NCBI RefSeq assembly: GCF_022376445.1
Contig: NW_025954993.1
Coordinates: forward strand, 1-64,000
Reading direction: 5' to 3'
DNA length: 64,000 bases
Source of the DNA: Fomitopsis serialis
Taxonomy: Eukaryota > Basidiomycota > Agaricomycetes > Polyporales > Fomitopsidaceae
Shown here: positions 1 through 64,000 of the stretch, piece after piece
How the letters are laid out: each line of letters opens with the position of its first letter
Position numbering within the stretch: position 1 is the stretch's first letter
Notes under the pieces: generated by a model
The model's input: only the letters and a program-made list of their open reading frames with translations
Databases searched by the model: none
Told to the model about the DNA's origin: nothing
Made by a program: the position numbers and the translations under genes

Positions 1-3000
1 AGTGCTGATACATGAAGGGAGTGCCGAGTATCAGATCGTAGTTGAGTACGTTCATAACATCAAAGTATCGTGTTTCACTGATGTTCTGGTATTCCAATTT
101 AGCCACACAGCCGAGATTGACCTTCGCACGAGAGCCTTGTACAGCCATCTGCACAGGTAAGGGCTTCTCGAGCTCGTAGGTCTTAAGTCGTAGCTGATGA
201 GCCAGTTTCGTAGATACGAAGTCGGACATTGATCCCGAGTCTATCAAAGCTCGGACCGGGTTTCCATCAATATTTACGACTACCACGGCCGGTTCGGGCA
301 TCAAGCGATTCATCGCTTTCGTCTCAGAGGCATTCCTCTGCAGGTATTCCGCTGAGTCATTCTTGCTTACTCCTACTGCGAAGCACTGAACTTCCGGGTG
401 CGAGCGAAGCAACCAGCAAGTGTCGCATTGCCGAGACCTCGTCTCGAGCTTGAACAGCGCTGTGAGCTCGCCCTCCAATTCATCCAAATCAAAGGACGGC
501 AAGCGCAACTCTCGCCTCAGGACTTGAGCGTACCAGTTCGAGAGATCCAGGTGAGGATTCTCCAACACATTGTTTGGCACGAGTAACTCAAAGGCGAGGT
601 ACAGATCATGTATTACGACATATCCGTACCTCTGCACTACCTCAAAGCGCGCCCGTTTGGGCCACTCCTCGTCATCGACAGCGGGCGTAGGAATGGCCCT
701 CGCCAGCGCTATTTTGGTCTCACTCGCGAGAGCATGACCCAAAGTGCAGGTCGGGAAGTCCTCGTAATCAAGTTCATTTCCCATGTAACCATCTAGTCTA
801 GAGAAGTACCACCCGGCTACGTCGAAGTTAGAGTTCTTCAACTCGCGCACAGGTAAGTAAAAGGCCGTCTCGAAATAATGAAATACATATTCATCATCCG
901 AGACCCGTACGACGCCTATGTCCAGTTCGTCTTTATCCCTATTAGGATATAACACCGCCATCATACCATTGAGTATTCTGGCAGCGTTGCTAGCATACGC
1001 GTCGCCGAAGCGTCGGCTACAGTCCCCTCTACCCTGTATGACAGGTAAGAAAGTGGCCTCGAAAATGCTGTCGTATGGCACCATGTCCTCTTCGAACTGA
1101 TCATGCTCTGCCTTCCCAGGACCCGTCATCTCCTCGTTTTCAACACAGGAGTAGTATGTGGAGTCCCCCGACTCAGAGACACTCAATTGTGAGTCATCTT
1201 CCGAGTCAGACAGGTATGATACTGACTGCAGGTCAGGCATAGTATCTGAATCTGAGTCAGATAGCACCATTGGCCGACTGGACTCGCAGTCCGAAGACTC
1301 GGAGTCAGACTGAGTCCGCAGGCTCGGCATCGAGTCGCTACTGGCGTCGGAGTAAGCATCGTCCACAAAGTCGATGTAATGCAAGTTCAGGGTCCCGGTG
1401 AGCCCGGTAGACGCCGCAAAATTGCGCAGTTCGGACGCCGAGCCCACAGCGGGCTGTACATTGTATGAAGGTACGCCCGGGGGCTTTCCTTTTCTCTGTG
1501 ATTTGACCTGTCCTTTCTTAGGACAGTTACGAGTGAAGTGCCCAACCTCGTGGCACTCGAAGCAGCGTCCCTCGGCAATGTAGCGCTCTCGTTCCTCGTC
1601 TGAGAGCCGCTTTTTGTTGCTATGAGGTGAGTTCTTCTGTCCACTACCTCCCGACTGAGGAGTGTTCGATGCTTGGGCTCTCGGCGGTGCATTGCCGGAA
1701 CCTGAGGCATGGGCGTTGCTCGACTGAGCACTGGCATTGCCCCTGTTCCCGCGGAAGTTGCCCTTCCGCCCTTTGTCATATTGTCCGCGTCGACCCGAGT
1801 TACCATAGGCTGACTCGTTAGCATTGCTAGGACTAGCGGCTTTGTCGGTGCCCCCGGAAGGGCCCTTCTTGACTCGGCCAAACGTCCCGGATCGAGCGCT
1901 GTGTGCAATCTCGATGAGAGTCGCCGCTTTGACGACATCCTTCCATGACGAGGTGAGAGGGCTAAGCTCTCGCATCCAGAGATCGCCCTGTACAGCCGGC
2001 TTGAAGCCGTTCCAAAGTCGACTGACTTTCTCTTGTTTAGAGAGTAGGCCCACCATCTGTACAGTTTCCTCGAAATCATGTACATAATCGCGTACCGAGC
2101 GATTACCTTGTTCAATAGAACTTAACTTCGCCTGCATGCTGAGTCGATAGTCGACAGGGAAGCAATAATTGAACAGCTCGATGAAGAGCTTGTCGAGAGA
2201 CCATGACTTGGACTCATTAGACACATTGGTCACGAAGAAACGGTAAGCCTTGTGCTTCATGAAATTGGAAGCAGTCGAGGCATACATGTCCTCGTCGAGA
2301 CTGTACCCCTGTACATACTCACGTACTTGTCGTACGAACTTATGAAATGCTTCCGCATCCGCCCGACCGTCATAAACTTCGGGATTAATGGGTTTTAAGA
2401 CAGGCTTCTTAGCCTTCTTCGCCTTTTTCTTTCGCTTCTTACGAAGCTCGCTCAAGTTCTCGCTCTCGGAACTTGCATCCTCTGAGCCGGAGCTCGAGGA
2501 AGATGAGCTAGAGCTCGAAGACGAACTACTATCGTCAGACGGAGGGCCTTGCTTCGATAGCAATCTTCCAAGGTAACTGCCACGCTCTAGCTGTGCAGCA
2601 GGTTGCAGTTTCGAACTGACAGATTTTCCCTTCTTCTTAGGGTCCTTGCTGACTTTAGCAGACACCGACGGAGCCGTCACAATTTCGCCCTGAGAGGCAT
2701 TGTCATTCTCGACTACTGGTACAGGTACTGTACTGGGCCTCTCGGCCTCTCGCGCAGTAACAAGCTGCGTTAGCATCGCGACCTGCTGGATGAGCTCATC
2801 CATACGAGGATCGCGTATAACCGACGACTCGGCCTCTGGAGGCGGAATGAACGCGTCCGTCTTCTCGGGCTCCTGGTCTATTGTCCAGTCCCAACGTTTG
2901 CCAGTTAGGCTCTCGTAATACTTGCCGTACCGCCGGTACTCCGAGTTGGGATAGTACCCGGAGTCTTCGGACCTAGCCACTTCCGGCTCAGCCGTTGCAG

Positions 3001-3676
3001 GCTCTTCCGCAACGGAAGCGGGAGGCTCGGCGGAGGCTGCGGAGCGGGAGCGAACTTCCTCCCGCCATCCGTCCTCGGCCATCCGACGCAGGACAACTTG
3101 GCGTTCGTCCTCGTCACGTTTGGAGAGCTCTTGCAGCTCGTGTTCGTACGCGTCCTTCTGCGATCGAGTCATCTCTCGTTCGGCCTTGTTCTGGGCTGAG
3201 GTCATTTCCTCCGAGAGAGGTATGCCTCCCCCAGGCACAGGTGATTTCACCGCCTTCGCGCTTCTGCGAGACGCGTTCGGGCTGTGCCTACCGTCACGTC
3301 CGACGGTAGTCCACTGTCCGCCTGAAGCCGGCTCGGTCTTCACAGGTCGGGACAGTTCAGGTTCAAGGTCGACCTTGCTACGCGACTGAGCGCGAGCCAT
3401 GGTCTCCTTATCCTTGACACGCTGCGCTGTCAACGCAGGGTCCGCCTCTCTGGTGGCCGCCAGAGAGGGATTACGCGGACGTGCAGTGACGCGGTAAGGC
3501 GATCGCTGCAGAGGTCCGGGAGCCGAGCAGATGCTGGCTGAGTCGGAAACGACTTCTTCGTGGCGCGAAACATCGCCGCCTTTTCGAGTACCCCTGGTCC
3601 GTCGGAACGAGTGAGCTGGAAACCCACCCGGCACCTCAGGGCCAGAACGCAGGTAGTAGCGACGCTCTTGAGCCAT
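1..3676 (-). CDS. Gag-protease region of Ty3/gypsy polyprotein (3' incomplete)
   Basis: A single frame runs from the ATG at 3676 to the left edge without a stop (1225 codons visible). In order: a charged Arg/Ser-rich N-terminus; a Ser-rich stretch and a Lys cluster near 2410-2540; the gag capsid-like domain (about 1980-2400, beginning KPINPEVYDGRADAEAF); a Gly/Asn-rich linker; a CCHC knuckle (CFECHEVGHFTRNC) near 1530-1565; an acidic Ser/Asp-rich segment at 1150-1370; and a retropepsin domain whose catalytic motif ALIDSGS lies at 230-250, followed by the flap and the ILGTPF motif near position 10. Gag packages element RNA and the protease would cleave the polyprotein. The start was chosen because it is the first ATG after the LTR leader and gives the family's usual YYLRSG beginning. 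RT and integrase are not visible. Confidence 0.9.
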   Translation of the reverse strand, partial: MAQERRYYLRSGPEVPGGFPAHSFRRTRGTRKGGDVSRHEEVVSDSASICSAPGPLQRSPYRVTARPRNPSLAATREADPALTAQRVKDKETMARAQSRSKVDLEPELSRPVKTEPASGGQWTTVGRDGRHSPNASRRSAKAVKSPVPGGGIPLSEEMTSAQNKAEREMTRSQKDAYEHELQELSKRDEDERQVVLRRMAEDGWREEVRSRSAASAEPPASVAEEPATAEPEVARSEDSGYYPNSEYRRYGKYYESLTGKRWDWTIDQEPEKTDAFIPPPEAESSVIRDPRMDELIQQVAMLTQLVTAREAERPSTVPVPVVENDNASQGEIVTAPSVSAKVSKDPKKKGKSVSSKLQPAAQLERGSYLGRLLSKQGPPSDDSSSSSSSSSSSSSSGSEDASSESENLSELRKKRKKKAKKAKKPVLKPINPEVYDGRADAEAFHKFVRQVREYVQGYSLDEDMYASTASNFMKHKAYRFFVTNVSNESKSWSLDKLFIELFNYCFPVDYRLSMQAKLSSIEQGNRSVRDYVHDFEETVQMVGLLSKQEKVSRLWNGFKPAVQGDLWMRELSPLTSSWKDVVKAATLIEIAHSARSGTFGRVKKGPSGGTDKAASPSNANESAYGNSGRRGQYDKGRKGNFRGNRGNASAQSSNAHASGSGNAPPRAQASNTPQSGGSGQKNSPHSNKKRLSDEERERYIAEGRCFECHEVGHFTRNCPKKGQVKSQRKGKPPGVPSYNVQPAVGSASELRNFAASTGLTGTLNLHYIDFVDDAYSDASSDSMPSLRTQSDSESSDCESSRPMVLSDSDSDTMPDLQSVSYLSDSEDDSQLSVSESGDSTYYSCVENEEMTGPGKAEHDQFEEDMVPYDSIFEATFLPVIQGRGDCSRRFGDAYASNAARILNGMMAVLYPNRDKDELDIGVVRVSDDEYVFHYFETAFYLPVRELKNSNFDVAGWYFSRLDGYMGNELDYEDFPTCTLGHALASETKIALARAIPTPAVDDEEWPKRARFEVVQRYGYVVIHDLYLAFELLVPNNVLENPHLDLSNWYAQVLRRELRLPSFDLDELEGELTALFKLETRSRQCDTCWLLRSHPEVQCFAVGVSKNDSAEYLQRNASETKAMNRLMPEPAVVVVNIDGNPVRALIDSGSMSDFVSTKLAHQLRLKTYELEKPLPVQMAVQGSRAKVNLGCVAKLEYQNISETRYFDVMNVLNYDLILGTPFMYQH

Positions 3677-3865
3677 CGCGTTTTTCGACGTAATGAGTAT
3701 TACGTTATCTAGAGCAGAAAGTAATTAGCGAGAGAGATGAAAACTGGGTACGTCACCTGGTGCCGGAGTGTCGAGGAGATCAAGCTCGAGGTGTCCAGGC
3801 GTCGGCGACGATATAGAGATAGAAGCTAGTTCAAAGAGATAGAGTCGATGTTGGCTGTTAAAATG

Positions 3866-4176
3866 TGTAGCGCTCGCGATCCTGAATAGGAAGTCGGTGG
3901 CGCAACGAGAGGGAGAGAGCGCGCAACGGGCCGAACAGTTTATAAGACTGATATTGGTCTCCGCAGGTTCGCTGCAGAACTAGTCTAAGGTGCCCGTCTT
4001 TTATACTACTAGGTAGAGTAAGTTTTCTTCATTACAAACGAGTCACGATCGGGATCTGCATTCTAGTGGAGCGGATAGAATGTAAAATAGAACGGAGAAG
4101 TATTAGGCTGGACGAATAAGGAAAGTGTGAACTAAAACCGGTAACTCTGGAGCGGTCCACGAACCGGACCGCTACA
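3866..4176 (-). repeat. 5' LTR of the gypsy element
   Basis: The 311-bp LTR is bounded by 7-bp inverted ends: read on the minus strand it starts TGTAGCGG and ends GCGCTACA. The start folds into a hairpin (GCGGTCC arms, 4152-4158 and 4166-4172). A TATAAAAG box on the minus strand (3998-4005) fits the U3 promoter. The second LTR is outside the window, so the boundaries rest on the inverted ends and the position just ahead of gag. Confidence 0.7.
3998..4005 (-). promoter_or_regulatory. Putative TATA box in the gypsy 5' LTR
   Basis: TATAAAAG reading on the minus strand inside the LTR, about 320 nt ahead of the gag ATG at 3676. This is where U3 promoters of LTR elements sit. Inference from motif and position only. 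Confidence 0.4.
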
Positions 4177-4359
4177 GAAGCTCACGCCACGCAACGGGCA
4201 GGGCGGCAGCGCAGGAGATCCGAGATCGTATCCGATCTCAGATGCGCTGACCCCGATGTGCATCCAAATGGGTAGGCTCGCATCGCGCGCCAGTGGTACC
4301 GCCCCGCCGGGGCCGAAAACCGGGCTGCCCCGGGGTAGCTGCCATATCAGGTAATGACC

Positions 4360-4426
4360 GACGGCGCCTCGTTCATACATGACGGCGTCTCGCTCATACA
4401 TGAGCTAGTGGCAGCTCATGTATGAG
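4360..4426. repeat. 21-bp tandem repeat running into a perfect 14-bp hairpin
   Basis: Two near-identical 21-bp units (4360-4380 and 4381-4401, two mismatches). The second overlaps a perfect inverted repeat with arms 4393-4406 and 4413-4426 (CTCATACATGAGCT and its complement) around a 6-nt loop. It lies between the gypsy LTR and the DDE-1 transposase remnant and may be a terminal or subterminal piece of the older transposon. Confidence 0.7.
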
Positions 4427-4481
4427 AATAGGCCTCGGTAAGTACAGGTGTTTATGTATGATACCTTTGTGCTAACTACAG

Positions 4482-5657
4482 GGATCTCATACAAGAATAT
4501 GCCTATATGGCCTGGGCCTCGATGTCGTGATCTTCAGCGTCTTGAAGCGCTATTGGACCGAGGAACGGGACAACTTCGAGCGCCGCACAGGCCAGAAGGT
4601 GTCGAAGTCAAATTTTCTGTCGGTGTACGCAGGAGCCCATACACGTACACTGACATCTGAAAACATCATGTCAGCCTTCCGCAAGACGGGTATTGTGCCT
4701 GTAGATCGAAACATCATCACGGAAGCCAGTATGGCGCCGAGTCTGGAGACAACAGTCGCAGCTGCTCACCCTTGTGCACCGAGCACCCCAGTGAAAGCCC
4801 GTGCCGACCGTTTAATCCATCGCATTGAGGCTTCTCACGCCGATCACGGAGCTGAAGCAGGCCCTTCTTCATTTGTTGGATCCTACAGTGAACGCCGTAG
4901 CCCCAGTCCCGCATCGTCGGAGATCGCATTTCATGATCTCGCTACCTCTTCCCTGGGTTATTTGACCCACAACTCACCCTTGCGCTCAGCGCGTACACCT
5001 CCTGCCCACACCACCTTCGTAATATCGCCACCCCGAAAGCGGCCCTACTCGAGCCTCCTTGAGGACGAGCCACGGACGCAACAAGAGGCAGACCTGCAAG
5101 ACGCACTCCGTGAGTCGAATGTACGGAACGAGTCACAGAAGGCTCGCATGTCGGGTATGCAAGCAACAGCTGTGCTGTCAGACATATACCTTCGTGCGTC
5201 TCGTTCACAGCTCCAGGCGCAGGAAGAGGCCAAGGGGAAGAAGAAGTCGACGAGGATCTTCTCCGATGGGCTCCCAAGATTGCTGACCGATGACCAGGTC
5301 TTCGATACTGTGGTCCAGCATGAGCATGCAGCAGCTAAGAAGAAAACAGACAAGGCGGTTCGCAAGGAGGCGAGGAGTGTCCATGGTGTCGCTATCGCGG
5401 GCTGGAAGAAGGCGGAGGAGGCGAGGAAAGCGCGGAACACGGCACGGCGCGAGGTTCACAGGACAGCTGTCAAAGCCTGGGAATTGGAGCGTGACAGGGC
5501 CAAGGCGGAGAAGCGGAAGTGTGCTGTGCTCAAGCCCAAGGTTGGTGGCATTGAGAGAGCCATTTCGAGGCCGAAGAAGGCAGTTCAGCAGAGCGATGAG
5601 GAGGAGGACACGTCGGGAGATGAGGACGGTGATCAAGGCTCAGCGATGGGGGATTAG
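4482..5657 (+). pseudogene. DDE-1 (pogo-like) transposase, C-terminal fragment
   Basis: An open frame of about 390 codons begins after a good acceptor (CTAAC branch and TACAG, ending at 4481; possible donor GTAAGT at 4438) and ends in TAG at 5657. The motif GLDVVIFSVLKRYW and the following SAFRKTGIVP match the end of the DDE-1 catalytic domain and the short helical tail found in basidiomycete pogo-like transposases. The remainder is a charged Lys/Arg-rich C-terminus ending in an acidic patch. The DNA-binding N-terminus and the first two catalytic aspartates are absent, so this is a 5'-truncated relic. What truncated it is not clear; the gypsy insertion on its left is one candidate. Confidence 0.75.
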
Positions 5658-7445
5658 ATTAGATCATTCCATATCGGGTAAGCGCTGCGTGATGTGACCG
5701 CGTCTCAAGGACCGTTCAGAGCCTTGATAACAGGATTTCGCACCGATTTCTGTCGTTTCAGCACTGGACACAACCGATAACAACGATCTTTGCATAGGTG
5801 TATAGAGTACATGAGTAGCTATCATATGGTATCAATAGATCTACCTCTCGCAGACGAAAGATACTCGCCCGAAGCAGAATAAGATTTGGGTGTCTCAAGG
5901 AGCCGTCGATGACTGTAACGATGCACACGCCAACCACGAGCTCGGTGGGCGAATGCCCAGCGCGCAGGCATGGCCGACAAACGTGTGCACAAGCGAGTGG
6001 GCAGGTGGATGAGCACGGGCCCAGGTGAGCATGCTTGATGAGCGGACGAGTGGGAGCACTCACTGGTGGATGTTCAGGAAAACGGAAGATGGGTAGGCAA
6101 GCGCGTTGGAGGGCAGAAGGGCAGGCGAGCACACAAACGGGTGATGACGACCCGCGCGACAACCGCGAGCGCGCTGGGCGAATGCCCCGCACGCAGACAT
6201 GACCAATGAACGTGCTGGTGAGCAGGCGGACGACAGGGCCGCTCGCTCGTGCCTCATACTTGAGCAAAACAGCACTCACCATATCCGGCCAGCCGGGGAT
6301 ATTGCCAGCGACGCCGAAAGGGCGTCACGGAGTCTTCTAGACCAGTACCAAGCAGTGCGAAACCATTGCCCGCTCAGTAGTCGCCTCGCAGTTGCCAGTC
6401 CAACCACCGAGGTCGAGAAACCGCAAACTGGCTCTTCGCGCGACGACAAGTCCGACGTTTCAACGTGCGCATTAAGGCCGCAACAGGAGGTCCCACCAAC
6501 GCGCAGCGTGTCTGCAAGCCCAACAGACAGATCTCCCCGACATGTACCAAGGCAGGCGCAGACGACTCCCTGCAAGATGCGCAGACGGACAGCATATCTC
6601 GTGCCCGGCAAGCCACCCCGCCAGATGTGTCGACGCACACGTCATCGCTCGTTGCGCCCCGGTCCGCGCTCGATAAGTCTATGTCCCCGCCACACCTCCA
6701 CTCGCCTGCGCCCCTCAGGCTGTCGCTGCGCCTCCGTTCCTCGACCACTCTCGGAACCACGTGCGGAGATGACCTCTTGTCCGCTCGCGCTGTCTCACCT
6801 CGTAGACCCATTCATCTGTTCGTCCACGTGTCTACCCGTTTACTGACCCGCGGACCCGCAGTACTTCCGTGAGACCCATTGCAGCAGATACAGGTACGGG
6901 TAAACCCCCGGGCACCCGGAGGTTTACCTGTGCAGTTCACTGCGACACGTACAGCGGCTGTGGCCATGTGAAACGGGCTGGTGTTTGAACAGGCAGGCAG
7001 ACGAGCGGGAAAGCTGGCAGGCGGATAAGCGGGAGAGCTGGCAGGCGGGAGCCGCGTAGGTCAAATGTAGGTGCTCCAATATCGTATGGTTTCTCGTGCC
7101 CGTTGTACATCGCGCGCGCAAGCGTCGTCCGGAAATTGCATTATAATTGTTATTATTTGGCCGAGGACGAGACGGATACCCGAGCCTCCGGGCAGCAGCT
7201 ATAGGGCTCGTGGCAGCCGACCTGGCAGTAGGCCTATGTATATGGTATGCTGTTTGATGACTCAGACTTGCCCTGCACGATGGTGAATGTGCAGGGCCAG
7301 GCACTCGGACGAGGCAGACATCATCAGAACCACTGGGCAATGACGCGTGCAAGTGCCTACCCAGCCACAGGAGATGACTGAATGGCGTCGGGGCACCTTA
7401 TAGGTAATGCTAGATCAGCTTGGACGTCGTCAGATTATTGACTGG
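5658..7445. other. Gene-free, repeat-scarred DNA
   Basis: No convincing coding sequence; ORFs here lack family motifs and splice signals. It holds two diverged direct copies of about 65 bp (near 5925-5990 and 6165-6230, both containing GGGCGAATGCCC), a 24-bp tandem repeat of 2.4 copies (6993-7050), and a short inverted repeat around 6897-6927. Probably decayed transposon sequence. Confidence 0.6.
6993..7050. repeat. 24-bp tandem repeat, 2.4 copies
   Basis: Units at 6993-7016 and 7017-7040 share GCAGGC and GAGCTG or AAGCTG ends, with a partial third unit to 7050. The Gly/Arg-coding look of the overlapping ORFs comes from this repeat. Confidence 0.6.
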
Positions 7446-7450
7446 AGAAG

Positions 7451-7651
7451 TGTAACGGATATTCCCGTTACGGTATGTATTACAGTATATGTTTGTCTTT
7501 GTTTGCTCGAGGACTCGTATGGCGCGCCAGTGCACCTACGAGTCCTCAGCCTTTACCTCGTCACCGCTTTGTATGCACTCTGTAGACAGATCTCCTTGAA
7601 TAGAGACTGGGTGCAGCGCATACGAGGCACGACGAGTGAGGCGCCCTTACA
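7451..7651 (+). repeat. 5' LTR of the single-ORF element
   Basis: 201 bp, TG..CA ends with 5-bp inverted tips (TGTAA/TTACA). The first 25 bp fold into a hairpin (GTAACGG and CCGTTAC arms). An inner inverted repeat pairs GAGGACTCGTA with its complement around TGGCGCGCCAGTGCACC. Confidence 0.93.
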
Positions 7652-7796
7652 CTTTTTTGCGCTCCAGACAAGCTTCTACTCTGGGGATCTATTCTAGGCA
7701 ACAACCTCAAAAACTCGACTTCGATATCTACCTACTCGACGTCAACAACTCTATGCTACTCTGATCATCCTCTGGCCAACTCGACAACTCGACAAG

Positions 7797-10700
7797 ATGT
7801 CCGAGTCGACCAACACCCCGTCTGCACCTTCCCGAGGCAGCCGCGGGTCCCACAGTGGAACCCGCAGCAAGCTGAAGGCGTTGCGCGCGGAAGTCCGAGC
7901 GAAGCTCGCCGCAAGTCAAGAGCGGATCAACAAGGCCCTCGAGGAGTCCAAGCAACTCGAGGCCGAACTGCTGGCAACGGTCGACGCCGCGTTGTCCGAG
8001 GCCAGCAGCCGCAGTCGGTCTTCTCGCACGAAGACCACCCGGACTGAGTCCTCTCACCGCGAGGACTCAGCCGGAGCCCTCACAGAGCAGGCGCCGTCCG
8101 ACCGTGAGGTCGAACAGGCACTGCGCACTGAGCAGCTCGAGCCCAATGTCGAGCCCGCTCAGAGCCGCACGGAGACCGACCCTCCACCTGCTACCACCCT
8201 GCCGATGAAGCTCGGCACCACTCGGAGGAGTGGTGAGTGCACCGAGCTCGACGACGTAACCGTAGTCGAGCTCGCGCCCGGGTCGAACGAGCAGTGCAAT
8301 GAGCTGACTCGTATCAGCACCCGGGAGGGCATAGGCACACAGTACTACAGTAGTACTGTGTGCAGTGGGACCAAGCCCACGCGTGTAGACACGCCCGTCG
8401 GGCGCTCAGAGATGAGCCGTGACGCAGAAAATATATATTTGTTGCCGAACGACGTGAGCGCCACGTCGAGCAGCTTGCTCGACGCGACGCACGACACGCT
8501 CGACCCTGCGGGCGTCGAGCGCCACGAGACCGTGCCAGTGGTGAGCGCCCCGAGCGTTAGCGCCCACCGCACTGCGCTCGACCGCCACCACCGACCCCTC
8601 GTCTTCGACCATTTCCACTCCCTGGGCAGCCAACTCGAGCGCCCGTCTGGCGAACCAGACGCGCGCGCGGCTCCAACGCGAGTGCGAACTCGCGTTCGCG
8701 AATGGCTGGCTGACTTACCACCAGTCCAGTCAGTGGCGACCGACGACCTGGTACCTCACGGTACCAGATCGCCAATTCCTCCCTCCCCGGCTCCTCACCT
8801 CATCCCTTTCGACTCGCGCCTTGACGCTGGCAACCAATACCGCGGCTCTGGCGACACGCAACCCAGCCGCGCGACCCAGGACTTGAACACCGCGCGTTCA
8901 AGCCCAGCGCCGAGCTGCAAGACCGAGCGGACCACGAGGAACGCGGATCGTGGAGGCGGCGAGGAAATCCCGAAGGAACGAGAAGGGTGCGAGGAAGGCA
9001 CGAAGGGAGAGAGGGAGGAAGGGTGCGGGGCGAGCAGGGAAAGCGAGCAGGAAGGCTCGCAAATCGAAGGTACGCCCATGCTGGACGTACCCACCTCGCC
9101 TCCGCCTGTGCCAGTACCCCCGCCAGCGTGCGTATCGATGAACACGGAGTTCGTCGAGCGTACCGCTGGTCACGGAACCAGGTACGACTGCGAAGTCGTA
9201 CCTTCCGCTCCGCAAGATGGCACGTCTGTGCTGCGGGACGACCTCCAGGTCGTACCCTCCATACCCTCTGTACCTGCGCCAGTAGGCGTACCGACGAACG
9301 TGAAGGTCGCCGAGCGCGCGGCTGGCCATGAGGACGGCAGATCCGCGCTGCAGGACGACCTGTTGGTCGTGTCCTCCGATCCGCAAGGCCGCACGCTTGC
9401 GTTAGGGGACGACCGCGAGGTCGTACCCTCCAGTTCGCAAGGCTGCGCGATGGAGACGCAGCACTTCTCGCTCGACGTGCTCTGCTCTGGTAACAACGAC
9501 CACTTCATAGCGTACACACCGAATCTACTACTCGATGTGCACGCTATTGACCGGCACGAAGGGTCGAAAAGTGAAGATACGTCCCGGAGGAACGTACTCA
9601 CGTCGACACATGCCAGGTCGGCGCCTGCCAGTGCGTCCACACCAGTGAGTGTGACGATGAACAGGGAGCCCGTCGAGAGCATCGCCTGCGACTCGTCGGG
9701 CCACCGTCTCTTCATCGCTGCTCCCATGATCACGAGTGACCATGAAGATGGCACGTTCGCATTACGAGACGACCCAAGGGTCGTACCGCCCGCACTGCAA
9801 AGTGATGCACATGTAATAGTGGACGACCGCGAGGTCGTACCTTCCATCTCGCAAGGCGGCACAACGGACCAGCAGCGATGCAGGTCCGAGGTGCCCCATT
9901 CAAACTCGGCTGTCTGTGACGGGGCGTTCACTGACCCATCGTCGGCCAGTCGCGTAGCGCACCCAACTGCACCTCGAGACAGCCTGCACGTCCTCACGGA
10001 AGTGCAGGCCCCCAGCTGCTCTGAGGTAACTGAACCTCCTGAGGTTCAGCTGGCCAGGTCGTGGGACGACCTCGACGACATCGCCAGCAGCGCCCAATCG
10101 CGCGTGGCCGACCTCCGAGAAGACGTGCACTTCCAACAGGAAGTGCAATTCCCCGGTCCATTCAAGATAGCTGAACCGTTCGCGGTTCAGTTGGGAAGCC
10201 TGCGATACGACCTCGACCTCGGGTTTTTCAGTAACCACCACTTTCTTCGTGACCTCGGTGACCTCGCGAACGCACAGCCCGACGCTTGCGTAGCCCCAGC
10301 AAACGCGCGAGCTCGAGATCGCGACCATACTGCTGCACTACCGACAGCGCAGCAGCCGGCGCTTACGGACTCCGACCGACCAGAACGGTCGCTCGACCGT
10401 CAAACCGGCGAGAACTTTACAGTTCTCGCCGATGGCTCACTCCTAGGGACCCCCAGCCAACATATTGTCGACCTCCCCGCGCGCCCCAACACCGTTGGAG
10501 ACTACGACGGGCACAACGAGCCACAGGTCGACTACGCACTCGGGAGGTCGCGCGAAGGGTGGAAGGACGGGCAAGGCAGGGACGGAGAAGACGTGGACGA
10601 GGGTGTGAAAGCACGAGAGTCCGACGGGGATGGTCAGGCAGAAGGAGGAGAAGGGGAAGGGTGCGGTGTACGCGAAGGGGTCGAGCATTCAGGCTCGAAA

Positions 10701-13112
10701 AGCACAGGTACGTCCTTATTGGACGTACCCCTTTCATGGGTACCACCACTCCCTATCCCGAGGTCACCACCCGGGATGACTACGACAACCAGTGCGGTTG
10801 TCGTGGCAGTCACTGCGTACGGCAGTGGTACGGTCAGTCCACGAGGTGACCTACAGGTCGCACCTGACACCGCCAGGCACCGCGGTATGATCGACGAGCG
10901 AGGCTGCTCGTCCGACGTACCCAACATTGCCACAGCTCACACGCAGGCGACGAGCTATTCGCTCGACGTCTACGCTGAGGAGCCTGGTGGTGACTCGAAC
11001 AGCGAGTACCTCACGGTACTCGCTCCGCTGTCACCACCCCCCATTCCAAGACCGCCACCACTGGTGACCACGACCACCACATCGGTTGTCGTGGCACTCG
11101 CCACAACGGACAGCGGTACCGTCGACTCACGAGGTGAACTGCAGGTCGCGTCCAGCACGCACGTACAGCGCACGCACGACGCACAGAGGTCGAGCCCGAT
11201 GCTCGAGGAACACACTACTGAGCGCACCGACGACCCGAAGCGCGAGTACCATGCAGTATTCGCTTCACGTCCATCGACACCCGTTCCCGTACCACTGCCC
11301 GTGCCGATCGCGACCACCTCGAAGGTCGTCGCAATCGACAGTGGTCCATCCACACCACAGAGCGACATCGTAGTCGCGTCAGTGACCACGCACGGCGGCC
11401 TCCATGCCGGGGATCGCGTGCAATCAACCGAGACGCCTACAGCTGCAGACGTACGACAGGTTGCACCCGAGACCGGATGGCGACCATCGGGACGATACAT
11501 GCCGCCTGCACGACGCGTCCACGGGCAACAAGACCGATGTGAGCCAGCTACGGTCGACGGCGATGTGAGCCAGGCCAAGTACCTCGCGGTACTTGACATC
11601 TCCAGCGAGCGAAGTCAGGACCCACCGCGGAGCACGTCCAAGATGGACGTGCTGCCGTATTCCCCGGACCCAGCGCAGTCAAACAAAGGGATGGGGACTG
11701 ACGAGGTCACGTCGGTACTTCCAGGGCAAGGGAAACTTGGCGAGGACGAATCCTCGTCCTCGTGGATACAATTACCTGGACCGTATGGTGTGGCAGGCAC
11801 ATCCAGATTACCAAGTGATGCACCCGCATCGAATGACGCGACGACCAGGGCGTCGTCGTGTGCCCAAAAGAAGGAACATCCACTGCGAGGGCTGGATTCA
11901 TCGGACTCAGGTGAACGGCGACGTTCAACGACTACCGATGGTATCGAGACCGAGCCGGCGCGAGCGCAAGGAGGAGGTACCTCCTCTACGAGGGGGGGTA
12001 CTTTCTTGAGAGGGGAAGGGAGCGGGGTATCGAACGGCCGCCGCTTGTTCCACAACACAACCAGTACATCACACGAAGATGTACTGGCTTCGGACCCGGC
12101 AGTGACACGGACGCCAAGCCGTGAGCTTGACGTACGGGCCACCCACGGGAACTCGACGCGAATGCCAGCTACTCACACATTGAGTAGTCGGCGCGAAGTG
12201 CAGGATACGGCGCGAGTGGCCAGTACATCATGCAATGATGTATTGGGATTAGATGTAGTCTCGGGCCGTACGTCCAGCGTAGTGCTCGACGTACGAGCTT
12301 CACGTCGGACATCGAGACGCGTACCACCTGTACCACGCGCATCGAGTGATCGACTCGAAGCGCAGGATACGGGTGACCGTCGCAGCCACGACACCACGCG
12401 GAAAGCCAGTACCTCGCGCCGCGAAGTACTGGGACTGAACCAAGTGTTGATCGCACTGGATCGTCCAGTAACCGTCGACGTGAGTCGATGGCCGAGTGAC
12501 AAGAGGTCGCGCGAGGAATGTTTCAGCCTCCTCGCGGACCAGCTCGACCACGATTTCGACGAGGCCGAATCCGCGGCAAGTGATGGCGAGTGGGCCATTT
12601 GGGCTCACTGCAAGAGATCTGCACTCAGCTGTGGACAGGCCATCGAGGAGATGTCCCCGCGACCGGGGACATATTCTCGTGCTGCTCGACGAGCATGGGA
12701 CCACTTCCAGAGGGAATTGGAAGTGGTTCCTCTCGAGTTTGATCCTCTGCTCATTGCACCATTACCTATGGAGATGGTGCGATATTGGGCCTACAACAAG
12801 CTGGGATGGCTTGTTGTACCACATCGCAGTCAACCTCGGGATGACTCCGACTGGTACAACTCCTCTGATGAGGAGCCTCATACCACCACTCGTGAGGAGT
12901 ACCCTGACCAGATTGAGTCGGAGTACTTCTCCGAGTCCGAGCACCATAGCTCGTGGTACTCACGAAGTTCAGGGTCTGAAGAGACAAACTTGGTAGTAGT
13001 CTCTGACTACTATGAGCAGTCTGAGATGGAGGATACCCAAGGTTCTTTTGCACTATCTGCCGAAGATGAGGGTAACTCGGAAGATGCAGACTACTACTCC
13101 GAGTCCGAGTAG
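7797..13112 (+). CDS. 1771-aa low-complexity protein of the single-ORF LTR element
   Basis: I do not recognise this protein. The start is the first ATG after the LTR (145 nt downstream). Residues about 25-65 are rich in Lys, Glu and Leu and look like a short coiled coil. Then come long disordered segments rich in Ser, Thr, Pro, Asp and Arg with degenerate internal repeats: units ending in DDLQVVPS/DDREVVPS (residues about 460-700), Pro-rich units of about 100 aa containing SPPPIPRPPP and TTTTSVVVA (about 980-1200), and shorter units with ASTSxxxVLGLD near 1420-1550. The last 250 residues hold a more ordered stretch (DHDFDEAESAASDGEWAIW to YWAYNKLGWLVVP), then an acidic Asp/Glu/Ser/Tyr tail. 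There is no CCHC knuckle, DTG/DSG protease site, YxDD or integrase motif. A Gag-like structural role is a guess. The DNA itself is packed with perfect short inverted repeats. Confidence 0.85.
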   Translation: MSESTNTPSAPSRGSRGSHSGTRSKLKALRAEVRAKLAASQERINKALEESKQLEAELLATVDAALSEASSRSRSSRTKTTRTESSHREDSAGALTEQAPSDREVEQALRTEQLEPNVEPAQSRTETDPPPATTLPMKLGTTRRSGECTELDDVTVVELAPGSNEQCNELTRISTREGIGTQYYSSTVCSGTKPTRVDTPVGRSEMSRDAENIYLLPNDVSATSSSLLDATHDTLDPAGVERHETVPVVSAPSVSAHRTALDRHHRPLVFDHFHSLGSQLERPSGEPDARAAPTRVRTRVREWLADLPPVQSVATDDLVPHGTRSPIPPSPAPHLIPFDSRLDAGNQYRGSGDTQPSRATQDLNTARSSPAPSCKTERTTRNADRGGGEEIPKEREGCEEGTKGEREEGCGASRESEQEGSQIEGTPMLDVPTSPPPVPVPPPACVSMNTEFVERTAGHGTRYDCEVVPSAPQDGTSVLRDDLQVVPSIPSVPAPVGVPTNVKVAERAAGHEDGRSALQDDLLVVSSDPQGRTLALGDDREVVPSSSQGCAMETQHFSLDVLCSGNNDHFIAYTPNLLLDVHAIDRHEGSKSEDTSRRNVLTSTHARSAPASASTPVSVTMNREPVESIACDSSGHRLFIAAPMITSDHEDGTFALRDDPRVVPPALQSDAHVIVDDREVVPSISQGGTTDQQRCRSEVPHSNSAVCDGAFTDPSSASRVAHPTAPRDSLHVLTEVQAPSCSEVTEPPEVQLARSWDDLDDIASSAQSRVADLREDVHFQQEVQFPGPFKIAEPFAVQLGSLRYDLDLGFFSNHHFLRDLGDLANAQPDACVAPANARARDRDHTAALPTAQQPALTDSDRPERSLDRQTGENFTVLADGSLLGTPSQHIVDLPARPNTVGDYDGHNEPQVDYALGRSREGWKDGQGRDGEDVDEGVKARESDGDGQAEGGEGEGCGVREGVEHSGSKSTGTSLLDVPLSWVPPLPIPRSPPGMTTTTSAVVVAVTAYGSGTVSPRGDLQVAPDTARHRGMIDERGCSSDVPNIATAHTQATSYSLDVYAEEPGGDSNSEYLTVLAPLSPPPIPRPPPLVTTTTTSVVVALATTDSGTVDSRGELQVASSTHVQRTHDAQRSSPMLEEHTTERTDDPKREYHAVFASRPSTPVPVPLPVPIATTSKVVAIDSGPSTPQSDIVVASVTTHGGLHAGDRVQSTETPTAADVRQVAPETGWRPSGRYMPPARRVHGQQDRCEPATVDGDVSQAKYLAVLDISSERSQDPPRSTSKMDVLPYSPDPAQSNKGMGTDEVTSVLPGQGKLGEDESSSSWIQLPGPYGVAGTSRLPSDAPASNDATTRASSCAQKKEHPLRGLDSSDSGERRRSTTTDGIETEPARAQGGGTSSTRGGTFLRGEGSGVSNGRRLFHNTTSTSHEDVLASDPAVTRTPSRELDVRATHGNSTRMPATHTLSSRREVQDTARVASTSCNDVLGLDVVSGRTSSVVLDVRASRRTSRRVPPVPRASSDRLEAQDTGDRRSHDTTRKASTSRREVLGLNQVLIALDRPVTVDVSRWPSDKRSREECFSLLADQLDHDFDEAESAASDGEWAIWAHCKRSALSCGQAIEEMSPRPGTYSRAARRAWDHFQRELEVVPLEFDPLLIAPLPMEMVRYWAYNKLGWLVVPHRSQPRDDSDWYNSSDEEPHTTTREEYPDQIESEYFSESEHHSSWYSRSSGSEETNLVVVSDYYEQSEMEDTQGSFALSAEDEGNSEDADYYSESE

Positions 13113-13335
13113 TAGTCTACCTTCTGGCCTGCATAACTCTGTCGAGTTATGTATGACAATGATGAATGGTTGTGTCTGCTCACTGACTCGATCTAGCATG
13201 TCGTTGTCTACAGTTCAACATCATCTCTGTTTGCCAATCGCTACCACCGTTGGGTTGTTGCGTATGTTTCCTTTCTTTTTCTTTTTTCTTTTTTATCTGT
13301 TTCTCTGGTTATCGCTGGGACCCGTAGTCGTGTCC

Positions 13336-13347
13336 AGTGGGGGAGGG
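13336..13347 (+). other. Polypurine tract of the single-ORF LTR element
   Basis: AGTGGGGGAGGG ends exactly one base before the TG of the 3' LTR, the canonical place for plus-strand primer formation. Confidence 0.85.
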
Positions 13348-13548
13348 TGTAACGGATATTCCCGTTACGGTATGTATTACAGTATATGTTTGTCTTTGTT
13401 TGCTCGAGGACTCGTATGGCGCGCCAGTGCACCTACGAGTCCTCAGCCTTTACCTCGTCACCGCTTTGTATGCACTCTGTAGACAGATCTCCTTGAATAG
13501 AGACTGGGTGCAGCGCATACGAGGCACGACGAGTGAGGCGCCCTTACA
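13348..13548 (+). repeat. 3' LTR of the single-ORF element
   Basis: Identical to the 5' LTR over all 201 bp and followed by the AGAAG target duplication (13549-13553). Confidence 0.93.
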
Positions 13549-13553
13549 AGAAG

Positions 13554-14967
13554 CCCATGTCATAAATGTATGGCATGAGCGTCGAAACCCAGCATGATAC
13601 GGCTCTATCAAGCTAGATGCCCTATCTATATCCATATATAGCTCACGACTTTTCGCCGATGAGGAGGCGATCATTGCAAGCGCGCTGTAAGTATAAATCC
13701 CGTGACCTACCACGCCACACACGCGTTAGATTGAGAAAGCTCAGTGACATGAGACAATCATTAGTGAACTCATGAATACGATATGCACGTAACATCGATT
13801 GCATGACTAGTTGGCCTTGAATACTTGCCAAACAACGACACGTATTGGAATAGAGTCCTAGCACCTGATTGATTACACAAACTAGCATAGTACCGTAAGA
13901 CTATAAGTAGTAAGTACCTCCTCTGAATCGAGAAGACCATCATGAATGTCTACAATATTAGCATAATTGGGAGCCGGCACCCCAATGCATTTCCTAGTAG
14001 AAGCTTCATACCAGGGCTCGGGTAATGGAGATCAGATGGTTCTGTACGATCATGACCTGTAAGTTCGAGCCTCGTCATCCTCCCAATACTCGATCTTTGA
14101 GTCCCCCAAGCGCGCTCTTTACAATATTAATATTAATGTGTTAGTTACATGGTAATCAGCATCCACCTTGAGGAACGGACATTGTCATCACTGTTACGCG
14201 AAGCTAGGCGAGTGGAACACTACAAGCCACAAGCTTGCAAGGCTATTAACTTCGAGGGAAAGTTCTGTGTCTTAGACCTAGGAAGGACGCAAGTCCCTTC
14301 GTCCTAGTCGAGTTCCGAAGTGGTAGCGGTATGAGGAAGCTAGCGTCGATTGCTAACCAGGTCGAACTGAAGAGTCCGACCCTTACTGTACAGGTATATA
14401 TACAAGTAGATGAGTCTGAGTCAAGACGTATTGTAAGCATGAGTCAAAACGTGTCAGCGCTGACGAAGGAAGTGGTAATCATGACGAAGAAACGAGTCAG
14501 CAGGGTTCAGCTATCACATGATAGTCCGGGTGCGGTATAGTACATAACCGGTCCTCATGCACGTGAGGTGGTTAGAGATAACAAGTAAAAAGAAATGAAA
14601 TGTACGTGACTTGGCGACTTGTAACAATCACTGGGTGTACTACCTTGGCAGTTTAGTCTTCAAGTAGTCCCGCCAGGCATAAAGTCACCCTCCAGTGGCA
14701 GCAGAATTGTATTAATACAGCTGAAAACAATTCAACAGTAAGCTATCGACAACTTATACGCAACGGTGCAGTAAGTCACGTAACGACACATGGGGTGGAA
14801 CAGGCGGACGCTCATCCAGCGCCCACAGTTCGGTAGCGATGTGATCTCGGCACGTTCCGAAAGCTATACAGCTCAATGAGCAAGGTTCAGCCACCCGATC
14901 CCGCGCCTGCGAGGTACACTAATTCGAGAGGCACAAGCGCCGCCGCCCAGCAAGACATTCGCCCGCC
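13554..14967. other. Intergenic region and 5' leader of the eL38 gene
   Basis: No supportable gene. An out-of-frame upstream ATG at 14876 lies 92 bases before the eL38 start and could begin a small upstream ORF. A segment at 13968-14095 resembles a tRNA only weakly (see rejected items). Confidence 0.5.
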
Positions 14968-15429
14968 ATGGTACGTCCTCGCCGTCGTCGTGCTCGACGC
15001 TCTCGGAATCGCTGCTGACGGTGTGTCGGACAGCCCAAAGAAATCCGCGACATCAAGCAGTTCATCGACATCGCCCGGCGAAAGGACGCCTCAGGTGCGT
15101 TTGACCCTATAGTGCATTGGACCGGACAGTGCTGACCAGCGACGGGGTGTGCAGCGGCGCGCATCAAGAAGATCGCGCCCCGGGTAGCGGGTGGTAAGAC
15201 CCGCACAAAGTTCAAGATTCGCTGCACGCGTTACCTGTACACCCTCGCCCTCGACGACCCCGAGAAGGCGGAGAAGCTCAAGGCGAGCTTGCCTCCAGGT
15301 GCGTATCTTCTCCCTTGTTCTTACCTTACTCCTTTCCGTTTACACTGCATGGATCTTCGACCTGGAACTGACTTTGCGTCTACAGGCCTGAACATTGTCG
15401 AGGTCGATGGCACACCAAAAAAGAAGTAG
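14968..15429 (+). CDS. RPL38: 60S ribosomal protein L38 (eL38)
   Basis: Small structural protein of the large ribosomal subunit. Exons: 14968-14970, 15034-15094, 15155-15298, 15386-15429 (252 nt, 83 aa). Exon 1 is only the ATG, followed directly by donor GTACGT. The spliced product begins [20 protein letters not shown], continues through [19 protein letters not shown], and ends [10 protein letters not shown], matching eL38 end to end at the usual length. Introns are 63, 60 and 87 nt. Splitting the start codon from the body is common in fungal ribosomal protein genes. An upstream ATG at 14876 is in another frame and is not used for this protein. Confidence 0.97.
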
Positions 15430-17250
15430 ACGCGCCGTCTCTTCTCTCCACTAGGTGTCCGTCCGGAGGGTGGTGGCCTGAAGATTGGTGTTGGGAGCGG
15501 GGAGACAGGCCCTCTTGGACGGGGGCGTCCCTACGAGTCCGCAGCAGGTGCGCGGGCGAACGACTACGACTGCTACTGCTATTGCTATACTGCCAGGCAT
15601 CATCATATGGATTGTGTATGCTCCTCTACGACGCTTTTACTATGCACATACGCAACCTCTCGTGCTCCTGCCTCCATGGCGCCGCCCTTGGTACTCGGCT
15701 GGTGGCGTCTTCCAACTTCCCGCTGACCCGAAGCCTCGAGATATCCGTCACGGCGACACTCTGACGAATTGCCAACCCGACCCTATGGAACTCGCTGCAG
15801 CCGCAGTCCATGCATTTTCCCCCTTTTGAGCAACGGGGCTGACATTCACACAACCCGTACAACTTCACAGAGCGGACAGCAGGTATGTCTCAAGGTCCCA
15901 AGTGGAGGAATCATCGGATCTACTTGCTATTGGCTCAATTGAGCATGGGCCCACTCTCTCGGCTAGCTCCGTTGAGAAGCCGCATAGAGACAGTTAACGG
16001 AGTCACCGCGGGTGAGGGTACCGGTTCGGCCACCACAAGCACGCAAATTATTCATATGTCGAGCGACGAGCTGGCGGTAGAGCAGACGTCACAACGGATT
16101 AGTGAACAGCCGCATCCTCCAGCCCATTCTCGTGCAAATAGTTCGCAGACGTCCCAAGGCAAGGGGTTCTCCTCGAGATCGTGGTGCCATACTATGAATC
16201 TCTCGCAAGCATTGACAAATCATTGGGAGCACGGGGTGATTGGGACGGCTTCGTGAACAGAGCATACCGCAATCTACTGCACGCAGGATCCTCGACTGTC
16301 TAGTGTACGTCTGAACTCCTGGACGCTCGTTGCTCTCAGACTTACTGATGCTTCGTGCCAACGTACAGGACGACAGATGGCACAGTATATGTTTCGAGAG
16401 ACCTATCATATGATGAATACGACTGGGTAAACTCGGTACGGTTTCCGTTCGATGCAGGCCTTGCACCGTAATTATGCCAGTCAACTTCATATGTTACCGC
16501 AACTCAGACATCTCATATTTGACGCCAGGTCGACACACCTAGAATTGGTCCCGCCACGCCGTAGTGACGAGGTCCGAAACAGGGCGATGACACGCAAGTT
16601 GTGGTATGTACAACTCATACACTCATATCCTAAGTATGTGAATGATGATTCACAGTGCGACTCAACATGCTGACGGGCGGCTGTAGGCATGAAAATAACT
16701 GTAATCTCACCGTTCTAATGTAATTGACAGTTTCACCTCGAATCTTCCCAGTCTGTCATAGTCAGAAGCTGAATGCGAGCAGTGCCGGCTGAGGACAAAG
16801 CGCTGAGCCCACACTGGCTGGCAGGAATATTTGTCATTGTCAAAGTCATTCGGTGATTTACACTCAACTTATTAGGCAGTGCGGTTCGAGTAGTCTATTC
16901 GTTTCTCGAGAGATTGGGGTTTTCTCGCGCAGTGGTGTGTAGGCCAGCCTCAAGTTTCGACCGTAACCCTTCACCCATTCCTGTTGCACCTATCAAATCG
17001 GCATCGCTCTCTATATCTAAGTTCAGGGGTAGGGCTCCTCAGATGGTATAGAAGGAGCTATTGGCGTATCTCGAAAGAGCTCTATGAACTTCATCCGATG
17101 AGCAGAAATCGCCAGTCGGTGAAGTAAGCGCCCGGAGTCAGTGGCGAAACCTTGAAAAGGTTATGGGACTCGCCTGGGTCGCCTGACTCGCGAGGGCTCG
17201 CCTCTCTCCTCCCTCGACCTCAGCTACTTACACCTCTTCTGCCTATCATC
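15430..17250. other. Intergenic region with one coding-like remnant
   Basis: Starts with the 3' flank of the eL38 gene. The only coding-like piece is 16163-16303 (+), an open stretch reading VPYYESLASIDKSLGARGDW and NRAYRNLLHA before a stop. It looks like real protein but has no start and I do not recognise it. The end is the ARG5,6 promoter. Nothing else seen. Confidence 0.45.
16163..16303 (+). pseudogene. Coding-like remnant of an unrecognised protein
   Basis: 46 codons ending in TAG with a natural-looking composition (GVLLEIVVPYYESLASIDKS). No initiating ATG in frame and no clear neighbouring exon. It may be the last exon of a decayed gene. Low confidence. Confidence 0.25.
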
Positions 17251-20233
<2,983 letters not shown>

Positions 20234-20467
20234 ATACATCCCTAGACGTTGGATAGACTTAGAAAAGCTGCTCGGGGATGACTCTCCAAGAGATGAGTAG
20301 GAGCGCATGTGCGATTGAGCATAAGTACAAGACATACTATCAAATTATCCTATGCCCGGTCAATAACCAATATAGTGATCACTTATCTACAGTACAGCAG
20401 TTCAAGACATATGAGTGTGCTCCCAAGTAATAAGTGTGAATCCCATGAATGCATGCGAGTTTTGACT

Positions 20468-22357
20468 TCATAGCTGATCATACGGCTTCATCGCCTCTTC
20501 CAATGCGTCCGCATCGAAAGACTCGAACTCCGTGAAGCTCGAGTCCGCATCCCTCGCCTCGTCCATATCCTCATCCTCCGCAGAGTCCTTGGGACGCGGC
20601 GGTGTGTCATCGGGTGTGATGGGCGCCGCATCCCTAGGCAGGCTAGCTCGCGCGGTCATGACCATGGGGGCCTTTGTCACGGACCGCTGTATGGGAGGAT
20701 GCTTGGACTGCACCGAGGGTGTCTTGAACCCCCTCTGCCGCGTGGGCAAGGTCGGCGAAGGCTGGTACTGCGAAGAGACCCCGCGCCTCATCGACGTCAT
20801 CCCAAGAGGCGCCGCGAACCGCTGCATGGACTGGTTGGAGGGCTGAGCTGGCCGGGGCGGCCCCGGACGCGCAACGAAAGAAGGGGTGACTGTCGGTGGG
20901 GCTGCAGAGCTCTTGCGGTGCGTGGGCGGAGGGTCGTCTGCGGGAGGGGTGATGGGTGAGTGGCGGCGGTGCGAGGTGGATGGCTCTGCAGGAAGCGGCG
21001 TAGACGCGACGATCGCTAGGCCAGGAGGAGTGGCTTGAGACTGCCCAGCATCCTGCGTGCGGCGTGAATTCACAGGCTTGGTCGATGTGGTCGCGACCTG
21101 CGACGAGCTATTGCCACACTTGTTCGCGTAGAGGAACGAATCTGAGTCGATGTCCATCGCATCCGCACTGTCATCTCTCGTCCGAGATGCTGACTGCGCA
21201 GGGCGCGTGTTCCCGTCAAGTCTGCTGCCACGTGCGACCGTACCGTTCTGAGCAGGTAGAACGGTAGTCCGTCGTTTTCCTGTGCTCTTTCCAGAGTGGT
21301 GTGTCTTTTGCGGATGACCATCCGTTTGGCGTTTGGAGGCTGCACTCCGTCGTTCCGCTCTAGACAGCGCTTCGGTGGAAGCATTCGCCGCGAGGTCATT
21401 CAGTTCTTCAGTGGCTTGATCTAAAACAGGTGTCGACACGTTCTTTGGGCTCCCGGGTGGCGATCCACCATTGAGGCTCGGTGGGATCTTTCGTCGGTCA
21501 CGGCGCGCACTCGAACGGGTCGCTCGCAAGCGCGGACGGGTGGGTGGTTTGAAGCCTGGGCATGGGTCGTAAAGTTCTAACTCCGAGTCTTGTATTGATT
21601 GCCGCGCACGTCTTCCTGCAATATAGGGTGAGTGAATTGCGAGACGGTCAAGTCAATGATACAAGGGTAAAATAAAATGCATTTCCGCAGATTTTCCAGG
21701 AGCTGATAAGGTTCGGGCAGACGCCTAACATCACCTAGGGTGCTGGAGTTCGACGAGACAGTAAGTACACGAGATGGGCCGGCAGGCCGGGGACATCTAC
21801 ACAGGAATTTAGGATAGATCGCGCCGCAAATCTCTGCGGGCAGGCATCCACTCGTACACTCGAGCAGGGTAGTCGAACGGCATTCGAGATCCGCAGTGTA
21901 CGGTGTGTACCATTGATGGTCAAGGCGCACGCATTCCAGCGTTGTCCTGGGCCACGCAGGGGGCGTATGTGGAGCGGAGTTTTGGCTAGCAAGATGGCCG
22001 ACAGCTGGCGAATTCGCGCACCCGCCATGGCGCACCACCGTTGGCAACAACTTGGCGTCGATATGATCGCACTCACGATGAGCATCGTCCAAAGCCCGGC
22101 TCTACATAATCTCCAGCGCAGGCCGGCCTCATGTTTCTACATTGGCATGACATGCACTCCTCGGTGCGATGGGCTGAGTGCACGGGACAAAGAGATATGA
22201 CTGCACCTGCCACTGCTTCCTCCTCCATCAAGGCCTTCACAACCTGTGGTTGACTCTGTTGCCACCCGACGTGATCACAGATGAATGGTTTGCCCACAGT
22301 GTTGAAGGAATAGACACGGCGAGAGATTGGGTCAATCTCCATTGCGTCGTCGTCCAT
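20468..22357 (-). CDS. Hypothetical protein with Cys/His-rich N-terminus and long disordered C-terminus
   Basis: Not recognised. Exons on the minus strand: 22357-22077, 21985-21735, 21615-20468; the total of 1680 nt is in frame and gives 559 aa. The start MDDDAMEIDPISRRVYSFN is the first ATG of the frame. Residues about 25-95 contain many Cys and His (CDHVGW, SLCPVH, ECMSCQC), and residues about 110-175 have a second Cys cluster (LECRSTTLLECTSGCLP, KFLCRCP), suggesting metal binding. The remaining 375 residues are disordered, rich in Ser, Pro, Thr and Arg, with MDIDSDS in the middle and an acidic end (SSFTEFESFDADALEEAM). Convergent with ARG5,6 (234 bp apart) and divergent from the myosin gene. 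Introns are 91 and 119 nt. A nuclear role is only a guess. Confidence 0.7.
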
Positions 22358-22882
22358 AGCGGGAAGGTCGTTACAGTGTCGCGAAAAGCAGATCAAAAGG
22401 AGTAATAGAAATATGGAGTCCGCGAGCAGGAAAAGACCAACATGCGGGAACGACGGTCCCGCAGATGTTGTGTCGCGTCGAGAGTCGAGCCAAAGATCGC
22501 TGCTGTGGCGTATCCTCAGTCGCGACGCGTCGAGGCGACGGTCACATGACCTCACATCGCATTTGATGATGGTACTTACATAGGTCATTTCACTTGTTGA
22601 GCAATGAGCGCGAAGTACGCGGTCTGATTCTGTATGCACGTAGAATGTCTGGTAGAGAGCGCAGAGCGACGAGGATGAGATCTCAGATCGCCACCAGTGG
22701 CCAGTGCCACACACGCGAGGAAGATGCACGTGATGAATGTCAGTGACTACCGGATTTGGATAACCAGGACGCGTCGCTCGTCGACGTTCGAGACGCGGTT
22801 GAACAGGGTTGAACTATTCCAGACCATCCCGGGCTTGCTGCTCGACTTCACGACCTCGCCGTGCACTAGCTCGCACGGCACT
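22358..22882. promoter_or_regulatory. Shared divergent promoter region
   Basis: 525 bp between the start codons of the Cys-rich unknown (-) and the myosin gene (+). It must hold both promoters. I could not pick out a clear TATA or other defined element. Confidence 0.5.
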
Positions 22883-25800
22883 ATGCCTGTTCCACGGCTC
22901 TCTCAGAGCGCAGAGGCTGCGCGAGCGGCTGCGCAACAAGCCGAATTCAACGAGAAGAAATGGGTGTGGGTCCCCGATGACAAGGACGGCTATCTTGCGG
23001 GATGGGTAGTGAAGGAGGAGGAGGACATGGGCGAGGTCGTAATTGCCTCTGGAGGAGAGGTGCGCGTACTAGTGTTGTTCTTAAGCAGCGATGTCTTGAC
23101 GTTAGACCGAAGATACGAAGACTGCCATTATATGCCCTCTCGAAGATGAACCCGCCCAAGTTCGACCGCGTCGACGATATTGCGGACCTCACATTCCTCA
23201 ACGAAGCGAGTGTGGTACATAATCTCCGCCTAAGGTATGGCTCTGGCGCAATTTATGTGAGTGTCTCTGTCACCTGCGTTCGAAGAGTGGTTGGGGCACT
23301 CGGTGAGGCTATTGAAGCACCCGCCGTTCTTGTTGAGGAGGGTGTGCTCCCCCGACATGGATGCGGACGGGTGACGAGGATTGGATGAAAGTGTCTGCAC
23401 GCGGCGAAGCCTTGCCAGATTCACCGGTGGTGCCTCTCGTTCCTATGTTCTGGCTACGAAGGGCCCCTTTGTGGGGAGGCCTGATTCGCAACTGATAGAC
23501 TTTGCGCGATTGTTCACATGACTCTACTGACCGGTTATACTATGTTCGTTGTCCTAGGGCGATTGGTGTATCCTGCGCGCGTTGAGTAGGATCATCTATC
23601 ATTGCAGTCCCGGTTCATTGTTGTGAAATACTTTCCACGGGTTGATGATGCAAGCAAGCCGCTACGATTCGTCTGTGCCTATATGCTGCATGGATGGGGC
23701 ATCCGCGCGGATCACAGCAGAGGTCTGTGAACCACGCACAAGGGCGGAATATATTGGTCAATGTGTGTGGCGCCCACGCTGAGTCTCATATTTGACCAAA
23801 CGAGGCGCGTCACCCACTCGGAGTCGCACCGGAGACACCCTCTCTTCTGCAGTCCTTGCGGACTTCGGACTATCTGAATGAAAATTACCTGGCAATTCAC
23901 ATCGTTGGGTCCTCTGGTGAAGCGTCTGAGTGTACAAGGAAATGCTGACCTATGTGTATAGACATACTCTGGCTTATTCTTAGTGGCCATCAATCCCTAC
24001 CAGCACCTTCCGCTCTACTCGGATGCTATCGTTCACCAATACCGCGGGAAGCGGCGAGACGAGAACCCGCCACACATCTTCGCCATTGCTGAGCGGGCAT
24101 GGATCAACATGGGCGAAGAACGCGAGAATCAGAGTATCCTCATCACGTATGTAGCGTCATACCGAATATTCGGGCAGATGGTCACGTAACTTGCTTGTAG
24201 CGGCGAATCAGGCGCAGGTAAGACGGAGAGTACGAAGAAGGTCATCCAATACCTTGCTGCGATCGCGACCGACGCACATCCCCCGCCATCCCACTCACAG
24301 TCTCCGTCCCTCACACATTCCAACTCGTTCAACTCCATCATGCCGTCTTCCGGCCTGCCCCGTAGTAGCTCCTTCAAGAAGCACGGCAAGGGCCTCTCGT
24401 CGTCCGGATCGGGATTCACTTCGAAGGACCGCCTCGGCCTACTCGAGCGCCAGATTCTGCAAGCCAATCCCATTCTGGAGGCGTTTGGTAACGCACAGAC
24501 GCAGAGAAATAACAACTCCAGTCGATTCGGCAAGTTCATCCGGATCAGCTTCTCACCAGATGGCAGCATTGCTGGTGCGAACATCGACTGGTACTTGCTC
24601 GAGAAGAGCAGAGTGGTAGTACGGAGTGAGGCAGAGCGGAGTTTCCACGTGTTCTACCAGCTGATGGAGGGCGGTGGTAGCCTGAAAGGTTCGCTCGCAC
24701 GATACCTACTTGTACTGCGAATCTTACTTCTGGCTTCTAGATACGTTACTTCTGGATGGTGGCGTTGAGGACTACGAGTATCTCAACAAGAGCAGGCGAG
24801 AAGTCGACGGGATCGACGACAAGGAGGAGTGGGCGCTGCTTAAGGTACGAACAACCTGTCGGCACTGGACTGTGCTGACAGATTTTCCTCCAGAATGCGC
24901 TGGAAACCGTCGGTTTCACTGCTGCTGAGCAGCTGGATCTTTTCCGAATCGTCGCTGCTGTTCTCCACATCGGCAATATCACGCTCACCGAGACACGTTC
25001 GAACGACGCAGTCATGCCTGACCCATCGCAAGCGGAGCGTGTCTGCCATCTACTCGGGATCCCAGTTGCCGAATTCACGAGGGCCTTGCTCCGTCCCCGC
25101 GTCCTAGCAGGGCGTGAGTGGGTCACGCAAGCTCGGACGCAACAACAAGCACTGGACGAGCTCTCGGCCCTGTGCAAGACGCTTTACGAGAAATCGTTCG
25201 GCATGCTCGTTGACCGCATCAACCGTGCGCTTGACCGGCCGTCGTCTAAGTCGACGTTCATCGGCGTGCTCGATATCGCGGGTTTCGAGATCTTCGACGT
25301 GAACGGCTACGAGCAGCTGCTGATCAATTACACGAACGAGAAGCTGCAGCAGTTCTTCAACTACCACATGTTTACGCTCGAGCAAGAGGAGTACGCGCGT
25401 GAAGGCATCGAGTGGGACTACGTCAACTTCGGGCTCGACCTCCAGCCGACGATCGACCTGATCGAGACGAGCGGTACTGCCATCGGTATCTTGAGTCTCC
25501 TGGACGAGGAGTGTATCATGCCCAAGGCCACAGATCTGACGTTCACGAACAAGTTGCATGCGCTCTGGGCGAGTGAGCCGTTGCCTGGCGATGAGCCACA
25601 TCCGGGAAGCTCGAAGTACGAGCCTGCGCGTTTCGAACAGGGCTTCATCGTCAATCACTACGCCGGCCGAGTGGAGTACAGGACAGATGGCTGGCTGGAG
25701 AAGAACAAGGACCCGCTCAACGACAACCTCACACGCGTACTTGCAGCGTCTTCGGAGCGCTACGTTGCGTCGCTCTTTGCCGAGTACAGCGAGGCGCCGT

Positions 25801-28800
25801 CCATCGTAGGCGCATTGACCATGGGCAAGAAGCGGGTCACGAAGAAGGGTGCCTTCAGGACTGTCGGCCAGAGACACAAAGAGCAACTTGCTGGCCTGAT
25901 GGCTCAGTTGCAGGCCACGCAACCGCACTTCGTTCGTTGTATCGTCCCGAACACGCACAAGAAGCCTGGGCGAGTCGACGTGCCTCTCGTCCTCGACCAA
26001 CTACGGTGTAATGGTGTCCTCGAAGGTATCCGCATCGCGCGTCTCGGGTATCCCAATCGTCTCCCTTTCGTCGAGTTCCGGCAACGCTACGAGGTGCTCA
26101 CTCCTGGAGTAATTCCGCGTGGTTATATGGACGGTCGCAAGGCGTGCCTGCGTATGGTCGATGCGCTAGAGCTCGACAAAACCAACTTCCGTATCGGAAC
26201 TTCGAAGATCTTCTTCAAAGCGGGAGTACTTGCCGAGCTCGAGGAGCGTCGCGATGCTCTATTGTTCGATATCTTCTCGAGGCTGCAAGCAGTAGCACGG
26301 AAGTGGACCGCTAGGCGGCAGATGAAGAAGATCCTGAATCGCGCCGTTGCTGTCCGAACCATTCAGCGGAATGCTCGGGTCTACGGGGAACTGCGCGACT
26401 GGCCGTGGTGGCAGCTTTACACCAAAGTCAGTTTTCTCACTCATTTGCTGAAGACGGTGTCTGACTTATTGCACAGGTCAGACCTCTTCTGGCTGCGACT
26501 CGTAATGACGATGAGTTGCGGAAGAAGGAGGCCGAGCTGGCTCTTGCTAAAGAGCGTGCTGAGCGCGACCAGCGCGAGAAGGAGGCCCTGGAGAGCCTCA
26601 AGATGCGCCTAGAGGCTGACAAGCGAAAGGTCGAGGATGACCTTGAAGCGGAGCGTGCTCTTGCGTTGGACAAAGATGCATTGTTGGATCGTAGCAAGAA
26701 ACGAGAAGCCGAGCTCGAAGAGGAGGTGGCTGCGCTCCAAGCAGATCTTGACATCCTGGACTCCCAACTCGATCGAGCCCTGAAGCTCCAGAAGGAGAGT
26801 GAAGAGAAGCACGAAACACTCCGGCAAGCTTTCGACCAAGCAGCGGAGCACCTCGTTCGTCTAGAGAGCGAGCAACAAGACTGGGAGAGCCGAGAGGTTG
26901 AACTCAACGAGCAGTTGGATTTCGCTCAGGAAGAGATTGACGCTATCAAAGCTGAGCGTGAAAATCTGGAAAAGCTCAGTGACGAGCTGAAGAACCTTGT
27001 TGCGCAAAGAGAAGAGGACTTGGCTCGCACGAAGGAGAGAATGGAGTCGACTCTGTCTGACTTGGGAACCAAACTGACTACGGAGTCGAGGAACAAGTGC
27101 GTTCAGATTCCCTCAGCTCACTGAGCCTTACCTCACGAAGGTTCTCAGGGATGCTCTTCGCGAGAAAGCCGACAGCCTCGAGGAAGATTCAAGACATGCC
27201 AAGCAACAGCTTGCGGAGCTGGCCCGGACTGCAACCGATTACTCTACCATGATCAAAGCCAAGGAGGAAGAGGCAGACCGTCTGGCAGCTGAACTGGACA
27301 AGTCAAAGGTGGAGCGCGGGCGATTGATGAAACAGATCAGTGAACTGCAAGGCAAGGCGGATGCGCTGACCGCAGAACTCCTAGCACAGCGTAGTGATCG
27401 GGAACGCGACGCTGCTGTTCAAGCGAAACTCCAAGAGGAACTTGACGAACTACGGAGCGTGCTGGCAGCGAAGACTAGCGAGGAGACACGCCGCTCTGAA
27501 GTGGAGAAGAGCAAGGAACAGGAACTCGCTAACTTGCGCGCACAGACCAGCCAGCTGTCTCAAGACCTCGATGACGCGCGCAGATCCGCGGTGGAGGGGC
27601 AGACCAGGCTTAAGGTCGACCTGGACACGCTGACTCGGGAACACGCTTCGCTCGAGAAAAGTCATAGATCGTTGTCCGAGCGGGAGCAGTCAGTTCGGAG
27701 TGAACTCAAGGTGGCTGAGACGTCCCTCGGAGAGGCTGTCAAAGCTAGGCGTACACTCGAGTCCGACTTGCAAGCTATCCGGACCCGCCAAATTGACACT
27801 GACGGCCAGTTGGCTGAAGTGCTCAAGGAGAAGGAGGTACGTTACAATCTGCTTACTGTGTGCTGTGGTTCGGGGTTGACGGTGACGAACAACGTGGTAG
27901 CACCTCGAGCGCCAGCTCACCACGATGCAAAGCAAGTTCGAGGATTCTGAAGACGTCGTACTCCAGCTCGAGCGGGAGAAGGGTGCTCATGATCGACAGA
28001 TGGAGACCGTCAAGAAACAGCTCAATGGCGAGTCGGCGAAACGCAGCCAGCTCGAGAAGTCAGCCTCTTCTCAGAAGCAAGAGATAGCGCGGCTGAAGGA
28101 CATGAATATCAAACTCGATCGCGAGCTCAACAAGGCGCTGTCTGATCTGAAGGCCCGCGAGTGGGAAGTCAAGCAGCTAGAAGCACGCCAAGACAAGACC
28201 ATTGTCGAGCATGTTCATGTCCTCGAAGAGGCGAAACGTGTCACCGATCGACAGTTGCAGGAAGCTCAGCAGGAGTTGCAGGCCAGGGAGGCTTATATTC
28301 GATCGCTCGAGAAAGCAAGAAGTAAGTTCATGATCGAAGCGGAGGATCTTGTTCGAGACAGGGAAAGCGAACAATTGCAACTTCGTGCCAAGGACAAGAA
28401 GATCAAGGCAGAAGAGGACAAGGCTATTCAGGCTCTCGCTGCGCTAGAGAAGGAGCGGCGCGCGAGGGAGGCAGCAGAACTCCACGTCAAGCGGTTACAG
28501 AACGATCTCGAGCTCTCGCAGAGTCAGGTCTCGGACGCCGCGCAGCAGCTGGCAAGCGTACAGAAGGCGAAAGACAATCTCGAGCTCGAGCTTACGAGAC
28601 TTGCTGATGAAGGTGATACCCCCAACTCTACCGCGAAGCTGCAGCGCCAGTACGAGGCGCGCATTGCTCAGCTTGAAGACCAGCTGCAGGACTCGGAGAT
28701 GTCAAAGACCACAGCGGCTAGGATCAAGGAACAGGTTGACCGTCAACATGCTGAAATACGTCGGCTGATCATGAGTAGTGGTCCGAAGGACGACTCGTTC

Positions 28801-31464
28801 CGATCCCGCTTGCTCAGAGAACTCGAGCTTGCAGACGAAGAGATGGAGCGAGAGATGTCCGTCCGACGTCATGCCACTGGGTCTGACGTCCGCTCACTCG
28901 CTAATTTGACGCCTTCCAAACGTTCTCTCGCCCAGACAAACGGTGTGCCCCGGTCTCGCAAAGACTCACATCCCGATGCGATCCGCGTGCAGGAGAACAG
29001 ACAAGCTCAAGTCAACGCTCTCAAGCAGCAAGTCCAGATACTCGAAATTCAGATGGCTGCTTCTACACGAGTGAGGCAGTACCTTGAGCAATCGCTGCGG
29101 GAGATGACCGCTGAGTTCGAGAACTCGGATGGCTCGAAGCAGTCGCTGGAGCAATATCGCGCACGCCTTGCGAAAGAGAACGCTCGACTCGCCGAGTTGC
29201 TTGAGGACGAGGCTGAGGCAAGGCGGGCTGCCGAAGCTGCTCAGTTGAACGGTGTACAAGCAATGTGGGACAAATTCCAAGCTACTATCCAGAACGAAAG
29301 GGACAGCTACTCCCGTTTAGAGGAGTCGCGGAAAGCTTTGGTGCGCGAGACATCGCTGACAACTGTACTCTGTTTGACCGCACTCCAACAGGTCGTCCAA
29401 CAACGTGCCGCTGCCGTCGAGCTTGAGGATCAGCGTCGACAAGTTCAAGAACTGCTGACGGCAAAGAAACAGATGCAGACTGAGATTGCAGACCTCAAAG
29501 ATCGCTTGGAAGTGGAGATCGTCGCGAAGAACGGGGAGACCAGTGAGTGAGAATGTGCCGTTGGGAGGCACTTACTGACCGCTCCTTAGATGCCAGGCGG
29601 GAGCTGCAGTCACGTCTCCAAGAGCTGGAGATCACGTCTTCCACTTCCTCCACTGTCCACTCAGGTAAGCGTGTATTGGTTTGGATCTAGTCGTAGACTT
29701 GCTCATGTGCATGGCAGAGTTGCAAGAGGCCGTCGAGACTTACAAAGTCAAAGTCGAATCTTACATCAAGAAGCTCGAAGAAGCGGAGATTTCCAAGGCG
29801 AAGATTGCTCGTGCAGAATCGCACTGTACGTTTTGCGAGCTGCGCTGATTCATCCGATAGCTGATATCTGACTATAGCGCGTCGCGCATTGGCTGATGCG
29901 GAGAAGGCTCATGCAGATGCAATTGCTGAGAGGAACGCTGCTGAAGAGAGGCTCAAGACTGCAGGAGAGCGTATCCGGGAACTTGAGTCAAGGCTGGACG
30001 AAGAAGGCAGGGAATCCTCAGATCTGGAATTACTGCGGCAACGCCTCGCTGAGGAGATGGAGGATGAACGCAAGCATCATCAAGAAGAGCTTTCGGAGCG
30101 AGACTTCACGGCAGATCAGACGCGTAAGAAGTATCAGGGTGAGTGGTCTCGTCCACTCGCAATTGAACCAGTCCACTAATTCATCTAATTTATCTACAGC
30201 GGAGCTTGCGCAGCTGAGCGAGGGTACGTCTGCCTTCCCTAGACCTTGTCAATTTGCTGAATTTTTGCGGCACCAGAACTGCAATCGCAACGCGACACCA
30301 TGAGCAGGCTGCGCGAGGAGAGCAGGAAGATCCGGTCACACTACGACGAACTTCAATTGCGTCATGACGAAGAAGTATACAACGGTGGATCCTGGAAGAA
30401 GGACAAAGAACGTCTGGAGACCAAGATTCAGGATCTCACCAAGGCATACGATTCTTCGACCGCTGCGCAAGCAGAACAACAGTCGCAAATTGTCTCGCTG
30501 CACTCAAGGTCCGCGAGCTTCGCAGTGTGCTCAACGACGCAGAGGCGGACCGTGCCCCTCCAGAAGGCGCGGCGTGCGTTACAGGCGGACTAGAAGCGAT
30601 CAAATTCGACTCCGTGGACACGACGAAGATGTCCTCCGAGACCGAACTACAGAAGCTCCGGCTGGAGAAGCAAGACTTGGAACGCTCGCTTGAGGAGCAG
30701 AACGATAGAGTGGCGATGGCTTTTGAGAGGATGAAGAAGGCTGAGGGCTACGCTACGGAATGCCAGGTCGAGCTGGGCAAGACACGCGTGGAGAACTCGG
30801 AGCTCGACAAGTCAACGTAAGTATCGGTACAGCTATCTGTTTGTTCCTACTAACGAACTGGTGCGCTGCACAGGCGAATCTGGAGAAGCAGATCAAGGAG
30901 CTCAATCTCCGAATCGTCGACCTCGAGACGAAGTCGCTCAACGTACCAAGGCCATCGTCGACGTCGTCGCGCCGGCTCGAGAGCCGTATCGAGGAGCTGA
31001 CGAATCAGCTCAACCAGACTTCCAAGGACAGCTCAGCCTCCACGCTCTGCGGACAAGACGCGCGCGACGCGCGCTTCCAGCTCGCGGAGGCGGAGCGACA
31101 CGCAACGCCTTGAAGAGGAAGTGAGTCGTATGAGGGCAAGATTACGAGCATGAGGCAAGCAATGGACGAATTGGTGAGCGAGAGCTTTCTGACTTTCGTG
31201 TCGAAGTTGTGGTGTGCTAATGACTTACCGAGCAGCAAACCTCCGAGACAGCCTGCAGTTGGCGAGCGCCGCGCAGAACGCGAGAATGGAGACCTGCGTC
31301 AGCAATCACTGAAGTGAGACTGACTAATTGTATTACTTTCTATGCATGCTGACCATTCATGCTCGAACTCGCAGCCTTGAGAAGGAAGTCGAACGGCTAG
31401 GAGTCGTCTCGAGCGTCCGCATATCGGTGATGATGAGCTCACCGGTGAGCTCGCCCCGGAATGA
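22883..31464 (+). CDS. MYO2: Class II myosin heavy chain (conventional myosin)
   Basis: Actin motor for cytokinesis and the contractile ring. Exons (hand-built): 22883-23059, 23113-23256, 23962-24146, 24201-24688, 24741-24844, 24894-26426, 26477-27096, 27149-27836, 27901-29340, 29392-29542, 29590-29664, 29718-29825, 29878-30136, 30200-30223, then 30277 onward. In order: an SH3-like N-terminus ([17 protein letters not shown]), motor head with P-loop GESGAGKT (24203), switch [10 protein letters not shown], switch [10 protein letters not shown] and [11 protein letters not shown], an IQ segment near [14 protein letters not shown], then more than 1000 residues of coiled coil. A Ser-rich insert of about 60 residues follows the P-loop helix. 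The last kilobase (from about 30500) reads as myosin tail only if several small gaps are corrected; the inferred end [12 protein letters not shown] stops at 31464. The exon 1/2 junction is inferred. The symbol follows fission yeast use; the class is sure, the symbol less so. Confidence 0.93.
23257..23961 (+). other. 705-nt intron in the myosin motor domain
   Basis: Donor GTGAGT at 23257 and acceptor TATAG ending at 23961 join GSGAIY to [13 protein letters not shown]. All other introns of this gene are 47-64 nt. It contains stops in all forward frames and no recognised gene. Confidence 0.85.
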
Positions 31465-32024
31465 ACACACGGACCTTACTGTATAGGCCATTTCTTATTT
31501 TCTGTTCTGTTCTGTGTGCGGATGAACATGTATGTCTTGCTATTGCTCGCTCCATTATTTTTTCAACCCTCGATCCTGGTCCTGTATTATCATGGTGCTA
31601 CTCATGTTGTGATACCTCCCTCGCTGCCCACCGCCCACTGCCGTTTGCGTTACCCTCCTACCACTGTATCCCTCTGATTCCCCAACTACTTACTCAAGGG
31701 CTTACGACCGCTCCATGTCACGCATTACGCATATTATTATCGGCTTTGGCAATGAAACCACGTTCTCGTCCGGAGGCAACGCATTGTTCAAATGTTCGGC
31801 CAAAAAGTTGAAGACCATGAGGGTAACATTGACTCACGATTAACTTATTACAATCTTCGGCGCGATCACTGACATGATCAATGCGTTATATGTTTTATGA
31901 TTATTCAGGGTGTACTATGTGAGTAAGTAATGTAGAGTAAGTAGTAAGTAAGTAAGTAAGTAAGAAGTAATAGTAAGTAAGTAATAATAAGTAAGTCAAT
32001 CAACGCGTTTTGTGAGTTGCCTAT
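31465..32024. other. Intergenic region with a GTAA microsatellite
   Basis: 3' flank of the myosin gene. From about 31920 to 31996 the sequence is an imperfect (GTAA/AAGT)n run that ends about 30 bp from the left terminal repeat of the next transposon. No gene seen. Confidence 0.7.
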
Positions 32025-32026
32025 TA

Positions 32027-35000
32027 CTGTAGCGGAGTGTATGCTGCCAACCGCCAGACCCAGCGTGACACTCGGACGGGTCCCGACACTAGCAACTGGC
32101 CCCCGTTATGCGTGACAGATGTGTGATTAGCAACCAGCTTTAGTGTAGCAACCGTGACATCGCTGTGGCCAGTTATACACGTGATCCTGTAGCCACAATT
32201 CAGCTAGTTCGGTTCAGGCTATGTTGACAAAATTCAAACGAGCTACTACTTGACTGCAACACAGAACGACGTAGAGATATGCCATCTACAAAACAACCTG
32301 CTCTGTCTAAAGAACTCATTGCTCGCATTAACCATCTTGCTTTGCTCCTTCGCCATCTCCCGACTTCACTGCATCAAACCCGCCCGAATCATCGTACCAC
32401 TTTGCCCTCGATCCAGACTTTGTGAAAGAAGAGGGCACTTATGCCGCCTTTTCACGAGCCCTTGAGCATGCATTCCAGACCCATAAACCTAGCCATGGTG
32501 GACAGATCCTGTTCACGGAGCAAGGTCGCCGATGCGAAGACTTGGTACAGCTCTTCAAGACATCCATGCGCGATATGAGCGACCCCGACCGCGCAATGGT
32601 CAAGACTGCATGGCTCGAACGGTTGATAACTGGGGCGAAGGCTTCTGGAGCAAGGGTCCCTAGGAAAAGGTAAGTGTATATAACCCACGACACAGTCTTC
32701 GCCTCACTGTTTGATGTCTCTGTCAGGGGACCAATCATGTCGAGTTCCGACTCAGATGAGTCTGAGGCTGAAGGAGCTCAGGCTCGACTTCCCAGCTTCT
32801 TCCGGAAGCACCAACCAGTGCGCCGGCGGGAGCCTACAATCAACCTTGTCAGCAGTGAATCAGAGGACGAGAGTAGAGAGACGTCAGCCAATCGCAGGCC
32901 TACCTCCGACAAGCACAACCTGTTCCGCACGCAGTACAAAGCGTAAGCGAAGTGCTGATGCAGGATCCGGCAACGAGGCCACAAGCACGGCCCACCGCAG
33001 CCTAACAAACAGGCTCGGCTCGGCATGTTTGGTGGAAGCCAATGACGAGGAGGAAGCTCACGAGAAATGGCGGACAGAAGCTGCCGCAACCAAGGAACGG
33101 AGCATGAAGCTCGCTCAGCAGGAGGAGGAGCAGCGCGAGCAGAAGGCTGCCCACAGACGTGAGATTGACCGTGTGCGTCAGCAACGGCATCGAGCGAAGA
33201 AGGCAGCTTGAAGAAGACTCAACCCGGGCTAGCTAGTGCCAAGGAACGCATCAGGGTTAGAGCTAGCCCGAAGCGGGGTGAGCTGACGAACCTTGCGGAG
33301 ATATCGCGGCCACATGGCTCGGTATGGAAGAAGAAGCGGAATGGGAAGAAGGGTGGGTCATTCAGCAGCGACACGAAAGGACCAATTGTTCATCCCTTCC
33401 TATGGGCTCACATTGATCGCATTGCACCCCAGGTTCACTGGTCGGCGACGTTCATTGCACGGACGTTACAACGCGAGCATCCTGCATGTCTCGCGCTTGA
33501 CGAAGGGACTGTGCAACGCTGGCTATCAAAGCATGGGAAACGATGGTCCACACGCACCCTTGAAAGTGTCAACAATCGCCGTGTCTTGTCCGCATCGGGT
33601 CGTGCTGGGGTCCTTACAAAATATCCCGTTATCGTCGACGAAGCAAAGGCGCGACTGCTTGCCCTGCGCGCATCAGGCATTCCAGTAAATCGCATACTCG
33701 GACGATCAATCCTACTCGCCTTGATCAAACGACATCAGCCGGAGCTGCTGGAAACATTCAAATGCCTGAGCGTTTTGTTGGCGACTTCTTCAGCAGTATC
33801 TTGGCTGGTCGTGCGGAAAGGAACGCGTGCCGCAGCTCACATCCCGACAACGCGGACGAGCTATGCGAACGTACCTTCTTCCGGATCATACATGCTGTTG
33901 TCATGTACGACATCCCGCCATCGCTCATCATTGGCATGGACCAGACGGGAGTCATGGTCTGCCAAACAACAATACGACCTACGAGGAGACGGGCGTACGA
34001 CAGGTCAATGTTGTGGCGAAGGACGAGAAGCGAGCATACACACTTTGTGTCGCTACGAGTGCCGATGGTGATATCCTTCCCTTCCAGCAAGTGTGGAGCG
34101 GGCAGACTGTAAAGTCGCTCCCTGACGTGGATGCGGACGGAATGGATAAAGCGCAGAATGCGCGGATTCGATTTCTCTTCGGCTGCAAGTGCCAAGAAAA
34201 CAAGTCACTTCAGCACTTTGAAGACGATGAAGGAGGTGTGTTACTCACGGATCGCACATCCCTTCTACTATCTCTAACAGACGTGCTAGTGGATGATTAA
34301 TATCCTGAAACCGTACATCACGCAGAAGATACTCGACCTGACCTTCCTGCAGACCAGCGGGCAATCCTCATCATTGATTGCTACCCTGTCCACACGAGTG
34401 AAGAGTTCCGTGTCTACATCTGGACCGAGTTCCCGAACGTCTTCCTCATCTTCATTCCAGCGAACTGCACGGGCATCTTTCAACCGGCTGACATAGGCCT
34501 AAATCGAGTCATCAAACATCGATTGCGTCAGGCCGCTCTGAGTTCCTCGTCAACAGCCATTCGCAGCAGATAGATCAGGGACTCACACCTGAACAGGTCA
34601 GATCACTACCTCCATCAAAACACTCCGAAACGCCAGTGTTGCACCGCTAGTCGACGTCTTCGACTTCCTCGACTCTGCAGGCGGAAGGACCGTCATCCGC
34701 CGGGCTTGGGAGAAAATGCGCTGTCAAGGAGTGGAATCTGTCAGCCGAATGCATCACCAGCCGACGAGCGAAGGCGGCATGGCGCGAATACTTACGAAAG
34801 GACGAGACACTCCGGAACGAGATTGAGGGGAAGATTGGTGAGCTAGGGGATTTGATTGCTGAGGAACCAGACGAAGAAGGCGAGACCAGCACCGAGGAGG
34901 CGTATGACGACACGGATGTTTCCTTGCGAGCCGTTGTTCAGCAAGCACTTGGGGTTGATGTACCCGAGGCAGATCAGCAGGGCGAGCCGTTCTGCACTGG

Positions 35001-35261
35001 CGCGTTTGCAGCGGAAGTTCGAGCTGTAGACCAGACTTTGCAGAGCAGTGGTGATCAGGAGGATGTTGGGCTTTTGACGACGCAGGAGAGCTTTGGGGAG
35101 AAGCAGGCGCGGTCGCCGCTGTGCAGGATCGATCGTGACACCCCTAATGTAACTAGCTCTTAGCAACCGATGTACCGTGACGCGTGACATTTCTACGTGT
35201 AGATAGCGACTCAGAAGGGCTCCGTGACGCGTGACGGTTGGCAGCATACACTCCGCTACAG
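32027..35261 (+). mobile_element. Pogo-like (Tc1/mariner superfamily) DNA transposon with intact ends
   Basis: Perfect 27-bp terminal inverted repeats at 32027-32053 (starting CTGTAGCGGAGTGTATGC) and 35235-35261 (exact complement), flanked by TA on both sides (32025-32026 and 35262-35263), the target duplication of the Tc1/mariner superfamily. The 3235-bp element carries one DDE-1 transposase reading frame. Both ends look usable, so it could be mobilised even if its own transposase is broken. It ends 54 bp before the start codon of the RING gene. Confidence 0.93.
32279..35163 (+). pseudogene. DDE-1 superfamily (pogo-like) transposase, frame-disrupted
   Basis: The transposase cuts and pastes the element. 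Coding pieces in changing frames: start MPSTKQPALSKELIARINHL (32279), a segment to about 32670, a possible intron 32671-32726 (GTAAGT..GTCAG), a charged segment to 33210, a DNA-binding-like segment from 33210, and the catalytic domain to 35163. The three acidic residues are readable: GMDQTGV (about 33937), IIDCYPVH (about 34373) and PADIGLN (about 34485). An acidic tail ends in a stop at 35163. At least five frame changes occur, most of which a single missing base would explain. It is either a recently dead copy or an intact one spoiled by assembly gaps. Length is normal for the family. Confidence 0.8.
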
Positions 35262-35315
35262 TATTCCTCTTTCTCTAGTACTCCCACCACGACGCTGCCG
35301 TCGTCGACGACGGCG

Positions 35316-38300
35316 ATGGGGGACAGGTGTCCAAGACTCGAGCTCACTATACCGACAGAAAGCACGTCTTTCAAACGTTCATTTGACGAGCTCGGACTCG
35401 ACTTGGGCAGTCCCAACGGCGAGCGAGGCAACGGCGGCGAGGGCAGCGGCAGCGGTGGCGAGCGCAATAAACGGGCACGCAGCGAGAGCAATGCTCGCTC
35501 ACCATCGTTGATACCGTCTTCATCGAACACCCTGGCGAGTGGTTCATCTTCATCCAATGCAGCCTCTTCACCGCGCGGAGCAAGCCATGAGGGCAGCGCG
35601 TCGTCCGTCGACCTCATGTCGGACGAGCCTGAAACCCTCGCCGAACCTATGGACGGCGTCGAGCCCTTGCCCCCCATTCGTGGCCTCATGCCGCGTACGT
35701 CGCCCCCCACGGAGCAGAACGACCACTTCAGGCTGTCCATGGAACGCTTCAATGCTTTTGACAGTAACATCTCCGTCCTGCGACACTCAGACTCGCCCAT
35801 GCCAGGCCCTAGTCTCCCTCGCTCAGCCCGTACATCGCTAGGTTCATCGATGGAGACGTCGCCGTTTTGGAGGTACCACCCACGCCGAATCTCAACGTCA
35901 TATCTCGCTCGAGGCCACCCAGTCCTGTCTCGCCTGGTACCGTGATGTCTCGCCTGAGCTCTGTACCACCTGCTCTACCGCCTGTGCCAACCGTGTCCGG
36001 ATGGCTCGCCGATTTTAATGGCCAGCTGAGGCCGCTTCCGCATGACCGTGTCGATAATCTGCGGAACCAATGGGACAGCAGACCTGCTCAATCCTCCACT
36101 CGCTCACAGCCGTTCAGTGGGTGCTCACTCTACCACGCCTATGGTTCGTCTCTGACCCCCACAGTAGCCGAGCGCCGAAGAGAACATCCTATAGGCCCAG
36201 AAGAAGCCCTGCGAAGACTGCGAGAAATACAGCAGTCTCTCGAGGAGTACCTCCAGGGGACATCTACTTCACTTGACGCCCCGTCCGCGAGTGAGCTATC
36301 ACTGGGCACTGCCATCACCCATTCACTGACATCTCAACAGCGAGCCCCTCGTCTCCGGATCTGACTGGATTGCCGCCACACGCTCACTCACGACATTATC
36401 ACCGTGATCCAGACCACGGCGACGCCGAGGCAGACCCACTTACGGCAGAGTTGTCGCTCATCCGCGAGGCCGTCCGCCGCCTGCAAGCCAGAGCGCGCCA
36501 GATCGAAGCTGTGCAGCGCGCCCGAGGCGACGCTGGTACCGGTGCGCCTAGTGCAGTGCGATCTGCCTGGGTCACTCTGACGGGAAGGCCAGAGAACCAT
36601 CCGCAGTCTGCCGCCGAGGATAGAGAAGCGCCCTCGTCGAGGCGTTCCTCCACTAACGGTACGTCCTCGTGAGATGCGCGTTCTGCACGGCTCATACTTC
36701 TTAGGGTTAGAGGACCTGCTCCCTGTAGATCGCGACGATGCCTTGTTTCCGCTGTCGCTCGTTGCTTCTAACCGGCGTCGTCGGTCCCTTTATGCCACGC
36801 GGCCAGGCGCGTCAAACTCACTCATGTCTGAGAACGCCGCAGAGTTCCGGAGCAGGAGGGCTCGCGAACAAATGGAATCGATCTCGGCCGAAGGACTCAG
36901 AGCGAGTGTCGGCAGCCACCTCCGCTTCTCGCCCGTTGACTGGAGCTTGCCAGGAGTCGACGACGACGCTCGATCCAACGTTGCAGATGAGCCTCATTTC
37001 ACCCCTGCAGATTGGTCGCTTCCGAGTTTCCGCGGGTCGACGCGGGCGGACGATCAGGGCAGACCTGATACGCGCAGATCTCAGCCTCAGAGAGCAAGAC
37101 CAACGCCCATGGAACCCCATCCGTACAATACTCACCAACCCTCAGCCCGTTCACGGACTGAACTGGAACCACCGCGTCTCGGTTCCGTCTCCCCACCTCT
37201 GCCGTCCATGAGCGCAAGCGCGGATCAAGGGACATCTCTCGACCACGAGATCGACTTTACTGGTTATTTCTTTGAACCATTCTCGCCCTCAACGCGCGCG
37301 CGACCTGCAGATACATCGGCGAGCAGGGGACCTGATCGTTCAACGTTGGACTTGGTAGCGCGGCCCAGTTCTACTTTCGAGTCTTACCGCGAAGCCTTAG
37401 ACGTGTGGGTACGCGGAGATGGTCCTGACGAGATGCCTACCCTCCTGTGCTGACGGCTGATGATCGTCAGCCGAGACTAACGGAACCACGAGGAACGTGG
37501 GGGTCGTGGGCTCATAGACCCGCCCGCGTACCGGACCCCCGTAGACGTCGTCGTGAGCGAGAGGAAGCAGAACGCTTGAGAGCGTCAGATGGTGATCGAA
37601 GGTCGACCGTGGACTCATCGTCGACTGCCAATACAGATGACAGCCTTGAGGCAAACAGTCGACGGAGGCTGTCAAGACTCCTCGTCCTTCGAAGCATGCG
37701 CGGGGATTCGACGTCCGACGCCGACAACGTTGCACGACCCTCGCCGGCCAGAGCGTTGTCTCCAGAAACCCGCAGAGCGGAGCGTGATTACCGGCTGGAC
37801 AGACTGCATCGAGATCTCAATGCAAGAGCTGACTTACGAGCATCCATGGTTCCGCCTAGAGTTTTTGACTCTCCGCTTCAGCCAACCTCTCGTGCGGTAC
37901 ACCCAACTGCAAATGCTTCGCGCAGGCCGTCGATCACCAGAGAAACATCAGCAAGGACGGCGCCAACCACGCGCTTCAATCTAGACTCATTCCGCGCGGG
38001 CCCCTTCCGCGCGTCGATCCAACGGTCATTGGAATTGCAGCACTCTACAGCTGCTACACACCGTCGAGATCCGCGCTCTCCGAGTCGTGACCTTGAGGCG
38101 CCTTCGTTACCGCCTCTACACTTCCAACGCTATCCTGTTCCACGCTTGGTAAGTTGTTATGCGCGTTTGCGCTGATGGAGAGCTGACTATCGCAATAAGC
38201 CCCCGTTACAGGGCCTATCTCGTCCTGCTCCCAGCGAGTACGAACTCACTCACCCCTCCAGGTACCACACCCCGAATTCCTTCTCAACAGCGGATATCTT

Positions 38301-39642
38301 GGATGGGCCTTCCAATCCTCATTGGGACTCATTGCTGCATTGCGCTGTATCGCACGACCAGTCACCCACTGACACCCAGAACCATCCCGAGACCACTACA
38401 GAGAACGGACCGGTCTGCCCGGTCCATGGCATTGTCCATGGCAGTGTGGATGACATGATTGATACCCCGGAAGATGATAGAGGAAGGGGGGATGATAGAG
38501 GAAGGGAAAGGGGCGACGGGTCAGGATCGCGTGCTGGTCCACGTTGGCGCGTGGCGCGTCCCACATCGTCGTTTGACATGTACGCCGACGTCCCGTCGGC
38601 GCTCTCCGCCCCGAACACCCGCCCTCCAATGGCCAGTCTATGGGATGAACCCTCCGTGAGTTGACAACAACTCACCCCATATATCGCATATTGAAGCCTT
38701 CGCAGACCTTGTTTCGGGGTGGGCGAAGTGAAGGACTACCAGCTCAGTCTCGCGGTGGAGTAGGCAACTCCCAGTCGTCCACAAGCGCAGCAGACGACCG
38801 GGATCCACACGTCCGCAGCCGAATGCCATCGCGCTTACGTGGCACGCGCAGGCGTGAATACGACTTCTTCGGTATGGACTCAGAGTATCCTGACCTGCAC
38901 CGACGCCTGTCCCAATTCGGCCCCAGAACGAGGCCCTCGGGCGATTATGTGGTCTGTGAATCATCTTCTCCCTTGTATCATAGCTGATGGGCTGTCTCTA
39001 CATGACGTATCGCAATCAGCAGAGGGATCAGAATCTGGACACCTCATACGAAGCACTCTTGGAACTCACTAGCCTGCTGGGTGAGGGGAGGCCGCGCGGT
39101 TTGTCGGAACAGGTTATAGCTTCTCTTCCTGGCGCCACGTACCGGGAATGGGCAACGCCTGGCGAGACGGAAGAGCGTTGCCCCATTTGTCTTGACGATG
39201 TATGGTCGAATCCCATTCTGCTTCTACGATGCTAACTGTAATGCTAGTACACCGCTGAAGACGCTGTGTTAAAGGTCCCCGCCTGTTCCCATTGGTTCCA
39301 CAGAGGTTGCTTGGAGGTATGTGAATATTTAGCTAACATAAATTCTGCTGATGTGAGTGTCCGTAGCAATGGCTGAAGACTGCCCGTACATGTCCAGTAT
39401 GTCGAGGACGCGTTAGCGGCTCGGAAGCATCACGTAGTGGCCCCCGTCTGTCCGGCTTATCTAACGCTCCTGGACCCACTGCAGGTCCGAGTGGAAGTGT
39501 TGGCGGCGCCTTTGCTCGCAGAAGACGCATTAATCCTTTACTACCGAGGGGCGCGCCTCCAGAAGACAGACGCGACGAGAATGGACATGATAGTGATAGT
39601 GACATGCCACCATATCCTCCGCCTCCGTGGCGGCTAGGCTGA
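35316..39642 (+). CDS. Large RING-H2 finger protein, probable E3 ubiquitin ligase
   Basis: The start ATG at 35316 (MGDRCPRLELTIPTESTSFK) is the first in frame after the transposon. About 1000 residues of Ser/Pro/Arg-rich, apparently disordered sequence precede a C-terminal C3H2C3 RING: CPICLDD (39180), then intron, CSHWFHRGC, intron, and CPVCRGR (39400). A Pro-rich tail ends PPYPPPPWRLG-stop at 39642. RING-H2 domains bind an E2 and pass ubiquitin to a substrate. Likely introns include 36291-36340 (GTGAGC, CTGAC branch, AACAG), one ending at 36709, a 62-nt one ending at 37470, and those splitting the RING. Near 35865 the frame shifts within a TTTT run; a single missing base or an unusual intron would explain it. 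Substrate unknown. Confidence 0.8.
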
Positions 39643-40139
39643 CTGCCGAGCCCTGGTTGGCTCGTGGTATCCTTGGTTTTTCTTGTACTACTTGCACACT
39701 CCTATGTACACTGACCGCCTTTCTATTGTTTCTTGGCTCATCGATATGTTGTATGTACTTGGTATATGTCCACTGTAGCACTGCACTGCCCGTTAATTTA
39801 TCACTTTCCAGTACAGGTTGTAGCCGACCTAGAGCCTAGCTCCTTCGCACGTATTCATAATACAGGTAAGTATGGGTGATCCAGAGTTGCTCAACTTGGC
39901 GTCGAGGTCTTCATTGGCCAGGTTGGCCGCGGTACCGCGCGGTTACCAGCACTGACAGTATTGGCATTGCGAACAACAATGAGAGCACTACACATACATA
40001 CGACTGTACAACCAAGTGTCACTCAAATTGTGTGGTCTCGTCTAATGTTCAACTACCTGCCAGACTGATCTGTGGTCATCGCACTGCAGTGCGATTGAGT
40101 CATGCTAGTGCAAATGTGGTCCAGGGTCAATTATAGCAA
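39643..40139. other. Convergent 3' intergenic region
   Basis: Lies between the RING gene (+) and elongin C (-). Only 3' flanks expected; nothing else seen. Confidence 0.6.
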
Positions 40140-40729
40140 CTACAGGTACTCATAGTACCCACCTTCGTAGTAATCTGCAGCCATCAGCCTAGAGACATGA
40201 GTAAGGCTGTGGATCTGAGCAACGTGGTTTGGTTGACTCACAAGTCGAGAGCAATCTCAGGCTGCAGGCGTTCCTGGAAGTCGGGGATCTCCTTCGGCGG
40301 AGAGTCCTGGTAGAGGGTCTTGTACGACAAGTATTCACACAGCTTCTCGACAATAATGCCACTGTCATATAAATTCTGTCTGATCAACGTCGATGTATCA
40401 CTATTGAACGGTTCCCTACCGCTCTTCGATCATACAAGTGTTTGTGGCGGCCTCAGCGAAGTTACCTTCCGGTCGGAGTGAGATGTTCAGCAGCGCAGAT
40501 ACTTCCGTAAAACGGCGTACTCACTTTCTTCACTCAACATATTCTTCAATGTACCGCTATTCATAGCGACTTTCCGAGGAATCAGGAAGGTATAACCGTC
40601 TGTACTGACTAGCTTAACCCAGTCCTTGTCCGACGCCGATGCCGCAGCGGTGCCTTGGGCCTACAAGAAGATTGTGATCCTTGGCGTCTCGCACAAAAAT
40701 ACCATAGTGAAGTGATCTCCTACCGCCAT
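40140..40729 (-). CDS. ELC1: Elongin C (Skp1/BTB fold)
   Basis: Adaptor that links BC-box proteins to cullin ubiquitin ligases. Exons on the minus strand: 40729-40724, 40660-40525, 40465-40420, 40361-40242, 40188-40140; 357 nt, 118 aa. Exon 1 holds only two codons (ATG GCG). The product reads DKDWVKLVSTDGYTFLIPRK, SGTLKNMLSE, FAEAATNTCMIEER, GIIVEKLCEYLSYKTLY, IPDFQERLQPEIALDLLMAAD, which follows elongin C throughout; Skp1 would carry a longer C-terminal helix pair. It ends with GGYYEYL, slightly longer than the usual LMAADYxxx end. Introns are 53-63 nt. Same strand as the Bem46 gene upstream. Confidence 0.95.
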
Positions 40730-41196
40730 GATGTTGTGAGTAAATCTGGTGAGAATACCGGAGAAGACTGAACGGAGCGTTTGAACAAAGGCGTTCTGCG
40801 CGCTTCCTAGTGATGAACACCATCAGCGTCTATGCGATACTCGTTTTGGACAGGCTCGGCGCCACAACGCCCTTGCAATCGCCACTCGCCTAGAGCGCAG
40901 GCCGAGCTTTACATCGCTCACCACAACATACCGACGGCGCTACCATCGTGTAGCATCTCAAACATGTACGCGTGACTTAGAACCTCTTCGTAACCAATGA
41001 ACACCGTATCAATGACGACGTCGCAGAAACACCTGGCATACCCCACGACGAAGACCATGATGTTACAAGATGACGGACATCCAAATTACAAGAGAAAAAA
41101 CAGTGAATGTAAGTGAACGTGGCGCGTGCGACGGGCGATAGTGATAAGGCAGGGGCAGATTCGGGGCGAAAAGCTATGGTATTATGCTCAAATGCA
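40730..41196. other. Intergenic region upstream of elongin C
   Basis: 467 bp between the Bem46 stop and the elongin C start, both on the minus strand. Contains the elongin C promoter; no defined element recognised. Confidence 0.5.
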
Positions 41197-43322
41197 TCAA
41201 TGCAGACCCTCAATGAACTCGGCGATAGTCGACCAGTATCCTTGCTGGACGCACGTATCATCTAGAGAGCCACGCCGCCGCTCAGAACCCATGTCAACGA
41301 GTCGAAAGTGAACAGTCACACTCACTATGCGTCCCCCTCTCAAACTCCATAAACTTCGAGTAGCCCCCACGTCCCCACGCCTCGTGCACTCTCATCCCAT
41401 CGTGCACCTCCTCGCCCCCGGCGCCCTTCCCCGCCAGCGTCCGCTTCTGCACGACCTCCCAGAGGTCCTTCATGTGCTCGTGCGGGACGACCTCGTCGCG
41501 CACGCCTGAGAGCATCAAGATAGGGATGTCGCGCGGAATTAGCGGCACCTTCGATGCGGAGTCCCACTTCTGGTGGCAGAGGAACGAGATGGGGCCGAGG
41601 ACCGGAAACGCGCTCGGCACGAGGCGCGGGAGGGACAGGAAGGTGTTCTCGAGGACGAGTGCGCGGATCTGGTGGGCACATCGATGAGTGAGTCAGCTGG
41701 GCGGGGATCCGAGGATTAGGGTACGTACAGCGGCGGGATTGCGGCTTGCTAGATCGATGGCTACGGCGCCGCCTATTGATTGACCGTACAATATCTACAA
41801 ACGGAATAGCAGATGAGGACGTTCTCGTCTGTAAGTTGACGGGCGCGTTACGTACGACGGGTGACTTCGAGAGGAAGGGGTGGGCGCGGATGAAGTCGAG
41901 CGCGCACTGAGCGTCCGTCTGCAATCCTTCACACCAACCGAGTCAGATACAGGTGACGCACTGCCGAATAGCGAAGAGGATCATGCACCTTTCTCCGACG
42001 GTGTACCTTCCGAATGGCCGTACCTACATGACCCCTCATCTACATCGATACAGCAGACAAGCACGTTGCAGACGCACCCTCGGTAAGACAGCATGAAGAC
42101 GTTGCATCGCATTTTGGCGTAGAAGACCTTGGCAAGAGGTATCCGATGCCCGACATTGCCCCCATTCCCGTGGAACATCATCACTACAGGGCGTCTTGAC
42201 GCGAACTGGGATATCGAGAGGCATAACGATCAGTTATTGCTCCCGCAACAGATGGATAGCGTGAAAAGGAGCGAGGAACGACAAGAATGTCTAATGATGA
42301 CCATCCGGTATCGGAATAGGCAACACATGAATCGTGCACGCAATCTCAGATAAAATGATCACTGAACGAGGACGTGAAGGTATGAGATACATTTCAGTTC
42401 ACCGAGGTACGCGAACATGAGGTCATGACTGGAACGAGATGAGACATCTAGTGATTCAGATATCCGGCTCTATGTGAAGGGGCCCAACGAGAGTCAAGTT
42501 ACGTACTCACGGACCCGGAGATGTGGGCACAATCCACTTCTTGTATACGATACAGGCGAGTCAGAATTGCGCGAGCTCCAATCAGCTGCTCATGTCTTGT
42601 ACTTAGTCCTCGTGCAGAGCCTGTGTATCAAGATCGACGCGCATATACCCACGCGTATCGATTGTGCAGGTTCCAACACCAGTGGTAAGCCCGATCTGTC
42701 GGGGACACCACGCAGACGTGGGTCGTGCAATGTGCAGACCGAACTGTGGACTCCACGCAAGAATTATTGCACAGCATGCGTGATAGCATGCAGAGTTTGA
42801 ACTATGAAGAGGGTAGGGGATGGCGGACTAGTCGGAGGTCACATACCTCTTCATCCGACTGCTCAGGCATGTCCACCGCAGTCACGCCAAGGGAACTGAG
42901 ATCCTTCTTCTGCCTCAGAAGGTAGCATCGCAGCTTGAAGCCATCCGGTGTCATCAGTACCGGCTCTTCATACTCGAGACCGTAGTCGATAGGTGTCGGA
43001 ACCTCTTGGTATGTCTCATGTCAGACATGTTCCGCGACTTCGTGAGGACGAGAAGCCTCACGCACCTGTGCGCGAACCCGGAGGGAATGCAGAAGGATAG
43101 ATGAGATAGTTTTGGCCAAAAAAGAGCAGCCCCACGCCTGCGAGCATCGCATTTCGTGACGATATCTAAAGACCTTGGGACTTGCACATACCGAAAGTTC
43201 CAAGCCCCGCGGCGGTTGCGGCGGTCGCCTACATGGTTCAGTTCAGTCTGCATTGTACAGCAAGCTGAGCTTCATGGCTTACTTTTGCAAAGTTCTCGAT
43301 AGACGGCAGCAATCCAGACATG
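41197..43322 (-). CDS. Bem46/ABHD13-type alpha/beta hydrolase, membrane-anchored
   Basis: Serine hydrolase of unknown substrate; fungal Bem46 proteins are membrane-associated. Exons: 43322-43284, 43228-43192, 43137-43066, 43004-42847, 42205-42078, 42023-41989, 41926-41856, 41794-41729, 41668-41326, 41261-41197; 1014 nt, 337 aa. It begins MSGLLPSIENFAK; a hydrophobic stretch (AATAAGLGTFGVGLLFFG) just after is the membrane anchor. The oxyanion region is MMFHGNGGNVGHR, the nucleophile elbow is YGQSIGG (Ser), the acid lies in MLSGVRDEVVP (Asp), and the catalytic His is in FERGTHNDTC. FLCHQKWDS is also a family signature. Introns are mostly 50-80 nt, except a 641-nt one at 42206-42846. Confidence 0.95.
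42206..42846 (-). other. 641-nt intron in the Bem46 gene
   Basis: Donor GTATGT (42846 downward) and acceptor CCCAG (42206) join MPEQSDEE to FASRRPVVMMFHGN in frame. It is roughly ten times longer than the gene's other introns and has no recognised content. Confidence 0.8.
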
Positions 43323-44822
43323 GTATGTAGCAGAGAGTCTGAGCTAGCAGGACTTAGAACGACATTGGATCCCCGCCACAGCTGGTGGCGCGGACGGTCG
43401 GAATATGCCGAGCTAGCGGGTGGTTGTTTGGACATGTTATGCTGCGGCCTCTACCGTTCCCTTGCGGGAGCGATACCTTTCTCGCCGCCAGCTGCCATCT
43501 CGTCGAGCTCTCTGACCTCAAGGTTTCCCCAGTCACCTCACCACGCTCCGCTTTAATGCCAGAGTGTTGTATCGAAAGTGGTAGCATCTCACTTATCCTC
43601 TGGCTATGCACGTCAGCCTTCGAAGCTGCTGTATGTATCTCAGAGTGGTCGTAGAGTTGTGCTATGACATATCAACGCGCGGTCTGATGTCGTCCACCAT
43701 GCGCGAGTCGCCCTTGTTGTACGTCAGGTTTCCCTCCTGCCGCCCCCATCGTCATTGTAGCTAAGTTGTTCCTCTCTCAGGCACTGTAAGTAGTATAGTT
43801 TAACTCGGTAGTCCTCACGACCGTCGAGATACGCGCCAGTGGTATCGTTGGGACGCGCCACGGGCCACGGACGGCGAGGCAATTTTGCATTGGGCTCGGC
43901 GCTGTCATCACCCCAATCTGCCTTGATGCGGGCGTTTCACGAGAGCGGCGGAAGCCTACTGAAATTGTAATTATCCCGTAGCCGCTGGTGATCTTTAATA
44001 CCGACTCCTCTCCGCCGCCAGAGCGCCCCGTTTCATGTCTAATGTTTACTTCTTACTGGCTGGCTATATCGGGCTTATAGCAAACCCTGCAACGAATTAC
44101 TCTGCCGCTTCGAATTATATACGTCAACTTGTCCCTGAATTCGCGTAATGAGCAAAAAAGGTCCCCGCCGGTGCCGCAGCGTCGGTGAGCAATCTCCTTC
44201 GTGTGATGCAGTCATTGGCTTACGGCCGTCATGTCGGGGAGTTACCATGGCATCACCAGGTCTCCGAGTCTGCTGTTTAGGCAGCTCCACATAGAGACTT
44301 CGCGAAGCAGTGATGCAATCGCACCGGCGACGGTCGTCGGATTCTGTGGTACAAGTCCCGCAACTCTGGTGCGGCAGGGAATCGCTGAAGTTCGTCCTTC
44401 CTGCTGCCTCTGTGAAGCCGAGACATACCATGCCTTTGGAACGTGGCGGGAACAGCGCATTTCTGCTCTCGAACGAACGAGGCAGCAGCGAGGCGGGAAA
44501 CGTTCCCGGTTTTGCTCACCGACCGACAGGTTTTACCGAGTCGATCATTTGGAAGCACCCTACGCGATGCCGCCTAACGCCTGGCCTGCTTCGCTGCGCG
44601 CCACGCACTAACCCAGATGATCACGGCCGAGGGTCTGCCATCAGCCACGGCAAGCATTCTCTTCCGGTTGGCCTCTGCAACCTGCGCACGGACGCAGCCG
44701 GGGGTACCCCACGGCATAAAAGGCAGCGCGAGAGGTGTCTAACAGCATTGACCCAGTCAAGTTTCCCTCGCCCCCGTACACTCACTCTCTTTTGCTCACG
44801 CACTCCCCACATTCTTTTCAAG
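43323..44822. other. Divergent intergenic region (Bem46 / secreted protein)
   Basis: 1.5 kb between two divergently transcribed genes. A TATA-like CATAAAAG (44715-44722) lies 101 bp before the secreted-protein ATG. ORFs here are unsupported. Confidence 0.55.
44715..44722 (+). promoter_or_regulatory. TATA-like box of the secreted-protein gene
   Basis: CATAAAAG about 100 bp upstream of the start codon, followed by a pyrimidine-rich leader (CTCACTCTCTTTTGCTC), typical of strongly expressed basidiomycete genes. Confidence 0.5.
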
Positions 44823-45725
44823 ATGATCTCCTTCGGCCGCCTCTCTGCTTTCGCTGCTCTTGCTTTCGCCACTGTTTCGTCTGCGGCACCCGCCGTCGAC
44901 GCCAGTGCGATTAGCAGCACCGCTGCCGCCGCTGTCTCCAGTGTGACCGCTGCGGCTGCTGTCTCCAGCGTTTCCGCAATTCCCAGCGCTCCCGCAGTCC
45001 CCAGCGTCGCGTCGGTCCCTAGCGTCCCCTCTGCAGATGGCCTCGTGCCTCGCGACCAGAAGAACGTCGTTACGATCATTAACGAGACGACGGCCCAGGT
45101 GACCCAGTACACTCTGGAGTTCCGTGAGTAGTCATGTTGTCCTTCGTCATGGCAGACGTGTTCTGATACGTTTACTCTGCAGAATACCTCACGGCCGAGA
45201 ACGCGACGGTCGAGGTCATTGAGCCTCTCGTCCAGAACATCAAGGGTGTCATCGGTGGTGCTCTGTCTGAGGTCAGCCAGCTCGTTGGCCAGTCGCAGGA
45301 CATCATCCTCGGTGTTGAGGGCGGTGCTCTGCTCACGGTGACTGAGGTTGCGTCCGCGGTCGTCGGTCTCCTCTCTGTAAGTGCACTCAAGTTGGCGCTT
45401 CGAGCATGAGCTGACAATTCCTGTAGCTCGTCCTCGAGGGTGTCTCTGCCGTCCTGGCAGTTGTCTCTTCGGATGCGTCTGAGTGTGTCACCGTGCTCCT
45501 CGGCTCGCTTGTGTAAGTGTCTCCGTCAGTTTAACATGGATAGATACTGATCCATCCCCCTACAGCGAGGTGCTTGGCTGCTTGATCTGCGCGATCTTCA
45601 CGCTCGTCAGCGGTCTCCTCGGTGGCCTGATCCCCGCTGTTGTCGGCCTCCTCGGCGACCTCACGGGTGTCCTCTCGACCCTCAAGGTCACTGTGCTCGT
45701 CAGCGTCCTCGGCATCACCCTCTAA
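44823..45725 (+). CDS. Small secreted hydrophobic protein, unknown function
   Basis: Exons: 44823-45123, 45183-45376, 45427-45512, 45566-45725; 741 nt, 246 aa. The N-terminus MISFGRLSAFAALAFATVSSA is a clear signal peptide with cleavage likely before AP. Next is an Ala/Ser/Val/Pro repeat region (SSVTAAAAVSSV, SAPAVPSVASVPSVPS), then LVPRD, which could be a propeptide site. The rest is hydrophobic and Val/Leu/Gly-rich, ending in a long apolar segment (ICAIFTLVSGLLGGLIPAVV). It has only two Cys late in the chain, so it is not a hydrophobin (those have eight). A TATA-like box and CT-rich leader suggest strong expression. Possible cell-wall or surface protein; function unknown. Confidence 0.8.
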
Positions 45726-46755
45726 GGTAATTCACATCTTGCTTCTCGGTTTCGGGGTGTCTGATCATTGTTGGCAGATGCTATGATTGACGTGTCTTCG
45801 CATACCTACTATGATCGTCTCTATACCTTATCAGGAGTGCCAGCATAATAAACATCTGAAATCGGATTGAACTGCGAGATGAGGCCTGATGTTGTTTCAG
45901 TGTCGGTTTTGGTGAGGCTGAGATGAGTGAGGTTATAGGTTTCGTTTGGCGGTGGATGGTTGATATGGCGCAACGTTGATGCTTAGTACGTGATCGTACA
46001 ACGTATGGTGTTGCTCTTTCCCCATTGGATAGTTCTGGCGTCTCCGGACTTATGTCGTGCACGGCGTTGATTTGAACTTGTCGCTTTTAGTCAATTTGTG
46101 TAGGTTCTTCGAATGCCACCGCTCAATGTCAACATCAACCGCTTCCCTGCAGTTCCATGCGCGAAGGCGTCGTAGGATTAAGTTGGACCGCACGGTTGTT
46201 TTCACCGCTTCCCAGCCAACTCACGTTGCAATTGCCTCGTCGGGCAGAAACAGGTACCGTGCGCGCTTCGGTTTCCTCATTTCCTAGTTGGGAATCTCGG
46301 TAATTTCTGTTCTCTGTTCATATTGTCATGGATGCTGTATCTATGAACACATGTGCGTCCTCGCTGCCTGTAGTGTTGCTTCTGCCTTCCCGCCAGTACT
46401 CAGTTGGCATGTCCGGAATGTCTTTGTCATGTACTTACGGCCAGCGATGTTGAACATCAAATTCTCGCTCACACGTACATCCACATCCATTCTAGTCATG
46501 GAAATTGGAAGACAGAAGAATTGCAAGCCATTGCGCTGAATGTACGTGTCTCAGTTCGCGTGCGAACCATCACATCCACTCATATCTTTTCTTAGAGTCA
46601 CGATTCCATCTTCTGTCATCTGTCGATGCGGCCGGACATGCGATCATTACGGGGAGACGCGCATCGTGACGCCTATACAACTGCTACTTTTTCGCACTAA
46701 TGTCATGTCGATGCTCGGCGGCTGACCGTTGTCGGAGATGCGGCGAGAAGAGATC

Positions 46756-47129
46756 ATGATGATGAGCATCCAATCTTACGACCTCGGACGATCCACCCTC
46801 AAAGACATCAACATCACAGCCACCCTAGTACGCCGGGGACTTCCCGACTGGGAACACTTCATAGTTGGCTTAGGTATGTGGTTGTAATCCGTGCGAGTGC
46901 CAGGATAACCGAATACTACAGGAAATTGCCGTGTACACCAATCATATCCTCTGCAGGGCTCATGCTCTTCGAGCTGCCATTCGTCCTTGGTGGCGCATCG
47001 TCTTCTCTGGTGATCCCGTCTCGTGCCAAGCGGCGGTGTATAGCTGAAGTGGCGTTCATCAGCGTTCTCGACTGGTGGCGAGAACACTTACCAGTGATGC
47101 TGATCCAAATCTCGATGTCGACCCTCTAA
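46756..47129 (+). CDS. Candidate small hypothetical protein
   Basis: If intron 46874-46956 (GTATGT..CTGCAG, 83 nt) is removed, exons 46756-46873 and 46957-47129 give 96 aa: MMMSIQSYDLGRSTLKD, then WEHFIVGLGLMLFELPFVLGG, ending SMSTL. An alternative acceptor at 46921 leads to another frame. No family recognised. It may be a chance ORF. Confidence 0.25.
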
Positions 47130-47321
47130 GTACTCGCCTGCCCGATTGCGCCTGTGTGCTGAAGCTCATATGTGAAATCTTTCAGAGAAATGCAGTGGAC
47201 CTTGGGTTTTCCCGCTGCGAGATCATTGAACAACAAGTCCTTCGTTCGAGATTGCGACAGCGTCGAATGACGGCAGTCTCGAGCATCACACATCCGTATT
47301 AGGCTTTTCACGAGACAGCGT

Positions 47322-47363
47322 CGTTAGCAGTAATGGTAACCTCGTTACCATTCCTCCTAACCA
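47322..47363. repeat. 42-bp two-tier palindrome, copy 1
   Basis: GTTAG and CTAAC outer arms, 4x4 unpaired bases, AATGGTAAC and GTTACCATT inner arms, loop CTC. Confidence 0.85.
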
Positions 47364-47445
47364 CGGCGCCGCGCGAAGACCTGCCCTGGCCAGAATAAAC
47401 GAAATTCGCTCGGAGAACGTCCGCAGCGGGCCCGACCAGCAGCAT

Positions 47446-47487
47446 CGTTAGCAGTAATGGTAACCTCGTTACCATTCCTCCTAACCA
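47446..47487. repeat. 42-bp two-tier palindrome, copy 2
   Basis: Identical to copy 1 over 42 bp and exactly 124 bp downstream, while the spacers between copies are strongly diverged. Confidence 0.85.
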
Positions 47488-47569
47488 TGTCGCCCGCCGG
47501 AACCCATCCAGAGCGTTCTGCATTACCTGGCAGACCACCGTCCGCAGAGCGGGCGTCGAGCGGCGGCAT

Positions 47570-47611
47570 CGTTAGTAGTAATGGTAACCTCGTTACCATT
47601 CCTCCTAACCA
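47570..47611. repeat. 42-bp two-tier palindrome, copy 3
   Basis: One change (GTTAGTAG for GTTAGCAG) in an unpaired position; again 124 bp from its neighbour. Confidence 0.85.
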
Positions 47612-48350
47612 CGTCGCCGAACGGCGTCCACAGCCTATATCTCATCTCTGGCCGGTAGAAAGAGATATGGGGGCGTGGTGCGCGGCCGTACCACACCTCC
47701 ATATCATCTCCGTGTGCGTCAAGGCCCATCCCGCGTTGGCTGGGATAGCCCTCGGTGGGAAGACTTGTTGCTGGTGCCCTCTCGCCGTTCTGAAGCCCTC
47801 CTTATATACTGCGTCTGCCCCGCCGCTTTGGGCCACAGCGGTGGCACAGATGTGGCTTTGACGACACGTGGACGCTTTGAGCTATGGCCACGCCTCAGGC
47901 CTCAGGGGTGGCCGCGCTTTGACCCGCTTTCTCTCGGTGGTCAAAGCGGCGTCCTGCGTGCATGTGTACAGGGACGCTGGCTTTGACTTTGGTTAGCTCG
48001 TGACTCGTGTACCATCGACGGACAAGCGGTGAAAGTGAAGTCGTTTGGCCTAGTTTCTGATCATCGCGATGACGCATGCTAGTTCATAGGATACATCGCT
48101 CCAATGTTGAACTCGAGGCGCATTGAAGGGGGCACAAGGACGACAGAAAGCGATCATTCAACAATAGCCACTCATAATAGTACTCGCCACACGGAGAGAT
48201 GGTCCATGGACAAAGTGGCGTTTCCCGCTACCGACGAGACAAAGAGGCCTTGGTAAATGCGATTCATCATTGGTGCTGGCTTTGTGCTACAACTTCCCCT
48301 ATCTCGAATCAACAACGACGGTGTGCGGCGAGTACTCTAGGCGTTTGCAT

Positions 48351-48392
48351 CGTTAGTAGTAATGGTAACTTCGTTACCATTCCTCCTAACCA
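48351..48392. repeat. 42-bp two-tier palindrome, copy 4
   Basis: Two changes, at the same unpaired position as copy 3 and in the loop (TTC for CTC). All paired bases are kept. It lies 781 bp from copy 3. Confidence 0.85.
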
Positions 48393-48924
48393 TGCCGACG
48401 CACAAAGACAAGTCTACGCGAGGTCACCGCGGCGTCGGCGAAGTCCTCAACCATCGACTCCTAGCGATAGGGAACGTCTCACTGGGTGGTCGATGTCAAG
48501 CCGGGACGCCTCAGTTGACTTTTTATACACATTCGATGCTGGTGCTTTGTCCTTGCAGATACGCCACTCCGACCAGTACCATTGTGCATGCGCACACGCA
48601 AGTGTGGCTTCGCATCGACAATGCTTCCCCCTTTGGTGGCAACCACGAGATCGACCGTAATATTCAGAACGTCCTCGTAGATATATAGTACACATGGAAC
48701 CGCGTTAGCGATGTATTTGGAAGGCGGGGCAACAATAATCATTATTCCAACAGACACGAGACCGAGAACGCCAGCTATCCGACATGAGGAGATACTTAAG
48801 TAACAGACCAATTACAACCAATCCAACGCACTGCTTCGCAAACACTACAGGGAGATACACACAGCAGAGGGTATCCAGTAAAGCACAACTGATACAACAG
48901 TTGAAGCAATAACGTTAACTTCCT

Positions 48925-51900
48925 TCACGGTGCGGTCTCGAAGCGCTTTAATCCCCTTGGCCTACCATTCGGCCTTCGTCCCCGCGCGATCCTTTCCGCA
49001 AGGCGTTCCACGACGCCTCCGTCGCTGACACCTTCCTCCTCCAGCGCCCGCCGAATCATCGCCTCCATACTGACCTGTTCCTCGTGACCCTCATCGTTGT
49101 GCGCCATCCCAGCTAGCCGCATGCTTGGAACAGGGACAAACGGATTCAAAGCGGGTGCATAGTGCGGTAGTCGTTCGTTCGCGATGTCGGATCGCCGTGC
49201 ATCGTCGAAGGATCGGATGTACCGTCGCATCTGTGCGGTTTGCACGCCGAGCGCGTCCGGTGCGGGTGTAGGCTGTGCGAAGCCGCCCGGCCAGGCACCA
49301 GGAGCTTGCAGCGCACCTGGCATGGTAGGGTTGAGTTCCGTGGCACTTTCCGCTTCTTGTCTGTGACACATCATTGTGAGCCCTCCTGCAGGAGCCGTAT
49401 ACTATAGTTACTCATACCGTAGAAGCTGGAACACCCGCTGCATCTTGCCCACAGCCAAAATCTTATTCTTGATCTCCTGCCTCCTCTCGCTGGGATGCGA
49501 GCGATCCTCATCATCTTCCTCGATCTCCGCAAGCGCCCTCGCGCGATCCTCGTCCTCTTCCGACGATGTATGACTTGCCTCTTCGAGCTCATGATCAGAG
49601 CACACCGCCAGGATCGCAAGCAGCATCTCCGTGATCTTCGCGCCCACGAACGGGAGGGACCACGTGAACGCGTCCATGAAGTTCGGCAGCCAGTACGGGT
49701 GTGACGATGCATTATATTGGCGGATCGTCATGCTCCTATCCTTGTACCGGATGATCGCGCCTCGGTTGTGGTACGCGTCGAGGTAGTTCGGTGCGCTGAA
49801 CACCGTAATCAGCGATGGGAACTTCTTCGTCGGCGTCTTGCGGTGCATCGTGTACCTAACAGCGGCGAGTTAGCCTATTGCAGGATTCACGACGGGTGAG
49901 ACATGCAGTACCCCGCGTCCTGTGCCTCGTGCCCTCTGAAGATGCCCAGTAGGTGGTTCCGATCGAGGAATTGACACGCGGCCTCGTAACTGCGGCCTGT
50001 CAGCTATGCGGGCGCGCGACGACAAGGGAACCACGTGAAGTAGAAACTGCATCCCCTCGTGTGATTCGGCTCGAACGTTACGCCAGGCGGGAGGCCTTGT
50101 GGACGCTCGTATGTAGGTTTGTGCTTGCGCAATCCAATAAGCGACCCACGCAGGACATTGGGGAGTAACTCACCTCTTCGCCATAACCGGGCATGGGGTC
50201 AGACCAGAGCAAGTCGCACAGGAGGCCCACAGATGCGGGCTCAACAAACCGATCGATCTGTGGACACATGTCAGCCATCAGCATCGGTCGGTCGAGCTCC
50301 CTCCACACACCTTGTCAATATCCGACAGCTTCATCAGCTCCGGCGAGATGCCGCCGTGCACGCAGAAGAACTTCCCGTCCAGGAGCGCCGACACGGGCAG
50401 TGCCTGGAACGAGCGTATGCACGCTTCGTACACCGTGGCGGAGTACTTGTGGAGGCACTCACGCTTGAAGGTGAAGTACTCTGTCAGATGTCTGCATTCG
50501 TGGTTGCCCCGCAACAGGAAGAGACGATCGGGATACCAAAGCTTCAACGTATAAAGATACAGCAAACACTACGTGGTCGAAGTGAGCGAGGTGGGAGGTG
50601 GAATACAATTGGTATGCATACTTCAATTCCAAAATAGCCGCGATCCACATAGTCCCCGAGGAACAAGTAGCTCGTCTCTGCGAACGAGCCACCAACGTCA
50701 AATATCTTCATTAGGTCATACTATTCGAGTGGTGTCAGCGGCTGAATAAGCACATAACCCACTTGCAACTTACATATTGTCCGTGTATATCCCCGCAGAC
50801 TGTACAGCACAAAAGAATCAGTACTTTGAGCGGACAGGGTGCAGCGGGTCGTGCATGCACTCAGTGCGTGGATCGCTGCACATACAGCAAGTCATTATAG
50901 GCGAGCGTATCACATGTGAAGAGGTCAGAGAAGCAAGGAACTGTGGATTCGAAACACAGAAGTGCTCCCAATAGTCGACCAACTACGGTCCGTTGGACAG
51001 CGATTTCAGGAACGAGGCTTGACACAACAGGGGGTATGCCAGCATGTCATGTTTCGTTATTGCGAACGTGTACTCACAAGGAGCCGAGCGTCCTGACCGG
51101 CGCTCGCGGGAATTCCACTTCGCCGAGCTTGCGGATCGTCAGTGGGCGTGCATCAGGACGTCCTCGCATCGGGCGGGCAGCACGCATCGTGCAATACTAA
51201 TATACACCCCGATCACATATCACAAGCATCTGGCTATGTTGTTCTGCTAAGACCGACACTGCAAAGATATCATGGTTTCCTCGGGCAGAAAAGGCATCGG
51301 AAGTGAAAAGGATTCCTCATGGTGTCCCCGCGACATAGATGTGTTTCGCAAAGACGTCGATGGACGTCTTTCCCCGCGGACAAAAGACTTTGAAGCCTTT
51401 CCTAGGCCGAGAATGATGTCCTATGGTCCACTTTCCCTGCCCGCGAAGGTATGGGAAAGAGCTTGCATTTCATCGCAACTCTTGTGCGCGGAGGAAATCA
51501 TGGTTTCTTTGCAGTGCGACCTGATGATTAGACAGGTACGCGCGCAGGCAACCCAGCCAGTGCCCAGGTTTCCCAGATTTAAACGCTCTGGTGCAAGTGG
51601 TGCTAATATGCATTGTACGGGGGCAGGGGCGCAACAGTCTCAGCCAGATAACAAACTCGTTCATCGATCTCCATGGGCGAGCGAGCGTAGGCAAGCGCAC
51701 ACACGAACGCAGAGATAACGCCAAGGGGCACAATTGGTGCGCCCATATGCGCTGTAGCCAGCATGGACCACATTATGGGACGCAGACCACAGCCGATGAC
51801 AGGTGCGTCTGCGTGTCTGTGTGTGACCCCAGCAGACGAGTCGACAGCCTTTCCACGTTCCTGAAGCACTCCTGTCTCCTTGCCTGTCTTTGTTTGTACG

Positions 51901-52471
51901 ACACAGCAGTACCCTGCTGAGGAAAACAGCCTTGGGATAGAGTCAAGCCCATCCGCTTCAGATATACTGGGCCCGCCCGGATGAGGACAGAGTCCTCTGT
52001 CCAGACATGGTCATACGGTGATCCACGCACAAGACACCCTCACGAGACGCTAATGGGTATTCCGACTCACCCGTTACTGGCCCGTCAATCTGCAGCATGT
52101 TGGGCTCCTGCGTCAGGAGCGTTGTGATTTGTTCGAGTATGAACAAGGCTTGCGGTTCCGTAAGGCGACCCTCGTCGAAGAAATGGTCTCGCAGAAGCCT
52201 GACGTTCGGCCTGTGGACGCCCGCTTGTACATCCGGGACGTAGAAGTCCTGATCGCTGGGAGGCTGGGCGGCTGGTGGTTTCACCTGGGTTGGGATGAGT
52301 GGTTGTCAAATCGGGCGCGAAGATCGCGACGCGCACATGTTCGACCAGCCGTCCCCGGAGGTTGGGACCATCGCGCGTAGGATCGTGGGCTGTACCGGAT
52401 TGTTTCTCGCGGATCTTATGGAGAGCAGAAGAGTAGTATCCAGACGTATCGTCCAGGGATGAACGCGACAT
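48925..52471 (-). CDS. CNA1: Calcineurin A, Ca2+/calmodulin-dependent Ser/Thr phosphatase catalytic subunit
   Basis: PP2B phosphatase of calcium stress signalling. Exons: 52471-52337, 52284-52071, 50799-50774, 50720-50622, 50568-50311, 50257-50174, 50105-50032, 49989-49912, 49855-49418, 49360-48925; 1842 nt, 613 aa. Metal-site motifs GDIHGQY, GDYVDRG and [13 protein letters not shown] and the HGG loop are present, then EAQDAGYTMHRKT and FSAPNYLD. The calcineurin B-binding helix ([21 protein letters not shown]), the calmodulin-binding segment ([19 protein letters not shown]) and an autoinhibitory-like segment ([17 protein letters not shown]) follow. Compared with the fungal enzymes I know, several usually fixed stretches differ ([30 protein letters not shown]), so it is a divergent member or paralogue. 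Exon 3 has 26 nt and follows a 1271-nt intron. The 52471 start is preferred; 52534 is an in-frame alternative. Confidence 0.93.
50800..52070 (-). other. 1271-nt intron in the calcineurin A gene
   Basis: Donor GTGAGT (52070 downward) and acceptor ACAG (50800) join QIDGPVT to VCGDIHGQY in the correct phase. All other introns of the gene are 42-68 nt. The intron holds no recognised exon, transposon end or RNA gene. Confidence 0.82.
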
Positions 52472-53095
52472 GGAGGTATGAGGCAAGGCAGTGTAAGTGT
52501 GCGGTTCTCCCTGTTCTCCCAGCTCACGTGACATGGATAGAGCGCTTTGGCGCCCATATCTGTACCATAGCTTAAGCGAGTATGGTCTTCAAGCTTCTGC
52601 ATCTTGTGGTCGCAGGGTTCCTTCAGTCTTATTCGAAGGCCTCGCGTACTGCTCTTGAAGACAGTAGAATACGAGAGATGGTCCAGACATGTCATAGTGC
52701 GGTTCATATGGATCTAGCTCGCTGACTCGGATACCGCGCTGACAGAACCCTAATACGCCCTCGCTACTTCAGTGATTACGAACCGATTGCAGGGAGCTAT
52801 CCATATCCATAGTATATGATGCACTCTGTCTGCAATGACGCACAGTGAACATATTCCGGTGAGTGCTATGAACACAATGACATTGATAACGTTTGGTTAG
52901 AACCACGCGTACTTGGCATTAGCGGTACTGCCAGCTGTCGCTGGCGATTGCGGGGAGCATCTTGCTAGCGATTCCACACATATACTGCATCCATCATAGG
53001 AAGCACCATTGCGCGGCTCGATGTTTCCACGCCAGTAACCTTCAAAACGCGACGCCTACCGAGATATCCACCATCCCTCCTCTTCCCTATTGAAG
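52472..53095. promoter_or_regulatory. Divergent promoter region (calcineurin A / small unknown)
   Basis: 624 bp between two divergent start codons. No defined element recognised; the sequence must hold both promoters. Confidence 0.45.
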
Positions 53096-53672
53096 ATGTG
53101 TAACGACAGCAAAGCATCGTCCACTTCTACCCATCCAGTGGAAATATTTTTCAAAGTCGAGAAAAGAGTTGTCTATGCCGATGGATATAAACCGGACGAG
53201 TCCTCCGAAATCAAGATATCCGTCGACGACGACTATTCTACATACGGGCCAGGCGCGTTCGCAGAAGCATGGTAAGTAGTTCTTTGCTCGAACGTACAGT
53301 CAGCTAACAGTCTGTAGGCCGGGATGCCCAGCAGACCACAGCGGAAAACGCCCTATCGTTGATGATGAAATGAAAGGTTTGTGATGCCTGTCATTGCAAC
53401 GATGTCGCCTCATATTCGCTCTCGCAGTCGCGCTCCACGAGGGAGACAGCAGTTCTTTCCCAGCTGGCAGGCGTCCGAAGTTGCAACTAGACATCCTCAC
53501 GCTGGCGCTGCCACAATTCGTCCACGAATGTCACACTGGCTGCAGTTCTGCGTCAACGAGCGAATCTCTCTTGTCGCCCGCTTCCTCTGCCAGTGCGAAG
53601 TCCGCCTTCTCCCGCATTTCTGTAGCCTCCAGGAAGCCGTTCGCATGGCTCCAGAGAACGTATCGGCATTGA
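53096..53672 (+). CDS. Small hypothetical protein, 159 aa
   Basis: Exons 53096-53271, 53318-53376, 53428-53672 (480 nt, in frame) with good signals (GTAAGT, CTGTAG, CTCGCAG). It starts MCNDSKASSTSTHPVEIFFK and continues with an acidic stretch (SEIKISVDDDYSTYG), then a Leu-rich piece (LQLDILTLALPQFVHEC) and a Ser/Ala-rich C-terminus. No signal peptide, membrane segment or known domain seen. Supported mainly by splice-frame agreement. Confidence 0.5.
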
Positions 53673-54489
53673 TCGACGTTGACCACTGTCTTGTTCCTTA
53701 ATACCCTTCACCGAATACCGAAGACTTGTGCTGCATCTCATACGAACTGCTCATCATGGACCGTTCACCACTTCCATCCTTGATTGTATCTTTAGCTTAC
53801 TGCGCAGTATACTACCACGCATGTTCATGTTCACCGTGATCTGTAGATTATCGCATCATTGCCTTAGTACCTTCCCGTTCATGCGATGCTTCTGCCTGCT
53901 AGCGATGAGTTTGTCCGCAAGAGATGTGGGGCAGTGAAGGCTCAGTACGTGGTCACCGTCGCTGTCTATATGCCTGCAGTCACCAATTTCTTTGCCAGGT
54001 CCAGCTCAGCGCCGCGGCTATGACTTCCACCACACATGCGGGGTACAGTGGATGGAGTTGATCCTAAAAAGTCAAAGCTACTCGTCTATTGTGACAAAAA
54101 CGGTCCCTGGCAACGAGTGGCCAAGGGCCCGGGACGAGAAGGCCACAGCCACTGAACTCTCGTAAGCGCACGTTCATTGTCTACTGTGCAATTCTTTGTT
54201 TCCAAGGAGCTTAGTCCTGTCGCGTGACGCCATGCTGTGGCCTTTGTGTCTGCTTCTCCCACGAGGCGTACATAGGGACGCTTGTAAGTCCCGCTTTGCG
54301 CATGTGGCAGTGTGGCGTTTGGTACAAAGGCAGCCGCACCGCACTCTTTCCTTCTTTCTCGCGCAGCATCTTTACGCGTCCTTCCCCTCCCGCCCTTTTA
54401 TTTAGATCTCTACCCAGGGTCCACAGCTCGCCGGTGGCCCTGTATCTCACTCGTTCAAACGACTCGACCTCTAGCTTCCCTCCCGCACG
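53673..54489. other. Intergenic region and promoter of the zinc-finger gene
   Basis: 817 bp without a supportable gene. A pyrimidine-rich leader precedes the ATG at 54490. Confidence 0.5.
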
Positions 54490-56626
54490 ATGTCGGACCA
54501 TCCTGAGCCCTTGTCCAAGCGCGTCCACAATTCGCTGAGCTATCGCACCCTCGTACCTCCAGAATTGCTGCCCGAACCGGGCCCTGAGGATTTGTGAGTG
54601 CTCTTTTGGACGAGCAGCCTCAGCTGTATGCTAACACCGTGTCTCAGCGCCCCATTTTTTGAGGTAGACCAGCAAGAATACTACGACAGCATCGTTGTGA
54701 TGCCATCGCAGTGAGTTCAATGTACACTCGCCGTAGTCATTTTGTTGAACTTCCGATTCAGGCGCACGCTACGTTTGAAACGGTTTTTGAGACGCTACAG
54801 ACTGCCAGACGAATACTACGAGTCTGGGTCTGCGTATTCCGCAGAGGACCAAGACCATGACGATGAGATCGAGTATGAAGATGACTCGGACTGCGAGGAT
54901 GAACTTGACGAGGACGAGGACGAACTTGAAGGCGACTCTGAGGAGGACGACGGCCACGATGCAGATGAGTTAGTCGATATGCATCGACCAGAATCCTCTA
55001 CAAGTCTCAATAATTGTACTCCTCTAGAGAACTGCAAGAAGATGGCAACTCCGATGAGGCCACAGACGGCGTGGACGTGGCGACAACGGCGGCAACAACG
55101 ACGGAGGCCACCGCGTGAGTGACGCGATCATGTGACTCCCTCTGTATGGGTGATATTGATGTACCTTGGATACACCAGCGTAACTCGACGCGTCAAGCCG
55201 TCGGATAACACTGACATAGACTGGTCGACAGACAGTGGGTCTGAGTCAGAAGAGGACGACGAAGACGAGATCATTTGCACGGGCCACAAGCGTCCACATG
55301 CAGACGTCGAATGGGAGCGCGAGCCCGTTATCCCCGACTTTGATGACTTCGACGTAGAGAAGCCCTCCGTTGAATCACCAGTCGCGCCGGTTGCATTGAC
55401 GTCGCGAACGTATCCACGGTATGTCAACTATGCTATTTTGTGAACCATGCTGCTTACATCGCACAAAAGTGACATACGCGACAAGGGCGCGGCGAGGCCA
55501 CGTTCGAGTCCGCGACCCACAACAGGATCGCCTTCTACGTCTCGGCGATCCCCGCCCTCCCAAGATACTAGATTTGCCTCTCCGCCGCCCTCTTCGCTTG
55601 TCCGATTCCGATCCCCTTCAGCGAGCTACGGCAAGACCAAACCTAGTACTCATAGCGCTGCCCATGTACCAACGTCAGTTATATAGCTATCATCTGGTTG
55701 GTCTTACACACTGATTCTGTGCATGCAGCGACGTTGTGGCTTCGATGGTATCGGACCACAGAGAGAACTCGCCTGTTGACCATCCGGCTCAGACGGGGCC
55801 CCAAGCACCGAAGGTGGCAGATCGGGCCGCTGCAAAGGTTGTTGATCCCGCCGCACGTCTGAGTACTGGACTTGAGCACTCTGGGGAAAAGTACGTGGTC
55901 AGCATACCTTTCATCCAACATCTCAAATTGACGTGAGGGCACAAATTGCACAGCGCAATGCCGGCTTCCGTGCCCGTGAAGAAGCGGAAGGGGAAAACGT
56001 TAGAAGCACCGGCGCCGTCAAAGCGACCGCGGAGGGGAGCGGCCTCCAAGTTCGTGTCTCCGTCCGACAGCGAAGAAGAGGCCACCCAAGTGGAAATGAA
56101 GCTCGAAGCTGCGGACGAGGACTACGTCCCTAAGGCCAGCTCGACATCAGCTCGGCGTCCGCGCAAGCGTCGTTTGTCTCCGGATGTCGGCGACCAGAAG
56201 GAGGAGATTCCCCGGGCCTCAAAGCGTCGACGCGTGCAGGTGGCAGACGACACAGGCTCTCCAGCATTGTCGATGCACTGCAAGTGGGCTGGTTGCAATG
56301 AGTCCTTTGCTCGTCGGGACCTTCCGCAGCATGTGAAGTCTGCCCACGTCGTCGTGCCCCCGGACTACCAGGGTAAGCCAGGACGGTACGACGTCGTCTG
56401 CCTCTGGGAAGACTGTCCGGACAGAATGGACGGAGCCGCGACTCACACCGTGCGGATGGAGAACCTCAAGAAGCACATCCACAGCGCGATGGGCACCCGC
56501 TATCTCTGTCCCGCCGAGAACTGCGACAAGTCGTTCTCCCGTGTGTGGCGCCTCAACGACCACATCCGGAGCCATCATCCTGGCCGGGAACATGTCACGT
56601 CGGAACAAGCTCTGCAAACAGACTAG
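54490..56626 (+). CDS. C2H2 zinc-finger protein with acidic N-terminal half
   Basis: Exons: 54490-54593, 54648-54710, 54762-54968, 55028-55114, 55179-55418, 55470-55673, 55729-55890, 55954-56626; 1740 nt, 579 aa. The N-terminus (MSDHPEPLSKRVHNSLSYRT) leads into a very acidic Asp/Glu run (about residues 75-125) and Ser/Pro-rich disorder. Near residue 360 are basic clusters fit for nuclear import (VKKRKGK, SKRPRRG, RRPRKRR). The last 115 residues hold three C2H2-like fingers: CKWAGCNESF..H, a longer middle one from CLWEDCPDRM to HIHS, and CPAENCDKSFSRVWRLNDHIRSHH. The CxWxxC pattern recalls Gli/Zic-type fingers. Likely a DNA-binding transcription regulator in the nucleus; targets unknown. Introns are 51-64 nt. 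Confidence 0.88.
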
Positions 56627-57418
56627 TTGTGGTATCACCCGATGTGGATTGTAGCGCACTGTAGCGCACAAGGTCTCAGGAACTGCTGTACTTGCGGGGA
56701 GACCTGCGTCGTACGACGCCCGTACTCTGATGGACTCCTTTGTTAGCCGATATGTACTTATTTTTACTGCGTACAGCCTATGCCTATGAATATTATGCAA
56801 GTGACAAAGGAAAGAAAGAAACACGAATGCTAGCAGTGTATCGTAAGCAACGGCAGGGACAGCCGCAAACGGGGCAGCCGCAAATAGGATAGCAGCGAGC
56901 AAAGAAGTAGCCTGTGCTTCAATTTCGTACGCTTGTCCTGAGCGGTAGTTATCCCGTGGCGCGTGCTTATGAGGCTGGAGGCGGTAGTTTCTCAAGTGAT
57001 TTGGAAACCTTCATAGGGTGCAATATTGTAGTACACGAATACAAATGTACACAACAGACACTAGTGAGACAGATCGGGGACTCCGACTCGGATGCCTGCA
57101 GCGAAGTCGCCGTCATCCGTGTCTTGAGTTTCAGTTTTGTGGACAAGTTGTCCCGACGATTGCATTAATATTGGAGCGGCAGCTTGAGTTTATGGAGGCC
57201 TCAGCTGAGTACTGAGTACTGTACTTGAGTGTCAGGACGCGCGAAATTGAATGATTCTCGGAACCACGTCTGGCAGCGGCTCACTTACCATTTTGAAACA
57301 ACCCTGTAAGTGCCCTTATCGGTACCTAAACCGTGTAATTGGCTCGTAATTGTCTCATTCCGTCGGGTCGCCACTGGCAGTGCTCGCCCGACGTCTCTCC
57401 CTCCATCATCCACGCACC
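56627..57418. other. Intergenic region upstream of UBC13
   Basis: Contains the zinc-finger gene's 3' flank and the UBC13 promoter. A short direct duplication (GAGTACT twice, about 57207-57221) is present. Nothing else seen. Confidence 0.5.
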
Positions 57419-58223
57419 ATGTCACTGCCCAAGGTCTGTCTTTGCACAAAACAGCCTGACCTGCTGAGGTGGCATGCTCAACTGATCCTTTCGTAGCGCA
57501 TCATCAAGGTACGCACGTCTCACTTGTGCACCCGGACCTACTGCGTCTCACCACGCTTCAAATCGCGGGTACGACGGAGATAGGAAACCGAGAGGCTTGT
57601 CGCAGATCCTGCACCGGGAATTACTGCGCTGCCGCACGACGATAACCTCCGATACTTCGACGTTACGATACAGGGACCCGATGGCAGCCCATTCGCGAGT
57701 ATGTTGTCCCCACTTCTTGCTGGGTCCATCTATCTATGCCGACGCATTTCTGGCTCATCTCGTTGTATAGGTGGCGTGTTCAGACTGGAGCTTTTTCTGC
57801 CGGAGGAGTATCCCATGGCACCGCCGAAGGTGCGCTTCCTGACAAAGATTACCATCCCAATATCGGTGCGTGCGTTGCGCGTTTGCGAGACAAGGGCGCG
57901 TAGTGCTGAAACTGTCGGGCGATTGATGACAGACAAACTGGGCCGGATCTGTCTGGATATCCTGAAAGGTGCGGATCCTACCCCTTCTGTGCAGCACCCG
58001 GGCTCAGTTCGACCCTTGATTAAACCCTGTCTTTATGACGGATCCAGACAAGTGGTCCCCAGCTCTGCAGATACGAACGGTCCTTCTGTCGATCCAAGCC
58101 CTCCTCAGCTCCCCGAACCCCGACGATCCTCTAGCAACAGACGTGGCGAAGCACTATAAGGAGAACGAGAAGGATGCTCAGCGCGTGAGCCGGGAGTGGA
58201 CGGAGAAGTATGCGTCTGCCTAG
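57419..58223 (+). CDS. UBC13: Ubiquitin-conjugating enzyme E2 N (Ubc13), one base short in conserved motif
   Basis: E2 that builds Lys63-linked ubiquitin chains with an Mms2-type partner in DNA-damage tolerance. Exons: 57419-57433, 57497-57508 (12-nt microexon, RIIK), 57584-57698, 57771-57865, 57933-57968, 58048-58223. The spliced product reads [76 protein letters not shown] (active-site Cys), [20 protein letters not shown], ending EWTEKYASA. Exon lengths sum to 449, one short of 150 codons. The gap is at 57850/57851: ATT ACC replaces ATT TAC, breaking the frame exactly at the YHPN motif. Everything after returns to the conserved frame, so a missing base in a T run is the likely cause. Confidence 0.93.
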
Positions 58224-58994
58224 TCGTCCCCGGACGATCATGGAGGGCGCGCAGACTACGGAAGATACACGCGGGCGCGTGGGAGTGATAGAAGTGACGA
58301 GATGTATTGTTGTAGGATTAGGTGTGTTGAGTGTTCTCTGCGAAGCCACGGCTCGCCGTAGACGAGTTGGTGTAACGAACGTCATGACAAACAGCAGGTA
58401 AACATATATGGTGCCTGACGACCCGGTGCGACGCAATTTCAGAGTGGCGAGTCTAGCACCAAGGCCCCTCGTCAGGCAGACCGTGTGCACTACCGGGAAA
58501 TTGTATGACTATCCGAGTTCCTCCTTCAAAGCTTCAAGCCTGAGCAAATACTTCCATCGTCGACCAACCGTCGACTGAAATCAACGTCCGTTGAGTGAAT
58601 ACCGACGGCCCTCTGTGAGCAGGCACCTCTCTTTGATGCGTCGGGAGGCCAGTGGTTTGGATTTCACGTTTCAGCGTTCGTCGACACAAGGACTTCCGTA
58701 GACCGTCGACTACTGACGGCGTCGCGTCGGTGCTTCCGGCGGAGATACTCTTGATTTGAACAACTGCAGGCCCGAACTACTCAGGTCAGACATGGTACCG
58801 CCGCATACATCAAATAGTCTCACTCGCTCGCTCTTGACAGAGACAATTTGAGACCGTATGATCACCATATGCTGGCGACACATTCGTCTTGTCAGGGTGA
58901 GTCGCAGCTAGTCGCTGTACATTCTCACCATGCTGCTAGCAGTCGTAGACTCGCTGGGATTCAATTAACAAGTGAAGTAACGCTGAGGTGAGAT
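58224..58994. other. Convergent 3' intergenic region
   Basis: Between UBC13 (+) and the O-methyltransferase (-). Scattered GTCGAC-containing short inverted repeats near 58560-58730; no gene seen. Confidence 0.5.
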
Positions 58995-61900
58995 CTAATG
59001 ATCTTGGGACGCGATGCATTGACACAGTCGTGCTGCGCGATTAGCGTTTGACAAAGTTACATTGCGAATTACCTCTCTACGTTCCCGTGCACCTAACTGG
59101 GCTCGCGAGAATACCTTCCTTAAGCCCGCCGGCTTCCTCTTGTCCTTCTCCTTACTATTATCCCCGGTTTGATCCTCTATGCGAGGGCTGGTGGTCTCGC
59201 TTCCTGCCACCGGCCGCATATGATCTCGCACGTCTGCACCGTCGGTAGCACTACTCGACCTCCCATGCGAATGGACGCCCACCTCCACTGCTGGTAGCAG
59301 TTCCAGACTGCGAACGAAAGGCACCGGTGGTTGTGCCCGCTGAGCGACCGAGTTCTTCCTATCCCTCCACATCGCCGAGCTCTTCTTCACTAGTCTTTGA
59401 CGCCATTCGCTGGCACGCGTCTGCCAGCTATGTGCAGCCTTCCGACCCGCCTTAACTCCCTTACGGACGTCGTCCTCTGTAGGTAGGGAGACAGCGGAGC
59501 AGAACGTGTCACCCATGGCTGGCGATCTGACTCCCTCAGTAGAGGTATCACCATCTGACACGAGACAATCAGTACCACGACCGCTTGACCGATGAATGGA
59601 AACCAACTTTCGGTGCCAGTAAGAGACGTCTGGCTGGGCAATGGTACGTCCAGCAAAGCAAGGGCTTCCAGTGGGATGTCTGTCGGCACAGCAATAATAT
59701 GTCCGAAGAGCGTCCCATTTGCCCTAGTGACTTGGACAACGCGCCAACCGGCTGTGAGCGTCAGCGCAGCCATTTCTCGGAGTGTACGCTCCTGAGAATT
59801 AAATGTCACGCGCATCTGTAAAGAACGATCAGCGCGATCCACGTCAAATGATGAACACGATGTACCGTCAAGTCCAACCAGTAAGCATTTGCATTTGCCT
59901 TCCCTAGATTCGGGAGCAATGGCGAACCCTCGGGTGCGAGCGTGCGCACAGTGCCTGGGAGAGGTGGAGCCTTCATCTTCTCTTTCATCTCCGCATCTGC
60001 CCGAGGTGAACCTGGATCGAGGTCTTCGTCGATACAAGCCAAGGGTAAGACCCAGTCCGCGAGAAGCAACTTTGTATCCGGGCCTGCTGCGCGTCGGAGG
60101 TGTAGAAGGATACTATGAGCGAGAACCTTGATCAGGGCACTTCAATTTTACACGAAATGCCAACGCACCGAGTGACATACGGATCCGGCCAGTCGTGGGT
60201 GATTACACGCAAGAGGAACACCGCAGGTATGTCCCCGCTAGCCGCCCCTCTGGACGTCTCTCGCAAGACAGAAGGCCACGGTGGCTGCGGCGCAAAGAAA
60301 TCATGTCCTTGGAATGCGGCACGACCAGTCTCCAGGAACTCAGGACTCCTATCCTGCCAAGCCTTTATAGGGGTTCAATCATAGCTGCACAAGAGCTCGA
60401 GATTACTCACAGCCTCCCCCATGATTGCAACCTGCGGACGATCCTGCACCAAAAAACGCAAATGCGGGAACGCGTGCGCAAGCAAGAGCGAGGTAGATCC
60501 AATGCCACCACCTACGTCTACCACGACAGAATCTTGGGGTAGCGAATGCCACGGAAACCCTGTGTATTGTTTGGCATCAGGGGTTCCCAATCTATTACCA
60601 TCGTTGACGCACCGCCAATAATCGCTCCTGGAACTTCCCATGCTCCGGTTCCTGTCATAGCTATACCAAATCGTTTGAGACGAGAGGCATTCTCCTTCGT
60701 CTCGAGCCATTCGAAGTATGGTGCGTTTGTACGGAATGCAAGATTGAACGGCGCGTGCATCAGATTCTTTGTAGCGGCTTTCTGTGGTTTCCTTGTCTTC
60801 GATACAATCTCCCGTCCACCTAAGGTAGTGGCTGGCGTCGACTGCGGGATAGCGGCTGGCTCTCCAGATTCACGGTTCAAAGACGCGAATTCGTGCTGAT
60901 CTCCCAATGCAAGGTCAGCAAGGCTGGCGTGGCTAAGGTTGTCATGAGCAGCGTGCTGACGACCCAGACCGCGATCTCTCCCCACTGAGTCTTGCGAACC
61001 GCGAGTCGGACGTGCGTCCTGTTCGCTAACTTCCCCTCGATTGGTGGCAGTCGTTGCACTGATGGCTGTATATCGTCTAGAGGAGGTAGGTAGCAATCCG
61101 TCAGGTATGCAGCGACTTGAAAACTCGTCTGTGCTGTAGGCAACCGAGTCAAAAGTGAATTCGGAGTCGCGAGACTCGTCACGTACCAAAGTCCAACGAA
61201 TGCTGCGATGCCATTCGTGCCCTCGTACTTCGCTTCTGACCTGTTTAATGAAAGGTACCAGATAACAATCACCGAACACACCCATACGAACATGCACGTC
61301 AGCGACTCAGTCCCCAAACCACAGGCAAGAACGCTCACGCGTGCATCAGTTCGGACAGGTCCCTCCCACTATCCATAGCGCTTGACACGCGATTGTTCGC
61401 GAATACGTCGGTCTCACTTCCTTGTGATATGGTGAGTCGCGAGCAAGCGCAGCGCATGACCTGTCGAAGATACATATATATTTTCAGCTCGGCCGTCAGG
61501 CTGAAATACCAGAAGAACAGACGACGCACTCAACAAAGCAGGATCCATGTCACTCGTCTCCTCCTGCTATCACCGCTCTCGTGTTCTCCAGGGTCGGTCT
61601 GCGTCTCTCCCGATGGTCCGCTCTCGATCTCTCCAGACGAACCCGCTTGCCAGCGATCGAATTCGCAGACTCCTTCCTACCAGCCCGGCGAATCTCGCCC
61701 ACTCTATGCGCGATCTCCTTGACATGCATCCCCTTCGGTCCCGCCTCGCGCAATATCTCCGGTATATGTGCCGCCTCAAGCAAGCGCAGACACGCAGGGA
61801 GGTGATACTATAAGCGCGACGAAAGAAGAGCGCATCAGTACACGCGAAACACCGAGTACGGTGGACCGCTCACCCCCATCGCCGCATCGCACACGGTCAA

Positions 61901-64000
61901 GAACGGCCTCTGCACCTGGCGCACAACTGACCACACGCCGCCACGAGCCGGCTCACCGCCGCGAGCACCGCCGGGCTCTCAGACAGTCGTTCCGCCACCT
62001 CCCTTCTCGCGCGCGCAGCCGCTCCGTCATCCTTCGTGCTTGTGCTCGGAGTCGTCGGAGCGCGGGGTCCACCAGGCGTGTGCGGCGACCCTGAAGCCGC
62101 GTTCTTGCTCTCCGTAATACGCTGCCCGTCTTGTTGTGTGACATAATACGCCTCGTCCAGGTTCGGCCAATCGAGCTCTGGAAGGCCTGGTCTCACTGAT
62201 CCCTGGGCCCTCCCGCTCGGAGGGGGGGTCGGCACCGCGTTCGGTGTCGTGTCCAACTTTCTAGTCGTCGCGTTATGTCCATGCGAGGCGGGCTCCTCCC
62301 AAGCCGCCCCGAGCGCAGGCGCACTCTGCTTTGTAGCCCCCGGCGCTACGCTCAGCGGCGTGCTGCCAACCGCAGACAACGACACCTCGCTCGTCGACAT
62401 AAAACCCGAGCTGCGCCCTGGTGTATGCGCGCTCGTCAGCGTCGGTGACGACGCGGCAAAGAGCGACGCAGGCGTAGGGAGCTGCTGACCATCATCCCTC
62501 TCTGTCTGCTCGTCGTTCCCGCAATCCTTGCGGCCGACTAAGCTCTCGTGTGGCCGCGACCTCGTTGGCGTCAGAGCAGGCAGGAGGGCCAGCGGTGTCG
62601 GGCGCTTCCTCTCCTTTTCCCTGGGCGTCCTGGGCGAATCCGTCTCCCCGTACTCGGTTTGAGACGCTGGGCTCCGCACGCTCGTAGGTGTCTGAGGCGA
62701 TACCAGTCCCGAGGGCACGTGCGGGTTGGGCGCAAACTGGATAGGCGAGGGCGTCTCCTTCTCCCCCGCAGCGCGCCCCGGCGACTCCTCACACCACGCC
62801 AGCCCAGCTCCGCCTCCTGGGGTGACAGGCGAATCTCGCAGCGACGCCGCCGAGGTACACGCACGCGTCAGCGCAGACACAGACGCGGTGATCGACCCCG
62901 TCCGCCTGCGCACCGGCGTCACGGCGCTGATGTACGGTGGGCTCGCCGGTGACGCAAACGCAATCGGAGATAGAGCGTGTTCGGCGGACGCAGAGTCCAG
63001 ACTAGATCCTCCGCACGGCCTGGGGACACCTTGTGATGGTGTTGAAGTCGGCGTGACGGCGGTGTCGAGCGTAGGAGCGGTCGATACGTCGAGGGACGCG
63101 CCTGCGACAGCGATGTTGCCGGACGAACTGCCATGTCGACCAGTGACCCCAAGGAGGTTGGAGACGCGCCGGAAGGCGTTCGAAGCAGAGGTGACAGTGC
63201 CCGAGCGCTTGCGTGGTGCGCGCACGGGTGTAGATGCAAGGGCACCAGAAGAGCTGGACGGGACAGATACTGCCAAGTGAGATGAAGTCGACGCAACAGT
63301 GAGAATTACGGGGGATACGGGTGGCGTCTTGGTCGCGACAGTAGAATGGGAAGTCCCAACTTTGCCTACCTCCGGCGCGTCGATATCATTTCTGAGTTCG
63401 ATTCGCGAGGATGCATGCGAAGAGTAGGTGCCAGTCCCTGAATACGACGATAACGAAGACGTTCCGAAGGACGGAGCAGGCGAAGGTGCTCTTGAATCTA
63501 CGTGTGACTCTCCAGATGAAAGCAGAGTCGGAGTTGGGTACGGTCCTGCGTTTGTAGATGGAGTAGTCAGCAAATACATAGGATCAGTTTCGCGAGCAAA
63601 AGGACGAGGGCATCGTGGCAACCTTCAAACACAACATCGATGTCATGATGCTCTTCACCCTGAGGCGACCACGACATGCTATGTCCGGACAATCCAGCAA
63701 CGGAGGCTTGCATGTCCACACATCTCATCTCGTGATGCCACTCGACCCGAAACATCACAATAAAATCGACTACTCACCTGGGGACTGTGAAACCGACGAA
63801 GAGGGCGAATACGGCGAGTAAGGCGAGTACGGCACCGCAGTGTTTGGTGAATACGGAGATAGTGGGGACGGCGAGGGCGAGATAGGCGAACGCAGAACAT
63901 CGAGTGGGTCGGACGCAGCGGAAGCATCGCGGAAGACGTTCTCGATGTCGTCCAGCGCGTCGCCGATGATGGTGTGGAGGGCGCGGAGGGTCGCGAAGGC
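58995..64000 (-). CDS. SAM-dependent O-methyltransferase (family 2) with very long disordered N-terminal part; start outside window
   Basis: Transfers a methyl group from S-adenosylmethionine to a hydroxyl, often on secondary metabolites; substrate unknown. The N-terminal exon (64000 to 63778) reads AFATLRALHTIIGDALDDIE. After a 232-nt intron (63546-63777), exon 63545-61874 holds about 480 Ser/Thr/Pro-rich residues, then ELDWPNLDEAYYV and LSESPAVLAAVSRLVAACGQL. Dimerisation pieces follow: YHLPACLRLLEAAHIPEILRE, LRLLATHHI, DVFANNRVSSAMDSG. The catalytic domain has MTGTGAWEVPGAI, the SAM motif VVDVGGGIGS, AHDFF and VITHDWPDPY (His base). It continues LLLADWVLPLAC and MRVTFNSQERTLREMAAL. The C-terminus probably splices (41-nt intron) into a basic 200-aa tail ending at 58995; unspliced, it ends at 59390. 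At least three single-base gaps interrupt the frame (about 61410-61420 and 61916). Confidence 0.85.

What the first reader, a model, noticed from the sequence alone, without database searches (positions are those of the whole stretch)
7451..13548. Young non-autonomous LTR element with one giant unrecognised ORF
All hallmarks of an LTR retrotransposon are visible: identical 201-bp LTRs, AGAAG target duplication, purine tract abutting the 3' LTR. Yet the only gene is a 1771-codon ORF with no protease, RT, RNase H or integrase motif that I can see. Non-autonomous LTR elements usually carry no ORF or a broken gag. A long intact ORF in a copy this young implies the protein is kept by selection, either helping its own transfer by a partner element or doing something else.
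Basis: partly seen in the sequence, partly recalled or inferred. Interest (0 to 1): 0.8.

Follow-up and report, generated by a model that had tools for sequence, protein, structure and literature searches.

The report
Hairpin-laced satellite LTR retrotransposon family
A wood-decay fungus carries a family of jumping elements that hold one giant gene but no copying enzymes, and both these elements and the enzyme-bearing element that probably moves them are packed with short self-folding sequences that evolution conserves for an unknown reason.

Summary
In detail: identical 201-bp LTRs, AGAAG duplication, purine tract, one 1771-codon ORF, no pol. The genome is inferred to be Fomitopsis serialis. 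Of 16 full-length copies read, 12 have identical LTR pairs and 6 a full-length ORF. None of 31 primer-site/purine-tract pairs contains a listed reverse-transcriptase match, so this is a family, not one deletion. The protein shows uneven purifying selection, strongest at the C-terminus.

A Ty3/gypsy element in the same genome (L056/L057) shares the purine tract, the primer-site block (13 of 14 bases) and ordered LTR blocks: the likely autonomous partner.

The ORF is laced with perfect stem-loops: 37, against 3.8 in dinucleotide and 5.3 in synonymous shuffles. All 16 copies show this, and so does the partner, inside its RT and integrase genes; 35 other RT loci show 0-1.4 per kb. Stems diverge 2.2-2.9 times less than flanks, carry compensatory changes, peak at 4-base loops, and share an inner (A/C)CC-loop-GG(T/G) pattern in satellite and partner. 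Mismatches do not favour plus-strand G·U, so a purely plus-strand RNA role is unsupported. Most likely satellite and helper share a distributed, selected folding signal; the step at which it acts is open.

The parts
7446..7450 (.). Target-site duplication AGAAG, left
7451..7651 (+). 5' LTR, 201 bp, TGTAACGG...CTTACA; holds an 11-bp stem (GAGGACTCGTA/TACGAGTCCTC)
7550..7624 (+). LTR blocks shared with the RT-bearing Ty3 element's LTR: CCTTTACCTCGTCACCG (LTR 100-116) and CTTGAATAGAGACTGGGTGCAGCGCATACG (LTR 145-174), same order
   Evidence: 31-column block 90%, E 9.7e-8; 18-column block 94%, E 7.5e-4
7652..7665 (+). Putative primer-binding site CTTTTTTGCGCTCC; the Ty3 partner has CTTTTTTACGCTCC in the same place. 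The primer itself is not identified
   Evidence: (36 places; 2 for the reversed control pattern)
7797..13112 (+). Giant ORF, 1771 aa, no Pfam match
7797..8126 (+). N-terminal charged, coiled-coil-like segment (residues 1-110); faint likeness to the partner's Gag N-terminus
   Evidence: BLASTP E 2e-4 for one comparison; hhalign probability 20%
12237..12896 (+). C-terminal conserved region (residues 1481-1700), predicted helical at low confidence
   Evidence: mean pLDDT 50
12897..13109 (+). Acidic Tyr/Ser-rich tail (residues 1701-1771), also seen in L055 and in Rhodofomes P0004
8044..8070 (.). Stem-loop, 10-bp arms, 7-nt loop
8335..8363 (.). Stem-loop, 13-bp arms, 3-nt loop
9180..9203 (.). Stem-loop, 10-bp arms, GCGA loop
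10406..10431 (.). Stem-loop, 11-bp arms, 4-nt loop
10707..10729 (.). Stem-loop GGTACGTCC/GGACGTACC, 5-nt loop
11631..11653 (.). Stem-loop, 10-bp arms; compensatory G-C to A-T pair in other copies
12061..12087 (.). Stem-loop, 10-bp arms
12700..12727 (.). Stem-loop, 10-bp arms (13 in L012), present in 16 of 16 copies
13088..13118 (.). 12-bp stem whose 3' arm contains the ORF's stop codon
13132..13151 (.). Stem-loop in the 3' untranslated part, with compensatory changes in other copies
7797..13112. Whole array: 37 perfect stem-loops (arms >=7, loops 3-12) in the ORF, listed
13339..13347 (+). Polypurine tract GGGGGAGGG
13348..13548 (+). 3' LTR, identical to the 5' LTR
13549..13553 (.). Target-site duplication AGAAG, right

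Best explanation
This is a young copy of a satellite (non-autonomous) LTR retrotransposon family. Its RNA is reverse-transcribed and integrated by the enzymes of a co-resident Ty3/gypsy element of the L056/L057 type (inferred from shared cis ends; not shown). Both element types keep a dense array of perfect short stem-loops through coding and non-coding parts, maintained by selection on the nucleic acid itself (shown as enrichment, stem conservation and compensation). I propose that the array is a distributed cis-acting signal read or needed by the shared Gag/RT machinery (packaging, compaction or passage through reverse transcription), which would let the satellite's RNA or cDNA pass as the partner's own (inferred). 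The giant protein is a mostly disordered accessory, perhaps Gag-related at its N-terminus, that can act in cis or trans (inferred).
For: Shared ends: purine tract GGGGGAG[AG]G then TGTAACG; primer-site block 13 of 14; ordered LTR blocks. Of 7 places with the tract followed by TGTAACGT, 6 have an RVT_1 match upstream on the same strand, 5 of them at 5.1-5.6 kb and one at 11.2 kb. Array: window ORF 37 hairpins, dinucleotide shuffles mean 3.8 (max 7), synonymous shuffles mean 5.3 (max 9), 30 of each; arms >=9: 17 vs 0.2 and 0.8. Interiors of 16 of 16 copies 4.8-7.0 per kb vs 0.4-1.0 shuffled. Partner: 7.1 per kb; gag 16 vs 2.2, pol 30 vs 2.6, RT-RH 9 vs 1.2, IN 6 vs 1.0 in synonymous shuffles. 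By RT clade: L058 8.3 and L059 8.4 (94% and 99% aa identity), L060 2.4 (72%), L061 3.6 (56%); 35 other RT loci 0-1.4. Stems diverge less than flanks in 20 of 20 directed comparisons of chosen copy pairs (pooled 0.031 vs 0.081) and in both directions of L056/L058 (0.059 and 0.072 vs 0.171 and 0.161); WIN ratio 0.37, bootstrap 0.27-0.48, 41 of 44 hairpins; third codon positions likewise; fourfold sites 0.156 (n=32) vs 0.351 (n=228), p=0.028. Both-side changes keep the pair 27 of 30 times in stem interiors of satellites and 5 of 5 in the autonomous set. Loop peak at 4 nt (80 vs 2.4). Same inner-stem preference in satellite and partner, not in the few hairpins of 30 other RT loci.
Against: No expression, particle or mobilisation data. 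The partner was read as one near-whole copy (L056/L057, whose 5-bp flanks do not match) plus pieces L058-L059. Mismatches in stems do not favour G·U on the plus strand and folding z-scores are the same on both strands, which does not fit a simple packaged-RNA signal. No loop sequence consensus. Against L060 (72% aa) stem third positions are not clearly conserved (0.367 vs 0.349-0.611), so positions turn over. Relatives L060/L061 and L054/L055 carry less (2.4-3.6 per kb).
Confidence: 0.55

Rival explanations
1. The stems act as folded plus-strand genomic RNA, like dispersed packaging signals or genome-scale ordered RNA structure in RNA viruses.
For: Tetraloop peak and C-G closing pairs, strong folding (mean z about -3 to -3.6 per 200 nt), compensation.
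Against: A·C is as common as G·T or commoner: satellite interior events 48 vs 36, autonomous 14 vs 12; unique one-mismatch stems 51 vs 19 against about 1.35:1 expected from base composition; 6 of 7 sequences hold more A·C than G·U relaxed stems. z(+) equals z(-) in 7 of 7 sequences within error. GNRA-type loops occur on both strands (12 vs 9). L056/L058 alone gives A·C 12, G·T 16.
Confidence: 0.25
2. The palindromes are made by a mutational habit of this lineage's reverse transcriptase (fold-back template switching) and have no function.
For: Array present only in one RT clade and its satellites; no dependence on reading frame; loops >=3 fit fold-back; no G·U preference.
Against: Newly copied or arm-converted stems should diverge as fast as or faster than flanks, but stems diverge 2.2-2.9 times less, also at third codon positions. 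Single changes exceed compensated ones (119 vs 27 in satellite interiors), the reverse of what frequent arm-to-arm correction predicts. No arm bias (108 vs 100).
Confidence: 0.12
3. An ordinary satellite pair of the wheat RLG_Quinta/RLG_Cereba kind, in which the giant ORF supplies a Gag variant and the hairpins are incidental.
For: Shared PBS, PPT and LTR ends; N-terminal likeness to the partner's Gag N-terminus (E 2e-4, hhalign E 0.0011 but probability 20%).
Against: No Gag, capsid or zinc-knuckle profile in the ORF; C-terminal region matches no partner ORF; hairpins far above chance and conserved.
Confidence: 0.15
4. Internal deletion derivative of a larger pol-bearing element with this ORF.
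For: One of 31 primer-site/purine-tract pairs spans 13.5 kb (C257:285808-299311; not read).
Against: 30 of 31 pairs span 5.3-7.4 kb; 0 of 31 holds a listed RVT_1 match; the partner found has no copy of the ORF.
Confidence: 0.03

Closest known systems
RLG_Quinta with RLG_Cereba (wheat centromere elements; PMC11302176, abstract and passages seen)
   Same: A non-autonomous LTR element with an intact ORF and shared PBS and LTR termini with a co-resident Ty3-type helper; mosaic, recombining copies.
   Different: Quinta's ORF has a clear GAG plus a domain of unknown function; here no Gag profile is found, the protein is 1771 aa, and both partners carry a conserved stem-loop array.
Ty3/gypsy elements of the Tf2-1-like SH3 integrase group in basidiomycetes (Pfam and protein hits)
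   Same: The partner has PR, RT, RNase H, IN and the Tf2-1-like SH3 domain; best hits are Trametes proteins at 66%.
   Different: The partner carries extra 3' reading frames without Pfam match and the stem-loop array. Whether Trametes relatives carry the array was not testable here.
Dispersed packaging signals of RNA viruses (PMC6281560, passages seen)
   Same: Many stem-loops scattered through a coding genome.
   Different: Those share a recognition motif in the loop; here the loops show no consensus and pairing is strand-symmetric.
Yeast Ty3 genomic RNA structure (PMC11381356, abstract and passages seen)
   Same: A Ty3-family genome with well-folded parts, many near the RT-coding region.
   Different: The passages seen report no array of perfect hairpins and no covariation.
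LARD, TRIM, TR-GAG and retrozymes (recalled)
   Same: Non-autonomous LTR-bounded elements.
   Different: Here a long selected ORF without a Gag match, over 5 kb internal, no ribozyme match.

Membership tests
LTR retrotransposon | Direct terminal repeats TG...CA, purine tract, 5-bp target duplication | tested here: met
LTR retrotransposon | Primer-binding site complementary to a known primer | tested here: inconclusive
   Conserved block after the LTR; it does not begin with the usual TGG (recalled rule) and no primer was identified
Non-autonomous satellite of a Ty3 helper (Quinta/Cereba-like pair) | Lacks RT and integrase | tested here: met
   no Pfam; 0 of 31 pairs with RVT_1
Non-autonomous satellite of a Ty3 helper (Quinta/Cereba-like pair) | Shares PBS, PPT and LTR termini with a co-resident autonomous element | tested here: met
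   PBS block 13 of 14, PPT core shared, both start TGTAACG; 3' ends TTACA vs TTATA
Non-autonomous satellite of a Ty3 helper (Quinta/Cereba-like pair) | Encodes a GAG | tested here: inconclusive
   No Pfam match; weak N-terminal likeness only
Non-autonomous satellite of a Ty3 helper (Quinta/Cereba-like pair) | Is mobilised by the helper's proteins | not testable with these tools
   No expression or mobility data
Ty3/gypsy (partner L056) | PR-RT-RH-IN order with RVT_1, RNase H, H2C2 and rve | tested here: met
   protease matches are below their curated cut-offs
LARD / TRIM | No coding capacity (LARD) or very short (TRIM); recalled | tested here: not met
   1771-aa ORF with omega below 1 in most pairs; internal part 5.7 kb
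TR-GAG | Recognisable Gag domain; recalled | tested here: not met
Retrozyme | Hammerhead ribozyme in the LTR; recalled | tested here: not met
   no ribozyme family up to E 5
Dispersed RNA packaging signals | Stem-loops enriched above synonymous shuffles | tested here: met
Dispersed RNA packaging signals | Shared loop recognition motif and plus-strand pairing rules (G·U tolerated) | tested here: not met

The most novel reading that the evidence does not exclude
A Ty3 lineage and its protein-coding satellite share a genome-wide array of selected hairpins that works at the DNA/cDNA level or on both strands rather than as plus-strand RNA alone: a distributed identity or passage signal that lets the helper's machinery accept a satellite with no sequence homology to it inside.
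Probability: 0.35. Interest if true: 0.9.

Novelty: new variant of a known kind. Interest (0 to 1): 0.75.

Why it matters
How reverse-transcribing elements mark their own genomes, and how satellites counterfeit that mark, is largely known from one or two local signals. Here two elements that are unrelated inside share a dense, conserved, strand-symmetric array, so helper and satellite give a natural pair of replicates for finding what the array does. It also shows strong selection on synonymous sites in RT and integrase genes, which affects dating and dN/dS work on such elements.

Tried and rejected
Ribozyme or known RNA family in the element: one chance match only. Homology of the giant ORF's C-terminal region to the partner's extra ORFs: hhalign probability 0.1-0.2. 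Structure of the C-terminal region: mean pLDDT 50, two-row alignment, so no fold search was run. Giant ORF against the partner by tblastn: no hit. Partner relatives in viral contigs: none. Literature; no listing suggested a hairpin-laced LTR element. This covers only the open-licence library searched with those terms.

Plus-strand RNA selection as the sole cause was set aside because of mismatch classes. Neutral fold-back copying was set aside because stems are conserved. A sequence-specific palindrome-binding protein is not excluded: loops of 0-2 nt are also enriched, though less (10, 14, 19 vs 3.8, 2.6, 2.9).

Limits: the stem/flank comparisons use chosen copy pairs that are related, with windows of at least 75% identity. 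The dN/dS pairs keep only 50-codon blocks of at least 60% aa identity, which lowers omega; this drops nothing in L013/L016 (1779 of 1779 codons, omega 0.34) and WIN/L012 C-part (678 of 678, 0.41). Rows labelled C for L014/L015 and L009/L010 are not true C-termini, because those fragments end early. Only 2 of 14 purine-tract places without the primer-site pattern were read (L054, L055), and 40 of 147 RVT_1 matches.
Full report
Observation. The element is as described: identical 201-bp LTRs, AGAAG duplication, purine tract against the 3' LTR, and one 1771-aa ORF. A stop-free frame of 1804 codons compares with a mean of 214 and a maximum of 484 in 200 dinucleotide shuffles. Pfam finds nothing.

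Where it is. The window is the start of contig C257 of a 66-Mb, 806-contig genome. Proteins P0001 and P0002, named Fomitopsis serialis by their source, lie on contigs of 307,180 and 456,024 bases, the lengths of C335 and C179 here, so I infer that species, a polypore (taxonomy). A homologue occurs in Rhodofomes roseus (P0004, 45% identity, in which only the 7,980 best-sharing candidates were scored). A search with the C-terminal part found only P0001.

Family. I read 16 full-length copies. In 12 of 16 the LTR pair is identical; 10 of 16 ORFs are interrupted, including 6 of the 12 with identical LTRs. The copies are mosaics: against the window, L012 is 73% identical in one 400-bp bin and 95-97% in others, as expected of recombination during reverse transcription (inference). 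The primer-site pattern occurs at 36 places and 31 pair with a purine tract on the same strand. 30 pairs span 5.3-7.4 kb and one 13.5 kb; none contains any of the 147 listed RVT_1 matches. Five unpaired sites were not followed.

Protein. Omega in the C-terminal region is 0.20-0.49 in nine pairs; in the N-terminal 490 residues it is mostly 0.40-0.80, but 0.97 for WIN/L009 and 2.05 for L021/L023 (few changes); the middle is 0.47-0.88, with higher values where changes are few. Over the whole length WIN/L009 gives 1.08 and L013/L016, which uses every aligned codon, 0.34. So the protein is constrained, most at its end, and loosely in a long middle of disordered composition. Its fold is unknown.

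Partner. Seven places carry the same purine tract followed by TGTAACGT; six have an RVT_1 match upstream on the same strand, five at 5.1-5.6 kb and one at 11.2 kb. The one read nearly whole (L056/L057) has a CCHC-type Gag (seen by eye), weak protease matches, and RT, RNase H, H2C2, rve and a Tf2-1-like SH3 domain. Its ~204-bp LTRs, 98.5% alike, share two ordered blocks with the satellite LTR, and the block after its 5' LTR is CTTTTTTACGCTCC against CTTTTTTGCGCTCC. Its 5-bp flanks do not match. The giant ORF has no tblastn match in it; only the N-terminal 60 residues show a faint likeness to its Gag start.

Stem-loops. Counting perfect Watson-Crick arms of at least 7 with loops of 3-12, the ORF holds 37 (27 with arms of 8 or more, 17 with 9 or more). 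Thirty dinucleotide shuffles give a mean of 3.8 (maximum 7) and thirty shuffles that keep the protein and codon usage 5.3 (maximum 9). All 16 interiors lie at 4.8-7.0 per kb against 0.4-1.0. The Ty3 partner is at 7.1 per kb, with excess in gag, pol, RT-RNase H and integrase over synonymous shuffles. Pieces of two close relatives have 8.3 and 8.4, of relatives at 72% and 56% identity 2.4 and 3.6; 35 other RT loci have 0-1.4. The more distant satellites L054 and L055 have 3.3 and 3.0. Elsewhere in the window 4-kb tiles give 0.25-2.5, apart from the tile at 12001-16000 (3.0), which holds the element's end.

Stems are conserved. Across 10 chosen pairs in both directions, stem divergence is 0.031 against 0.081 in flanks, lower in 20 of 20; L056/L058 gives 0.059 and 0.072 against 0.171 and 0.161. 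For the window against four copies the ratio is 0.37 (bootstrap 0.27-0.48), lower in 41 of 44 hairpins. Third codon positions: 0.044 against 0.109-0.164 for shifted masks in satellites, 0.085 against 0.279-0.364 in L056/L058 pol. Fourfold sites with unchanged residue: 0.156 (n=32) against 0.351 (n=228), p=0.028. Against L060 the effect is not clear. Changes on both sides of a pair keep it in 27 of 30 interior cases in satellites and 5 of 5 in the autonomous comparisons.

What kind of pairing. Loops peak at 4 nt and fall to background beyond about 17; loops of 0-2 are enriched less. Closing pairs are C-G in 112 of 226. Unique stems share an inner pattern, C, C, then A or C on the 5' arm, at 57%, 51% and 37/32% in satellites and 47%, 49% and 39/33% in L056/L058/L059; 26 hairpins of 30 other RT loci lack it, as do the 11 of L060/L061. 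This points to folding. Yet A·C is not rarer than G·T among mismatches: 48 vs 36 and 14 vs 12 in interiors, 51 vs 19 in one-mismatch stems, while L056/L058 alone gives 12 vs 16. Folding z-scores are equal on both strands in 7 of 7 sequences. Plus-strand RNA pairing alone predicts the opposite. DNA, cDNA or both RNA strands remain possible.

Interpretation. Shown: a recent multi-copy family, shared cis ends with a Ty3 element, a constrained ORF, and a conserved stem-loop array common to both. Inferred: that the Ty3 element is the helper, that the array serves the shared machinery, and that the protein is an accessory. The satellite relation follows the criteria used for wheat RLG_Quinta/RLG_Cereba (PMC11302176, passages read). 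The array resembles dispersed packaging signals (PMC6281560, passages) in layout but not in pairing rules or loop motif. Passages of the yeast Ty3 RNA structure paper (PMC11381356) mention no such array. I rate the satellite relation likely (about 0.85) and the function of the array open.

Noticed in passing
window 7595-7665 and L057 2418-2640: LTR AGCGCA can pair with TGCGCT in the satellite's primer site, and the partner has AGCGTA and TACGCT: one covarying base, a lead towards self-priming as in Tf1 (recalled).
   Followed up: no
window 13088-13118: The ORF's stop codon sits in the 3' arm of a 12-bp stem that most copies keep.
   Followed up: partly
L009-L023 against the window: Copies are mosaics with sharp identity changes, suggesting recombination between lineages.
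   Followed up: partly
G000 C257:285808-299311: A primer-site/purine-tract pair 13.5 kb apart, with no listed RVT_1 match inside; may hold a nested insertion. Not read.
   Followed up: no
L056 6204-7463 and 7707-8636: Extra frames after pol in the Ty3 partner, 66-83% identical in pieces to frames of L058, no Pfam match.
   Followed up: partly
L054, L055: More distant relatives with the same purine tract, LTR start TGTAACGGGCC, and in L054 a stop-free frame of 1993 codons; fewer hairpins.
   Followed up: partly
window 1-8000: Hairpins at 2.0-2.5 per kb left of the element, above shuffles (0.4-0.55); could be an old relative.
   Followed up: no
window 4527-5657: A 376-aa ORF beside the element, not examined.
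   Followed up: no
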